Assembly (NCBI RefSeq): GCF_001874645.1
Contig: NZ_CP017886.1
Location: forward strand, 1,612,001 to 1,676,000
Length of the DNA stretch: 64,000 nt
Origin: Pseudomonas frederiksbergensis
Lineage (GTDB): Bacteria > Pseudomonadota > Gammaproteobacteria > Pseudomonadales > Pseudomonadaceae
Reading direction: 5' to 3'
Numbering within the stretch: the first letter of the stretch is position 1; the number at the start of each line of letters is the position of its first letter. Position numbers and translations under genes: made by a program. Below the pieces are notes generated by a model. That model had not been told where the DNA came from. It did no database searches and was given only the letters and a program-made list of their open reading frames with translations. This document shows positions 1 to 64,000 of the stretch, piece by piece.

Positions 1-256
1 TGGCAAGGATGAAAGCCGTCCGCCGCAGCCGATCGAGCTGCCGGTCACCAACAACATCATCCTGAAAAAACTGCGCGTGGCCTTCGAACTGAAAGAAGAC
101 GACATGCACGCGATTCTCAAGGCTGCCGAGTTCCCGGTCTCCAAGCCGGAGCTGAGCGCGCTGTTTCGCAAGTTCGGCCACACCAACTACCGCCCATGCG
201 GCGACCAGTTGCTGCGCAACTTCCTCAAGGGCCTGACCCTGCGCGTTCGCGGCTGA
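1..256 (+). CDS. DUF1456 (YehS-like) protein, 3' end only
   Basis: The reading frame is open from base 2 to a TGA at 254-256; the start lies before the window. The visible part reads NNIILKKLRVAFELKEDDM and then a helix-rich stretch ending GLTLRVRG. This matches the second of the two repeats of DUF1456 (E. coli YehS), a small helical protein of unknown function common in gamma-proteobacteria. The stop is two bases before the trmO start, so the two are probably co-transcribed. Function is not known for the family. Confidence 0.75.
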   Translation, partial: GKDESRPPQPIELPVTNNIILKKLRVAFELKEDDMHAILKAAEFPVSKPELSALFRKFGHTNYRPCGDQLLRNFLKGLTLRVRG

Positions 257-258
257 CG

Positions 259-963
259 ATGACCTACAGCGTTTCCCCCATCGGCTTCGTGCGCTCCTGC
301 TTCAAGGAGAAGTTCGCCATTCCGCGTCAGCCGCAACTGGCCCCGGCCGCTCGCGGCATTCTGGAACTGGTGGCGCCGTTCGATCAAGGCGATGCGGTGC
401 AAGGCCTGGAGCAGGTCAGCCATGTCTGGCTGCTGTTCCTGTTTCATCAGGCGCTGGAAGACAAACCGCGACTCAAGGTCCGCCCGCCGCGCTTGGGCGG
501 TAACAAGTCCATGGGCGTGTTCGCCACGCGTGCGACCCATCGGCCCAATGGCATTGGCCAATCGGTGGTCAAGCTGGACAAGGTTGAAGCCAATCGCCTA
601 TGGATCTCCGGCATCGACCTGCTGGACGGTACGCCGATTCTCGACATCAAACCCTACGTGCCCTACGCCGACATCATCCCGGGCGCGTCCAACGAGATCG
701 CCAGCGCCGCGCCGCAGTTGATTCCAGTGCAGTGGGTGGATGCCGCATTGCAACAGGCTCGTACGCATGCTCAGCGCCTTGAAGAGCCCTTGGTCGAGCT
801 GATCGAGCAATGCCTGGCGCAAGACCCACGCCCGGCCTACCAGACGCCTGCACCCGAACGCGAGTACGGCGCACAGTTCTGGGACCTGGACGTACGCTGG
901 CATTACCCCGAGGCCGGGCTGATCCGCGTCCTGGAAGTCATCCCGGTCGCACCCAAATTGTAG
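259..963 (+). CDS. trmO: tRNA (N6-threonylcarbamoyladenosine(37)-N6)-methyltransferase TrmO
   Basis: A 234-residue protein of the TsaA/YaeB (UPF0066) family, about the same length as E. coli TrmO (235). The family makes m6t6A at A37 of tRNA-Thr(GGU) using S-adenosylmethionine. The start MTYSVSPIGFVRS and the motif GVFATRATHRPNGIG at residues 86-100 are diagnostic. The ATG at 259 lies two bases after the DUF1456 stop; an in-frame upstream ATG at 196 lies inside that gene and is not used. The 3' end runs directly into a REP-type palindrome (961 on). Confidence 0.93.
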   Translation: MTYSVSPIGFVRSCFKEKFAIPRQPQLAPAARGILELVAPFDQGDAVQGLEQVSHVWLLFLFHQALEDKPRLKVRPPRLGGNKSMGVFATRATHRPNGIGQSVVKLDKVEANRLWISGIDLLDGTPILDIKPYVPYADIIPGASNEIASAAPQLIPVQWVDAALQQARTHAQRLEEPLVELIEQCLAQDPRPAYQTPAPEREYGAQFWDLDVRWHYPEAGLIRVLEVIPVAPKL

Positions 964-1035
964 GAGCTGCCGTAGGCTGCGATCTTTTGATCTTCTTCCC
1001 GCCAGCAAAAAGATCGCAGGCTTCGCCAGCTCCTA
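961..1035. repeat. REP-type palindrome pair
   Basis: The left arm (TAGGAGCTGCCGTAGGCTGC, then GATCTTTT) is repeated inverted at the right (AAAAGATCGCAGGCTTCGCC, then AGCTCCTA). The same unit recurs in this window near 14578, 34761, 43439 and 50631, always in intergenic DNA. This is the abundant P. fluorescens REP family. Confidence 0.85.
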
Positions 1036-1051
1036 CAGAAACGGCGCCAAT

Positions 1052-1091
1052 AAAAAAACCCGCGTTGCCTGGGAAGGCAACGCGGGCTTTT
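1052..1091 (-). terminator. Intrinsic terminator of fpr (probably bidirectional)
   Basis: Stem CCCGCGTTGCCT / AGGCAACGCGGG with a short loop. It is followed on the minus strand by a run of seven T, and on the plus strand by CTTTT. It lies 16 bases beyond the fpr stop and also faces trmO transcripts. Confidence 0.85.
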
Positions 1092-1106
1092 CAATGAGGC
1101 GTCTGT

Positions 1107-1886
1107 TTACTTCTCGACGAACGCACGCTCGATCAGGTAGTCACCCGGCTCACGCATACGCGGCGAAACTTTCAGGCCGAAGCTGTTGAGCACTTCGCTG
1201 GTTTCGTCGAGCATGCTCGGGCTGCCGCAGAGCATGGCGCGGTCGTCTTCTGGATTGATCGGCGGCAAGCCGATGTCGCTGAACAGTTTGCCGCTGCGCA
1301 TCAGGTCGGTCAGACGACCTTCGTTTTCGAACGGCTCGCGAGTCACGGTCGGGTAGTAGATCAACTTGTCACGCAGGGCCTCGCCGAAGAATTCGTTCTG
1401 CGGCAGGTGCTCGGTGATGAACTCGCGGTAAGCGACTTCGTTGACGTAACGTACGCCGTGGCACAGGATCACTTTTTCGAAACGCTCGTAGGTTTCCGGA
1501 TCCTGGATGACGCTCATGAACGGCGCCAGACCGGTGCCGGTGCTGAGCAGGTACAAATGCTTGCCAGGCTTCAAATCGTCCAGCACCAGGGTGCCGGTCG
1601 GTTTTTTGCTGATAATGATCTCGTCGCCTTCCTTCAGATGTTGCAACTGGGAAGTCAGCGGACCATCGGGAACCTTGATGCTGAAAAACTCAAGATGCTC
1701 TTCCCAGTTCGGGCTGGCAATCGAGTAAGCGCGCATAAGCGGGCGGCCGTTGGGCTGTTGCAGGCCGATCATCACGAACTGGCCGTTCTCGAAGCGCAGG
1801 CCCGGATCGCGGGTGCACTTGAAGCTGAACAGAGTGTCGTTCCAGTGATGAACACTGAGGACACGCTCGTGGTTCATGTTGCTCAT
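1107..1886 (-). CDS. fpr: Ferredoxin/flavodoxin-NADP+ reductase
   Basis: A 259-residue FAD enzyme that exchanges electrons between NADPH and ferredoxin or flavodoxin, used in redox balance and oxidative stress. The FAD-binding RAYSIAS motif is at residues 52-58, the nucleotide-binding STGTGLAPFMS at 115-125, and the C-terminus ERAFVEK is typical of bacterial FPRs. The ATG at 1886 (MSNMNHERV) follows GGAGTCCCCCGTAC; the longer frame to 1970 would run into the divergent regulator's promoter. It is divergent from a LysR gene that matches FinR, the superoxide-responsive activator of fpr in Pseudomonas. Confidence 0.95.
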   Translation of the reverse strand: MSNMNHERVLSVHHWNDTLFSFKCTRDPGLRFENGQFVMIGLQQPNGRPLMRAYSIASPNWEEHLEFFSIKVPDGPLTSQLQHLKEGDEIIISKKPTGTLVLDDLKPGKHLYLLSTGTGLAPFMSVIQDPETYERFEKVILCHGVRYVNEVAYREFITEHLPQNEFFGEALRDKLIYYPTVTREPFENEGRLTDLMRSGKLFSDIGLPPINPEDDRAMLCGSPSMLDETSEVLNSFGLKVSPRMREPGDYLIERAFVEK

Positions 1887-2034
1887 GTACGGGGGACTCC
1901 TGGAAATTTGTCTGCGCATGCTCTGCGCCTGCTCCGCAAAAATGAGCTGCTGAGCGCGATTGCATAGCATTCTAATGGCAGCGACAATATCTGTTAAATG
2001 GATTATTAAGATAAGGGTTATCGGTTATATAGAT

Positions 2035-2961
2035 ATGCGATTTACTCTACGTCAACTTCAAGTCTTCGTCGCCGTCGCTCAGCAAGAGAGTGTGTCCCGT
2101 GCTGCAGGTCTGCTCAACCTTTCGCAGTCGGCGGCCAGCACCTCGATCACCGAACTTGAGCGCCAATCCAGCTGCCAATTGTTCGACCGCGCAGGCAAGC
2201 GGCTGAGCCTCAACGCCATGGGCAAGCAGCTATTGCCGCAGGCGGTGGCACTGCTGGACCAGGCCAAAGAAATCGAAGACCTGCTCAACGGCAAGTCCGG
2301 TTTCGGCTCGCTGGCGGTCGGCGCCACCCTCACCATCGGCAACTACCTGGCGACTTTGCTGATCGGCAGCTTCATGCAGCGCCATCCGGAAAGCCAGGTG
2401 AAGCTGCACGTGCAGAACACCGCCAACATCGTGCAACAAGTCGCCCACTATGAAATTGATCTAGGTCTGATCGAAGGCGACTGCAGCCACCCGGACATCG
2501 AGGTACAAAGCTGGGTCGAGGATGAGCTGGTGGTGTTTTGCGCCCCGCAACACCCGCTGGCCGCCCGTGGTCAGGCGACAATGGAAGCACTGGCCCACGA
2601 GGCATGGATCCTTCGCGAACAGGGCTCCGGCACGCGCCTGACTTTTGACCAGGCCATGCGTCATCACCGTAGCACACTGAACATCCGGCTTGAGCTGGAA
2701 CACACCGAAGCGATCAAACGCGCGGTGGAGTCTGGTCTTGGGATTGGTTGTATTTCGCGGCTGGCGCTGCGCGACGCGTTCCGACGCGGCAGTCTGGTGG
2801 CGGTGGAAACGCCGGATCTGGATCTGGCGCGGCAGTTCTATTTCATCTGGCACAAGCAGAAATATCAGACGTCGGCCATGCGAGAGTTTCTCGAACTGTG
2901 CCGCGCTTTCACCGCAGGGGTTCAGCGCAGCGACGAGATCGTTTTGCCGACGATTGCCTAG
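2035..2961 (+). CDS. finR: LysR-family regulator of fpr (FinR)
   Basis: A 308-residue LysR protein. The winged helix-turn-helix is at about residues 1-60 (MRFTLRQLQVFVAVAQQESV, then SRAAGLLNLSQSAAS) and a periplasmic-binding-like effector domain is at about 90-295. Its position back-to-back with fpr, 148 bp apart, is the arrangement of finR-fpr in P. putida and P. aeruginosa, where FinR activates fpr under superoxide and other stress. The ATG at 2035 matches LysR N-termini; the upstream in-frame ATG at 1960 would add an AT-rich, non-conserved extension. The assignment to FinR rests on synteny plus family. Confidence 0.85.
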   Translation: MRFTLRQLQVFVAVAQQESVSRAAGLLNLSQSAASTSITELERQSSCQLFDRAGKRLSLNAMGKQLLPQAVALLDQAKEIEDLLNGKSGFGSLAVGATLTIGNYLATLLIGSFMQRHPESQVKLHVQNTANIVQQVAHYEIDLGLIEGDCSHPDIEVQSWVEDELVVFCAPQHPLAARGQATMEALAHEAWILREQGSGTRLTFDQAMRHHRSTLNIRLELEHTEAIKRAVESGLGIGCISRLALRDAFRRGSLVAVETPDLDLARQFYFIWHKQKYQTSAMREFLELCRAFTAGVQRSDEIVLPTIA

Positions 2962-2986
2962 GGCCCGTACGAAAACTTCCCGGGTA

Positions 2987-3349
2987 TTAGATCAGAATGA
3001 CTGTCCACACCATCGCGATCATGCTCAAGGCCACTAACTGAGCAGCGCTGCCCATGTCCTTGGCATTTTTCGACAGCGGGTGCCGCTCAAGGGAAATCCG
3101 GTCAATTGCCGCTTCCACGGCCGAATTGAGCAACTCGACAATCAGCGCCAGCATACAGACGGCAATCAGCAAGGCACGCTCGACGTGGCTGACGTTCAGC
3201 ACAAACGCTACCGGAATCAGGATGACATTGAGCAGAACCAGTTGACGGAATGCGGCTTCGCCGATGAAGGCTGCACGCAGACCGTCAAGAGAATAACCAC
3301 CCGCATTGAGAATGCGCTTGAGACCGGTTTGACCTTTGAAAGGCGACAT
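2987..3349 (-). CDS. dgkA: Diacylglycerol kinase (DagK type)
   Basis: A 120-residue inner-membrane enzyme (E. coli DgkA has 122) that phosphorylates diacylglycerol left over from periplasmic glucan and LPS phosphoethanolamine transfer. The signature ELLNSAVEAAIDRI and three membrane spans are clear; the N-terminus contains GLKRILNAGGYSLDGLRAAF. It lies 75 bp downstream of erdR on the same strand, as dgkA and PA3604 do in P. aeruginosa. Confidence 0.95.
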   Translation of the reverse strand: MSPFKGQTGLKRILNAGGYSLDGLRAAFIGEAAFRQLVLLNVILIPVAFVLNVSHVERALLIAVCMLALIVELLNSAVEAAIDRISLERHPLSKNAKDMGSAAQLVALSMIAMVWTVILI

Positions 3350-3424
3350 AGAGTAGGCAACTGAACCAGAAGGAGTAGAAAAGCTAGATCAACAGAAGTT
3401 AAAAAAGCGTGAATGAAAGAGCCT

Positions 3425-4075
3425 TTAGTGGCTCGAAATCGACTCAAGTTGTTGCAATAGCAACGCCGCCTGAGTCCGGGTACGCACACCCAACTTGCGG
3501 AATATCGCCGTCACGTGCGCCTTGATCGTCGCCTCCGACACACTCAATTCGTAGGCAATCTGCTTGTTCAGCAGACCTTCGCAGACCATGGTCAATACAC
3601 GGAACTGCTGTGGCGTCAGACTGGCCAAGCCTTCGCTGGCAGCCTTGGCCTCGTCCGAAACGCTGACTGCTTCAAATGCCTGCGGTGGCCAAAAGACATC
3701 GCCATCCAGCACAGAGCGCACGGCTTGTTGAATCACTTCCAATGAACTGGATTTTGGAATGAAACCACTGGCCCCGAACTCACGGGAACGCACCATGATC
3801 GAGGCTTCTTCCTGAGCCGAAACCATCACCACCGGGATCTGCGGGTATTGACCGCGCAACAGCACCAGCCCGGAAAACCCGTACGCGCCCGGCATGTTCA
3901 GGTCCAGCAGCACCAGATCCCAGTCAGCCTTTTCGGTCAGACGGGCTTCCAGCTCGGCAATGCTCGCCACTTCCACCAGACGAACCTCGGGGCCAAGGCC
4001 CAGGGTCACGGCCTGGTGCAGCGCGCTACGAAAGAGTGGGTGGTCATCGGCAATCAGGATTTCGTATGTGGCCAT
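3425..4075 (-). CDS. erdR: NarL/LuxR-type response regulator ErdR
   Basis: A 216-residue two-domain response regulator. The receiver domain has the acidic pair DD at 10-11 and phosphoacceptor Asp58 in LLDLNMPG. The C-terminal LuxR helix-turn-helix is at about residues 149-208 (LTPQQFRVLTMVCEGLLNKQ). No histidine kinase is adjacent. Sequence and location beside dgkA match PA3604/ErdR, which controls ethanol and acetate metabolism genes in Pseudomonas. The start ATG at 4075 gives a standard receiver N-terminus. Confidence 0.85.
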   Translation of the reverse strand: MATYEILIADDHPLFRSALHQAVTLGLGPEVRLVEVASIAELEARLTEKADWDLVLLDLNMPGAYGFSGLVLLRGQYPQIPVVMVSAQEEASIMVRSREFGASGFIPKSSSLEVIQQAVRSVLDGDVFWPPQAFEAVSVSDEAKAASEGLASLTPQQFRVLTMVCEGLLNKQIAYELSVSEATIKAHVTAIFRKLGVRTRTQAALLLQQLESISSH

Positions 4076-4299
4076 TTTTCAAATGATCCTGTTTTTTATG
4101 GCTGACCTGATGCATTCAGGCCTCGCCAAGGCAACTCGAGGCACCACCAGACAGCGGCACCAACAGGGCACGTTCAACGCCAAGAGCCCATAAAACCAGC
4201 GTTTCAATCTTCGGCCGCACCCCAATCGGCGCCAAGGATGCCCAGCGAAGCCTGGGTGGTCAAGCCGCAAACCCGTGGTTAACTCAGTATGGGCGACTC

Positions 4300-5058
4300 T
4301 CAGGGCATGACCGGCGCTGTGTGTTCAACGAATGGCAACAACTCTGTATGGGCCGGGGTCGAGACATTCAATTCCAGCTGATGTTTGGCATCAAGGTAAT
4401 GCTGGCTGAACACATCGAAATAGGCATCCAGTGCCGATGCAGCATCTACATCCCCCGCCAGATCCAGGCACAAGGCAGCCACTTCCGCGGTGCACAGGTG
4501 TTCGCTGCGGGTCGACCTTCGCAAGCGGTATCGTGAGAGCTTTTCGGGGAGCAGGCTCAGAATCGGAAACCCGTCGAAATAAGGGCTTTTGCGAAAAATC
4601 TTTCTCGCCTCGGTCCAGGTTGCATCCAGCAGGATGAACAGTGGGCGCTTCTCGCCAGTCGCCTCAACGGTATGAGTCACCCGTTCGGGCGCAACGTATT
4701 CGCCGGGAAAGACCAGGTAAGGCTGCCACTGCGGGTCAGATAGAAGCTTGATCAGTTCAGGATCGACATCGGTACGCGACCAGATGAAGGCAAAGTTATC
4801 CCTCACCACGTCAGCGATCAGCCAGCCGGTATTGCTCGGTTTGAACACTTCCTTCCTGGTCATGATCAGGCAAACGCCGGCCCGCGATTCGACCTGAGGG
4901 CGCCAGCTGCATAGACAGTGACTCTCGATCACACGGCATGTGTGGCAACGAGGTGCCCGTGAACCGCGGGCCAGAAAAGGCTTGGTGCTCTCTTCTTCGC
5001 GCTCATCGCGCAGGCGGGCTACAGCGTTCATGGCGAAACGCGAAACTGCATGACTCAT
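4300..5058 (-). CDS. DTW-domain tRNA-uridine aminocarboxypropyltransferase
   Basis: A 252-residue member of the DTW family (E. coli TapT/YfiP), which transfers an aminocarboxypropyl group from SAM to tRNA uridine (acp3U). An N-terminal Cys cluster (CHTCRVIESHCLC) probably binds zinc. The family segments KPSNTGWLIADVV, FIWSRTD and the DTW-like LLDATWTEARKIFRKS are present. The ATG at 5058 (MSHAVSRF) was preferred; a 14-residue longer frame exists. The exact tRNA target in Pseudomonas is inferred from E. coli work. Confidence 0.85.
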   Translation of the reverse strand: MSHAVSRFAMNAVARLRDEREEESTKPFLARGSRAPRCHTCRVIESHCLCSWRPQVESRAGVCLIMTRKEVFKPSNTGWLIADVVRDNFAFIWSRTDVDPELIKLLSDPQWQPYLVFPGEYVAPERVTHTVEATGEKRPLFILLDATWTEARKIFRKSPYFDGFPILSLLPEKLSRYRLRRSTRSEHLCTAEVAALCLDLAGDVDAASALDAYFDVFSQHYLDAKHQLELNVSTPAHTELLPFVEHTAPVMP

Positions 5059-5247
5059 CGCTGGCAACGCCGGCGGGGAAGGAAAATCGACACGAAACAC
5101 ACTCGGCAGGGCAGAAAGTCACGGCAGTTTACCAGAGCAGCCAGCCCAAGCCTGTACCGCCTACCCCCGCTCGCCTATAATCCGCCGCCACTGAACGCAC
5201 CGCCATGTGGCTGGTCGAAGCACCAGTCACTGAACCAGGAGAGTTTC

Positions 5248-5673
5248 ATGCTGCGCCTTATCGTCCCCACCGCTGCCCTTCTGCTGGCCCTGCCTTTCAG
5301 CGCTCAAGCAGCCTCCCTGAATGACTTGAATCTGGGCAAGATGCTGGAGAAGGTTGCTGCGGAAAGTAACGTCGGCCTGCCTCGGGAAATCAATGAGAAC
5401 CTGCTCGACCAAGGCTATACGGTTGAAGGCAAACAACTGATCGACCACATCAGCGTGCAATCCGGTTATGCCGACGAAATGCGTGCCAATCCGAAAGCCG
5501 TTTATCTGCAACTGGGCGCCAGCGTTTGCCGCAACGCGAACTATCGCAAGCTGATGGCCAAGGGCGCGATCATGCGTTACGACTTCTCGGAAAACAAAAC
5601 CAATCGCCCCGTAGGCTCGGCCAGCTACCAGGAATCGGATTGCCCTGCGCAGACTGCGCAAAAGAAAAAGTAA
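5248..5673 (+). CDS. Secreted protein, quorum-sensing-regulated virulence factor family (PA3611-like)
   Basis: A 141-residue protein with a clear signal peptide (MLRLIVPTAALLLALPFSAQ, cleavage near AQA-A) and a small alpha/beta domain with two cysteines (SVCRNANYRK and QESDCPAQ) likely to form a disulfide. It resembles P. aeruginosa PA3611, whose family is called putative quorum-sensing-regulated virulence factor; the molecular function is unknown. CAGGAGAG lies upstream of the ATG at 5248. The longer frame from 5050 is not coding, since it overlaps the DTW gene start region. Confidence 0.75.
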   Translation: MLRLIVPTAALLLALPFSAQAASLNDLNLGKMLEKVAAESNVGLPREINENLLDQGYTVEGKQLIDHISVQSGYADEMRANPKAVYLQLGASVCRNANYRKLMAKGAIMRYDFSENKTNRPVGSASYQESDCPAQTAQKKK

Positions 5674-5868
5674 TCACTGCGAGCCCGCGCGTCGTTGCTC
5701 ATCTTCGGCGCGCAGCTCTGCCACCAGCGCCTGCAAATAAGGCGAGCGTTGTTCTGTACCTTCCAGGCGTCGACGACATTCCTCTTCGAGGCTCACGTGA
5801 TTGCGCGCGGCCGCCGACTGCAGCAATCGATACAGTTGCGTATCGACCTCCAGAATCATCAGGCTCAT
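5674..5868 (-). CDS. Small protein, possible ribbon-helix-helix/antitoxin-like
   Basis: A 64-residue protein MSLMILEVDTQLYRLLQSAA.. with a strong AGGAGG 7 bases before the ATG at 5868. A short strand followed by two helices (NHVSLEEECRRRLEG) resembles Arc/FitA-type plasmid-stability DNA-binding proteins. No toxin gene is adjacent, so a toxin-antitoxin role is unsupported. It is convergent with, and directly abuts, the secreted protein gene. Function unknown. Confidence 0.55.
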   Translation of the reverse strand: MSLMILEVDTQLYRLLQSAAARNHVSLEEECRRRLEGTEQRSPYLQALVAELRAEDEQRRAGSQ

Positions 5869-6373
5869 TGCCTGCCTCCTTGCATTTGATCGCCAGTCAT
5901 TGCGCGATGATTCCCCACAGCTCCTGAAGCGTTGCGCCTTGCCTTGGACGCAATGCTGTCTTGTTGTGCCTGTCACTTAGTAAATCAGAGCCATGGACAT
6001 CCGGCAGAGGTTCTGACGGGCGGTGAAAGGCGATTGCAAACCCGTAATAAGTGATTGCCAGCAAAGACTTTCGAGGACCATGATCAAGTCAGCACAACTC
6101 ACAGCGAGCGTCTAGATTCAGTGTATTCGTGTTCAATATTCAAGGCAGAAAAGGGGCTGCCCATTCAGAGTCTTGTCGTGCGAACGTTTCTTTCATCCAA
6201 GGGATAAACAGAACCCGTCTGGATGACTCGACCGCTACTTCAACGCTTCACGGTGCTGTCGAGTCGGGTGTAGTGCCCAGCCCTCTTTGCGGGCTGACAG
6301 CGACACAAGCAGTGTCGCGGCTCAGGCGAATTTCTCGTTCGGGCCGAAGGTTCTGTGTAGAAGGAGAAGTTGA
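5869..6373. other. Intergenic region, no gene supported
   Basis: 505 bases between the small minus-strand gene and the LOG gene. It should hold the promoters of both. A 125-codon frame at 6129-6506 overlaps the LOG gene and has no family resemblance. Weak GC-rich inverted segments occur near 6280-6320, but I cannot assign them. Confidence 0.5.
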
Positions 6374-7489
6374 ATGCCTTACCAACCAAATGACCTTCTG
6401 GTGCGTCATTTTCAAAGCATCGGCGTCGATCTCACCAGCAAGATCGAAGAGCAACTCAACCTGGTTTCACCCAATAGCCCGAATATTCCGATTTATCGCG
6501 ACATGATGTTGACGGTCTTGCGCATGGCGCAAGAAGACCACAATCGCTGGAACGCCAAGATCACCCTGCAAGCCCTGCGCGAACTGGAGCACGCCTTCCG
6601 CGTGCTGGAGCAGTTCAAGGGACGGCGCAAAGTCACCGTTTTCGGCTCCGCTCGTACACCGGTCGAACATCCGCTGTACGCCCTGGCCCGGGAACTGGGC
6701 GAAAAACTCGCTCAATCGAACCTGATGGTCATCACCGGTGCCGGTGGCGGCATCATGGCCGCCGCCCACGAAGGTGCAGGCCGGGATCACAGCCTTGGAT
6801 TCAATATCACCCTGCCCTTCGAGCAGCATGCGAATCCGACCGTCGGCGGCACAGCCAACCTGCTGCCCTTCCACTTTTTCTTTACCCGCAAACTGTTCTT
6901 CGTCAAAGAAGCCGATGCACTGGTGCTCTGTCCAGGCGGTTTCGGCACCCTGGACGAAGCCCTGGAAGTACTGACCCTGATCCAGACCGGTAAAAGCCCA
7001 CTGGTTCCCGTGGTGTTGCTGGATGCTCCCGGTGGCAGTTTCTGGGAAAGTGTGCTGGACTTCATCCGCAATCAACTGGAGGCCAACCGTTACATCCTGT
7101 CGAGCGACCTGAAGCTGATTCGTCTGGTGTACAACGTCGATGAGGCCGTGTCGGAGATCAATCAGTTCTACAGCAACTACCACTCCAGCCGTTGGCTGAA
7201 ACGTCAGTTCGTGATTCGCATGAATCACCCACTCAACGACCAAGCGCTTGAGCATATGCAGGAGGCCTTTGCCGACCTGTGCCTAAGCGATCACTTTCAT
7301 CAACATGCTTACAGTGGCGAGGAGCACGACGAGGCTCAGTTCAGTCATCTGGCGCGACTGTCCTTCACCTTCAACGCCCGTGATCACGGACGCCTGCGTG
7401 AGTTGGTCGACTACATCAACCTGCCGGAAAACTGGGCCACGGCCCAGCCCGCATCACAGCGCAAACGGGAACCGGTCAAGGTCACTTGA
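6374..7489 (+). CDS. LOG-family (TIGR00730) nucleotide-binding protein
   Basis: A 371-residue protein. The central LOG/lysine-decarboxylase-like Rossmann domain runs from about residue 85 to 255, with VFGSAR, GAGGGIMAAAHEGA and the signature PGGFGTLDEALE. LOG proteins hydrolyse nucleoside 5'-monophosphates, in some cases cytokinin riboside monophosphates. This version has extra N- and C-terminal extensions shared by the long bacterial (PpnN-like) group, so the substrate is uncertain. AAGGAGAAGTTGA precedes the ATG. Confidence 0.85.
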   Translation: MPYQPNDLLVRHFQSIGVDLTSKIEEQLNLVSPNSPNIPIYRDMMLTVLRMAQEDHNRWNAKITLQALRELEHAFRVLEQFKGRRKVTVFGSARTPVEHPLYALARELGEKLAQSNLMVITGAGGGIMAAAHEGAGRDHSLGFNITLPFEQHANPTVGGTANLLPFHFFFTRKLFFVKEADALVLCPGGFGTLDEALEVLTLIQTGKSPLVPVVLLDAPGGSFWESVLDFIRNQLEANRYILSSDLKLIRLVYNVDEAVSEINQFYSNYHSSRWLKRQFVIRMNHPLNDQALEHMQEAFADLCLSDHFHQHAYSGEEHDEAQFSHLARLSFTFNARDHGRLRELVDYINLPENWATAQPASQRKREPVKVT

Positions 7490-7498
7490 TCAAAAAAA

Positions 7499-7524
7499 GG
7501 CCCGACTATTTCAATAGTCAGGCC
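7499..7524. terminator. Bidirectional intrinsic terminator between LOG gene and recX
   Basis: Inverted repeat GGCCCGACTATT / AATAGTCAGGCC with a 2-base loop, flanked by AAAAAAA on the left, which gives a U-run for the minus strand. It serves the convergent LOG gene and recX. Confidence 0.85.
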
Positions 7525-7531
7525 TCTTCAG

Positions 7532-7999
7532 TCAGTCATCCAATCCTCGGCCGCTGAACAAGCGGCCAATCATTTCCATGGAATATCCCCGATAGGCAAG
7601 AAAGCGCCCTTGCTTGGCGCGCTCACGGGCGTCTATCGGCAAATGCCCGGCAAACTTGCGTCGCCAGGTGTCTTCCAGGTTTTCTTGCCAGCTGATTCCG
7701 CTCTCACGCAGGGCGAGTTCGATATCGGCACGTTGCAAGCCGCGCTGGCTCAACTCTTCGCGGATGCGCAAAGGGCCATAACCGGAACGGGCACGGTAGG
7801 AAACGAAGCTTTCAAGGTAGCGGGATTCGGACAGCAGCCCCTCTTCCGTCAGACGGTCGAGTGCTGTGTCGATCATTTCATCAGAAGCACCGCGCTGACG
7901 CAGTTTACGCGTCAGCTCGACTCGACCGTGCTCGCGTCGCGCGAGCAGGTCCATTGCGGTTCGCCGCACCGCGACGAGGGTATCGAGTACGGCGGTCAT
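7532..7999 (-). CDS. recX: Regulatory protein RecX
   Basis: A 155-residue RecX protein built of three-helix repeats ([40 protein letters not shown]). RecX binds in the groove of the RecA filament and limits filament growth. It lies 8 bp downstream of recA in the same direction, the usual SOS-coregulated pair. Confidence 0.97.
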
Positions 8000-8007
8000 C
8001 GGATCAA

Positions 8008-9060
8008 TCAGATATCAGCATCAGCCAGATCATCGGCGGTCTCTTTGACCGGCGAAGCTTTGACGTCTGGAGTCGGCGTCAGCAGCTTGTCGCGAATCTG
8101 CTTCTCAAGGGTGGCAGCGATGTCCGGGTTGTCCTGCAGGAACTTGGCCGAGTTGGCCTTGCCCTGACCGATCTTGCTGCCGTTGTAGGCATACCAGGCA
8201 CCGGATTTTTCAACGAAGCCGTGCAGTACGCCGAGGTCGATCATCTCACCATTGAGGTAGATGCCCTTGCCGTAAAGAATCTGGAACTCGGCCTGACGGA
8301 ACGGCGAAGCCACCTTGTTCTTGACGACTTTGACGCGGGTTTCGCTGCCGACCACTTCGTCGCCTTCTTTCACCGCGCCGGTGCGGCGGATGTCCAGACG
8401 AACCGAAGCGTAGAACTTCAGCGCATTACCACCGGTGGTGGTTTCCGGGCTGCCGAACATCACACCGATTTTCATCCGGATCTGGTTGATGAAGATGACC
8501 AGGCAGTTGGCGTTCTTGATGTTACCGGTAATTTTACGCAGCGCCTGGGACATCAGACGGGCTTGCAGGCCGACGTGCATGTCACCCATTTCGCCTTCGA
8601 TTTCAGCCTTCGGTACCAGGGCCGCCACGGAGTCGACGATAATCACGTCAACCGCGTTGGAACGCACCAGCATGTCGGTGATTTCCAGGGCTTGCTCGCC
8701 GGTATCAGGCTGGGAAACCAGCAGGTCGTCGACATTGACGCCCAGTTTGCCGGCGTATTCCGGGTCCAGGGCGTGCTCGGCGTCGACGAATGCGCAGGTC
8801 GCGCCGGCTTTTTGAGCCTGGGCGATCACGGACAGTGTCAGCGTGGTTTTACCGGAGGATTCAGGACCGTAGATTTCAACGATACGGCCTTTTGGCAGAC
8901 CGCCAATGCCGAGTGCGATGTCCAGACCCAGAGAGCCAGTGGAAATAGCCGGGATCGCCTGACGGTCCTGATCGCCCATACGCATTACGGCACCCTTGCC
9001 GAATTGACGTTCGATCTGACCCAGGGCCGCAGCCAAGGCTTTCTTCTTGTTGTCGTCCAT
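8008..9060 (-). CDS. recA: Recombinase RecA
   Basis: A 350-residue RecA. The Walker A motif GPESSGKT, the MAW and L1/L2 regions and an acidic C-terminal tail are visible. It carries out strand exchange and is the co-protease for LexA and, here, most likely for the LexA-like tailocin repressor at 22558-23301. The ATG at 9060 (MDDNKKKAL) is the conserved Pseudomonas start. A LexA box sits 41-56 bp upstream. Confidence 0.99.
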
Positions 9061-9100
9061 TAAAGTCCTCACGTAATCAATAAGGCCTGACGGCCAACAC

Positions 9101-9116
9101 CTGTATAAGTAGCCAG
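9101..9116 (-). promoter_or_regulatory. LexA box (SOS operator) upstream of recA
   Basis: CTGTATAAGTAGCCAG has the CTG-N10-CAG form of gamma-proteobacterial LexA boxes and lies between recA and cinA. Its position fits SOS control of recA-recX. Confidence 0.85.
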
Positions 9117-9143
9117 TATTATTCCACAGCGTTTCGGGATCGC

Positions 9144-9644
9144 CTACCCCTGATTTGAGATTTCTCCGGCGGCATACTGCAGCAACCCCTCTAGCGCGGC
9201 CTTCACCGTTTGTCGGCGGACTTCATCGCGGTTGCCGGGGAAGTGTCGGTACTCCGAATACACTGCATCTGCGACACCCCAGGCCAGCCACACGGTGCCC
9301 ACCGGTTTGTTCGGCGTACCGCCGTCCGGCCCCGCAATACCGCTGACCGCCACGGCAAAACGCGCGCGACTCTTGTGCTGGGCGCCACGTACCATGGCTT
9401 CGACCACTTCACGGCTGACCGCCCCGACCTCAGTGAACAACTCGGCGGGCACATTCAGTTGCTGGGTCTTCTGGCGATTGGAATAGGTGACATAGCCGGC
9501 CTCGAACCACGCCGAGCTGCCGGCAATCCGGGTGATCGCTTCGGCGATCCCGCCACCCGTGCAAGACTCAGCCGTGCTGACGTGGGCATTGAGAACCTGT
9601 AAACGCCGGCCTAGTTCCGCGGCAAGCTGGGTAATTTCGTTCAC
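9144..9644 (-). CDS. pncC: Nicotinamide-nucleotide amidase (CinA C-terminal domain protein)
   Basis: A 166-residue single-domain CinA-C/PncC protein that deamidates NMN to NaMN in pyridine nucleotide recycling. The signature [20 protein letters not shown] and the segments YVTYSNRQK and [20 protein letters not shown] are present. The GTG at 9644 has AAGGAGAGA just upstream, which is better than the ATG at 9686. It marks one chromosomal flank of the tailocin cluster; in tailocin-free strains this gene would sit next to mutS. Confidence 0.93.
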
Positions 9645-9726
9645 GACTCTCTCCTTGATCAGGCGGGCATGCGCTCTACCGTACACGAGCGAATCACGCT
9701 TGCAAGACGCAGGCTAGATCAAAATG

Positions 9727-10245
9727 TTAGCGAGCGAGCGCTCTGACATAGGCCTGACAGGCCTGCAAGGCAATCAGTCCGCGGTCGCCTGCGTCGGTGA
9801 TGCCGATAATTCGTTGAGCATGCGCTGGCTCAAGTCGGGCTCGTACGGTTCCATGAACCATGCCGCCGGCTCCGGAGGCGGCTGACACACCAGAACCGGC
9901 GTCGGCATCACTGGGGTCGACAAGGACTGACAGGCGCAAATCAGCAGTGGCAAGACGGTCGCGCAGGCGACCTTGATCACGTTGTGCATCGCTCAAGGCC
10001 TTTGAATAGGTTTGATCGCTGGCTTGAAGACGCTGCTCCAGAGCCAGGCGCTTGTCCTGTTCGGCGCGCTGTTGATTCGCCGCCGCCAGGGTCAGTTGGT
10101 TCAGCGCCTCAGCCTGGGTTTTGGCGAGATCCGCCAACTGCCGGCCGTAACGCCAATCCTGAATGTGCCAGGACAGTGCCGCGGCACCGCCAGCCACAAT
10201 GGCCAACAGTACAGCGACGCCAATTGCCCGGTAAGAAATCGGCAT
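9727..10245 (-). CDS. Spanin inner-membrane subunit Rz
   Basis: A 172-residue type II membrane protein: one N-terminal membrane span (IGVAVLLAIVAGGAAAL), then a long Gln/Ala/Arg-rich coiled coil (about residues 40-100) and a C-terminal domain. This is the i-spanin architecture. It joins the outer membrane lipoprotein Rz1 to fuse membranes at the end of lysis. The start at 10245 gives a TGATG overlap with the endolysin stop; an ATG at 10263 (six residues longer) is an alternative. Rz1 is nested within it in another frame. Confidence 0.85.
   Translation of the reverse strand: MPISYRAIGVAVLLAIVAGGAAALSWHIQDWRYGRQLADLAKTQAEALNQLTLAAANQQRAEQDKRLALEQRLQASDQTYSKALSDAQRDQGRLRDRLATADLRLSVLVDPSDADAGSGVSAASGAGGMVHGTVRARLEPAHAQRIIGITDAGDRGLIALQACQAYVRALAR
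9774..9989 (-). CDS. Spanin outer-membrane lipoprotein Rz1 (nested in Rz)
   Basis: A 71-residue frame wholly inside the Rz gene. It begins MHNVIKVACATVLPLLICAC with a lipobox whose lipidated Cys is most likely residue 20, followed by a Pro-rich mature part (PTPVLVCQPPPEP). The nested out-of-frame arrangement with a signal peptide II is the hallmark of Rz1. It would be anchored in the outer membrane facing Rz. Confidence 0.85.
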   Translation of the reverse strand: MHNVIKVACATVLPLLICACQSLSTPVMPTPVLVCQPPPEPAAWFMEPYEPDLSQRMLNELSASPTQATAD

Positions 10246-10808
10246 CAGACCGAAGGCTGGCATAACACCGCCCTCGCCCGCGCCCAGAGCTGCAAACGTT
10301 CTTCCAGCCCATTCAACCCACCGTTGATCCGGCGGGTGATGCTGTTGAACTGCCCACGATCGGCCAGTTCGTTCAAGCCGTTCAGCTCCCAGAACCAGGC
10401 CGCCGATTCGGCCGCCCACTGCGGCTGCTCAAGCAACTCAGGCAAGGACAGCAAACGCTCATCGCCAAACAGCGCGAGGCTGCATCGACGATAGTTGTCG
10501 CGCCCGGTGATCTGGATCAGTCCTCGCCCCCGGTAAAGCTGCCCATCACCGTCAGCTTCAGGCGTGTTGCCCAAGCGAATGGCCAGCGCGCCGGTATCGT
10601 ATTTGCTGAGGTACTGGTCGTTGCCTAACTCACGCACGTAACGCAACTGCCCCGACTCATGGCCGACTTGCGCAAGGAACGCGGCGATGCGTTTGGGGGT
10701 ATTGATGTTGTGGTGGGTCATGGCGGTGTTGAGAGCAGAAGCGAAAACGCCCGCTTGAGGGCGGGCGTTCGGCATGATGTTGAGCAGTTGCTGTTCTGTT
10801 AGAGGCAT
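10245..10808 (-). CDS. Endolysin, glycoside hydrolase family 19
   Basis: A 187-residue muramidase/chitinase-fold lysozyme with no signal sequence, so it depends on the holin. The catalytic Glu is probably residue 51 in AQVGHESGQLRYV; GRGLIQITGRDNY and AAWFWELNGLN are family segments. It cleaves peptidoglycan to release tailocin particles. It is 18 bp downstream of the fibre gene and overlaps Rz by a TGATG. Confidence 0.92.
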   Translation of the reverse strand: MPLTEQQLLNIMPNARPQAGVFASALNTAMTHHNINTPKRIAAFLAQVGHESGQLRYVRELGNDQYLSKYDTGALAIRLGNTPEADGDGQLYRGRGLIQITGRDNYRRCSLALFGDERLLSLPELLEQPQWAAESAAWFWELNGLNELADRGQFNSITRRINGGLNGLEERLQLWARARAVLCQPSV

Positions 10809-10826
10809 AAACCAATGTCCTGCTGC

Positions 10827-11975
10827 CTAGTATTTGATTACGTACAGCAACGCGACGTTGCGAGGACGCGATTCATTGCCGCCGACCGCTGCCACGGTAA
10901 CGGTGTGAGCGTGATCGCCAACGGCAGCTACCGCGACGGTGTGGGCGTGGTCACCCACAGCATTGATCGCCAGGCTATGGCCGTGGTTGCCCCCTGCTGC
11001 AGTCACCGCGTTATAGTCGCCCGGCCCACTGCCGGTGCCCTGACGACCATAAGACGTGTTGTTACCATTGGCATAAACGCCATGCTGGTGATCCCCGGAA
11101 TTGTTAGTGATGCCGGTGTGGGTGTGGGTGCCTGCGCCTCCTGTCGAGGCGCCATGGGTATGTGTACCCGCGCCGGCAGTCGAGGCCGCATGGGTGTGCG
11201 AGGCGTTTTGTCCGCCTTGCGCGCTGCCCAATTCCCGTGCTGCATCGACTCCGCGGCCATCGTCCCAGCCACGTACAAATTCACCGCGCAGATCCGGCAG
11301 GGCAAAGGTCGTACTTCCATTACCTGCGCCAAAACGCGTACCGATGGCCGCGAAAAGCGCGGCATATTGCGTGCGAGAAACGATTTCACCGTTGCATTTC
11401 AGCCAGCCTTTTGACGGTTCTGCAGTCGCTACGGTTTTGATGTCACCAATATCACTGCCGGTCTGCTTGATCATTCCGGTGCTGGCGACCATCACCCAGG
11501 CCCCCTCCGCAATCGAGCTGTTCCATTGCACCCAAACATCGCCTGCGGCAGTGATCTCTCCTTCCTGGACGGCGTTATGGTCAGTACCGACGATGGGTTT
11601 GGCAGCCAGCCCGTTAGGCGAAAAGGTGCTCGCTCCGGTATTGGCGTGCAACGCTTTGAAGCGCAACACCAGGCCGTCGACCAGATTGATGAGCACCGGT
11701 GCATAATTGGCGGCATAGGCATCGGCCTTGCCAGTGTCCAATGCATAATCAACCAATCCCGCCTGATTGATTTTGCGTACAGCCAGCAGCAATTGCCCGA
11801 GCTCGACTTCGTCAGGAACAACCCCCGCGCCTTTGATCACAGCCAGTAACTCTTCTGTAACCGAGTTCCCCCACGCGGCAGGTATCAGTGACCCCGGGGT
11901 ACCATTCAGCGGGTTCTCGTCGACAAACTTTCCATTTACCAGCCCTACGCTGGGCACACTCTTTGGGTAATCCAC
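10827..11975 (-). CDS. Tailocin tail fibre with collar domain and HxH-repeat tip
   Basis: A 382-residue fibre, the likely receptor-binding protein. The N-terminal part (residues 1-110, MDYPKSVPSVGLVNGKFVDE..) should attach to the baseplate. A phage tail-collar domain lies at about 178-245 (GDIKTVA, GWLKCNGE, FALPDLRGEFVRGWDD). The tip carries seven H-x-H motifs at 260, 272, 284, 296, 331, 343 and 355, and ends in NVALLYVIKY. In T4 gp37 such HxH motifs bind iron in a trimeric needle, so a metal-stabilised trimer is inferred. No fibre-assembly chaperone follows. The fibre is short compared with R-pyocin fibres (about 700 residues). Confidence 0.9.
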   Translation of the reverse strand: MDYPKSVPSVGLVNGKFVDENPLNGTPGSLIPAAWGNSVTEELLAVIKGAGVVPDEVELGQLLLAVRKINQAGLVDYALDTGKADAYAANYAPVLINLVDGLVLRFKALHANTGASTFSPNGLAAKPIVGTDHNAVQEGEITAAGDVWVQWNSSIAEGAWVMVASTGMIKQTGSDIGDIKTVATAEPSKGWLKCNGEIVSRTQYAALFAAIGTRFGAGNGSTTFALPDLRGEFVRGWDDGRGVDAARELGSAQGGQNASHTHAASTAGAGTHTHGASTGGAGTHTHTGITNNSGDHQHGVYANGNNTSYGRQGTGSGPGDYNAVTAAGGNHGHSLAINAVGDHAHTVAVAAVGDHAHTVTVAAVGGNESRPRNVALLYVIKY

Positions 11976-11986
11976 TCTTCTATCCC

Positions 11987-12586
11987 CTAGTCATAATTGA
12001 TTTGCACCTGCGTATGAGCAGGTGCACTGCGGTGTATCAGGCACTCCAGGGCGGACCCTGGGTTCATGCCAAAGCGCTCGCCCCAGTAGCTGGCGCCGAA
12101 GCGGCGACCCAGCAGGAGGCGGCCGCCGGTATTGAGCGTCCACATGAACTGAGCCTGCCATGTACCGAAGTGCGCCGATCCAAACCTTGAGCGCCCCATG
12201 CGTGGTGCTCGCGATTGCGTGACAGTGGCATTCGGATACCCCTGGCTGCGGGCGATTTCAACGAAGTACACCGCGGTCTGAGCACCAACCGCGAGCAATC
12301 GCCTACGTACGGCGAGGCGGCGGTCGTCGAACAGTGGGTTCAAGCCCAGGCACGGGTCGGGCAGATTCATCACCCGCTCCCAGTCCGGCACCAGTTCGCT
12401 GACGCCGGCCGGGTCCATTTCGTTGAGCAGGTCGGCGGCGCGGGCGTCGAGGCGAGCCAGTTCCTGAGAGACATCTTCCAGGACGCGTTCCAGCTCCGGC
12501 ACTCGCTCGGGATCCCAGGCCGGGCCGCTGGGCAGCAGGCTGCGCAGTTGGGCCTGGTATTGCGCGGCGGTTCTTATTGCAGCCAT
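11987..12586 (-). CDS. Baseplate wedge protein, Mu gp48-like (DUF2313/YmfQ)
   Basis: A 199-residue protein with the DUF2313 pattern: an N-terminal helix (YQAQLRSLLPSGPAW, then LERVLEDVSQELARLDARA), then DLLNEMDPAG and RRRLLAVGAQT. It lies between baseplate J and the fibre, the position of Mu gp48 and P2 gpI, so it should connect the wedge to the fibre. GGAGG lies 6 bases before the ATG at 12586; the start overlaps the J stop. Confidence 0.85.
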   Translation of the reverse strand: MAAIRTAAQYQAQLRSLLPSGPAWDPERVPELERVLEDVSQELARLDARAADLLNEMDPAGVSELVPDWERVMNLPDPCLGLNPLFDDRRLAVRRRLLAVGAQTAVYFVEIARSQGYPNATVTQSRAPRMGRSRFGSAHFGTWQAQFMWTLNTGGRLLLGRRFGASYWGERFGMNPGSALECLIHRSAPAHTQVQINYD

Positions 12587-13614
12587 ACGCAACCTCCGAA
12601 CGTCAGCAGCTGATTGCTCCCGGCCGTAACGTCGGCGGCTGGCGCGACCAGTTTGTGATCGCTTTCACCAGTGGCGCTGCTGATGGCTTCGGCGATGTGG
12701 GTCAGCAGCAAAGTGTCACCGAGCCCGGCCTCGCGGTTGTGCAAGTCGCGCAACTGCGCTTCGACGGCGGCGCGCACGGCGCTGGTGTCGGGGGTCAGGC
12801 GCAGACGGTAGGTCACCGGCAATTGCACCGGCGCCAGCACATGCAACTCGGCAGTGACCGGGCGCAAAGGCTCAATGTACGCCTGGACCAACGCCAGCTG
12901 TGTCGCGTCCGGGACCGGTTGCGGGTCGTCGTCACGCATAACGAATAAACCGACCGTGCCCGGCCCCAAATAGCTGCCGCGACACCAGGCGCGGGTGATC
13001 CCCGGGCACTCCAGCGCCCAGGTTTCATAGTCTTGCGCCGAGCCACCGTGAGGGATGATGCGGTACGAGCGAATCACCCGCGAGCGCAGCGACTCGACAC
13101 TTTCACGAGCAACACCTCCGGTCAGTCCCGGCGCCAACACGGTGAAGACTCCGCCAATACCCTGGATCGGTTGCACCGGGATCAGCGTCATGCCGGCGTC
13201 GGCATTGCCGAGAGATCCGGCGTCCAGCGCGGCGATGGTGGTGCTGTTGAGGCCATTGCTGGTGGTGCTCGCGGCAGTCACTTTGTAAGTGCGACCATCG
13301 CTCGATTGCAGCAGGGTGTCGATATCCAGCACCGCGCCAGCCGTGGCGGTAAAGCTGACAGATCCGCGGGCTGATTGTGCCGCTTTACGCGGTTGGTTGA
13401 GGCGTAGCGCGGCGATGCGTTCCAAAGTGGCTTCATCGGCTTTGTCCGGCAGAATCTGCTCGGCGATCCAGTCCAGATAGCCATACAGGCCAAAGGCGGC
13501 GCCGCCGAGGGTTCGGGCCAGAACTTGCGCATCGGACTGGCGCAGCGAATCGCTGGCCAGGTCGCTTTGGGTGCGTTTGATCAGCACCGGCAGCGAAGGC
13601 GTTTCAAACGGCAT
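12574..13614 (-). CDS. Baseplate J-like protein (Mu gp47)
   Basis: A 346-residue baseplate wedge protein of the gpJ/gp47 family. N-terminal helices (DAQVLARTLGGAAFGLYGYL, then DWIAEQILPD) are followed by beta domains, and the central motif RSRVIRSYRIIPHGGSAQDY is characteristic. It overlaps gp46 (13604) and gp48, which fits one translationally coupled operon. Confidence 0.92.
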   Translation of the reverse strand: MPFETPSLPVLIKRTQSDLASDSLRQSDAQVLARTLGGAAFGLYGYLDWIAEQILPDKADEATLERIAALRLNQPRKAAQSARGSVSFTATAGAVLDIDTLLQSSDGRTYKVTAASTTSNGLNSTTIAALDAGSLGNADAGMTLIPVQPIQGIGGVFTVLAPGLTGGVARESVESLRSRVIRSYRIIPHGGSAQDYETWALECPGITRAWCRGSYLGPGTVGLFVMRDDDPQPVPDATQLALVQAYIEPLRPVTAELHVLAPVQLPVTYRLRLTPDTSAVRAAVEAQLRDLHNREAGLGDTLLLTHIAEAISSATGESDHKLVAPAADVTAGSNQLLTFGGCVWLQ

Positions 13615-14005
13615 AGGTCACCTGCCAACTGTGTTCAGGGTTGATGTCCAGACGCTCACCGTCGGCCAGGGTCAATACCGTGCGCAGGTTCAAGCGCTGG
13701 TCGTCGAGGCGCTCGCTGAGGATCTCGATAGCGCTGCAATGGCCGTCGTCGATCAGCCATTGCAGGGCTTCGCGGGCATAAAATTCGGCGTCGACCTGGG
13801 TCTGCCGGGTCAGCTTGACCCGACGCAGCAACCACAGTCGCGAGCCGATACGGTCGTCGGCCACCGTGGGGAAACTGTCGCCCCACCAGCCGAAGCGTTC
13901 GTCGTCACCGAGGAAGTCATCGGCGGCGGCGCGGCGCCAGGTGAAGAGGCTGATCAGCACCGAACGGGTCAGGGCGGCTTTGAGGTCACGACGGATAAAC
14001 ATCAT
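13604..14005 (-). CDS. Phage GP46-family baseplate protein
   Basis: A 133-residue protein with the family segments SVLISLFTWRRAAADD, RFGWWGDSFP and GSRLWLLRR. Mu gp46 is the wedge component equivalent to P2 gpW/T4 gp25. The start overlaps the spike gene stop (ATGA-type). Confidence 0.88.
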   Translation of the reverse strand: MMFIRRDLKAALTRSVLISLFTWRRAAADDFLGDDERFGWWGDSFPTVADDRIGSRLWLLRRVKLTRQTQVDAEFYAREALQWLIDDGHCSAIEILSERLDDQRLNLRTVLTLADGERLDINPEHSWQVTYAV

Positions 14006-14511
14006 TGACCTCCTGCCGGTGCTGCGGTCTGGCCGTTGCCCGGCTGGACGCCCGGGTGCACGTGTTTGATCTGGCTGATACCGCCGGCGATCTGATCGCC
14101 CTGAGAGACGATCTTGCCGGTCTGGGTCAGGGTCGGCGTGTCGATGTTGACGGCAGCGCTGGCGCGGATGTTCAGCGTGGTGGTTTCGATGTCGATGATC
14201 CGTCCGCGCTTGAAGTGGACCTTGTCACCTTCGTCGGTGTAGATCGCCACTTCACCGGGTGCCAGCGCCTTGAGGCGATAGCGGCGATCGGCGACCACCA
14301 GTACCACGGCGTGAGAGCGATCCCCGCCGAGAAAGGTCGCAATACCTTCGGCGCCGGCCAGCGGGTTGCTGGTGAAACCGTAGGGTTCGAAGTGCTCCAT
14401 GTCGTCATTCACTTCACCGGCAGTCAGACGCATTTGCAGCGATTGCAGCTTGGTAGCCGAATTGGCGAGCACGACAGTGCCGCGCGCCAAGAGGCGTGTC
14501 AGTAGGCTCAT
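14002..14511 (-). CDS. Baseplate central spike protein (Mu gp45/gpV-like)
   Basis: A 169-residue membrane-piercing spike. An OB-fold N-terminal half (NDDMEHFEPYGFTSNPLAGA) and a beta-helical C-terminal half (IIDIETTTLNIRASAAVNID) are typical. The C-terminal HVH at 150-152 is the iron-binding tip motif of P2 gpV and Mu gp45. It acts at the tip of the tube to puncture the target outer membrane. Confidence 0.9.
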   Translation of the reverse strand: MSLLTRLLARGTVVLANSATKLQSLQMRLTAGEVNDDMEHFEPYGFTSNPLAGAEGIATFLGGDRSHAVVLVVADRRYRLKALAPGEVAIYTDEGDKVHFKRGRIIDIETTTLNIRASAAVNIDTPTLTQTGKIVSQGDQIAGGISQIKHVHPGVQPGNGQTAAPAGGQ

Positions 14512-14577
14512 TGGGTTTTCCTTGGATACGAAAAGGGTGCCCCGAGGTGTCCAAGATCGTCCGAACGCGGCCCGAAC

Positions 14578-14641
14578 CTTCGGCAGCTCCTACGGAGGTA
14601 GGTCGTTTATCTGTAGGAGCTGCCGGAGGCTGCGATCTTTT
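14578..14641. repeat. REP-type palindrome inside the tailocin cluster
   Basis: Inverted pair CCTTCGGCAGCTCCTAC / GTAGGAGCTGCCGGAGGCTG followed by CGATCTTTT. It lies in the 146-base gap between the spike and hub genes. It is the same REP family as in the core chromosome, so a host repeat has entered the tailocin. Confidence 0.85.
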
Positions 14642-14657
14642 GGAGGGCCGACCGAAA

Positions 14658-15698
14658 TCAGCTCTTGGGTGGCACCGGGTTGGCGTCGAAGGTATGCGGC
14701 GGCGCCACTTGCAGGGTGGTGATGGAGCCCTGTTCAGAGAGCGAGTAAGTGACCTTCGAGATCAGCATGTCCTGATCAAAACCCAGCACCTTGTCGATCA
14801 CCTTTACCCGCGTGTTGTGCCGCCACAAGTCGCCGTTGGATTGTCGCCAGCCTTGCACACGGTAGGTCGTCGTCAATGCCTTGCCGGTGCGGGTGGCGCT
14901 TTCCCAGTCGGCGCGTTGCTGCGCCAGCTCCGTCGTCAGTTGCGCGCTTTCGCTGATCACCGTGACCCGTTTGCGCGGGGTCGTGGCATCGGTCGCCACA
15001 CCCGACACCTCGCTCACCGCACTACCGCTTTTGGTGTCGCTGCCCTTGTGCTGGCCAATCACCCGGTATTCGGAAAACACCTGGCTGAAATCCATCGGTG
15101 CAGTGGCCGAGAGGATGTTCTTGCCCAGTTCCAGCACATCACTGGCCCGCCCGCCGCTGCCCGGTTTCGCCAACAGCACACGGCCTTCGGCATCGTCGGT
15201 GGAGAACACCCGGTACAGGGTCAGCAAGCGGTCGATGGACTGAAACACCGTTTCACCCGGGACAATGCTGTGTTTGCTCAGCTTGGCGGTTTGTGGAATC
15301 TCGCTGACCACCCCCACGCCATAAGGCGATGCCAGGGCCTGGACGATGCTCAGCACGCTTTGCTCCAGCCATTGGCTCGGACGGTTGATCGCCGCGCAAT
15401 CCACCAGGTCCTGGGTCAGCGAACTGCCCTCGATACTCAGGCTGATCTGCTTGCCGTCGTAACTGATCGGCGCCTTGTAGACGTGCCCCGTGAGTACCAG
15501 ATCGCAACCGATCCGCACTTGGCAACGCGAACCGGGTTTGATCGGAACCGCCAGCGTTTGCCCTGGCCATTGCCAGGTGATGTTGAGTGTGAAGGTGCGG
15601 AACTGACGCTCCAGGTCCGCACTGATTTCAACGCTTTTCCAGCCGCCATAATCCAGACCGTCAACAGTCAGGCTGACAGCGTTTGCAAGGTCGGTCAT
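14658..15698 (-). CDS. Baseplate hub protein (Mu gp44/gpP-like)
   Basis: A 346-residue protein related to Mu gp44 and T4 gp27/P2 gpD-type hubs. It opens with NAVSLTVDGLDYGGWKSVEI, followed by beta-rich repeats, and ends in a domain with WRHNTRVKVIDKVLGFDQDM. It should form the trimeric platform between tube and spike. It directly follows the gp43-like gene (3 bp gap). Confidence 0.88.
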   Translation of the reverse strand: MTDLANAVSLTVDGLDYGGWKSVEISADLERQFRTFTLNITWQWPGQTLAVPIKPGSRCQVRIGCDLVLTGHVYKAPISYDGKQISLSIEGSSLTQDLVDCAAINRPSQWLEQSVLSIVQALASPYGVGVVSEIPQTAKLSKHSIVPGETVFQSIDRLLTLYRVFSTDDAEGRVLLAKPGSGGRASDVLELGKNILSATAPMDFSQVFSEYRVIGQHKGSDTKSGSAVSEVSGVATDATTPRKRVTVISESAQLTTELAQQRADWESATRTGKALTTTYRVQGWRQSNGDLWRHNTRVKVIDKVLGFDQDMLISKVTYSLSEQGSITTLQVAPPHTFDANPVPPKS

Positions 15699-15701
15699 GG
15701 T

Positions 15702-16940
15702 TTACTCCCGGGCGATTTGCAGGCCGCCCGGGGGCAGGAATCCAAAGTGAATCACACCGTTGCGTTGCGTTACTTCACCCACCCGCGTGGCATCCCCCAG
15801 GTATTTATAGGTGAGCACCAGTGCCGGCATGCTCTGATTGGGAAACAGGGTGATCAGCCGCACACCGGACGATGCCACTGCCGTCAGATGCCCAAACAGT
15901 TGCTGGCGCAATGCATTGAGCGTTTGATAGTGCACAGCGTCAGCCTTGAGGGCGGCTTGCCAGATCGCTTCGTTGAGCGCGTCACGCAAGGTCAGCACAT
16001 CGTCGGCCACCGGCACGTCCACTCGCCGCACCGGTTGCACCGCTTGCTGCGCCAGGGACGGCGTGGCGTTCAATTTGACCACCGGGGTGGCCACCGGCAT
16101 CTGCGCCACCTGATAGCCGAGCTTCACCAACAACGCGTCCTGCACCAGATTGGCCAAAGCCTGAGCCGCCGCCACCGTGTCCTTGCCGGTGGTGAGCTTG
16201 GGTGCATCGATCTTTTTCAGCGCTTCGACCTGCTGTGAGGCACTGGCGAGAACGCCACGGTAACCCTCACGAGCGAAGTCCCCGAGTTCCTTGATGTCGC
16301 CGAGCAACCCCTTGAACTCCGCGCTCACTTCACGGGGCAGTTCCTTGATGGCCTTGACCAGCAAACTGAGTTCCTTATAGGTCTCGATCAACGCCTTGAA
16401 CTCGTGCGCGATGACCTCGTAGACGTCTTTGAGGCTATCGCGCAGTTCTTTGATGCCGATCCGCGCCGCCTTGATGAGGCTCATGGCATCCTCGAAGCGT
16501 CGCACCATCGACCCCAACAAGCTGTCAGCCGACACCAGCAATTGCTCGCGAGTGTTGACCTGAGCGGTGGGGAACTGCAGCGGCTGATCGGGGTAGAACT
16601 TCAGGGTGAACGTCACCAGCCCGCCGTCCTGACGGGTCTGAGTCATTTCGCATTCGCCGACCTTGACCTGCATCCGCCCCAGCCACGGGTGAACCAGTTC
16701 ACCCGCGCCCTCCTCCAGCGCCTTGAGCAGTGTGTCACGCTGCTCCAGGCAATCCGGCCCGACGATAAAGGCCGTCAGGTCGTGAATCTTCGCCTGTTGG
16801 CCAAGGCCCTCGAAGAACGGCTGGCCACGCTGGGGATACTCATGCAGCTGACCTTTCTGGCCGACCGGGGTTTTCGCCTGATCGACCCAGAATCCGACGC
16901 CACGAAAAGACGCCGGCAACAAACGATCACGCCAACTCAT
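15702..16940 (-). CDS. DNA circularisation-domain protein (Mu gp43/gpN-like)
   Basis: A 412-residue protein with an N-terminal DNA_circ_N domain (MSWRDRLLPASFRGVGFWVD, then GPDCLEQRDTLLKALEEGAG). The rest is helical and Ala/Lys/Glu-rich. In Mu-like tails this protein is a baseplate component next to the tape measure; the historic name does not imply DNA processing here, where no genome is packaged. It overlaps the tape measure 3' end by 14 bases. Confidence 0.88.
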   Translation of the reverse strand: MSWRDRLLPASFRGVGFWVDQAKTPVGQKGQLHEYPQRGQPFFEGLGQQAKIHDLTAFIVGPDCLEQRDTLLKALEEGAGELVHPWLGRMQVKVGECEMTQTRQDGGLVTFTLKFYPDQPLQFPTAQVNTREQLLVSADSLLGSMVRRFEDAMSLIKAARIGIKELRDSLKDVYEVIAHEFKALIETYKELSLLVKAIKELPREVSAEFKGLLGDIKELGDFAREGYRGVLASASQQVEALKKIDAPKLTTGKDTVAAAQALANLVQDALLVKLGYQVAQMPVATPVVKLNATPSLAQQAVQPVRRVDVPVADDVLTLRDALNEAIWQAALKADAVHYQTLNALRQQLFGHLTAVASSGVRLITLFPNQSMPALVLTYKYLGDATRVGEVTQRNGVIHFGFLPPGGLQIARE

Positions 16941-18444
16941 TGGAACCTCCTAGAGAAAGTGAGCGATAGCCGATCTGCGACGTCAGGGCCAGGCCAGGTT
17001 GGTTAGTCTGTGGTTGATCGGTGCGCATGCCGGGCGGTGCATTTTCAAAGCGCACCGTCAGGCCGCCCTCCAGTTGCGCGCGGTTGTTGGCGGCGCTTTG
17101 TTGCACCAGGGCGTTGGAGCCTTTAGGCAAATCGCTCGACAGCAACGGTTGATCGTTACTGGCACCGAAAAAAGCTGGCGCCAGTTCACCTTTGCCCTCG
17201 GCGTTGGTTTTCTGTTGCGCCTCGGTCAAGCCTTCGACCTTGCCGGTGATCTTCGCAATGAAGCCACTGAAACTACCGCCGAACATGTCCTTGATCGGCT
17301 CGATTATCGCCTTGAGTTTTTCCCACAGCCCACTGAACCACGCGATGATCGGCGTCCAGTTCGCGGTAATCATCTCCATCGGAGACCAATCGAACAGCGT
17401 TTTGAACAGTTCCCTGACCGGTGCCGTGACGTTGGTCAGCGAGTCCCACAAGCCAGAGAAGAATCCACTCAATGGTTCCCACGCCGCACTGACCAGAGCC
17501 ATCGGCGACCAGTCAAACAGGCCTTTCAAGAAGTCGATCACGGGCACGGACAATGCCCGAAGCAAATCCCAGATGGCTGAAAACAATCCAACCAGCGGTT
17601 GCCAGTTATTGACGATCATCCCCAGTGGCGTCCAACTGAAGATCACCTTGAACGCATCGAACAGCAACGAAGCCGCCGCTTTGATCACGTCCCAGAGCGC
17701 GGCGAATACCTGACTGATCGGCCCCCAGTTGTTGATGATCAGCCCCAATGGCGTGAAGGCGAACATCGTCTTGAAGAACTCGACCATCGGCATGACCACC
17801 GGCGCAATCTCTTGCCAGAGCCCGGCGAAAAACGCCGAGATCGGCTTCCAGTTCGCAACGATCACCCCGGCCACCAACGCAATGCCCATGGCAATCAGCA
17901 TCAGCGGACTGGTCTTGAGCACCGTGCTCATCAGATCAAGCGCTTGTGAAGCACCCGTCACCGCCGATTGAATCGCCGAGAACGCGACAGCACCCGCAGC
18001 AATTCCCTGGACCAGTTCCGGGTTGTCGTTGAGCAACGTCCCGACGCCGTTGAGCAACGGCTCCAGACCGACCACTACAGCGCTGACCGCCGGCAGCAAT
18101 GCCGCGTCAACCGCGACCGACACCTTGTCCATCGAAGCGCTGAAAACGTTCAGGTTTTGTGCAGCACTGCTGGGCACGCTGGGTACATCAACGCTCTTTG
18201 CCGACTCGCTGACCTCGGCCAATTTGCCCTGGAACGCTGCGGCCGATTTGATACCTTCAACGAAGGGCGTGACCACGCTGCCGCCCTTGAACAAGCCGCT
18301 GATGTCCAGCTTGCCCATGCCGGCCTGTTCAAGGTTGGTTTTGAAGCCATCGACTTTCGCCCGAAGGTCCTTGAGCTTGGGTGAAAGTTCATCGATGCCT
18401 GTCAGCAAGACCGCTTTTTTCTCAATCTTTTCTGTCTCTGCCAT
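16927..18444 (-). CDS. Tape measure protein with five 41-residue repeats
   Basis: A 505-residue tail length ruler and tube scaffold, short for the family. Hydrophobic, helix-rich segments lie at about 110-196. Five repeats of exactly 41 residues start at residues 198, 239, 280, 321 and 362, each opening with (N/A)W-x-P, then FF/LF-x-x-LW and a closing F-x-(W/F)-(S/T)-P-(L/M). Start: the ATG at 18444 overlaps the stop of the frameshifted chaperone (TGATG); a GTG at 18447 is also possible. At about 1.5 A per residue the tail would be roughly 75 nm (inference). Confidence 0.9.
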   Translation of the reverse strand: MAETEKIEKKAVLLTGIDELSPKLKDLRAKVDGFKTNLEQAGMGKLDISGLFKGGSVVTPFVEGIKSAAAFQGKLAEVSESAKSVDVPSVPSSAAQNLNVFSASMDKVSVAVDAALLPAVSAVVVGLEPLLNGVGTLLNDNPELVQGIAAGAVAFSAIQSAVTGASQALDLMSTVLKTSPLMLIAMGIALVAGVIVANWKPISAFFAGLWQEIAPVVMPMVEFFKTMFAFTPLGLIINNWGPISQVFAALWDVIKAAASLLFDAFKVIFSWTPLGMIVNNWQPLVGLFSAIWDLLRALSVPVIDFLKGLFDWSPMALVSAAWEPLSGFFSGLWDSLTNVTAPVRELFKTLFDWSPMEMITANWTPIIAWFSGLWEKLKAIIEPIKDMFGGSFSGFIAKITGKVEGLTEAQQKTNAEGKGELAPAFFGASNDQPLLSSDLPKGSNALVQQSAANNRAQLEGGLTVRFENAPPGMRTDQPQTNQPGLALTSQIGYRSLSLGGSNELA

Positions 18445-18614
18445 CACTGCACCTGCTGCATCGCATTGATCCGTTGCGCGTGCTCCAGTGATTCACGGAG
18501 CACGTCCAGTGGCCTGGCCATCATCTGTTCAGGGTCAACCTTCCAGAACCAGGCCAGGTCATAGGCGGCAGCGATCAGCTCGGTGATGGCGCCGATGCCG
18601 CACTCATGAAAAAA
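18444..18614 (-). CDS. Frameshift extension of the tail assembly chaperone (G-T/E-E' type)
   Basis: From the slippery heptamer T TTT TTC at 18608-18614, the -1 frame is open for 54 more codons to a TGA at 18444-18446. It begins HECGIGAITELIAAAYDLAW and ends QRINAMQQVQ, which resembles second-frame chaperone products of contractile-tail phages. A -1 shift after residue 88 of the upstream gene would give a 142-residue fusion. There is no good independent start for this frame. Confidence 0.8.
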   Translation of the reverse strand, partial: FFHECGIGAITELIAAAYDLAWFWKVDPEQMMARPLDVLRESLEHAQRINAMQQVQ

Positions 18615-18871
18615 CTCGCGACGGCCCAGCTCAGCGCGTTGAAGTCAGCCAGGTCCAGCTGGTTGACCGACGACGGCGGGATGCCGGCGCAAACCGCGAT
18701 GTATTTGGCCGCGACGTCCATGTCCAGGCTGACTTCTTCGCTCTTGTCGATCTTGTACGGCAGGGCCTTGATCGCCCGCACCTCCTGCACCGTCGGACGG
18801 CGCAGGGTCAGTTCGGTCAGCGGCTCGCCGTGGGCCTCAATGGCCACTTGCAGCTTCACGGCTTGAGTCAT
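18575..18871 (-). CDS. Tail assembly chaperone, unshifted form (Mu gp41/P2 gpE-like)
   Basis: A 98-residue protein (MTQAVKLQVAIEAHGEPLTE..) of the phage tail assembly chaperone class. It lies exactly where expected, between tube and tape measure. The ATG overlaps the tube stop (ATGA). Residues 86-88 are SFF, encoded by AGT TTT TTC, the shift site. The unshifted product adds only MSAASAPSPS before stopping. Confidence 0.88.
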   Translation of the reverse strand: MTQAVKLQVAIEAHGEPLTELTLRRPTVQEVRAIKALPYKIDKSEEVSLDMDVAAKYIAVCAGIPPSSVNQLDLADFNALSWAVASFFMSAASAPSPS

Positions 18872-19215
18872 TGCCAGGTCCCCTTCACGCCTTCGAAGAC
18901 CAACGCGATGGACGCGTCATCGCCCTTGGAAATCGGGGCATCGACCAGATAGGCACCGGCCAGCACAAAGACTTTACCGTTGCTGAATTCGCAGGTGACG
19001 GTCATGTCGGTACCGGCGACCAGTTGCTTGAGCGGGAAGTCCGGGGTGTGCAGCGCCGTGACTTTGAACGATGGGGTGATGTCGGTTTCCTTGTAGAAAC
19101 CCGGCACCAGTGTTTCGCGTTTGGTGGACATCAGCGGTGCTTCACAGCCACCGTTGATGGTCAGTTGAGCGCCGTCCACTTTGACGTAGCAGGTGCCCGC
19201 AATCAGTTGACCCAT
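18868..19215 (-). CDS. Tail tube protein
   Basis: A 115-residue Mu-type tube protein (MGQLIAGTCYVKVDGAQLTI, then KRETLVPGFYKET). It forms the rigid inner tube driven through the target envelope when the sheath contracts. GGGAG lies 8 bases before the ATG at 19215. A terminator-like hairpin separates it from the sheath gene. Confidence 0.9.
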   Translation of the reverse strand: MGQLIAGTCYVKVDGAQLTINGGCEAPLMSTKRETLVPGFYKETDITPSFKVTALHTPDFPLKQLVAGTDMTVTCEFSNGKVFVLAGAYLVDAPISKGDDASIALVFEGVKGTWQ

Positions 19216-19233
19216 GGTGTTTCTCCCTTCAAT

Positions 19234-19256
19234 AAAAAGCCCACTCAAGGTGGGCT
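19234..19256 (-). terminator. Terminator-like hairpin between sheath and tube genes
   Basis: Stem AGCCCAC / GTGGGCT with a 5-base loop, followed on the minus strand by five T. It lies inside the tail operon, so full termination would block tube and baseplate expression. It may act as a partial terminator, a processing site or a target of antitermination. Confidence 0.65.
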
Positions 19257-19281
19257 GAACTCATACAGTGAAACGCGGCAT

Positions 19282-20778
19282 TCAAGCCGCGTTGTCGTAC
19301 TGCAGACGGAATTGGTTGAGCAGCGCGAACACGCGCAGACCGTTGATGTAATCCGGCGGGAACAGCACATTGACGCGGCTCGGGTCCTGGCTGTCGCGCT
19401 CGACGATCAGGTGCTCGGCGAACAGCTCGGCGTTTTCCACGTGGCCTTCCAGTTCGAGCTTGGCGTACTGGGCGATCAGTTCACCGCGAATGGAGCTCGG
19501 AGTAACGATCGGCTGGCCGGCGCCGAAACGGGTGCCGTCGGCGGCCAGTTTGTGGCGACCATACTTGCTGGTGATCACGCTTTGCAGGCGACGTACGATG
19601 AACGCCGACTGGTGCATGGTTTCGCTGTCCAGGTAGGAGTTGTCCACCTGACCATAAGCGTTTTTCTGATAGGTGGTGATCGCACGCTGAATGCGTACGT
19701 AGCCGCCTTCGTAGTACGCGGTAGCGATGCCGTAGTTGAGCAGCGACTGGCGCTCGGTCAGGGTGAAACGCTCACTGGCCGGGGCCGGTTCGACACCCGG
19801 CAGGCTGCCGCTTTGGGTCGGACGGCTGGCGTCGGCGGAGATGAACACCGAGGTGCGCGCAGCCAGTGCGGCAGCCTGAACCCAAAACGGTTGCGGCACA
19901 CCCAACTCCAGCGCCTGAATGGTCATGTGCTGGTCGTTACGGGTTTGGCCGGCGGCCACCAGGGTGCCAACGGTGCCGCGTTTGGCGGTGTAGACGTGAC
20001 CGAACAATTGCTTGGCCCACGACCATCGACCGACGCTGTCATCCATGACGGCTTGCCAGGTATTGAGGGTCGCTGCGTCAGTCCACGGCATGCAGATGAA
20101 TTCAAACGGCTCATCGCCGAGTGCAGCGACTGCTGCCACCTGATCCGGCACGCCAGCGCCACCGACCATTGGGGTGATCGCAGTGGTCAGACCCGCCGGC
20201 GTGTCTTCGCCATTACTCTTGCCCAGGCGATTGAACTGCAGACTGATATCGTTGGCGCTGTCACCCGTCCATTTGGCGGTCAGGGTAATCACGCCTTCAA
20301 CCGCAGCGGCGGTGACCGGCAAATCGGCGTTGGCGTTGATTTTCAAGGCCAGTGCAGTGGCGGCCTGAGCCGCGGTTGCGGCGTTGACCACGGCCGCTTG
20401 AACACGCACGCCACCGACGTACAGGTTGAGCACGCCGCTTTCTGTGGCGGTACCGGTCAGGGTCAGCACGCCTTTGGCAATGCTGCCCACGGTGTTATGC
20501 ACCGGCAGGCACCAGATTTCGCCGACCGGGTCGGTCTTGCGCCAGGTCTCGTACATCGAGGCCAGCATCGAGCCTTGACCACCGATGCTTTTGGCCAGCG
20601 CCACGCTGGACACCAGCACCAGTTTGCCGACCTCGGCGCTGGCGACGTTGTCGTTGACCTGGGCAACGATCAACCGGCGCATGGCCGACGACGCACTATT
20701 GGCGGCCGAATTGTCCATCTCGGCGTAGAACAGCGGAACACGAATGTCCGCAGGAATGTTGCTGAATCCGATCGCCAT
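19282..20778 (-). CDS. Contractile tail sheath protein
   Basis: A 498-residue sheath of the Mu gpL family. The N-terminus MAIGFSNIPADIRVPLFYAE, the middle RLIVAQVNDNVASAEVGKL and the C-terminal FAEHLIVERDSQDPSRVNVL with LFPPDYINGLRVFALLNQFR are characteristic. It contracts to push the tube into the target cell. The ATG at 20778 overlaps the DUF2635 stop (TAATG). Confidence 0.95.
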   Translation of the reverse strand: MAIGFSNIPADIRVPLFYAEMDNSAANSASSAMRRLIVAQVNDNVASAEVGKLVLVSSVALAKSIGGQGSMLASMYETWRKTDPVGEIWCLPVHNTVGSIAKGVLTLTGTATESGVLNLYVGGVRVQAAVVNAATAAQAATALALKINANADLPVTAAAVEGVITLTAKWTGDSANDISLQFNRLGKSNGEDTPAGLTTAITPMVGGAGVPDQVAAVAALGDEPFEFICMPWTDAATLNTWQAVMDDSVGRWSWAKQLFGHVYTAKRGTVGTLVAAGQTRNDQHMTIQALELGVPQPFWVQAAALAARTSVFISADASRPTQSGSLPGVEPAPASERFTLTERQSLLNYGIATAYYEGGYVRIQRAITTYQKNAYGQVDNSYLDSETMHQSAFIVRRLQSVITSKYGRHKLAADGTRFGAGQPIVTPSSIRGELIAQYAKLELEGHVENAELFAEHLIVERDSQDPSRVNVLFPPDYINGLRVFALLNQFRLQYDNAA

Positions 20779-20960
20779 TATTGGGCTCCCTGTGGTTTTG
20801 CCGCTTCCACGGCGTTGGTAGTGATATCGCCATCGGCCAAACGTCGACGCCACCAGGCGTTGTCCAGCACTTCACGGCCTTCGAGAGGCAACAGATCGCC
20901 CGCTTCCGGGTCGGGCACGGCACGGCCTTCGGCCGGCAGCACAGTGATGCGTTTGCTCAT
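20778..20960 (-). CDS. DUF2635 protein (Mu gp38-like)
   Basis: A 60-residue protein MSKRITVLPAEGRAVPDPEA.. with the conserved core VLDNAWWRRRLADGDI. In Mu-like phages this small gene always sits before the sheath; its role is not established. It overlaps the tail terminator gene at its start and the sheath at its stop. Confidence 0.88.
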   Translation of the reverse strand: MSKRITVLPAEGRAVPDPEAGDLLPLEGREVLDNAWWRRRLADGDITTNAVEAAKPQGAQ

Positions 20961-21541
20961 TGCTTTACGTCTCCAGAGAAAGTCAGTTCCAGGCGCCCGT
21001 CAGGCCCCGGACGTTTCAGGTTGGGGTCCGCCGGGTCGATCGCATCGACCCGCACGGTCACCCCGGTAAAGGACGGCAAACCGTCCAGTTCACGCTCATG
21101 CCAGGTTTCCGCCGGTTCACTGGAGCGGTTGCGGCCCAACTGGAACTCGGCGAAAAAGCGCAGGCGGTAAAGCACGCGGCTGGCGTTGATCGAAACCAAC
21201 TCACCGCCGTCGTATTCAATGGCGTCGTAATCGCCGCCAGGTTTGAACCCCACCAACGCCCGCCACAACTCGGCCCGCAGCCGCTGCAACTGATCCAGCG
21301 CCAGCGCGGCATCCGTGGCGTCGAGCAATAGCGTCACTTCGAAGCGGTCGCGGATGGTTTGCCGAAACGCGTTTTGCGCAGTGTTCTTGCTCGCCAGATC
21401 GGCGATCACCGCGACATAAGCAACGGGAGTGGGTTGCGATGGGGAGGTGGGTGGGGTTTGCGGATCGATGCCAACAACCACACGGTTGGCGAGCGATGGG
21501 CATTGATCGCGGAGTTGCTTGAGGATCGGGGTGATGTGCAT
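20957..21541 (-). CDS. Tail terminator/completion protein (Mu gp37-like)
   Basis: A 194-residue protein. A helical N-terminus (MHITPILKQLRDQCPSLANR) is followed by YVAVIADLASKNTAQNAFRQ and a beta-rich C-terminal half. Its place before DUF2635 and the sheath corresponds to Mu gp37, which caps the finished tail. In a headless particle such a cap would close the tail top. The start at 21541 follows a hairpin with T6 (21559-21583). Confidence 0.72.
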   Translation of the reverse strand: MHITPILKQLRDQCPSLANRVVVGIDPQTPPTSPSQPTPVAYVAVIADLASKNTAQNAFRQTIRDRFEVTLLLDATDAALALDQLQRLRAELWRALVGFKPGGDYDAIEYDGGELVSINASRVLYRLRFFAEFQLGRNRSSEPAETWHERELDGLPSFTGVTVRVDAIDPADPNLKRPGPDGRLELTFSGDVKQ

Positions 21542-21558
21542 GGGATTCACCGGGCAAT

Positions 21559-21583
21559 AAAAAACCCGCTCGGAGGCGGGTTT
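21559..21583 (-). terminator. Terminator-like hairpin between holin and tail genes
   Basis: Stem AAACCCGC / GCGGGTTT with a 6-base loop, followed on the minus strand by six T. It ends about 18 bases before the tail terminator start codon. The 162-base gap here shows no convincing second promoter, so read-through of this site would be needed. Confidence 0.7.
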
Positions 21584-21703
21584 GAGTAAAGGGCAGTTGC
21601 CGTCGATAACCCGCATCCTTGCAGGTCGGGGTCGTTGTCTACGCCCCCCGTCAGCCAGTCCATTGGACTTGTTCAGCGGTGATCCTCTTTGCTGCCAATA
21701 CCA

Positions 21704-22051
21704 TTAGCGGTCCTGGCTGGAATCACGCGGCGACACTTCACCGACGCCAATCCGCTTGGCCGCCCAGCGCTCATACAAGCCGATGGCGACGTCGGCACCG
21801 GCCATCGCGGTGAGGCAACCGAAAGCACCGGCGGTCCAGATCGATATGCCGGCGGCATACAGCAGCATGATGGTCGAGACCCCGCAGACCATGCAGGCCC
21901 CGGAGCGCAGCGCCAGGCGCCGCAACAGTGGCCAGCCGCGAGCGCCCTCCTTGTCGGCGCGCCACATTTCTCCGGACACCCCGCCGACGACCGCCAGCGC
22001 AATGACAAGCCAGATAGGCATGTCCAGCAACGCTTGCTGCTCGTTTGTCAT
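21704..22051 (-). CDS. Holin, lambda S-type
   Basis: A 115-residue protein with three hydrophobic segments (about 12-28, 49-68 and 72-92). The C-terminal stretch GADVAIGLYERWAAKRIGVG strongly recalls the lambda S segment ending KRFAAKKAGVEDG. AGGAGGCGTGAC directly precedes the ATG at 22051. It forms the inner-membrane lesions that release the endolysin. Being first in the operon, far from endolysin and spanins, is usual for Pseudomonas tailocins. Confidence 0.88.
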   Translation of the reverse strand: MTNEQQALLDMPIWLVIALAVVGGVSGEMWRADKEGARGWPLLRRLALRSGACMVCGVSTIMLLYAAGISIWTAGAFGCLTAMAGADVAIGLYERWAAKRIGVGEVSPRDSSQDR

Positions 22052-22142
22052 GTCACGCCTCCTGCGTTGATAAATAGGTGATGGGTTTGTGTATTGTTCA
22101 AACGTTGTCTCTGGATGTGCCTGACGGTAGGTAGGCATTCCA

Positions 22143-22168
22143 AAAAGCCCGTCGCCTGCCGGGCTTTT
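22143..22168 (-). terminator. Terminator at the end of the tailocin leader
   Basis: Stem AAAAGCCCG / CGGGCTTTT with a loop of about 8 bases and a T5 run on the minus strand. It lies immediately after the stop of the 55-codon leader frame and 92 bases before the holin. It would stop transcripts started at the 22.4-kb promoter unless they are antiterminated. Confidence 0.75.
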
Positions 22169-22335
22169 CAGTAATGCGGTCCAGCTATCTGATCTTTCGG
22201 CGCGACTGGCGCGGTACGGATCCATTCAAATTGTTCCTCCGACCGCGACCCTGTCCGCCGGATAACTGCTTCTGGTGCTTTACGCTGCACACCCGGGTCA
22301 GTTGCCAACCCTCTGAACCGTTGAGGCCGGTTCAT
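22168..22335 (-). CDS. Possible small leader protein of the tailocin operon
   Basis: A 55-codon frame, MNRPQRFRGLATDPGVQRKA.., Arg-rich and basic. It has AAAGG 5 bases before the ATG and starts about 57 bases after the predicted transcription start. It ends exactly at the leader terminator. I do not recognise it. It could be a basic RNA- or DNA-binding regulator, a leader peptide or non-coding; confidence is low. Confidence 0.35.
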   Translation of the reverse strand: MNRPQRFRGLATDPGVQRKAPEAVIRRTGSRSEEQFEWIRTAPVAPKDQIAGPHY

Positions 22336-22398
22336 CGCTGCCTTTGCTGTGAAACTAAAGAGCTTCGTTACGAGCCGTTGTTGAGCGGCTTGAGACAA

Positions 22399-22427
22399 AG
22401 AATATGCATGAATGCATATACAGTCAA
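22399..22427 (-). promoter_or_regulatory. Sigma-70 promoter of the tailocin operon
   Basis: On the minus strand, -35 TTGACT (22422-22427) and -10 TATTCT (22399-22404) are separated by exactly 17 bases. Start of transcription is predicted near 22392. Operator O1 fills the spacer and O2 overlaps the -35, as expected for direct repression. Confidence 0.7.
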
Positions 22428-22464
22428 TGCATAAATGCATTTATTTATGCATTGAAAATGCACA
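22403..22464. promoter_or_regulatory. Three palindromic operators for the tailocin repressor
   Basis: O1 TATGCAT-GA-ATGCATA (22403-22418), O2 AATGCAT-AA-ATGCATT (22426-22441) and a looser O3 TATGCAT..ATGCACA (22446-22464). Their centres are about 22-23 bp apart, near two helical turns, as in lambdoid operator regions. The half-site ATGCAT also occurs before the repressor gene (23336-23362). Confidence 0.7.
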
Positions 22465-22513
22465 AACGCATGGAAGCCCCGTAGACAAAGGCGTTGGCGG
22501 TTTTCGGCAGACG

Positions 22514-22540
22514 AAAAAAACCCGCTGGGTAGCGGGTTTT
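22514..22540 (-). terminator. Intrinsic terminator of the repressor gene
   Basis: Stem AAAACCCGCT / AGCGGGTTTT with a GGGT loop and seven T on the minus strand, 18 bases after the repressor stop. It insulates the repressor transcript from the tailocin promoter. Confidence 0.85.
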
Positions 22541-22557
22541 ATCTGACAGCGGTGAGG

Positions 22558-23301
22558 TTAACGGGCGTACATGCCCCACCAGAAGACGTGACCGAGGATG
22601 ACGATCTGCTCTTCCTGGATCTCCTGGAAGCTGTAGTCCTCATCCGGATGTTCATCGCGATTGAAGCTACGCAGACGAATACCGGTCGGTAGACGATAGA
22701 GCTGTTTCACCCGCAGTTGGCCGTTATGGTTGATGGCATACAGATCACCATCAACGATGTCGCCAATTCCGGACTTGCCGGCGTTGACCCCGACCGTCGC
22801 GCCATCGCGCAGCACCGGCAACATGCTGTTGCCGCGCACTGTCACGCATTTGGCCTGGTCGAACTGCACACCGTTATGTCGCAAGCTGCGCTTGCCGAAG
22901 CGCAAGCTTGAGCGCTCGCTTTCTTCGATGACGAATCTTCCTGATCCAGCAGCCAATTCAACCTCGCGAAGAAAGGGAACCGAGACCTCGTCGTCATCAA
23001 CGGGGGTATCGTCATCCCACAGGCTTATGTCCTTGAGTTCCGAATGCGACTCTTCGCGTGCAGACACAGAGGCCGGCGCAACGTCTGCGCGGCCACGCAA
23101 CTGGTCGGTGCTCACACGGAAGTACTCGGCGATCTTCGAAATGTGTTTATCCGAAGGATCGACAATCTTCCCGCCGAGAATTCGCGAGAGGGTGGATTGA
23201 GGCACGCCGGTGCGACGGTGAAGCTCCGTAGGGGAGATCCCGTGCTGATCGAGCAGCGCTCTTAAGACGGTAGAAACATTGCGTTTTTGCATAACGCGCA
23301 T
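22558..23301 (-). CDS. LexA-like self-cleaving repressor of the tailocin (PrtR/CI type)
   Basis: A 247-residue protein. The N-terminal helix-turn-helix covers about residues 10-70 (SPTELHRRTGVPQSTLSRIL). An acidic linker (DDDTPVDDDE) is followed by an S24 peptidase domain with likely cleavage site Ala118-Gly119 (ELAAGSG), nucleophile Ser159 (GNSM) and base Lys199 (RVKQLY). It is expected to be cleaved with RecA help after DNA damage, which derepresses the operon. Two starts are possible: ATG 23301 (used) or ATG 23292. It resembles P. aeruginosa PrtR; no PrtN-like activator is present. Confidence 0.9.
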   Translation of the reverse strand: MRVMQKRNVSTVLRALLDQHGISPTELHRRTGVPQSTLSRILGGKIVDPSDKHISKIAEYFRVSTDQLRGRADVAPASVSAREESHSELKDISLWDDDTPVDDDEVSVPFLREVELAAGSGRFVIEESERSSLRFGKRSLRHNGVQFDQAKCVTVRGNSMLPVLRDGATVGVNAGKSGIGDIVDGDLYAINHNGQLRVKQLYRLPTGIRLRSFNRDEHPDEDYSFQEIQEEQIVILGHVFWWGMYAR

Positions 23302-23335
23302 AGTGCGTGTTCTTTTCGAAGATGACAAATGCTGA

Positions 23336-23362
23336 TTTGCATAAAAAATGCATGAATCGCAG
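23336..23362. promoter_or_regulatory. Operator-like half-sites upstream of the repressor gene
   Basis: TTTGCAT-AAAAA-ATGCATG and an overlapping ATGCAT-GA-ATCGCA repeat the ATGCAT half-site of the tailocin operators, 35-61 bases before the repressor start. They suggest autoregulation. Confidence 0.55.
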
Positions 23363-23548
23363 AAACGTATCGCGGGATCTTCATGCCTGCGCCGGGCATA
23401 TCGAGCACCAGGGTTCAAGCGACTGCGGATGCCTTGGGTAACCCACTGCGCTTGTTACTGTTAGCATATGGAAAAGCCTCCGAATATACACAGGCAACAG
23501 CACTGATTCCAAAATAGGCAGTGCGCTTGCTCGCGAACGGATTTCAAT

Positions 23549-24235
23549 GTGAAGAAAATTGCCATCCTGCAGTCCAACTATATCCCTTGGAAGGGTTACT
23601 TCGACCTCATCGCTGCGGTGGATGAATTTATCCTTTACGATGATATGCAGTTCACCAAAAACGACTGGCGCAACCGTAACCAGATCAAGACGCCACAGGG
23701 CGTACAGTGGCTTACAGTGCCAGTCGGGCAGGATATTCGTCGGCGTATCCGTGATGTACCTCTGGTCGATGGCTGGCAGATCAAACACTGGAAGACCCTA
23801 GAGAGTAACTACCGACGGGCAGCACATTTCGATGCTATCGCTACCTGGCTTCGTCCACTGTACTTAGAAACGTCCTACAGCCACCTAACCCAATTGAACA
23901 GCAACCTGATAAAGGCCATCTGCGTCTACCTGGGCATCAATACACGGATTTCTTGCTCCTGGGATTACCAGATGAGCGAAGGAAAGACCGAGCGTCTGGT
24001 CGACTTGTGCCGGCAGGCAGGCGCCAGTGACTATATTTCCGGGCCATCCGCCAAGGATTACTTGCAGCCCGAACAATTCCAGGCGCAAGGCATCGGTCTG
24101 CACTGGTTCGACTACAGTGACTACCGCGAATACCCGCAACTGTGGGGCCCGTTCGTCCACGGGGTCAGCATTCTTGACCTGCTCTTCAACTGCGGCACTG
24201 GATCTAAAACTTACATGAAGCATGTCACCTTATGA
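23549..24235 (+). CDS. WbqC-like family protein
   Basis: A 228-residue protein with the WbqC signature at its start (MKKIAILQSNYIPWKGYFDL) and internal DDMQFTKNDWRNRNQI, KHWKTLESNYRR and YISGPSAKDYL. WbqC-like proteins occur in O-antigen and flagellin-glycan clusters next to DegT/RffA aminotransferases; their reaction is not established. It starts at a GTG (23549) and is the first gene of a tightly packed five- or six-gene operon running away from the tailocin. It overlaps the next gene by ATGA. Confidence 0.85.
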   Translation: MKKIAILQSNYIPWKGYFDLIAAVDEFILYDDMQFTKNDWRNRNQIKTPQGVQWLTVPVGQDIRRRIRDVPLVDGWQIKHWKTLESNYRRAAHFDAIATWLRPLYLETSYSHLTQLNSNLIKAICVYLGINTRISCSWDYQMSEGKTERLVDLCRQAGASDYISGPSAKDYLQPEQFQAQGIGLHWFDYSDYREYPQLWGPFVHGVSILDLLFNCGTGSKTYMKHVTL

Positions 24236-25155
24236 GACTGTCCATCGTCGCCACCCTGTATCAGTCAGCCCTCCACCTCCAAGAGTTTCATGCACGCTGC
24301 AGCAGCGTCGCGCATGCACTTGCAGGCGATGACTATGAAATCGTCCTGGTCAACGACGGCTCGCCCGATGACAGCCTGGCTCGAGCCATTCGCCTGACGG
24401 AAACTGATCGCCATGTGGTGTTGGTCGATCTTTCAAGAAACTTCGGCCATCACAAGGCGATGATGACAGGGCTCGCCCACGCCAAGGGCGACGAGGTGTT
24501 CTTGATTGACAGCGACCTGGAGGAGCCTCCAGAGTGCCTGCTGACCTTTTCCGAGCAAATGCGCGGCGAGGACTGTGACGTGGTCTTTGGGGTGCAGGAG
24601 CAGCGCAAAGGCAGCTGGTTCGAACGCTTGAGCGGAGGTCTCTTCTGGACGTTGATCAACCGGCTGTCGGGTCTGTCGATCCCCGCCAACGTGGTCACCG
24701 CTCGCTTGATGAGTCGGCGTTATGTCGATGCGCTGTTGTGCCATGAAGAACGAGAGGTGTTCATGGCAGGGCTGTTTCAAATCACCGGCTTCGTACAAAA
24801 GGCTGTCACCATACAAAAACTCAGCAGTAGCCAGTCGACCTACACCTTGAGGCGCAAGTTGTCGCTGGTGGTAAACTCCGTCACCTCTTTCAGCGTCCTG
24901 CCGCTGGTCGCCATTTTCTACCTCGGCCTGATTATCTTCTCATTTGCCTGCTGCTATACCGTCTATCTGACGATCAACTCGCTGTTCTTCTCCTATACCA
25001 TGGCGGGCTGGACCTCAGTGATGGTCTCGATATGGTTGCTTGGCGGTCTGGTCCTCTCATGCATGGGCGTCATCGGCATCTACCTGTCCAAAATATTCTC
25101 CGAAAGCAAGCGCCGCCCCTACACCATCGTCAGGAATATTTATGGTCGCTCATGA
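24232..25155 (+). CDS. GtrB-like family 2 glycosyltransferase
   Basis: A 307-residue GT-A enzyme with NDGS at 41-44 and the catalytic DSD at 93-95 (LIDSDLEEPPE, compare DADLQDPPE in GtrB). Two C-terminal membrane spans lie at about 223-250 and 262-288. This is the polyprenyl-phosphate glycosyltransferase architecture (GtrB, ArnC, DPM1): it would load a sugar onto undecaprenyl phosphate at the inner face of the inner membrane. The pairing with GtrA 80 bases downstream supports this. Confidence 0.88.
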   Translation: MRLSIVATLYQSALHLQEFHARCSSVAHALAGDDYEIVLVNDGSPDDSLARAIRLTETDRHVVLVDLSRNFGHHKAMMTGLAHAKGDEVFLIDSDLEEPPECLLTFSEQMRGEDCDVVFGVQEQRKGSWFERLSGGLFWTLINRLSGLSIPANVVTARLMSRRYVDALLCHEEREVFMAGLFQITGFVQKAVTIQKLSSSQSTYTLRRKLSLVVNSVTSFSVLPLVAIFYLGLIIFSFACCYTVYLTINSLFFSYTMAGWTSVMVSIWLLGGLVLSCMGVIGIYLSKIFSESKRRPYTIVRNIYGRS

Positions 25156-25237
25156 CGACAAGCGGCTGGTTTTCCTCTGCCTTGGCGGTGTAAGTATATT
25201 GGCTCTCACCCTAGCGCTGGACGTGGCAACTGAATGA
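25142..25237 (+). CDS. Possible 31-residue membrane peptide
   Basis: The frame MVAHDDKRLVFLCLGGVSIL.. has a single hydrophobic segment. It overlaps the end of the GT2 gene by 14 bases and the gtrA start by ATGA. Overlap on both sides suggests translation in the operon. It could also be the remnant of a lost gene or simply a spacer. No family recognised. Confidence 0.35.
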   Translation: MVAHDDKRLVFLCLGGVSILALTLALDVATE

Positions 25238-25644
25238 ACAGCCTGACCGCTCGACTGAAAAACCGGATACCCACTGCGCAACTGCTCAAGTATGCCTTGG
25301 TCGGCTTACTCAGCAATGCCTGTGGCTATGCCCTTTATCTGTTGCTGACTGAACTGGGGAGCACTCCGAAGCTGACCATGACTGCACTTTATGTGGCTGG
25401 CGCGCTGATCGGTTTCTTCGGAAACCGCCGTCTGACCTTCTCCTACCAAGGTGGGATCCTAGGTTCAGGCATACGCTACATCCTGGCCCACACTATTGGT
25501 TATGGCATCAACTTCTGTCTACTCGCCGTGTTTGTCGATCACTTCGGTTATGCGCACCAGTGGGTACAAGCGGCGGCCATCTTAGTGGTCGCCGGCTATC
25601 TGTTCGTGACCCTCAAACTCTTCGTATTCAAGGCAACCCAATGA
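25234..25644 (+). CDS. GtrA-family polyprenyl-sugar flippase
   Basis: A 136-residue protein with four membrane spans and the GtrA signature (QLLKYALVGLLSNACGYALY, then GFFGNRRLTFSYQG, and C-terminal YLFVTLKLFVFK). GtrA proteins move undecaprenyl-phosphate-linked glucose or other sugars to the periplasm in phage serotype conversion and cell wall glycosylation. It overlaps the methyltransferase start by ATGA. Confidence 0.9.
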   Translation: MNSLTARLKNRIPTAQLLKYALVGLLSNACGYALYLLLTELGSTPKLTMTALYVAGALIGFFGNRRLTFSYQGGILGSGIRYILAHTIGYGINFCLLAVFVDHFGYAHQWVQAAAILVVAGYLFVTLKLFVFKATQ

Positions 25645-26393
25645 CCTCGTCCGATCGTTCGCCTTTTCCGTCCTCGTCCTATGGTCAACTTGCTCAGGCG
25701 GAGTCGGGTCATTGGTGGTTCAAAGTGCGCAATAAGCTAGTGCTCTGGGCCCTGACAAAAAAAGTAAGGCCCTTTAACAGCCTGCTAGAGATTGGCTGTG
25801 GCACCGGTTATGTACTCGAAGGAATCAGTCGTGTCTGGCCGCAGATTGAGCTACACGGTTCGGAATACTTCGAGGAAGGACTTGAGTACGCCCGCAAGCG
25901 CATTCCAACCGCGCAGCTCAGACAGCTGGACGCGACCCAGTTGGATGAAGTCGATCGATATGACGTAGTCAGTGCATTCGACGTCATCGAACATATAGAG
26001 CAGGACGAGACAGTATTGCGCAACCTTGCCCGGGCCATCCGTCCTGGAGGCTCCCTGGTGCTGACGGTACCGCAACATCGCTGGCTTTGGTCGCAGGTCG
26101 ACGAATATGCCTGCCATGTGCGTCGATACAGCCGAGCCGAACTGGTGGAAAAGGTTCAGCGAGCCGGCCTACAAGTGAGCTATGTCAGCTCTTTCGTCAG
26201 TCTACTGATCCCCTTGATGTGGCTCTCCAGAAAACGCGCGAGCAAGCAGCATGACCCCATGAACGAACTGAACATCCCTCGCTGGCTTAACCGTTCCCTG
26301 GAAACGGTGATGCAAATCGAACTGCTGCTGATCAAGACGGGCGTACGTTTTCCCATCGGCGGCTCACTGTTGATGATCGCCACTAAACCCTGA
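25641..26393 (+). CDS. Class I SAM-dependent methyltransferase
   Basis: A 250-residue enzyme with SAM motif I LLEIGCGTGYVLEG at about 48-61, acidic residue in ELHGSEY, and motifs DVVSAFDVIEHIEQDE and AIRPGGSLVLTVPQH. The N-terminal ESGHWWFKVRNKLV is common in methyltransferases of surface-glycan clusters. The substrate is probably the sugar or lipid-linked intermediate of this operon (inference). The ATG at 25641 overlaps the gtrA stop; the longer frame from 25560 lies in gtrA. Confidence 0.85.
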   Translation: MTSSDRSPFPSSSYGQLAQAESGHWWFKVRNKLVLWALTKKVRPFNSLLEIGCGTGYVLEGISRVWPQIELHGSEYFEEGLEYARKRIPTAQLRQLDATQLDEVDRYDVVSAFDVIEHIEQDETVLRNLARAIRPGGSLVLTVPQHRWLWSQVDEYACHVRRYSRAELVEKVQRAGLQVSYVSSFVSLLIPLMWLSRKRASKQHDPMNELNIPRWLNRSLETVMQIELLLIKTGVRFPIGGSLLMIATKP

Positions 26394-26406
26394 TCGGAAT
26401 ACTGCG

Positions 26407-27546
26407 ATGACTAGCGAAAAAATTCAATTTAACCGCCCTCACATGACCGGCAAGGAACTGTACTATATCGCCGAAGCCAAGTTCGGCAACATGCTGGCAG
26501 GCGACGGGCCGTTCACCAAGCGCTGTCACCAGTGGCTGGAAAACACCAGCGGTTGCAACAAGGCACTGCTGACTCACTCTTGCACCGCAGCGCTGGAAAT
26601 GGCTGCCCTGCTGCTGGATATCCAGCCCGGCGATGAGATCATCATGCCGTCCTACACCTTCGTCTCCACCGCCAACGCGTTCGTGCTGCGTGGTGGTGTA
26701 CCAGTGTTTGTGGATATTCGCGAAGACACGCTTAACCTCGACGAGCGCTTGATCGAGGCAGCCATCACCCCGCGCACCCGGGCTATTGTTCCCGTGCACT
26801 ATGCGGGCGTAGCCTGCGAGATGGACAGCATTCTGGCGATCGCACAACGACACGACTTGCACGTTGTCGAAGATGCCGCACAAGGCATCATGGCCAGTTA
26901 CAAAGGACGTCCACTGGGAAGCCTTGGCAGCCTTGGCGCATTGAGCTTCCATGAAACCAAGAACGTCATATCCGGCGAAGGCGGCGCGCTGCTGGTCAAC
27001 GATCCGGCCTTGGTTCGACGCGCTGAGATCATTCGCGAAAAAGGCACAGACCGCAGCAGCTTCTTCCGTGGTGAAGTGGACAAGTACACCTGGCAAGAAG
27101 TCGGATCGTCATTTCTGCCTGGCGAATTGATCGCAGCATTTCTCTGGGCACAACTGGAGGAAGCTACAGGCATCACCGAGCAGCGGCTGGCCTGCTGGCA
27201 GCACTACCATGATGCCTTGGCGCCCCTGGAGCAGAAGGGTCTGCTCAGACGCCCGATCATACCCGCCGACTGCACCCACAACGCCCACATGTACTACGTA
27301 CTGCTGGACTCGCAGATTGACCGCCAGGCGGTGCTCAATGCGCTAAAAAGCGCGGGCATTCACTCAGTGTTCCACTACGTTCCCCTGCATTCGTCGCCAG
27401 CCGGCAAACGCTATGGCAGGGTCCATGGCTCAATGGCCGTGACCGACCAGCAATCGGAACGACTGATCCGCTTGCCCCTGTGGGTAGGATTGACGCCTGA
27501 ACAGCAGGATCGCGTCATTGCCGTACTCGTTGCAGCTATTGGCTGA
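26407..27546 (+). CDS. rffA: dTDP-4-amino-4,6-dideoxygalactose transaminase (RffA/WecE-like)
   Basis: A 379-residue PLP aminotransferase of the DegT/DnrJ/EryC1 family. The PLP lysine is Lys185 (SFHETKNVISGEGG), preceded by DAAQGI. MTGKELYYIAEA near the start and C-terminal HSVFHYVPLHSSPAGKRYGR are the WecE/RffA hallmarks. It converts dTDP-4-keto-6-deoxyglucose to dTDP-Fuc4N. The dTDP-sugar precursors (RmlA/RmlB) are not in this window. It is the last gene of the plus-strand operon. Confidence 0.92.
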   Translation: MTSEKIQFNRPHMTGKELYYIAEAKFGNMLAGDGPFTKRCHQWLENTSGCNKALLTHSCTAALEMAALLLDIQPGDEIIMPSYTFVSTANAFVLRGGVPVFVDIREDTLNLDERLIEAAITPRTRAIVPVHYAGVACEMDSILAIAQRHDLHVVEDAAQGIMASYKGRPLGSLGSLGALSFHETKNVISGEGGALLVNDPALVRRAEIIREKGTDRSSFFRGEVDKYTWQEVGSSFLPGELIAAFLWAQLEEATGITEQRLACWQHYHDALAPLEQKGLLRRPIIPADCTHNAHMYYVLLDSQIDRQAVLNALKSAGIHSVFHYVPLHSSPAGKRYGRVHGSMAVTDQQSERLIRLPLWVGLTPEQQDRVIAVLVAAIG

Positions 27547-27581
27547 GTTCCTCAGTAGTCCCGCTCACTACGCGCCTGCGC

Positions 27582-27605
27582 TGTAGGAGCGGGCGCCCCT
27601 CCTAC
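27582..27605. repeat. Short REP-like hairpin between convergent glycan genes
   Basis: CTGTAGGAGCGGGCGCCCCT followed by CCTAC, a variant of the window's GTAGGAGC-type repeat. It sits between rffA and the convergent membrane protein gene and could also act as a bidirectional terminator. Confidence 0.5.
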
Positions 27606-29248
27606 CTGACACCAAAATCGACGCAGCAATAACCACGGTCATTCTGCCGCTGGACATCGCGAAACTCATTGGGCACCCACTCACAGCGCGTGATCAGGCC
27701 CGGGCTATTCCTTTCCTTGAGAAATGGCAGCAACTTGCCATTGAGCAGATCCCCGCCGTAGCCAAACTCCGAAACATACAGGACGTGTACAGGGCTACGA
27801 TCTTTCAGATAGGCGAAGTAGGTCATGTGATCGACCACCACGTGCTCAGCGTGATCCGCCGGAATATGACAGGACTCGCCTAGTTCCCGGATCGAATCCA
27901 GGTGTGCCTTGGCGCCCAGTACCGGTACGGACAGCGGCTGACCAGGAATACTGGCGTTTGCGTATTCGGCATTGCGCAGCAGGTTCGGTGTTACCAGGTA
28001 GAACAGCGTGAACAACGATATTAGCGACAGACCGGCCACAAACGCCAATGTCAGGTGCCCAGCTACCCTGACCGCAAACCATGGCCGGACAACCGGCAGG
28101 CATTGGAACAGCAAGGCGACGATAACAATAGACAGTGGGACATACTGAATGCCGGCATAAAAGTTCTGGAGGTTATACAGCGCGACATTGATCAGATCGC
28201 CCGCGGCCAGCAGTGACGCCAGGAGAAGTGCAGCCGACATCCGCCGACGTGCCAGGGAGATCACTGCCATCCCCAACGCCAGCAAGTGGCTGCCCACCAC
28301 TAACACCAGAAGGGTGTTGTAAATGAGTGGATTCAACCAGAGCAACAGGTCAGGTTTTTCCGTCAAGGGCGGAAGCCAACCCGATTGAAAGGTCGGACTG
28401 AAGGTCAAGTGAACGAGCATGCGCTGGGGAAACAGGCTGATGTTTTGCCAAACAGCTCCAAAGAACGCAACAGGGTCGCTCAATAGCATACCGGGCATCA
28501 GGCTGTTGGCAGCCAGCAACGCCTGGATGGCTGGTGCATCCTGGCATCCCCCCAACAAACTGGCATCGCGCAACACTTGCACACTCAACGCAAGTACATA
28601 GAGAACCAGGCCCGCGCGAATCAGCAGATTGAAGCCTCGGGTGGCAATCCACACGGTAGCAAGAAGAAATGGCGTGAAAAACAGGCTCTTGGGATGAGCA
28701 TAGAAAAACACCGACAGCAGCAGCCCCAACCCGCCCATTACGGCCAATTGCCTTCCTCCGCTGCCCTGCGCAGGGGTGAGCACTGCCAACATGCAAAAGA
28801 TCAGAACCGGCAACAACATAAACTGCTCCGGGCGCGACAGCACCCAGAGATAGGGCATTACCCCCAGTGACGCGAAAGCAACCAGAAAGGTAAAGCGCTT
28901 GGCTCCTTCCCCAGCGGCCTGTCTATGACACCAGTAAGCCAACAGCCCGAACCAAGCCAACGCGAGTACAACGCCACTCACACGTAGGCCCAAAGGCTCC
29001 AGGTAAGCATAAACTGAAGAAATCAGTATTGCCGCCGGATAAAAGACCCAAGCTACCCCATGGCCGACAGTAGTGGTGCATTGTGGAAAAAACGAGAGCA
29101 TCTGCCCGCTTTCCAGGAAAAAGCGCGCGTTGTTGAACTTGGTCATAATCTCATCAGAGTAAACCGGCAAAAACACTCCGCTGAGCAGCGCACAGATCAG
29201 CACCATCGGCATCAGCTGGAGAATTTTTTTACATACAGCGTTACGCAT
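27602..29248 (-). CDS. Polytopic GT-C-type membrane glycosyltransferase candidate (GtrC-like role)
   Basis: A 548-residue integral membrane protein with about 11 hydrophobic spans and a soluble C-terminal part (residues 430-548). An acidic motif SDE in the first extracytoplasmic loop (VYSDEIMTKFNNARFF) is the usual metal/catalytic site of GT-C enzymes that use polyprenyl-linked sugars. No exact family was recognised. With GtrA and GtrB nearby it fills the type-specific transferase slot (GtrC), adding the flipped sugar to LPS in the periplasm (inference). It is convergent with the upstream operon. Confidence 0.65.
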   Translation of the reverse strand: MRNAVCKKILQLMPMVLICALLSGVFLPVYSDEIMTKFNNARFFLESGQMLSFFPQCTTTVGHGVAWVFYPAAILISSVYAYLEPLGLRVSGVVLALAWFGLLAYWCHRQAAGEGAKRFTFLVAFASLGVMPYLWVLSRPEQFMLLPVLIFCMLAVLTPAQGSGGRQLAVMGGLGLLLSVFFYAHPKSLFFTPFLLATVWIATRGFNLLIRAGLVLYVLALSVQVLRDASLLGGCQDAPAIQALLAANSLMPGMLLSDPVAFFGAVWQNISLFPQRMLVHLTFSPTFQSGWLPPLTEKPDLLLWLNPLIYNTLLVLVVGSHLLALGMAVISLARRRMSAALLLASLLAAGDLINVALYNLQNFYAGIQYVPLSIVIVALLFQCLPVVRPWFAVRVAGHLTLAFVAGLSLISLFTLFYLVTPNLLRNAEYANASIPGQPLSVPVLGAKAHLDSIRELGESCHIPADHAEHVVVDHMTYFAYLKDRSPVHVLYVSEFGYGGDLLNGKLLPFLKERNSPGLITRCEWVPNEFRDVQRQNDRGYCCVDFGVR

Positions 29249-29386
29249 GGTTAAACGCCAAGCCGATAGACGAAGGAGGTGCGCACGCTATCATTAGCCG
29301 GCCAGTGAGTGAAGCGCGTAGTTACAACAAACCTCTTCGGGCTGCACTCAAATCGCCCGCTAGTTGCCTTGATGCTCTCTAGATAT

Positions 29387-29965
29387 TTAGTGGCTCGCCC
29401 GCTTCTGAACATAGACCGATCCTGCCTTTATGAAGGAACCACTTGGCACAGCCGTATGGTCGACCACCACCGCACCAGCACCAATGAAGGTATCGATTCC
29501 TACTCGGGAATACCCACAGAGGGTGGCGTTCGGGGAAATGAACGTGTTTCCATCTACCACGCAGTCGTGGTTGATCACAGCCCCGGGCCATACGACAACC
29601 AGATCCCCGACATGCGCCCTGATGTCGAGAACAGCACGAGCCATGACCATGGCGCCAGCGCCAACCGTGGTGCTGTCGCTCACATAGGCCTGCGGGTGAA
29701 TGAAAGACGGCAGACTGTAGCCGTGAGCAAGCAGCTCGTCGAACTTGCGCTGACGTGCCTCAAGGTGTTTGTACCCGATGGCAATGGCAAAATCATACTC
29801 ATCAGGCGGGCATTTATGGATGACGTCTTCCAGCGTTCCGACAATACCCTCTCCGGTATGCCAGTCATCGACGAAACCGGCGAAATACGCCCCGCTGTGC
29901 CGTACCAGCTCGCGCACAACGACGCCAAACTCTGTAGAACCATAAACGAGAATTTTCTTCTTCAT
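29387..29965 (-). CDS. NeuD/PglD-like sugar acyltransferase
   Basis: A 192-residue protein with an N-terminal Rossmann-like PglD_N domain (MKKKILVYGSTEFGVVVREL) and a C-terminal left-handed beta-helix of hexapeptide repeats (VGAGAMVMARAVLDIRAHVG; SRVGIDTFIGAGAVV). The family acetylates or acylates amino sugars, for example the 4-amino group in PglD. The substrate may be the RffA product. It starts at ATG 29965 and would be transcribed toward the GT-C gene, 138 bases away. Confidence 0.85.
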   Translation of the reverse strand: MKKKILVYGSTEFGVVVRELVRHSGAYFAGFVDDWHTGEGIVGTLEDVIHKCPPDEYDFAIAIGYKHLEARQRKFDELLAHGYSLPSFIHPQAYVSDSTTVGAGAMVMARAVLDIRAHVGDLVVVWPGAVINHDCVVDGNTFISPNATLCGYSRVGIDTFIGAGAVVVDHTAVPSGSFIKAGSVYVQKRASH

Positions 29966-30220
29966 TGATCGCGGCCACTTCCTCAAAGTCGATTACATGC
30001 CAGGAAGCCTAGCTCCTCATGCATACGCTCTAAGGTATCAGACTCCCTGAAGTAAAAATCAAATCAGCACCAGGAAAAAAACACCCACTCGATAGCCGGC
30101 AGGAGATGAGAGTCATTGAAGCCAGGTTTCATACTACGCAGCTTCATGCCCATGGAACCTATAAAAGACTACACGCCCTTATCACCACTGATATACCTGG
30201 AAGTTTCAAGACACAAATAA

Positions 30221-31160
30221 ATGCTAAATTCCATAGAGTTCCTTAGGGCTTTTGCCGCATGGATCGTAGTACTGCATCACTACGTACAACTTTCCGAAAA
30301 CAAAGACAGCAACATGACTACACCACCACCCCACAGCCACTAGTCAATAGGCGTAGATATTTTCTTTACCATCAGCGGCTTTGTGATTGACGCATCAGCC
30401 TCTAAAAAAACAATCTCTCCAAAAGAGTTTGCAACACACCGAATAGCTCGAATAGTCCCAGCGTACTGGCTATACACCCTTATCACAGCACTAACAATAG
30501 TTAGTGCTGCCAACACAATGCCGGCCCTTGGCAGCAACTTGTATTTTTTCTAAAAAACATATTATTTTTGCCAGCTCCCAGAACCTAGATCACTCCCAGT
30601 AGTATCTGCAGGGCGGACTTTAAATTTCGAAGCGGCTTTTTATGTTGTTTGGGCTTTATCTCTTTTCATGCCTAAATATTTTTTAGCGACAGGACCTTTT
30701 ATTGGAATAGTACTCATGCAAACATCCACACCAAAACTCGGAGGCGCATTCACCCTCTACGGAACACCAACAATTTACAATTTCCTGCTTGGAATTTTTA
30801 TTACCGAGATTTATAAGCGCGGCCACCACCAATCGGCACCTCTAACTGCAGCAATATTTATCCTCGCAACATCTACAATCGTAATTGCCACTTCAGGATC
30901 CGTCGCCCCCCCTTGCGCATTGGGTTGCCATGTGCAGCTATAGTACTTACCCTGTTTTCGCAAGAGCACCGCCTCTGCGAAAGGTTGCACATAAGCAAGC
31001 TCGGGGACTGGTCTTACTAAACTTACTCATCTCACTCGATAACTATATTTTATGTGCCCGCCTTCCAAAAAAAAGAACCGACTTATACCCAACCATTACT
31101 TTTATATCAATTTGCGCCACTGCCCTGCCATGTCCGTATGCAAGTTACAAATATATTTAA
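30221..31160 (+). pseudogene. Decayed acyltransferase-3 (OafA-like O-acetylase)
   Basis: The frame from ATG 30221 reads MLNSIEFLRAFAAWIVVLHH, the family start. It is broken by TAG at 30341-30343, then continues in the same frame with SIGVDIFFTISGFVID and RIARIVPAYWLY, is broken again by TAA at 30551-30553, and goes on with TLNFEAAFYVVWALS. After 30943 the similarity seems to move to another frame (SYSTYPVF). So there are two nonsense codons and at least one frameshift. The region is AT-rich compared with its neighbours, which suggests foreign origin. It once probably acetylated O-antigen. Confidence 0.85.
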
Positions 31161-31668
31161 CTACCGCCCCCGCTTTTATAAAGCACATTTTTCAACCTAA
31201 GAGAAAAAGGCTTTCAGCCCCCAATTAGAAGTCGCCTATCGAGAAGCGCTGACTTATCGAACCGCCTGAAACTCATACCCAACCCGGCAAAAATTTCACA
31301 GCCAGACACCTAACGACCGGACAAAGTCATAGCGCGCATGCTCGGAGCGCTTTATAGACAGCAATCAGGAAGCTCTTATAAAAAACCAGGAAGCACTCTT
31401 GCCAGATTTTGCTGCACCACTCCTCATCTGTAGCAAAACAAGTAGAGAAAATATCTTTCACACGAAACCCTATCCAAGGTCATGATGGCGTATTAACGTC
31501 ACAAAACAGGGCCGCAGCCAATGGTCCCGCAGCCTGTCGGCAACCTTGGGCGCAGGCATGTTAACCTTATGATATGTGCTGATCACGCGAGGCTATAGGT
31601 TCGGTATTTGCGAATCGGAATGCCTCATTTTCGCCCCAAAGACTTTGATATTTACCCATAAGCCACTG
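31161..31668. other. Intergenic region before mutS
   Basis: 508 bases, AT-rich at the left and returning to host composition near 31500. No gene, repeat or RNA structure could be supported. It should hold the mutS promoter. It marks the right boundary of the variable region. Confidence 0.5.
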
Positions 31669-34248
31669 ATGAATAAAGCAATTTCCGACTTGTCCTCCCA
31701 CACCCCGATGATGCAGCAGTACTGGCGTCTGAAGAACCAGCACCCCGACCAGCTGATGTTCTACCGTATGGGCGACTTCTACGAGATCTTCTATGAAGAC
31801 GCGAAGAAGGCCGCCAAATTGCTGGATATCACCCTGACCGCCCGTGGGCAATCAGCTGGGCAGGCGATTCCAATGTGCGGGATTCCTTACCACGCTGCGG
31901 AAGGTTACCTGGCGAAACTGGTCAAGCTCGGTGAATCGGTGGTGATCTGTGAGCAGGTCGGCGACCCGGCGACCAGCAAAGGCCCGGTGGATCGTCAGGT
32001 GGTTCGGATCATCACCCCCGGCACCGTCAGTGATGAAGCGCTGCTGGATGAACGTCGCGATAACCTGATCGCCGCCGTGTTGGGTGACGAACGTCTGTTC
32101 GGCCTGGCCGTGCTGGACATCACCAGCGGCAACTTCAGCGTGCTGGAGATCAAAGGCTGGGAAAACCTGCTGGCGGAGCTGGAGCGGGTCAATCCGGTCG
32201 AGCTGATGATTCCGGATGACTGGCCAAAAGACTTGCCGGCAGAGAAGCGTCGTGGCGTTCGTCGTCGTGCACCGTGGGATTTCGAACGTGATTCGGCGCT
32301 GAAAAGTCTTTGCCAGCAATTTTCCACCCAGGACCTCAAAGGTTTTGGCTGCGAGAACCTGACCCTGGCCATCGGTGCCGCCGGCTGCCTGTTGAGCTAC
32401 GCCAAGGAAACCCAGCGCACCGCCCTGCCGCATTTGCGCAGCCTGCGTCATGAGCGCCTGGACGATACCGTGGTGCTGGACGGCGCAAGCCGTCGCAACC
32501 TGGAGCTGGACACCAACCTTGCCGGTGGCCGTGAGAACACCCTGCAATCGGTAGTCGACCGTTGCCAGACCGCCATGGGCAGCCGCTTGCTGACCCGCTG
32601 GCTGAACCGCCCACTGCGCGATTTGACCGTGCTGCTGGCACGCCAGACCTCGATCACCTGCCTGCTCGACGGATACCGCTTCGAGAAACTGCAACCGCAG
32701 CTGAAAGAAATCGGTGACATCGAGCGGATCCTGGCGCGTATTGGCCTGCGTAACGCTCGTCCTCGTGACCTGGCTCGCCTGCGCGACGCCCTCGGCGCCC
32801 TGCCAGAACTGCAAGTGGCGATGACCGAGCTTGAGGCGCCACACCTGAACCAACTGGCCGTGACCACCAGCACTTATCCCGAGCTGGCCGCCCTGCTGGA
32901 AAAAGCCATCATCGACAACCCACCCGCGGTGATCCGTGACGGCGGCGTGTTGAAAACCGGTTACGACGCTGAGCTAGACGAGCTGCAATCGCTGAGTGAA
33001 AACGCCGGGCAATTCCTGATCGACCTCGAAGCCCGCGAGAAGGCTCGTACCGGCCTGGCCAACCTGAAAGTCGGCTACAACCGGATTCACGGTTACTTCA
33101 TCGAACTGCCAAGCAAACAGGCAGAACAGGCGCCGGCCGATTACATCCGCCGCCAGACCCTCAAAGGTGCCGAGCGCTTTATCACGCCTGAGCTCAAAGC
33201 CTTCGAAGACAAGGCGCTGTCGGCCAAGAGCCGTGCGCTGGCCCGCGAGAAGATGCTTTACGAAGCCTTGCTCGAAGACCTGATCGACCAACTGCCACCG
33301 CTGCAGGACACCGCCGCGGCACTGGCCGAGCTGGATGTCTTGAGCAACCTGGCCGAGCGCGCGCTGAACCTTGACCTGAACTGCCCACGGTTCGTCAGCG
33401 AGCCTTGCATGCGTATCAGCCAGGGTCGTCACCCGGTGGTCGAACAAGTATTGACCACGCCGTTCGTGGCCAACGACCTGGGCCTGGACGACAGCACACG
33501 GATGCTGGTGATTACCGGTCCGAATATGGGCGGTAAATCCACTTACATGCGGCAAACGGCACTGATTGTGCTGCTGGCGCATATCGGCAGCTTCGTGCCG
33601 GCCGCCAGTTGCGAATTATCGCTGGTGGACCGGATCTTCACCCGGATCGGCTCCAGCGATGACCTGGCCGGTGGCCGTTCGACCTTCATGGTCGAGATGA
33701 GCGAAACCGCGAACATCTTGCACAACGCCACCGAACGCAGCCTGGTGCTGATGGACGAAGTCGGCCGCGGCACCAGCACCTTCGACGGCCTGTCGCTGGC
33801 CTGGGCAGCAGCCGAGCGTTTGGCTCAGCTGCGCGCCTACACACTGTTCGCCACCCACTACTTCGAGCTGACAGTACTGCCGGAAAGCCAGCCGCTGGTG
33901 GCCAACGTCCACCTCAACGCCACCGAACACAACGAGCGCATCGTATTCCTCCACCACGTACTGCCTGGCCCTGCCAGCCAGAGCTACGGATTGGCGGTTG
34001 CGCAACTGGCCGGCGTACCCACCGAGGTAATCGTGCGGGCTCGCGAGCATCTGGGTCGCCTGGAAGCCACGGCGCTGCCTCACGAAACTGCGAAACCAAC
34101 CAAAGGCAAACTGGCCGCACCGCAACAGAGCGATATGTTCGCCAGCTTGCCGCATCCGGTGCTGGATGAACTGGCAAAACTCGATCTGGATGACCTGACG
34201 CCGCGTCGCGCACTCGAAATGCTCTATACACTGAAGACACGGATCTAA
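31669..34248 (+). CDS. mutS: DNA mismatch repair protein MutS
   Basis: An 859-residue MutS, normal length. The mismatch-probing Phe-x-Glu is in [14 protein letters not shown], and the ATPase Walker A is [16 protein letters not shown] with downstream [16 protein letters not shown] and [16 protein letters not shown]. It finds mismatches and recruits MutL. The ATG at 31669 ([20 protein letters not shown]) is the conserved start; the ATG at 31576 adds an unrelated 31-residue extension. It marks the second chromosomal flank of the tailocin/glycan region. Confidence 0.98.
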
Positions 34249-34387
34249 CGCAGATGCCTGCAAGCTGTTAGAATCTCGCGCGGTTTGGGATGCTGCAGGC
34301 TTAGCCTGCTTGCAGACTATCGCTCCCAAACCTGGCGACCCCACCGTGAAGGGGCGCAGCAAGCCGCGCCTGAGGAGAGAATTAGAA

Positions 34388-34711
34388 ATGACCTTCGTCG
34401 TCACCGACAACTGCATCAAGTGCAAGTACACCGACTGCGTAGAAGTGTGTCCGGTGGACTGCTTTTACGAAGGCCCGAACTTCCTGGTGATTCACCCGGA
34501 TGAGTGCATTGACTGCGCCCTGTGCGAGCCAGAATGCCCTGCTGTGGCCATCTTCTCTGAAGACGAAGTCCCGGATGAGATGAAGGAATTTATTCAGCTG
34601 AACGTTGATCTGGCCGAGATCTGGCCCAACATCACTGAGAAGAAAGATCCGCTGCCAGACGCGGCAGAGTTTGATGGCGTCAAAGGCAAGATCAAAGACC
34701 TCGTTCGCTGA
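34388..34711 (+). CDS. fdxA: Seven-iron ferredoxin FdxA
   Basis: A 107-residue [3Fe-4S][4Fe-4S] ferredoxin. The cysteine pattern C-x7-C-x3-C-P ([20 protein letters not shown]) and [13 protein letters not shown] bind the two clusters. GAGGAGAGA lies before the ATG at 34388. The order mutS-fdxA-rsmZ-rpoS is conserved in Pseudomonas. Confidence 0.97.
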
Positions 34712-34728
34712 TCATCGCTGCGCTCTCG

Positions 34729-34752
34729 AAAAGGCCCTTGCGGGCCTTTTTT
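34729..34752 (+). terminator. Intrinsic terminator of fdxA
   Basis: AAAAGGCCC-TTGC-GGGCCTTTTTT, 17 bases after the fdxA stop. Confidence 0.9.
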
Positions 34753-34760
34753 GTTTTTAA

Positions 34761-34843
34761 GATCAAAAGATCGCAGCCTTCGGCAGCTCCTACATGGTTT
34801 TGTATACATCCGTAGGAGCTGGCGAAGCCTGCGATCTTTTGAC
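34761..34843. repeat. REP-type palindrome pair between fdxA and rsmZ
   Basis: GATCAAAAGATCGCAGCCTT CGGCAGCTCCTAC and its inverted copy GTAGGAGCTGGCGAAGCCTG CGATCTTTTG face each other across about 19 bases. It can form a long hairpin and separates the fdxA and rsmZ terminators. Confidence 0.85.
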
Positions 34844-34855
34844 TTTTCTGCGGGC

Positions 34856-34986
34856 AAAAAAAGGGGCGGTATGACCCGCCCACATTTTTTCCCTATTCCC
34901 TGTGTTCCTTTTCATCGTCCTGATGAATCACGTCCCTGCGATGTTCCTTGACCATCGTCCTTGATGGCTGTGTCTATCCGTCGACA
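34856..34986 (-). ncRNA. rsmZ: RsmZ, sRNA that sequesters RsmA/CsrA proteins
   Basis: The minus strand begins TGTCGACGGATAGACACAGC and ends in a GC-rich terminator (GGGCGG..CCGCCC then seven T), about 131 nt. It carries repeated GGA motifs in loops or single strands (AAGGACG, AAGGAAC, CAGGGAC, CAGGACG, AAGGAAC, CAGGGAA, TAGGGAA), the binding sites for RsmA/RsmE. The place between fdxA and rpoS is that of rsmZ in P. aeruginosa and P. fluorescens. Titrating RsmA relieves repression of secondary metabolism and exoproduct mRNAs. A -10 (TAATAT) lies at 34995-35000. Confidence 0.93.
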
Positions 34987-35159
34987 CAGGGCTGATATTA
35001 AAGAGTTCCCCGACAAGAGCAATCATCTGCCACGGGTAAGCCTGGGTGAAACGGAATGTTTAACTATAAAAAATGTCATTATAAATCAATTAGTTATTTA
35101 ATTTAGCCACCAAAGATAGACGACCACTACCCGGTAGAAAAACCGAACACTTACGAAAG

Positions 35160-35177
35160 AGTAAGCCATGGCTTACG
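35160..35177 (-). promoter_or_regulatory. GacA box (upstream activating sequence) of rsmZ
   Basis: AGTAAGCCATGGCTTACG matches TGTAAG-N6-CTTACA in its core TAAG-N6-CTTA and is palindromic. It lies about 175-190 bp before the rsmZ start, the distance known for the rsmZ element bound by GacA in P. fluorescens. Confidence 0.82.
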
Positions 35178-35242
35178 CCAACCTGCGAAAGCGTCCGAAT
35201 AACTCTTACAAAGCTTAAACAGCACATTGATAGGCGAATAAC

Positions 35243-35271
35243 AAAAAGCCCCGAAACAGACGGGGCTTTTT
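35243..35271 (-). terminator. Intrinsic terminator of rpoS
   Basis: AAAAAGCCCCG / CGGGGCTTTTT with a 7-base loop, 24 bases after the rpoS stop. Confidence 0.9.
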
Positions 35272-35294
35272 GTTATCGGGCAAACGCGTTCCAG

Positions 35295-36299
35295 TTACTG
35301 GAATAGCGACTCGCTCGAAAGGCCATTCTTCTCAAGGATTTCACGCAAGCGTTTCAGACCTTCAACCTGAATCTGTCTGACCCGTTCACGGGTCAGGCCA
35401 ATTTCCAGGCCTACGTCTTCCAGCGTACTGCTCTCGTGGCCGCGCAGACCGAAGCGGCGGATCACCACCTCGCGCTGTTTGTCCGTCAGCTCCGAGAGCC
35501 ACTGATCGATGCTCTGCGACAGGTCATCATCCTGAAGCAGCTCACAAGGATCAGTAGGGCGGTCATCGGTGAGGGTGTCCAGCAGGGTTTTATCCGAATC
35601 CGGACCCAACGAGACGTCGACCGAAGAAACCCGCTCGTTCAGGCCCAGCATGCGCTTGACCTCTCCCACCGGTTTTTCCAGCAGGTTGGCGATTTCTTCG
35701 GGTGAGGGTTCATGATCGAGCTTTTGCGTCAGCTCCCGTGCTGCCCGAAGGTAGACGTTGAGCTCTTTGACCACATGAATCGGCAGCCGGATGGTCCGGG
35801 TCTGATTCATGATCGCACGCTCGATGGTCTGACGGATCCACCAGGTAGCGTAGGTCGAAAAGCGGAAGCCGCGCTCCGGGTCGAACTTTTCCACTGCCCG
35901 GATCAGCCCGAGGTTACCCTCTTCGATCAGGTCAAGCAGCGACAGTCCACGATTGACGTAGCGTCGGGCGATTTTCACCACCAGTCGCAGGTTGCTTTCA
36001 ATCATGCGTTTGCGCCCAGCCGGATCGCCACTTTGCGACAGGCGCGCAAAATGAACTTCTTCTTCCGGCGACAACAAGGGGGAAAAGCCGATTTCGTTGA
36101 GGTACAGCTGAGTCGCATCGAGTGCTCGGGTGTAGTCGATGTACTTATGCTGCTTGAGTGTTGCGGAGTGTCTGGATTTGGCGCGAACTGAAGGCGTAGC
36201 TGATCCTTCATTCGACATCTCATCCGATGCGACGTCGGCCTCCATCAGGAGAACCTCATCGTCGATGTCAAACTCCGGCACTTCTTTACTGAGAGCCAT
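35295..36299 (-). CDS. rpoS: Stationary-phase sigma factor RpoS
   Basis: A 334-residue sigma-38. Regions 1.2-2.4 include [20 protein letters not shown] and [20 protein letters not shown], and region 4.2 includes [20 protein letters not shown]. It directs stationary-phase and stress transcription. It follows nlpD by 105 bp; in other gamma-proteobacteria a main rpoS promoter lies inside nlpD. Sequence and length look intact. Confidence 0.98.
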
Positions 36300-36404
36300 T
36301 GTTATAGTCCTTTGGTGAGTTCGACCTCAAGCTCAAGCGGCGCCTTTATCCTTGGCAGCGCTGGAGCCTGTTCCCTCTACGTGACGGAACAGGCTGGTAA
36401 CAAA

Positions 36405-37262
36405 TCAACGACGTGGCAGGAATTGCAGCGGATCTACAGGTTTACCTTGTCGGCGAATCTCAAAATGCAGTTTCACCCGGTCTGTACCCGTTGACCCCAT
36501 TTCGGCAATTGTCTGTCCGACTTTGACCTGCTGCCCCTCCCGAACCAACAGCCTGCGGTTGTGACCGTAGGCACTGACGTAGGTATCGCTGTGTTTGATG
36601 ATGACCAATTCGCCGTAGCCCCGCAAGCCACTCCCGGCGTAAACCACCGTCCCATCAGACGCGGCTAAAACAGGCTGTCCCAAATCCCCGGCGATATCAA
36701 TTCCTTTATTCAAACTACCGTTTGAAGAGAATTTTCCAATCAAAATGCCGTTAGATGGCCATCCCCAGCCTGTCGGCGCAGGCCCTGCAGGAGGCAGTGG
36801 CGCAGGCGCTGGCTTGTTTGCGACGGACGGTGCAGCCGTCTCTTTGGCAGGGCTAGCACCGGATGCCGGACGCCGGGTGACGGTAAATTTGCTCGAAGAA
36901 GAATCGGTTGCTCCGGACTGGGTCACCACCTCAGTCGGCGTTGAGCCGGAACGCCCATCGAAGCGAATCGTCTGACCTGGATGGATTGTGTAAGGCGTAG
37001 GAATGTTGTTGCGTGCCGCCAGGGCCTTGTAATCCCAGCCGTAGCGAAAGGCGATCGAGAACAGCGTATCGCCGCGACGGACCACGTATTGGCCGGTGGT
37101 TACTGCGGGGCGTTGGGCCGCCGCGTTATTACGATCGACCACTCGCACATCGCTTGAACGCGTGCTGGAGCAACCGACCAACAAGGAACTCAAGACAAGG
37201 CCAGTCACCAGGCGCTGAAAGCTTGTTGTACCGATACGCTGCGCAATGACTGTGAGACTCAC
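36405..37262 (-). CDS. nlpD: Lipoprotein NlpD (LysM plus degenerate LytM/M23 domain)
   Basis: A 285-residue outer membrane lipoprotein with a lipobox LLVGC, a LysM peptidoglycan-binding domain (QYVVRRGDTLFSIAFRYGWD) and a C-terminal LytM domain. The M23 metal ligands are partly replaced: NKGIDI where active enzymes have HxGxD, and KLHFEIR where they have HLHFE. It is therefore most likely an activator of amidases such as AmiC during septum splitting, not a hydrolase. A GTG at 37262 with AGGGAG seven bases upstream is the best start; the longer ATG frame (37313) is less likely. Confidence 0.93.
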   Translation of the reverse strand: MSLTVIAQRIGTTSFQRLVTGLVLSSLLVGCSSTRSSDVRVVDRNNAAAQRPAVTTGQYVVRRGDTLFSIAFRYGWDYKALAARNNIPTPYTIHPGQTIRFDGRSGSTPTEVVTQSGATDSSSSKFTVTRRPASGASPAKETAAPSVANKPAPAPLPPAGPAPTGWGWPSNGILIGKFSSNGSLNKGIDIAGDLGQPVLAASDGTVVYAGSGLRGYGELVIIKHSDTYVSAYGHNRRLLVREGQQVKVGQTIAEMGSTGTDRVKLHFEIRRQGKPVDPLQFLPRR

Positions 37263-37473
37263 CCGCCGCTCCCTTTGTGGTGGTTGAAGATAAAAATCGC
37301 CGTATTCAGGCATGAAATGTCGCCAGTATAACTGGCCGTTCGGGCTTTACCGACGGCAAAGCAAAATCGACACACGCAAACGTTTACTGATCGCTGTTCA
37401 ATCGCGTTTAACCGATCAATGCCGCTGTAAGACCCAGGTAATCAAACAGAATTCAACGTCTTTAAATAAATGC

Positions 37474-38887
<1,414 letters not shown>

Positions 38888-38900
<13 letters not shown>

Positions 38901-39946
38901 GGGCTATCCGTCTGCCCCACCGGCACCAGATCGACGAGTTCACGCACCAATACGGTGGCGAAGCATCCGGCCGGAAGGACGAATTCCAGTTGCAGAATGT
39001 CAGGCTCGGGATAATGCCACGTCAACCCGCCAATGGGCAGCCGGAGGATACGACGTTCATGGCTCATTCCAGCGTTTATCAACCAATCGCGCAGATCCGC
39101 TTCGCGTGCCGCGACCTGTTGCTCAAGTTCATGAGTCGCACCGCTCGCGGGTGACTCGCCCTCGCCCCACTGCGGCCCGGTCGGATGCAGGTCAAGGATC
39201 GCCAGACGCGGGTCGCTGCATTCGGCCTCACCTGCCGGGAAGAAGCTGCGGCTGTCGGTGAAGGCCAGCAAGTCACCCACCTGGGCGCACTGCCAACTGC
39301 CATCGGCGACTCGCGCCGCCAACACCTGATTGAACAGAAAGCTGCGCGCGGTAGAAAGCAGGCGTGAACGCACGTTGCGCTGCTCCGGCAAGGCTTTGCG
39401 GGCTGCCCAGTCACGAGCATCCACCACGTTGCCGCCGTTATGGCCGAAACGCTGCGCGCCGAAGTAGTTGGGAATGCCTTGTTTGGCGATCAGTTGCAGA
39501 CGCGCGTCAATCGCGTCCTTGTCGCCAGCAAACTGGGTCAAGCGCAAGGTAAAGCCATTGGCCGAATGCGCGCCGCGCTGCAGCTTGCGTTTATGCCGTG
39601 CGGTCTTGAGGATTTTCAGTGTGTCGTTTTCTGCCGCGGACAAGTCAGGATCGGCCTTGCCGGGCAATTGCACGCTGAACCACTGGCGGGTCAGTGCCTG
39701 GCGATCTTTCAACCCGGCATAACTGACGGTGCGCAATGGCACGCCGGCAGCCTTGGCAATCCGCCGGGCCGCCTCTTCAGTGTTCAGACCGCGTTTTTCC
39801 ACCCAGATCCACAGGTGTTCGCCTTCGCCGGTCAGTGGAATGTCGAGGACTTCATCGACCTGAAAATCTTCCGCAATGGCTTTCAGTACAGCTGTACCGA
39901 GGGCTTCACCGTAAGCACGAGGGCCGAGCAATTGCAGTTCATTCAT
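38888..39946 (-). CDS. truD: tRNA pseudouridine(13) synthase TruD
   Basis: A 352-residue enzyme forming pseudouridine 13 in tRNA-Glu. The catalytic Asp is in [16 protein letters not shown], and [15 protein letters not shown] is the family signature. It overlaps ispF by ATGA and surE at the other end. Confidence 0.97.
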
Positions 39947-40416
39947 GCGCGCAGCAACAAGGCAACGGAGTGCACGGCAATGCCTTCTTCGCGACCGACA
40001 AAGCCAAGCTTTTCGGTGGTGGTAGCTTTCACGTTCACTTGATCCAACTCAACTTGAAGATCCGCGGCAATCAGCGCGCGCATCGATTCGATATGCGGGG
40101 CCATTTTCGGCGCCTGGGCAACGATGGTGTTATCGACATTGCCGACCTTCCAGCCCTTGGCGTGGATCAGTGCAACAACGTGACGCAACAGTACGCGGCT
40201 GTCTGCGCCTTTGAATTGCGGGTCGGTGTCCGGGAAGTGTTTACCGATATCACCCAGCGCCGCTGCGCCGAGCAAGGCATCGCTCAACGAGTGCAGCAAG
40301 ACGTCGCCGTCGGAATGGGCGAGCAGCCCGAAGCTGTGTGCAATCCGCACACCGCCCAGAGTGATGAAATCGCCTTCAGCGAAACGGTGCACATCATAGC
40401 CGTGGCCAATACGCAT
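39943..40416 (-). CDS. ispF: 2-C-methyl-D-erythritol 2,4-cyclodiphosphate synthase
   Basis: A 157-residue enzyme of the MEP isoprenoid pathway. Zinc ligands are in GYDVHRF (Asp8, His10) and [19 protein letters not shown]. It sits far from ispD (44 kb) because fghA, adhC and the LysR gene lie between, as in P. aeruginosa. Confidence 0.97.
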
Positions 40417-40458
40417 AAAAAAACGCCCCGATTTAGTCAGGGCGTGATTCTACCTGCT

Positions 40459-41304
40459 TTAGGCGCCTAGAGCGTGTGCGTGATGTCGCAAGTGATCATC
40501 AATAAAGCTGGCGATAAAGAAATAGCTGTGGTCGTAGCCCGGTTGCAGACGCAAGGTCAGCGGATGGCCGGCCAGTTTCGCCGCCTGCTGCAGCGCTTCG
40601 GGTTTGAGCTGAGTGGCGAGGAAGTCATCCCTATCGCCTTGATCCACCAGCAACGGCAGCTTTTCGCTGGCCTCGCTGATCAGCACGCTGGCATCCCACT
40701 CGCGCCACTTCGAACGCTCTTCACCCAGGTAGCGCGAAAACGCCTTCTGACCCCACGGGCAATCCATCGGATTGTTGATGGGCGCGAAAGCCGACACCGA
40801 CTGATACCGCCCAGGGTTACGCAAGGCACAGACCAACGCGCCGTGCCCCCCCATGGAATGGCCGCTGACGCCGCGCTTATCCGATGCCGGAAAGTGCGCT
40901 TCGACCAACGCAGGCAATTCCTGCACCACGTAGTCATGCATCCGATAGTGCTTGGACCATGGCTCCTGCGTGGCATTCAGATAAAACCCGGCACCCAGGC
41001 CGAAATCCCATGCGCCATCCGGATCGCCCGGAACATCGGCGCCTCGCGGGCTGGTGTCCGGCGCGACGATGATCAACCCCAACTCGGCCGCCATGCGCAG
41101 GGCGCCGGCCTTGTGCATGAAGTTCTCGTCGGTGCAGGTCAATCCCGACAACCAGTACAACACCGGCAGTTTTCCGCCCTGCTCCGCTTGCGGCGGCAGG
41201 TACACGGCAAACACCATGTCGCAGCCCAGCACTTGCGAATGATGCTTGTAGCGTTTATGCCAGCCACCGAAGCTCTTCTGGCATGAGAGATTTTCCAGAC
41301 TCAT
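40459..41304 (-). CDS. fghA: S-formylglutathione hydrolase
   Basis: A 281-residue esterase of the D family; nucleophile in [14 protein letters not shown] and the segment [18 protein letters not shown]. It hydrolyses S-formylglutathione to formate and glutathione, the last step of glutathione-dependent formaldehyde removal. It lies 8 bp after adhC. Confidence 0.97.
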
Positions 41305-41312
41305 GGCCGACC

Positions 41313-42506
<1,194 letters not shown>

Positions 42507-42531
42507 TTATTGCCGCACAGGGATAATCTTC

Positions 42532-43428
42532 ATGTCCGAGAACCGCTGGGAAGGCATCGATGAGTTCGTTGCCGTCGCCGAATGCAGCCAGTTCACGGCT
42601 GCCGCCGAACGCCTTGGGGTTTCGTCTTCGCACATCAGTCGACAAATCGTACGCCTTGAAGAGCGTCTGCAAACCCGTCTGCTCTATCGCAGTACCCGCC
42701 GGGTAACGCTGACCGAAGCCGGGCAAACGTTCCTGCAACACTGCCAACGCCTGCAAGACGGACGCGAAGAAGCCTTGCGCGCCGTCGGCGACCTGACCAG
42801 CGAACCCAAAGGCATGCTGCGCATGACCTGTGCAGTGGCATACGGCGAGCGTTTCATCGTGCCGTTGGTGACCAGTTTCATGGGGCTTTATCCACAATTG
42901 CGGGTCGATATCGAGTTGAGCAACCGCCCACTCGATCTGGTGCACGAAGGCCTGGACCTGGCGATCCGGCTTGGCCGCCTGCAAGACTCACGACTGGTGG
43001 CCACGCGCCTGGCACCACGGCGCATGTACTTGTGCGCCTCGCCGTCCTACCTGGAACGTTATGGCCGACCACACAGTTTGTCCGAGCTGAGTCGGCACAA
43101 CTGCCTGATCGGCAGCTCGGATATCTGGCAACTGGAGCAGGACGGCAGAGAGTTTTCCCAGCGGGTACAAGGCAATTGGCGCTGCAACAGTGGGCAAGCA
43201 GTACTCGATGCAGCGCTACAAGGCGTCGGATTGTGTCAGCTACCGGACTATTACGTGCTGGAACACCTGAACAGCGGCGCACTGGTGTCGTTGTTGGATC
43301 CTCATCAACCGCCGAACACTGCCGTGTGGGCGCTGTATCCACAGCAACGGCATCTGTCACCGAAGGTGCGCAAGCTGGTGGACTACTTAAAGGAAGGGTT
43401 GGCAAAAAGGCCGGAATACCGCGCTTGA
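42532..43428 (+). CDS. gfnR: LysR-family regulator of the formaldehyde genes (GfnR-like)
   Basis: A 298-residue LysR protein (helix-turn-helix FTAAAERLGVSSSHISRQIV near residues 20-40; effector domain from about 90). Divergent orientation to adhC-fghA matches PA3630/GfnR, which activates these genes in response to formaldehyde in P. aeruginosa. The regulatory link here is inferred from synteny. Confidence 0.8.
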   Translation: MSENRWEGIDEFVAVAECSQFTAAAERLGVSSSHISRQIVRLEERLQTRLLYRSTRRVTLTEAGQTFLQHCQRLQDGREEALRAVGDLTSEPKGMLRMTCAVAYGERFIVPLVTSFMGLYPQLRVDIELSNRPLDLVHEGLDLAIRLGRLQDSRLVATRLAPRRMYLCASPSYLERYGRPHSLSELSRHNCLIGSSDIWQLEQDGREFSQRVQGNWRCNSGQAVLDAALQGVGLCQLPDYYVLEHLNSGALVSLLDPHQPPNTAVWALYPQQRHLSPKVRKLVDYLKEGLAKRPEYRA

Positions 43429-43438
43429 TCAAAAGATC

Positions 43439-43467
43439 AAAAGATCGCAGCCTTCGGCAGCTCCTAC
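43439..43467. repeat. Single REP-type half element
   Basis: AAAAGATCGCAGCCTTCGGC AGCTCCTAC, one arm of the window's REP family, just after the LysR gene stop. Confidence 0.8.
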
Positions 43468-43489
43468 GGACATCACCCCCCACAATGAA

Positions 43490-43850
43490 GTGACGCGCCC
43501 CCACCACTCAACAGGCCGAGCGTTAGCTCGCCTGCCGCTTTTGATCTTGATCCACCCGCCCCTTCGGCAGGCCGAGCGCAGGTGTTCATCAGGGGGTGGG
43601 CGCGCAGCGCCGTACGGCGCAGCCGGACACATCGAGAGGAGGTCGTCGCGCAGCAGACCGTAGGCGATGCCCCCTGATGGACACCGGAGAGAGGGAACGC
43701 AGAGCCTAAGCGAGGTGCCGTACGCTTGGGGCGAGCGTTTTTTTGCTTACTTTTTTTAGGCGCTTGTAAAAAAAGTGAGGCGCCGTAAGGGCGGAACCCT
43801 AAGCGGCCGTTACCGCAGCAACGGATATGTACACCTGCAAAAGATAGGTC
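43490..43850. repeat. Long intergenic repeat of the P. fluorescens group
   Basis: About 360 bases that I recognise as a common repeated intergenic unit in this species group, with GGGGGTGGGCGCGCAGCGCC, CATCGAGAGGAGGTCGTCGC and TTTTTTTGCTTAC..GTAAAAAAAGTGAGGCGCC. An inverted CGAGCG/CGCTCG-rich structure and poly-T tracts are visible. Translated frames over it are often called hypothetical proteins, but the unit is probably non-coding. It fills the 480-base gap between the LysR gene and ispD. Confidence 0.6.
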
Positions 43851-43909
43851 GGCTGTCAGGCCGCCATCGCGAGCAAGCCCCACATTAGTTGAGCAGTGCG
43901 ACACAGGTA

Positions 43910-44617
43910 TCAGTGGCGATTAGCCCAACGCTGACGCAGCCATTCAAGGTCTTCGGGGCGAGTGACTTTGAGGTTATCGGATCGCCCCTCGATCAAGCGC
44001 GGCGCCTGACCCGACCATTCCATCGCAGAGGCCTCATCGGTAACAGTCACATCAGCCACCAGACTGTCCGCCAACGCCCGATGCAAAGCACCAAGACGAA
44101 ACATCTGCGGCGTGTACGCCTGCCAGATCAAACTGCGGTCAACGGTTTCAAGGACCCGACCGCGCTTGTCCACACGCTTGAGCGTGTCACGCGCAGGTAC
44201 TGCGAGTAACCCGCCGACAGGATCGTCAGCCAATTCCGACAACAACTTGTCGAGATCGTCGCGGGTCAGGTTCGGTCGTGCAGCGTCGTGGACCAACACC
44301 CAGTCTTCATCGGCAGCCCCTTGCGCGTGCAAATGCAGCAACGCGTTAAGCACCGAACCCGAGCGCTCTTCACCACCGTCCACTCGTTGGATACGCGGAT
44401 CGGTAGCACAAGCCAAGGTCGGCCAATAAGGATCATCAACTGCAAGACTGACCACCAGACCTTTCAAGGCTGGATGATCGAGGAAACAGCCAAGGCTGTG
44501 TTCGAGAATAGTGCGCCCGCCCAGTTGCAGATATTGCTTGGGACGGTCCGCGGCCATACGGGCACCGACGCCCGCGGCAGGAATCACGGCCCAGAAGGCC
44601 GGTAACGTGTGCATCAT
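43910..44617 (-). CDS. ispD: 2-C-methyl-D-erythritol 4-phosphate cytidylyltransferase
   Basis: A 235-residue MEP-pathway enzyme; nucleotide-binding start IPAAGVGARMAADRPKQYLQ and the segment VLVHDAARPNLTRDDLD. It overlaps ftsB by ATGA. Confidence 0.97.
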   Translation of the reverse strand: MMHTLPAFWAVIPAAGVGARMAADRPKQYLQLGGRTILEHSLGCFLDHPALKGLVVSLAVDDPYWPTLACATDPRIQRVDGGEERSGSVLNALLHLHAQGAADEDWVLVHDAARPNLTRDDLDKLLSELADDPVGGLLAVPARDTLKRVDKRGRVLETVDRSLIWQAYTPQMFRLGALHRALADSLVADVTVTDEASAMEWSGQAPRLIEGRSDNLKVTRPEDLEWLRQRWANRH

Positions 44618-44892
44618 TGAGCCAACTGGTAAAGGGTTTCACCGTCCTTGACCATGCCCAACTCATGGCGAGCCCGTTCTTCAACGGTCTCCATGCCTTT
44701 TTTCAATTCACTGACCTCAGCGTCCATGACCCGATTGCGCTCCAGCAACGATTCGTTCTCAGCGTGCTGATCGGCAATCTGCTGAGTCAGCTCGGCCACT
44801 TGCGCCAGACTGCCATTCCCCACCCACAGGCGGTATTGCAGGCCAGCCAGCAGCAAGAGCAAGACAAGAAACAACCAGTAAGGACTGCGCAT
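44614..44892 (-). CDS. ftsB: Cell division protein FtsB
   Basis: A 92-residue bitopic protein with one N-terminal span (YWLFLVLLLLLAGLQYRLW) and a coiled coil (TQQIADQHAENESLLERNRV), ending ERARHELGMVKDGETLYQLA. It forms the FtsQLB divisome complex. The order eno-ftsB-ispD is conserved. Confidence 0.95.
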   Translation of the reverse strand: MRSPYWLFLVLLLLLAGLQYRLWVGNGSLAQVAELTQQIADQHAENESLLERNRVMDAEVSELKKGMETVEERARHELGMVKDGETLYQLAQ

Positions 44893-45061
44893 CGAATATC
44901 AGGTATCCAGTGAAAAAAGACAGCCATGCCAACTTTGAAGCTTCTGATAGCACGAAGCCTGGAAGAACCAGGCTCGTACTTATAAGGCATCAGATTAGTG
45001 GCAAAAACGTCGCTGTAGCGATTTTTCCGACACAATCCGGTGTCCTTTTATCATTTACCAA

Positions 45062-46402
<1,341 letters not shown>

Positions 46403-46507
46403 TTACCGTCGGCAAGTGATATGCAGCGGGCAGACTTGCGGACGATAAGGCTCAGGCCCGAGGGTCTGAGCCTTAAATCGTGCGGTACTTTACCGGAGAA
46501 TTGAGGA

Positions 46508-49011
<2,504 letters not shown>

Positions 49012-49264
49012 TTAAAGCGGTCCGAGCCGCCGGGGAAAGCGAAGGAAGGCCGAAGCCCCCGATCACCTGCATTAATTACAGTGCATCTTTCAAAAAAACC
49101 GCCGCGTTGGGACAGACCGGAAGAAGAATCACCGGTACGTTGCTCGCTACACATTTTTTGGAATCGCCCAGCAAAGACTGCTTGGTAATCGGCAACTCCT
49201 GCAATTCAGGCGAATCCACAGAAGTTGTATCAAGAAGGGAGCGTAGTCTACCGGAAAGCCCCTT

Positions 49265-50602
49265 TCAGCTCAAACCTTGATCGTTGATCACTGGCTGCCA
49301 CTGCAAAAGGCAGCTTCCCCCCGCGCTACCATCGAGCCCGCGCAGGTTTGCCACCGCGAGCAATTGTTCATTGCAGTAGAGCAGCGGCAATCTGCCACGG
49401 GCGAACTGCGGCAGGCCGCTTTCATTGAGCAAACGCTTAAGGTTCCGATGTCCCCGCCCAGGCACATGCATGACTTCACCGCCCTGCCGGTAGCGCACGC
49501 TTAACACACCGGCAGGAACGGTCCCACTGAAGGTCAACCGGCCGTTATTGGGCAGCAGCAGTGCCGCCGACGGATCAGACCAAAGCTGCGCTGGCTCGGG
49601 GAGGCTCAGCCAATGGCCGGTCAACCACCAGATTCGCCCGTTCGCACGATGCAATTCACCTTCTGCCAGACGCCAGATCGGCCGCGCATCCGTCGCTGCA
49701 TCGCGCAAATTTTCCCAACCCGACCAATGGTCACTGTCGGGCATACGCGTCAACGGCGACAACCAGTGGCTGAGGGCATTGCGCTGGCGAGCGGCGGAAA
49801 GTTTTTCAAGCGCGGCCATTTCCAGAGACGGCACGCCCAACCAATCGAATTCGCTGACGGTTGTGGCGTGAGCCAGATCTATCTCGGCCAACTCATCGAG
49901 CAGACCCTGCGCCTCACTCAAGTGCGCGGCACTGCGGGCAATGGTGGTCACGGCCTGCGGCCAACGCTGAGTGAGCACTGGAAAAATCTGCAGGCGAAGG
50001 TAGTTACGAGAGAACTGCTGATCAACGTTCGAGGGATCTTCGATCCAGCTCAATTGATGTTCGGCGGCATAGGCTTCGAGCTCAGCCCTTGAGACGTCGA
50101 GCAACGGCCGCACCAAATACCCACGACCCAACGGACGCTGCGGCGGAATCGCCGACAATCCTTTCACCCCTGCCCCGCGCAGTAGACGAAACAACAAAGT
50201 TTCGGCCTGATCGTCGCGGTGCTGGGCCGTCAGTAGCACCCCATTGGTTTCGGTGACCTCGACAAAGGCGCCATACCGCGCCTCACGGGCCGCACGCTCA
50301 AGACTCGCACCAGGCAGGACCTGAACCCGAATAACCTGTAATGGCACACCCAGTGCGTCACACACCGACTGACAATGTCCCGGCCACGCATCAGCCGCAG
50401 CCTGAAGGCCGTGATGGATGTGAATAGCGTTGAGTTTGGGCAGGGAATGGCTTTTTGCGAGTTGCGCGAGAAGGTGCAGCAGAACGGTGGAGTCGAGACC
50501 ACCGGAGAAGGCGACACGCCAGGTCGGCGCGGTGCGCCAGGGGGTCAACACCTGAAGCAGCTTCGCGGGCAAATCATTGCTGTTGCGCAAGTGGGTGAGC
50601 AT
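49265..50602 (-). CDS. tilS: tRNA(Ile)-lysidine synthase
   Basis: A 445-residue enzyme that makes lysidine 34 in tRNA-Ile(CAU), so it reads AUA. PP-loop AFSGGLDSTVLLHLL at about 33-47; HHGLQ and AQHRDDQAETLLFRLLRGAG follow; C-terminal TilS domains GEVMHVPGRGHRNLKRLLNE. It follows accA on the same strand with a REP pair between. Confidence 0.97.
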   Translation of the reverse strand: MLTHLRNSNDLPAKLLQVLTPWRTAPTWRVAFSGGLDSTVLLHLLAQLAKSHSLPKLNAIHIHHGLQAAADAWPGHCQSVCDALGVPLQVIRVQVLPGASLERAAREARYGAFVEVTETNGVLLTAQHRDDQAETLLFRLLRGAGVKGLSAIPPQRPLGRGYLVRPLLDVSRAELEAYAAEHQLSWIEDPSNVDQQFSRNYLRLQIFPVLTQRWPQAVTTIARSAAHLSEAQGLLDELAEIDLAHATTVSEFDWLGVPSLEMAALEKLSAARQRNALSHWLSPLTRMPDSDHWSGWENLRDAATDARPIWRLAEGELHRANGRIWWLTGHWLSLPEPAQLWSDPSAALLLPNNGRLTFSGTVPAGVLSVRYRQGGEVMHVPGRGHRNLKRLLNESGLPQFARGRLPLLYCNEQLLAVANLRGLDGSAGGSCLLQWQPVINDQGLS

Positions 50603-50630
50603 TTTAATACCTTTGCCAGCGAGATCGCCA

Positions 50631-50695
50631 AGATCGCAGCCTGCGGCAGCTCCTACACGGTGTCATATGTAGGAGCTGCCGCAGGCTGCGATCTT
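50631..50695. repeat. REP-type palindrome pair between accA and tilS
   Basis: AGATCGCAGCCTGCGGCAGC TCCTAC and its perfect inverted copy GTAGGAGCTGCCGCAGGCTG CGATCT are separated by about 12 bases. It can form a very stable hairpin and may reduce read-through from accA into tilS. Confidence 0.88.
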
Positions 50696-50731
50696 TTAAT
50701 CGGCAACCCCGGGCACAAGGTCAGCCGCGAA

Positions 50732-51679
50732 TCAGAGACCGTAGCTCATCAGACGCTCGTAACGGCGCGCCAACAGCGCGTCGTTGTCGAACTTCTTCAG
50801 CATCGCCAGTTGCGAGCTCAGCTCGGCACGGATCGAGGCAGCAGCAGCGGCCGGATCACGGTGAGCGCCACCCACTGGCTCGCTGATCACTTTATCAACG
50901 ATACCCAGGCCTTTCAGGCGCTCGGCGGTGATGCCCATGGCTTCAGCGGCATCCGGTGCCTTCTCGGCAGTTTTCCACAGAATCGAGGCGCAACCTTCCG
51001 GCGAGATCACCGCGTAGGTCGAGTACTGCAGCATGTTCAGCTGATCGCAAACGCCGATCGCCAGTGCACCACCGGAACCACCCTCACCGATCACGGTGGC
51101 GATGATTGGGGTTTTCAGGCGGGCCATGACACGCAGGTTCCAGGCAATCGCTTCGCTCTGGTTGCGCTCTTCAGCGTCGATGCCAGGGTATGCACCCGGG
51201 GTGTCGATGAAAGTCAGAATCGGCATTTTGAAACGCTCAGCCATTTCCATCAGACGGCAGGCCTTGCGGTAGCCCTCCGGGCGCGGCATGCCGAAGTTGC
51301 GGCGAACCTTCTCACGCACTTCACGGCCTTTCTGGTGGCCGATGATCATCACCGGCTGGTCGTCCAGACGGGCAACACCACCGACAATTGCAGCGTCGTC
51401 GGAGAAGTGACGGTCACCGTGCAATTCATCGAACTCGGTGAAGATGTGTTCGATGTAGTCCAGGGTGTACGGGCGACGCGGGTGACGCGCCAGCCGTGCA
51501 ATCTGCCAACTGGTCAACTTGCCGAAGATGTCTTCGGTGAGCGTGCGGCTCTTGTCTTGCAGGCGGGAGATTTCATCGCCGATATTCAGCGAATTGTCAT
51601 TACCGACCAAGCGCAACTCTTCGATCTTGGCTTGCAGGTCGGCGATCGGCTGTTCGAAATCAAGAAAATTCGGGTTCAT
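50732..51679 (-). CDS. accA: Acetyl-CoA carboxylase, carboxyltransferase subunit alpha
   Basis: A 315-residue subunit ([20 protein letters not shown]) with FADPxDxPGA-like [20 protein letters not shown] and oxyanion-forming [14 protein letters not shown]. First committed step of fatty acid synthesis with AccD. It lies downstream of dnaE as in E. coli. The ATG at 51679 is conserved. Confidence 0.99.
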
Positions 51680-51831
51680 AGGCGTCCGTCTTGGGTCGAC
51701 GTCCAAGAGAGCTTGGGCCGGCCGGTTGTCTATTCGCGCCCTACCTTAAGGGACAGGCGCGTTCAGGTCGAGATTAAAAATGGGGTCGAGATCAGGCCAC
51801 GCTCTAAATGGTAAAGAATGGCACCTGACCG

Positions 51832-55353
<3,522 letters not shown>

Positions 55354-55492
55354 AGTGATCCTGTAGGAAGCTTTTAAACGACAAGGCCCGGAAATCCGGT
55401 ACTTTAAAGCGACTGCGCTTGGTAATCCTGCGCTCGTTACGCTTTAAAGCACCGGATTGTACCGGGCCCGGAGCAAAACATCAGCCTGTCGA

Positions 55493-56134
55493 CTAAACCT
55501 CAGTCAGGCCTTCACGCGCCTCATAAGCGAGGCGCACCGGAGCGAACGAACGACGGTGAATCGGTGTCGGCCCCAGTCGGGCCAAGGCCTCCAGATGAAC
55601 GGGCGTCGGGTAGCCTTTGTGGCCGCCGATACCGTAACCCGGGTAAATCAATTCGAATGCCGCCATTTCGCGATCACGGCTGACTTTCGCCAGAATCGAT
55701 GCCGCTGCGATGGCCGGGACCTTGCTATCGCCTTTAACCACCGCTTCAGCCGGCATGGCCAGTTTCGGGCAGCGGTTACCGTCGATCATCGCCAGCTTCG
55801 GCGTGATGTGCAGACCTTCGACGGCACGCTGCATGGCCAGCATGGTGGCGTGCAGAATATTCAGCTCATCGATTTCTTCGACTTCGGCACGTGCAACGCA
55901 CCAGCTCAGGGCTTTCTCGCAAATTTCGTCGTAGAGCTTTTCACGGCGTGCTTCGGTGAGCTTCTTCGAGTCATTGAGACCCAGGATCGGCCGGTTCGGA
56001 TCGAGGATTACCGCCGCCGTCACCACTGCGCCGCAGAGCGGGCCACGACCCACCTCATCGACACCGGCGACCAGGTCCTCGGCGTCTGCGACGAGGGTAA
56101 AATCCAGGCCCATTTGCATCTTTCCGCTACTCAT
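55493..56134 (-). CDS. rnhB: Ribonuclease HII
   Basis: A 213-residue enzyme that removes ribonucleotides from DNA. Catalytic [12 protein letters not shown] and later [20 protein letters not shown]. The ATG at 56134 overlaps the lpxB stop (ATGA); internal starts at 56119 or 56113 are closer to the P. aeruginosa N-terminus and have a GGAAAG upstream, so the start is uncertain. Confidence 0.96.
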
Positions 56135-57264
56135 TGAGGTGTGCCGATCAGATTGAGGACGGCTTCGGCGGCCTGGTTCGAGGCGTCGAGGCGCAAGGTC
56201 CGGTGAATCTGGTCAAAACCGGTGGTTTGCTCTTCACCGCCATCGATCAACGGCGACAGCGTCAGCGCCAATGCCTCGGGGGTCGCATCGTCTTGCAGCA
56301 ATTCGGGCACCAGCAGACGCTGAGCCAGCAAGTTCGGCAAGGAGATGTAAGGGCTTTTCACCATGCGCTTGAGAATCCAGAACGTCAGCGGCGCCAAGCG
56401 GTAAGCCACAACCATCGGCCGCTTGTACAACAGGGCTTCCAGCGTCGCGGTTCCCGAAGCAATCAGCACCGCATCGCAAGCAGCCAGTGCCTGATGGGAA
56501 CGACCATCAAGCAAGGTCACCGGCAAATCGCGGCCAGCCAACAGTTCTTCGAGCTGCACACGGCGTTCGGGGCTGGCGCATGGCATGACGAACCGAACGC
56601 CGGGGCGCATGGCCCGCAAACGCTCGGCGGTGTCGAGGAACAAGGCACCCAGGCGCCCAACCTCCCCCCCCCGACTGCCGGGCATCAGCGCAACCAACGG
56701 GCTGCCTTCTGGCAATCCCAGCTCGGCGCGCGCAGCTGAGCGGTCAGCCTCAAGAGGAATCGCGTCGGCCAGGGAGTGACCGACAAACCGCACCGGTACG
56801 CCTTTCTCTTCGTAGAATTTGGCTTCGAACGGGAACAGCGTGAGCATCAGATCGCAGCCTTCGCGAATCTTCAGCACGCGCTTTTGACGCCACGCCCAAA
56901 CCGACGGGCTGACGTAATGCACGGTCTTGATCCCGGCCTGGCGCAGTTTGAGTTCGATGTTAAGGGTGAAATCCGGAGCGTCGATGCCGATGAAAACATC
57001 CGGCTTTTCGGCTATGAGGGTCGCGATCAGCTTTTTGCGGCGGGCCAACAACTCGCGCAATCGACCGAGCACCTCGACCAGGCCCATGACCGCCAAGCGC
57101 TCCATCGGGAAGTAAGAGGTCAAGCCTTCAGCCTGCATCAGCGGACCGCCGACGCCGATGAACTCAACCGCAGGATGCTGTGCCTTGAGCGCACGCATCA
57201 GACCCGCGCCCAAAATATCGCCGGAGGCTTCGCCCGCCACCAGCGCAATACGCAGACTGGCCAT
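56131..57264 (-). CDS. lpxB: Lipid-A-disaccharide synthase
   Basis: A 377-residue GT-B enzyme joining UDP-diacylglucosamine and lipid X. Start [32 protein letters not shown] and [10 protein letters not shown] are signatures. Two bases separate it from lpxA. Confidence 0.98.
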
Positions 57265-57266
57265 GA

Positions 57267-58043
57267 TTAACGGGTGATGCCGCGAGTCGAAGACTGGATG
57301 GAGTCACGGAACACCGCGACTTCCGGGAACTCCTCCGACGGCTCGACCAACTCGGCAAGTGCTTGCTCGACCGTCAAACCCTGGCGATAAACCACTTTGT
57401 AGGCACGGCGTAATGCGTGGATCGCATCTTCGCTGAAGCCACGGCGACGCATGCCTTCAAAGTTCATGCTGCGGGCTTCGGCAGGGTTGCCGAACACCGT
57501 GACATAGGCCGGAACATCCTTGCCGATGGCCGTGCCCATGCCGGAAAAGCTGTGGGCGCCAATATGGCAATACTGATGGACCAGGGTAAAACCGGACAGG
57601 ATCGCCCAGTCGTCGACGTGCACATGACCGGCCAATGCAGTGTTGTTGACCAGGATGCAGTTATTGCCGATAACGCTGTCATGGCCAATATGGGCATAGG
57701 CCATGATCAGGTTGTGATCACCCAGGGTCGTTTCGGAACGATCCTGAACGGTGCCACGGTGAATCGTCACGCCTTCACGGATGACATTGTGGTCACCGAT
57801 CACCAGACGGGTTTCTTCACCCTTGTACTTCAAATCGGGCGTGTCCTCACCTACCGAGGAAAACTGGTAAATGCGGTTGTGCTTACCGATACGTGTCGGG
57901 CCTTTGAGAATCACATGCGGCCCAATCACTGTCCCCTCGCCGATTTCCACACCAGCGCCGACGATCGACCACGGGCCGACCTCGACGTCGTCGGCCAGAA
58001 TGGCCGTCGGATCGATGATTGCGCGAGGGTCAATCAAACTCAT
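57267..58043 (-). CDS. lpxA: UDP-N-acetylglucosamine acyltransferase
   Basis: A 258-residue left-handed beta-helix acyltransferase, first step of lipid A. Hexapeptide repeats start at [36 protein letters not shown] contains the catalytic His. It overlaps fabZ by ATGA. Confidence 0.98.
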
Positions 58044-58480
58044 AGTTTGCGTTCCGCACAGATGATTTCAGCAGAGCAGACTGGCTTGCCATCGACCGAA
58101 GCCTGGCATTCGAACTTCCAGATCTGACGCTTGCAGCTGATGAACCTGGCTTCAAGAATCAACTGATCACCCGGCAGAACCGGCTGGCGGAAACGCAGCT
58201 TGTCGGAGCCGACGAAGTAGTAAAGCGTGCCATCGGCAGGCTTGACGTCGAGCATTTTGAAACCAAGGATTCCGGCAGCCTGAGCCATCGCTTCAATGAT
58301 CAGTACGCCCGGCATGATTGGATGCGCCGGGAAGTGACCGTTGAAGAACGGCTCGTTGATGCTGACATTCTTGTAGGCGCGAATGCGCTTGCCCTCAACA
58401 TCCAGCTCCACTACCCGGTCCACCAACAGGAACGGGTAACGGTGAGGCAGGTATTCGCGAATCTCGTTGATGTCCATCAT
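58040..58480 (-). CDS. fabZ: 3-hydroxyacyl-ACP dehydratase FabZ
   Basis: A 146-residue hot-dog-fold dehydratase. The catalytic His and Glu are in [20 protein letters not shown]. The ATG at 58480 ([20 protein letters not shown]) matches the Pseudomonas length; the frame extends to 58540 but that part is not conserved. Confidence 0.98.
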
Positions 58481-58588
58481 TTCGGGGGGAAGCCTATGTA
58501 AAGATTGGGAGCGCGCGACTGATGCACACTCCTCTAGCAAATCAAGGAGGCAGTCTAACGGCTGTGCACACTTGATATGGAAATGGTA

Positions 58589-59644
58589 TCAGCCATCTGA
58601 TGAAGCATTGCTGTCAGGGGTCACGCCCCCAACACGCTTTTCCAGCTGTCGCAGACGTCGCGCGATATCATCGAGCTGACGGATACGTGCCGCGCTTTTG
58701 CGCCACTCGGCAGCCGGTTGCATGGCCGTCCCGGACGAATAGGAACCCGGCTCGGTAATCGAGTGAGTCACCATGGTCATTCCGGTCAGGAATACGTTGT
58801 CGCAAATATCAATGTGCCCGACCAGCCCTACACCACCCGCCAGCATGCAGTGCTTGCCGATTTTGGTGCTGCCGGAAATCCCCACGCACGCCGCCATGGC
58901 GGTATGGTCACCGACTTGCACGTTGTGGGCGATCTGAATCTGGTTATCCAGCTTCACGCCATTGCCGATGATGGTGTCGGCCAACGCACCGCGGTCGATG
59001 GCGGTATTCACGCCAATCTCCACATCGTCACCGATCAACACCCCACCGACCTGGGCGATTTTCTGCCAGATGCCTTTTTCGTTGGCAAAACCAAAGCCTT
59101 CACCACCGAGCACCGCACCGGACTGAATGACCACGCGCTTGCCGACGCGAACGTCGTGGTACAGCGTCACACGCGGGGCCAGCCAGCCGCCCTCACCGAT
59201 CTCGCTGCGCGCACCAATGAAGCAGTGTGCACCGACCGTCACGCCTGCGGCGATCCGCGCAGCGCTTTCGATCACGGCAAACGCACCAATACTCGCCGCC
59301 GGATCAACCACTGCATCCACTGCCACAACCGCTGTCGGATGGATACCGGCAGCAGCCTTTGGTTTGGGATCAAACAGATGGGAAACCCGTGCATACGCCA
59401 GGTACGGATCAGGCACAACCAGCGCATCACCGGCAAAGCCTTCTGCGTCAGCGGCCTTCAGCAACACGGCTGCGGCCTGGCTGTCGGCCAGATATTTACG
59501 GTATTGGGGATTTGCCAGAAAGCTCAACTGAGCTGGGCCAGCCTCCTGCAAAGTGGCTAGCCCAGTGATTTCTTTCTCCGCGGAGCCACGGAGAGTGGCG
59601 CCGAGGAACTCGGCCAATTGGCCGAGCTTTATAGTCGCTGTCAT
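58589..59644 (-). CDS. lpxD: UDP-3-O-(3-hydroxyacyl)glucosamine N-acyltransferase
   Basis: A 351-residue beta-helix acyltransferase, third step of lipid A. The N-terminal domain [20 protein letters not shown] is followed by hexapeptide repeats, and the catalytic His region is [20 protein letters not shown]. It lies 3 bp after ompH. Confidence 0.98.
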
Positions 59645-59647
59645 GGA

Positions 59648-60151
59648 TTACTTCAGCTGATTCATGCGCTCGATAACCTGGCGAGTGATGTCGTACTGAG
59701 GCTTGACATCAATCACTGCGCCACGCTCGAAGACCAGGTCATAAGCACCTTTCTTGATGACTTCTTCCACAGCGCTGTCCAGTTTCGGCTTGAGCTGCTT
59801 CAGCATTTCACGGTCAGCAACGGCTTTGGCTTCGTTCAGTTCTTTGGACTGGAACTGGAAGTCACGGGCCTTTTGCTTGAATTCGAGCTCAAGACGCTCG
59901 CGCTCGCCCTGGGCCATTTTGTCGCCACCGCTAACCAGACGATCCTGGATGCCTTTGGCACTGCTTTCCAGGGTCTTGAGCTTGGTCAGCTGCGGGCCGA
60001 ACTTCTTCTCGGCATCCACGGCGTACTTCTTCGCCGCGTCAGATTCCAGCAGCGCCATTTGATAGTTCAGTACCGCGATTTTCATTTCGGCAAATGCCGG
60101 GGTTGCTACCAGGACAGTTGCCAGGAGAACCAATTGAGTCAACTTACGCAC
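59648..60151 (-). CDS. ompH: OmpH/Skp periplasmic chaperone
   Basis: A 167-residue protein with a signal peptide (MRKLTQLVLLATVLVATPAF) and long charged helices that form the tentacles of the trimeric Skp chaperone for outer membrane proteins. It lies between bamA and lpxD as usual. Confidence 0.93.
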   Translation of the reverse strand: MRKLTQLVLLATVLVATPAFAEMKIAVLNYQMALLESDAAKKYAVDAEKKFGPQLTKLKTLESSAKGIQDRLVSGGDKMAQGERERLELEFKQKARDFQFQSKELNEAKAVADREMLKQLKPKLDSAVEEVIKKGAYDLVFERGAVIDVKPQYDITRQVIERMNQLK

Positions 60152-60196
60152 GATGCACTCCTACAAAATCCATTGTCATTATCTTGGATCAGACTA

Positions 60197-62575
60197 TTAG
60201 AAAGTCTGACCGAGGGAGAATTGGAACACCTGAGTCTCTGCATTGCTGTCCGGTTTCTTGACCGGCATTGCCAAGGCGAAGCTCAACGGACCAAGGGCGG
60301 TAACCCAAGTCACACCAACACCCACCGAACTCGCCATATTGGCCAGGCTGATGTCGTTGCACAGTGTTTTGGACTTCGAACCATCGGCGTTAGTGCTCTG
60401 CGTGCAACTCGAGTCGAACACGTTACCCACGTCCCAGAATACCGAAGTGCGCAAGGAACGCTGATCCTTCACGAACGGCAGAGGGAACAGAACCTCTACA
60501 CCGCCCTGAATCAGGACGTTACCACCAAACGGCAGCGGATTCTGGTCCGGGTCGACGGAAGTTCCCGGGTTAACGCCACGGCTCGGCGTACTGCGAGGAC
60601 CCAGAGTGCTGTCCTTGAAGCCGCGAACCGAGTTGAAACCACCCGCGTAGTAGTTCTCGTAGAACGGCAGGCCATTGGTCGAACCGTAACCATCACCATA
60701 GCCCAGCTCTGTATGCAGACGCATGGTGTAGTTATCGGTCAATGGCTGGAACAGCTGACCACGGTAATCGAGCTTGAAGAAAGACAGGTCGCTACCCGGT
60801 GTCGTCGCTTCCATCGTCAAACTCTGGGAATGACCACGGGTCGCCAGCACGCCTTTGTTCAGGGTCGATTCAGACCAACCGGCCGAAGCCTTGAAGTTCA
60901 GGTACTGGTCGCCTTCACGGTTAACGAAGTCAAAAATCTCGTCAACGGTGTACTGACCGGTCTTGATCTTGTCTTGCTGCGCAGTCAGACCAAAGGTCAG
61001 ACGCGAAGTCTCGCTGATCGGATAACCGACGCTGACACCCGCACCCAGACTGTCTACCGCATAGCTGGATACGTTGACGTCGAGGTTTTTGTAGTCAGTG
61101 GTGCGATAGAAAGCGTTGTAACCCAGGCTCACGCCATCGGCAGTCCAGTACGGGTCGACATAACCGAAGTTGTAACGGCTCTGGTATTGGCTACGGGTCA
61201 AGCCGATGCTGACCTTGTTACCGGTACCCAGGAAGTTGTTCTGGGTAATCGAACCCCCCAGGATCAAACCGGCGCTCTGAGCAAAACCAACGCTGGCAGT
61301 AATCGAACCGGAAGCTTGCTCTTCAACGGCGTAGTTCACGTCAACCTGGTCATCGACACCCGGTACAGCCGGAGTCTCGACGTTGACTTCCTTGAAGAAG
61401 CCCAGACGTTCCAGACGGGTCTTGGATTGGTCGATCAGGTAGGTCGAAGCCCAGCCACCTTCCATCTGGCGCATTTCACGACGCAGCACTTCGTCTTCCG
61501 ACTTGGTGTTGCCGCGGAAGTTGATACGGTTTACGTAAGCACGCTTGCCCGGATCGACCACAAAGGTGATATCAACCGTGTGATCGTCGTCATGCGGAGT
61601 CGGTACACCGTTGACGTTGGCGAAGGTGTAACCCTCGTTACCCAGACGACGGGTGATCAATTCAGAGGTGGTGGTCATCAGCTTGCGCGAGAACACCTGA
61701 CCTTTTTGCACCAGCAGCAACGCCTTGACCTGGTCTTCAGGGACCTTCAGGTCACCGCTGAGCTTCACGTCACGAACGTTGTACTTCTGACCTTCGTTGA
61801 CGTTAACGGTGATATAGACGTGTTTTTTGTCCGGAGTGATCGAAACCTGGGTCGAAGCGATATCCATGTTGATATAGCCACGGTCCAGGTAGTAGGAACG
61901 CAGACGTTCCAGGTCACCGGAAAGTTTTTCACGAGCGTACTTGTCATCGTTCTTGAAGAACGACAGCCAGTTGCTGGTCTTGAGTTCGAACAGGTCGATC
62001 AGGTCTTCGTCAGGGAAAACCGTGTTACCCACCACGTTGATGTGCTGGATAGCCGCGACAGTGCCTTCGTTGATATTGACCTTCAAGCCAACGCGGTTGC
62101 GCGGCTGAGGAACAACTTCAGTGTCGACGGTGGCCGAGTAGCGACCTTGAGCGACGTACTGACGCTGCAGTTCGTTACGCACGCCTTCAAGCGTCGCACG
62201 CTGGAAGATCTCGCCTTCGGCCAGACCGGATTGTTTAAGGCCTTTCATCAGGTCTTCAGTGGAGATCGCCTTGTTGCCTTCGATCTCGATACTGGCGACC
62301 GACGGGCGTTCGACTACCGTAATGACCAGGACATTGCCATCGCGGCCCAGCTGGATATCTTGAAAGAACCCGGTTTTGAACAGCGCACGAGTGGAATCCA
62401 CCAGGCGACGATCATCCGCCTGTTCACCGACGTTCAACGGCAAGGCACCAAAGACGCTACCCGCGGATACCCGCTGGAGGCCATTGATACGAATATCAGA
62501 GATAGTGAAGGACTCGGCGTGAACTTCGGCGATCATCAATACGGTGAGAACCGCAGTTAGCAGCAGACGTTTCAT
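60197..62575 (-). CDS. bamA: Outer membrane protein assembly factor BamA
   Basis: A 792-residue Omp85 protein: signal peptide MKRLLLTAVLTVLMIAEVHA, five POTRA domains (about 22-420), then a 16-strand barrel ending in QFSLGQTF, with the C-terminal Phe of outer membrane proteins. A barrel loop has GGFNSVRGFKDSTLGP, containing the conserved VRGF. It inserts beta-barrel proteins. The ATG at 62575 was chosen over the 9-residue longer frame. Confidence 0.98.
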   Translation of the reverse strand: MKRLLLTAVLTVLMIAEVHAESFTISDIRINGLQRVSAGSVFGALPLNVGEQADDRRLVDSTRALFKTGFFQDIQLGRDGNVLVITVVERPSVASIEIEGNKAISTEDLMKGLKQSGLAEGEIFQRATLEGVRNELQRQYVAQGRYSATVDTEVVPQPRNRVGLKVNINEGTVAAIQHINVVGNTVFPDEDLIDLFELKTSNWLSFFKNDDKYAREKLSGDLERLRSYYLDRGYINMDIASTQVSITPDKKHVYITVNVNEGQKYNVRDVKLSGDLKVPEDQVKALLLVQKGQVFSRKLMTTTSELITRRLGNEGYTFANVNGVPTPHDDDHTVDITFVVDPGKRAYVNRINFRGNTKSEDEVLRREMRQMEGGWASTYLIDQSKTRLERLGFFKEVNVETPAVPGVDDQVDVNYAVEEQASGSITASVGFAQSAGLILGGSITQNNFLGTGNKVSIGLTRSQYQSRYNFGYVDPYWTADGVSLGYNAFYRTTDYKNLDVNVSSYAVDSLGAGVSVGYPISETSRLTFGLTAQQDKIKTGQYTVDEIFDFVNREGDQYLNFKASAGWSESTLNKGVLATRGHSQSLTMEATTPGSDLSFFKLDYRGQLFQPLTDNYTMRLHTELGYGDGYGSTNGLPFYENYYAGGFNSVRGFKDSTLGPRSTPSRGVNPGTSVDPDQNPLPFGGNVLIQGGVEVLFPLPFVKDQRSLRTSVFWDVGNVFDSSCTQSTNADGSKSKTLCNDISLANMASSVGVGVTWVTALGPLSFALAMPVKKPDSNAETQVFQFSLGQTF

Positions 62576-62649
62576 GAAGTCCTTTCTTATTCCAACTGGC
62601 AATAAACAAACTGCCGCAAAATGCGGCAGATTCGCAATTCAGCGAAGCG

Positions 62650-64000
62650 TTACAGTCGACCCAGATCGTTGACCAGAGCAAGCAACATCACCCCGACCAC
62701 CAAACTGATACCGATCTGTATCCCCCAACCCTGCACCCGATCCGACAAGGGACGACCACGCGCCCACTCGATCAGATAAAACAACAAATGCCCCCCATCC
62801 AGTACAGGAATGGGCAACAAATTCAGAACGCCCAGGCTAATACTCAGATAAGCCAGGAAATTCAGGAAATCAGCGACACCCGACTGGGCAGAAGCGCCCG
62901 CCACTTTAGCAATGGTTATCGGTCCACTCAAGTTTTTTACCGAGAGCTCGCCGAACAACATTTTCTTTAGTGAATCAAGGGTCAACACACTCATGGTCCA
63001 AGTGCGTCGAGCACCTTCGCCAATGGCTGCCACAGGACCGAAGCTGACCTCGCGAATCATGGATGGCGGCCAATCGACAGCCTTCACCCCGGCCCCCAGA
63101 TAACCACTGGCCACTTTCGCCTTGTCGCGGGTTGCCAAGGTAACCGGGACGTCGATTTGAGCACCGTCACGCTCGATATGCAGCACAATTTTGGTATCAG
63201 GACGCACACGGACCCAATCAACCACCTGCTGCCAATCGGTCAGCGCCTGGCCATCGAGCGCCAGCAGACGGTCACCCGCCTTCAGGCCTGCAGCCTGCGC
63301 CGGGCCTTTAGGATCCAGCTCAGCCAACACGGGCGGCAATGCCGGACGCCAAGGACGAATACCCAGCGAACGAATCGGATCCGGCTCATCGGCCCCCTTG
63401 AGCCAATGGTCCAGGACCAGCTCACGCGGAGAATCGGCGGTAGAGCCCTGTTCGCGCACCAGCAATTGCAACGAACCGCTTTCACCAAGACGCCGGACCA
63501 GTTGCAGATTCACTGCCGCCCAACCCGAAGTCGGCTCGCCATCGATGGCGACGATTTCCTGCCCCGGATTCAAACCGGCCTTGGCGGCCATGCTGCCGAC
63601 TTCAACCGCACCGATGACGGGGCGCACCTGCTCGGTGCCAAGCATCGCCAGCACCCAGAAAAACACCAACGCCAACAAAAAGTTGGCGATAGGCCCGGCA
63701 GCAACGATGGCGATGCGCTGACGAACGGATTTGCGATTAAAGGCCTGATCAAGCTGATCGGCCGGCACTTCGCCTTCACGCTCATCGAGCATCTTCACGT
63801 AACCACCCAAAGGGATGGCGGCGATCACGAACTCGGTGCCGCGCCGGTCATGCCAGCGCAGCAACGGTAAGCCGAAGCCCACGGAGAAACGCAGAACCTT
63901 GACGCCACAGCGACGCGCGACCCAGAAATGGCCAAATTCATGGAAGGTGACCAGCACGCCCAAAGCCACCAGGGTGCCGACAATCATATAGAGTGCGCTC
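62650..64000 (-). CDS. rseP: RIP metalloprotease RseP (MucP), start cut by the window edge
   Basis: Site-2 protease that cleaves the anti-sigma factor (MucA/RseA) to free AlgU. The zinc motif HEFGH is at residues 21-25 counting MSALYM as the start, two PDZ domains lie at about 120-300 and the second motif LDGGHLLF near the end. The window contains all codons from Ser2; only the first two bases of the ATG (MSALY) are missing. An internal ATG (63987) is not the start. About 450 residues, normal length. Confidence 0.96.
   Translation of the reverse strand, partial: SALYMIVGTLVALGVLVTFHEFGHFWVARRCGVKVLRFSVGFGLPLLRWHDRRGTEFVIAAIPLGGYVKMLDEREGEVPADQLDQAFNRKSVRQRIAIVAAGPIANFLLALVFFWVLAMLGTEQVRPVIGAVEVGSMAAKAGLNPGQEIVAIDGEPTSGWAAVNLQLVRRLGESGSLQLLVREQGSTADSPRELVLDHWLKGADEPDPIRSLGIRPWRPALPPVLAELDPKGPAQAAGLKAGDRLLALDGQALTDWQQVVDWVRVRPDTKIVLHIERDGAQIDVPVTLATRDKAKVASGYLGAGVKAVDWPPSMIREVSFGPVAAIGEGARRTWTMSVLTLDSLKKMLFGELSVKNLSGPITIAKVAGASAQSGVADFLNFLAYLSISLGVLNLLPIPVLDGGHLLFYLIEWARGRPLSDRVQGWGIQIGISLVVGVMLLALVNDLGRL

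Follow-up and report, generated by a model that had tools for sequence, protein, structure and literature searches.

In a locus of Pseudomonas frederiksbergensis, sugar-modification genes lie beside a tailocin repressor, an arrangement of interest for how a tailocin producer might withstand the particles it releases. The window analyzed here comprises 64,000 nt (NZ_CP017886.1 of assembly GCF_001874645.1, positions 1,612,001 to 1,676,000 of the forward strand), and all coordinates below are positions within it. An initial annotation had placed a three-part gtr cassette for surface-glycan modification between the repressor and mutS, adjoining a tailocin of a kind that uses LPS as its receptor, and had suggested that the cassette protects the producer or is exchanged along with fibre types. 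LPS is indeed described as the receptor for this kind of tailocin (PMC8319346). Our best explanation, to which we assign a probability of roughly 0.62, is that these genes form a transposable surface-glycan decoration module that was inserted into the repressor-mutS gap, with any tailocin effects being a by-product of changed LPS.

The PrtR-like repressor (22558..23316, minus strand; HTH and peptidase S24, PF00717 and PF01381) shares 93% identity with the PrtR of EU982300 across the 236 residues compared. On the other side lies mutS (31669..34248, plus strand; start assumed, with the ORF open from 31576), the N-terminal part of which was matched in 298 of the 298 genus genomes searched. RsmZ, at 34856-34988, is the sole Rfam match that reaches the gathering score. 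Open reading frames and family matches confirm that GtrB-like, GtrA, and polytopic proteins are encoded between repressor and mutS, and they add four further genes, so the unit is not gtrABC. The seven genes begin on the plus strand with wbqC (23549..24235), coding for a 228-aa WbqC-like protein (PF08889, 279 bits) for which a search of solved structures returned no credible relative. The polyprenyl-phosphate glycosyltransferase gene gtrB follows (24232..25155, plus strand; GT2, PF00535). Its product matches phrog_841, "GtrB-like O-antigen conversion," at 217 bits and is 31.8% identical to SfV GtrB over 98%, which supports a relationship to the GtrB of SfV-type phages; its best structural match in the PDB is 5ekp, sll0501 (2.5e-51), followed by ArnC. 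The putative flippase gene gtrA (25234..25644, plus strand) is assigned by PF04138 (58.9 bits; cut-off, 26.1). A 31-aa small ORF between gtrB and gtrA was dropped, as it is not conserved in the related loci L202, L196, or L197.

Next come a class I SAM-dependent methyltransferase gene (25641..26393, plus strand; PF13489 and PF08242) and wecE (26407..27546, plus strand), coding for a dTDP-4-amino-4,6-dideoxyhexose transaminase. WecE scores 651.2 bits against TIGR02379, above the curated cut-off of 434.85, and 630.6 against PRK11706 (cut-off, 375), and its structural matches in the PDB are 4piw/4zah (6.9e-156). Two genes on the minus strand complete the module, namely, that of a 548-aa polytopic protein (27602..29248) and that of a NeuD/PglD/VioB-like sugar N-acetyltransferase (29387..29965, ATG start assumed; PF00132 and PF17836). 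The latter scores 150.2 bits against TIGR03570, below the curated cut-off of 160.8, and its structural relatives in the PDB (4m98, 4ea7, and 7txp) are PglD-type, perosamine NAT, and VioB enzymes. A three-gene unit that uses a host-made sugar can thus be ruled out, since the seven genes include their own transaminase, acetyltransferase, and methyltransferase. When five module proteins were run through PADLOC, the sole hit was the methyltransferase, which matched part of one model (mad2).

The 548-aa protein is polytopic, as the initial annotation stated, whereas its GT-C class finds neither a family match nor a usable model. There is no match to it in Pfam, NCBIfam, or PHROG, no Pfam family turned up in two or more of a set of 49 homologues, and no relative occurs among IMG/VR viral contigs. 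A profile search gathered 84 proteins, a few of whose source names begin with "glycosyltransferase." Moreover, a YSDE motif is invariant across six sequences, and its Y, D, and E are kept in at least 90% of the 49 homologues. A structure model reached a mean pLDDT of 46.6 and was discarded as too poor. From the profile-search relatives and the YSDE motif, we propose that the protein is a periplasmic, GT-C-like glycosyltransferase.

Taken as a pathway, the module probably serves to produce an uncommon sugar and to attach it to a cell-surface polysaccharide. The best reading of the product is an N-acylated 4-amino-4,6-dideoxyhexose that would be added to a surface glycan in an undecaprenyl-phosphate-dependent manner. 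Housekeeping RmlA and RmlB would make dTDP-4-keto-6-deoxyglucose, which WecE would aminate; the NeuD/VioB-like enzyme would then N-acetylate the product, with further modification of the sugar by the methyltransferase and WbqC. GtrB would load the sugar onto undecaprenyl phosphate, GtrA would flip it, and the 548-aa membrane protein would attach it, on the periplasmic side, to a surface glycan, for which O-antigen is the likeliest candidate. The identity of the sugar, the order of reactions, the acceptor, and the roles of the 548-aa protein and WbqC are what we infer from these gene families. The genome itself carries rmlB twice (522 and 502 bits; cut-off, 365.1), with an RmlA-like ORF, recognized by eye, beside one copy. 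The dTDP route is further supported by a Neorhizobium plasmid on which wbqC, a GT2 gene, a methyltransferase gene, rfbA, and rffA/wecE occur together.

Comparison of short gaps and flanks places the inserted stretch at about 23399..31556, with limits set by eye; empty repressor-mutS gaps in other loci measure about 150 to 200 bp. Between the module and mutS, the insert also holds an AT-rich (GC 0.44) relic of an acyltransferase-3 (O-acyltransferase) gene (about 30210..31170, plus strand), with several in-frame stops and one piece that matches the AT3 profile (1.1e-05). No transposase was recognized among the ORFs of the insert, no clean target duplication was seen at its borders, and a search for terminal repeats gave short matches only. 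The pattern used for PrtR-operator-like repeats gave 3 matches versus 6 expected by chance, promoter-like matches were near the shuffle level (8 versus 6.6), and terminator-like matches exceeded shuffles (16 versus 9.3, sd 3.2).

The same seven genes occur in the same order in three more genomes, at 82 to 93.5% nucleotide identity, a recurrence that indicates more than chance. These are GM48 (L196/L203), PB101 (L197/L210), in which the 548-aa gene is truncated, and Pseudomonas sp. 6D_7.1_Bac1 (L202). In L202, which represents a second species, the module occupies the same repressor-mutS site as in the window. In GM48 and PB101, it lies away from mutS, the repressor-cinA distance is only about 0.64 kb, and the cinA-mutS interval contains no tailocin. 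In 120 further intervals upstream of mutS, no module gene is present. All seven genes have pairwise dN/dS values under 0.3 (0.05 to 0.27 versus L202 and 0.04 to 0.17 versus GM48). Between the window and L202, dS is 0.12 to 0.27 for module genes, compared with 0.28 for the repressor, 0.34 for mutS, and 0.25 for the sheath, the acetyltransferase (0.27) being the sole module gene above the sheath. Because module dS is at or below that of the repressor and mutS, the module has probably been at this locus since the window and L202 split. Looser versions exist in other Pseudomonas, one of which (L199) adjoins a WbpM-like gene at what appears by eye to be the end of an O-antigen cluster. WbqC relatives are also encoded in 26 IMG/VR loci, 3 of which have an adjacent WecE relative (64 to 65%), so module parts are not exclusive to bacterial chromosomes. 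Among IMG/VR loci, none of 152 with the fibre carries a module gene, and none of 80 with the repressor carries GtrB, the one gene reported for that set. Since close relatives carry the module elsewhere with no adjacent tailocin, it is probably a mobile surface-coat unit and not a dedicated immunity partner of the tailocin.

Several observations favour a reading in which the module alters LPS on the producing cell, thereby preventing the cell's own particles from binding, and is co-inherited with the fibre allele. The module abuts the repressor, the divergent wbqC operon could, judging by its position, be on in uninduced cells, L202 has the same module at the same place, and the low dS suggests that module and locus stayed together. 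Fibre comparison argues otherwise. Sixteen loci carry a fibre of the window type (10827..11975, minus strand), with a readable repressor-mutS gap in six; none of those six (57 to 97% fibre identity, one at 97%) holds the module, and L202 carries it with other fibres that have mainly the first ~70 residues in common with the window fibre. The loci read thus show no fibre linkage, contrary to the suggestion that cassette and fibre types are exchanged together. GM48 and PB101, which keep the module with no tailocin in the cinA-mutS interval, partly bear out the expectation that a cassette unconnected with immunity would also turn up apart from tailocins. With its absence from the 120 other intervals, these observations make a dedicated immunity cassette improbable. 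Less probable still is a product destined for a flagellin or exopolysaccharide glycan instead of LPS. P. syringae flagellin bears a modified 4-amino-4,6-dideoxyglucose whose assembly involves one aminotransferase, one acetyltransferase, and one methyltransferase, and so offers a parallel; in place of O-antigen, the sugar might be received by flagellin, exopolysaccharide, or core. However, the GtrB and GtrA families are those of undecaprenyl-phosphate-sugar transfer in the periplasm, and no flagellar gene was recognized by eye in the flanks.

A broader alternative is that tailocin loci of this group generally keep phage-type O-antigen-conversion genes as linked receptor switches, the module being one instance. 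The recurrence of such genes in tailocin loci has gained support. AT3 acyltransferases lie in the repressor-mutS gap of L045, L128, and L202 (in L202, an "O-antigen acetylase," phrog_6705, 574 bits), with the relic in the window, and beside the fibre in L121, L335, L336, L369, and L370; in L151 and L153, the gap contains Wzy_C. Of 63 repressor loci with a tailocin, 24 carry gap cargo, which comprises acetylases and a Wzy-like protein as well as toxin-like and other genes; among 28 repressor loci that lack a tailocin, none does (Fisher 5e-5, uncorrected for phylogeny). Tail, lysis, or repressor genes adjoin the acetylase in 8 of 29 loci, and no such neighbours occur in the 37 loci of a sugar-gene control set (Fisher 7e-4). 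Nevertheless, much of the cargo is unrelated to sugars or lacks any known domain (zeta toxin, PIN, group II intron, MCP, Shedu), cargo loci cluster in similar genomes (a grouping made without a tree), and some neighbours may be intact prophages. AT3 genes are common, with at least one in 279 of 298 genomes; from the fibre side, they appear in only 9 of 152 IMG/VR loci. We consider this general rule unlikely. Slightly less likely still is our proposal that, in environmental Pseudomonas, SfV-like tailocin loci retain from the ancestral phage the logic of lysogenic conversion. In that case, interchangeable acetylases of the O-antigen, polymerase-like proteins, and glycosylation modules by the fibre-lysis end or the repressor might re-type the producer surface, and they would be the first genes for immunity or receptor switching that are linked to a tailocin. 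The L128-type acyltransferase has matches of at least 58% in only 2 of 298 genomes, one being L128's own. Type-5 fibres and acetylases appear linked, but a linkage is not claimed, as four of the five loci were fetched through the acetylase; in the fibre-side search, the single full-length type-5 fibre that matched closely lies on the same contig. Among the papers listed on tailocins with O-antigen conversion, immunity genes, or LPS modification, from a collection with few subscription papers, no title or abstract opening describes such genes in tailocin loci.

Under the mobile decoration module that we favour, the short repressor-mutS gap would have served, in this lineage, as a cargo slot, and any change in tailocin sensitivity would follow from altered LPS with no dedicated pairing with this tailocin. 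The module is a probable unit for LPS decoration that occupies different chromosomal sites in different genomes, and the wider pattern yields a short candidate list for linked self-resistance: acetylases adjoining fibres and Wzy_C adjoining the repressor. In P. syringae, the type of fibre varies in step with the LPS gene rfbD (PMC12208367).

Among known systems, the gtrABC clusters of SfV, SfII, and related phages likewise have GtrB (31 to 32% identity to the module protein for SfV and SfII), GtrA, and a polytopic third protein, and the module also adjoins an SfV-like tail cluster, as described in Mavrodi et al. (PMC2647930). It differs in its B-A order, its own sugar-nucleotide genes, and a third protein that has no PHROG match or IMG/VR viral-contig relative. 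The conversion set of phage D3 consists of an acetylase and a polymerase; by its genes alone, the G233 tailocin locus, as distinct from the window, is similar, with a Wzy_C protein encoded between repressor and mutS and an O-antigen acetylase next to its fibre. The arn operon, which serves the 4-amino-4-deoxy-arabinose modification of lipid A, shares with the module an aminotransferase, an ArnC-like GT2, a small flippase, and a large membrane protein. However, the module transaminase is WecE and not ArnB by score (651 versus 216 bits), its GT2 reaches 129 bits against PRK10714 (cut-off, 529), GtrA stands in place of ArnE/F, and the seven genes include no decarboxylase or formyltransferase. Compared with the VioA/VioB and WecE/WecD pathways to N-acetyl-4-amino-4,6-dideoxyhexose, the module differs in its sub-cut-off TIGR03570 score and its extra WbqC and methyltransferase, and it shares a WecE above cut-off and an acetyltransferase like PglD, perosamine NAT, and VioB.

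Comparison with related genomes identifies the stretch between the tailocin repressor (22558-23316, minus strand) and mutS as an insertion. The mutS gene was found in 298 Pseudomonas genomes, the present one among them, and the 120 with the most similar mutS were examined over as much as 20 kb on its upstream side (G148, G035, G266, G224, and G140 were skipped, and six stretches are shorter, ending with their contig). A repressor homologue lies upstream of mutS in 95 of these 120 genomes, with at least 70% identity in 93 of the 95; among those 93, 67 have a repressor-mutS gap shorter than 400 bp, compared with 8,350 bp in the window. None of the 120 carries any of the seven genes described below upstream of mutS (tblastn, E ≤ 1e-5). 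Homology of the window to the empty gaps ends near 23,398, and alignments restart at the mutS start, with a 12-base match, found by eye, near 31,557. Because the mutS leader (31569-31668) is unlike that in loci with short gaps, the insertion may have altered mutS expression. The small RNA RsmZ lies 3' of mutS (34856-34988, minus strand; Rfam RF00166, 125 bits).

The interval contains seven intact ORFs and one decayed ORF, assigned to families via Pfam, NCBIfam, and PHROGs. The intact genes form a module (23549-29965) in which wbqC, gtrB, gtrA, a methyltransferase gene, and wecE, in that order on the plus strand, are followed on the minus strand by genes for a 548-aa polytopic protein and then a NeuD/VioB-like acetyltransferase; last before mutS is a decayed, AT-rich acyltransferase-3 remnant. 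The initial annotation, which placed a gtr-like cassette here, was right in substance and incomplete. GC content rises from 0.44 in the remnant to 0.55 in the module and about 0.61 in the tailocin and mutS. WecE scores far over its family cut-off (651 versus 435 bits), and the acetyltransferase falls slightly under its own (150.2 versus 160.8 bits). The 548-aa protein has no family match in the three collections, and among 49 homologues no Pfam family is hit by more than one; a profile search of a large protein set scored 84 proteins, itself included, a few of which carry a source name starting with glycosyltransferase.

The module likely modifies LPS or another surface glycan. Two rmlB copies score over the cut-off in the genome, one of them adjoined by an RmlA-like ORF (by eye), so WecE should have a substrate. 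Judging from the gene families, the WecE product would be N-acetylated and then methylated; GtrB, whose nearest solved relatives are sll0501 and ArnC, would load the sugar onto undecaprenyl phosphate, GtrA would flip the linked sugar, and the 548-aa protein would transfer it in the periplasm to a presumed acceptor. A Neorhizobium plasmid cluster that unites wbqC, a GT2 gene, methyltransferases, rfbA, and rffA gives an independent hint of a dTDP sugar. One looser relative of the module (L199) adjoins a wbpM-like gene, as seen by eye; wbpM is the usual end of the Pseudomonas O-antigen cluster.

The distribution of copies indicates that this is a genuine, mobile unit. A 548-aa profile run over 84,980 species genomes, from which records very near the window were possibly omitted, returned 10 loci. 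Pseudomonas sp. 6D_7.1_Bac1 carries the module at the same site as the window, with 93.5% identity across 7.4 kb. In strains GM48 and PB101 the complete seven-gene set recurs with unchanged order, at approximately 82 to 84%, elsewhere on the chromosome; the 548-aa gene is truncated in PB101. Looser modules occur at further sites in six Pseudomonas loci (548-aa protein, 47 to 58%) and a Rhodoferax MAG (29%), and the flanks read there contain no mutS, repressor, or sheath gene. Among the 298 genomes, own genome included, the 548-aa protein is found in 9 (E ≤ 1e-10) and a close WecE in 57 (E ≤ 1e-120). The dN/dS values of the seven genes are 0.05 to 0.27 against 6D_7.1_Bac1 and 0.04 to 0.17 against GM48. 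Since module dS between the window and GM48 (0.53 to 0.88) is comparable to or higher than the values for the repressor (0.54) and mutS (0.57, 100 codons), the module probably has a long history in this group or was swapped among related species. In the looser module of L198 (3726-7361), transposase-like ORFs seen by eye interrupt wecE, which looks like an insertion. On three IMG/VR contigs (L212 from 2807, L213 from 2678, and L214 from 5001), a WbqC relative (55%) adjoins a WecE relative (64 to 65%).

The proposal that the cassette sets tailocin immunity or range, or is exchanged with fibre types, can be weighed against these copies and the fibre genes. The repressor and cinA are 648 bp apart in GM48 and 634 bp in PB101, so no tailocin lies between them; both strains carry the cassette elsewhere with that interval free of a tailocin, which speaks in part against the proposal. 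Full-length relatives of the window fibre (10827-11975, minus strand) occur in 16 IMG/VR loci, at 56 to 97% past residue 90. Six of these contigs, also fetched via the repressor, show both repressor and mutS (L240, L312, L260, L279, L276, and L261), and none of the six has module genes. In L240 (1-9779; fibre 97%, gap 173 bp), foreign phage-like DNA interrupts mutS near codon 19, and phage replication- and integrase-like ORFs were noted by eye in the left flank; it looks as though a prophage had inserted at the start of mutS next to the tailocin. In a seventh locus with an open gap (L288, 1-4134), a different pair adjoins the repressor: a 665-aa polytopic membrane protein that weakly matches a phage glucosyltransferase, and, in tandem, a sugar-nucleotidyltransferase-like protein. 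Conversely, the 6D_7.1_Bac1 contig combines the module with three fibre genes, 12 to 16 kb from the repressor, whose products have the first ~70 residues in common with the window fibre (61 to 71%), one having an extra 39% match across residues 216-286. Fibre and module are therefore uncoupled in the loci read, small as the numbers are; exchange with fibre type finds no support there, and a fibre-linked immunity cassette is not likely.

The repressor-mutS gap is a cargo slot. Of 63 tailocin-bearing loci, 24 have a gap longer than 900 bp, versus 0 of 28 tailocin-less loci (Fisher 4.8e-5, uncorrected for relatedness), and most of the 24 seem to form two groups of similar genomes. Loci were scored as tailocin-bearing when repressor and cinA were more than 5 kb apart or cinA was missing from the stretch. 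This rule takes in L056 at 5.2 kb and makes two loci at 4.4 kb tailocin-less, among them L055, where a fibre match is present; the inverted L121 and L106, at a contig end, were excluded from the count. Cargo includes AT3 acyltransferases (L045 and L128), Wzy_C (L151, and L153 by similarity), a zeta toxin (L081, with L106 and pieces in L118 by similarity), PIN plus a transposase (L126), and a group II intron (L045), and many gaps contain no known domain. The Wzy_C genes (O-antigen polymerase/ligase family) lie at 17747-19120 in L151 and 882-2315 in L153, and a relative (L366), from the genome that also contains L198, adjoins a spanin homologue. Seven gaps (L131, L132, L135 to L138, and L128) contain a conserved ORF of ~250 aa without a Pfam match, accompanied in several loci by a smaller ORF of ~165 aa. 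In L297, a Shedu-like ORF (SduA_C) and a gene for an MCP (894-2780 and 3659-5416) lie upstream of the repressor.

Where the window has its relic, 6D_7.1_Bac1 has an intact 657-aa acetylase (phrog_6705, O-antigen acetylase, 574 bits), with 29 matches in 28 of the 298 genomes. Tail, lysis, or repressor homologues lie within 1.5 kb of 8 of these 29 loci versus 0 of 37 controls (Fisher 7e-4), the controls being 29 wecE loci and 8 for the 548-aa protein with some genomes in common; none of nine further sugar loci of the own genome has such neighbours. IMG/VR acetylase loci show a spanin homologue in 4 of 5 and a fibre in the stretch in 2 of 5. These associations call for caution: AT3 is common (279/298 genomes) and is present in only 9 of 152 fibre loci. 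Part of these acetylase/tail clusters may be prophages. An O-antigen-acetylase-like gene adjoins the fibre, of 283- to 294-aa types, in SfV-like tail clusters (L335, 1501-4756; L336, 1420-4744; L369; L370; and L121); in four of the five, the stretch includes a spanin or endolysin homologue. L335 belongs to the same genome as L151.

According to PMC8319346, tailocins have no known immunity genes, and PMC12208367 reports that fibre type follows an LPS gene in P. syringae. The related tail cluster of Pf-5 prophage 01, as described in PMC2647930, is SfV-like and lies between mutS and cinA.
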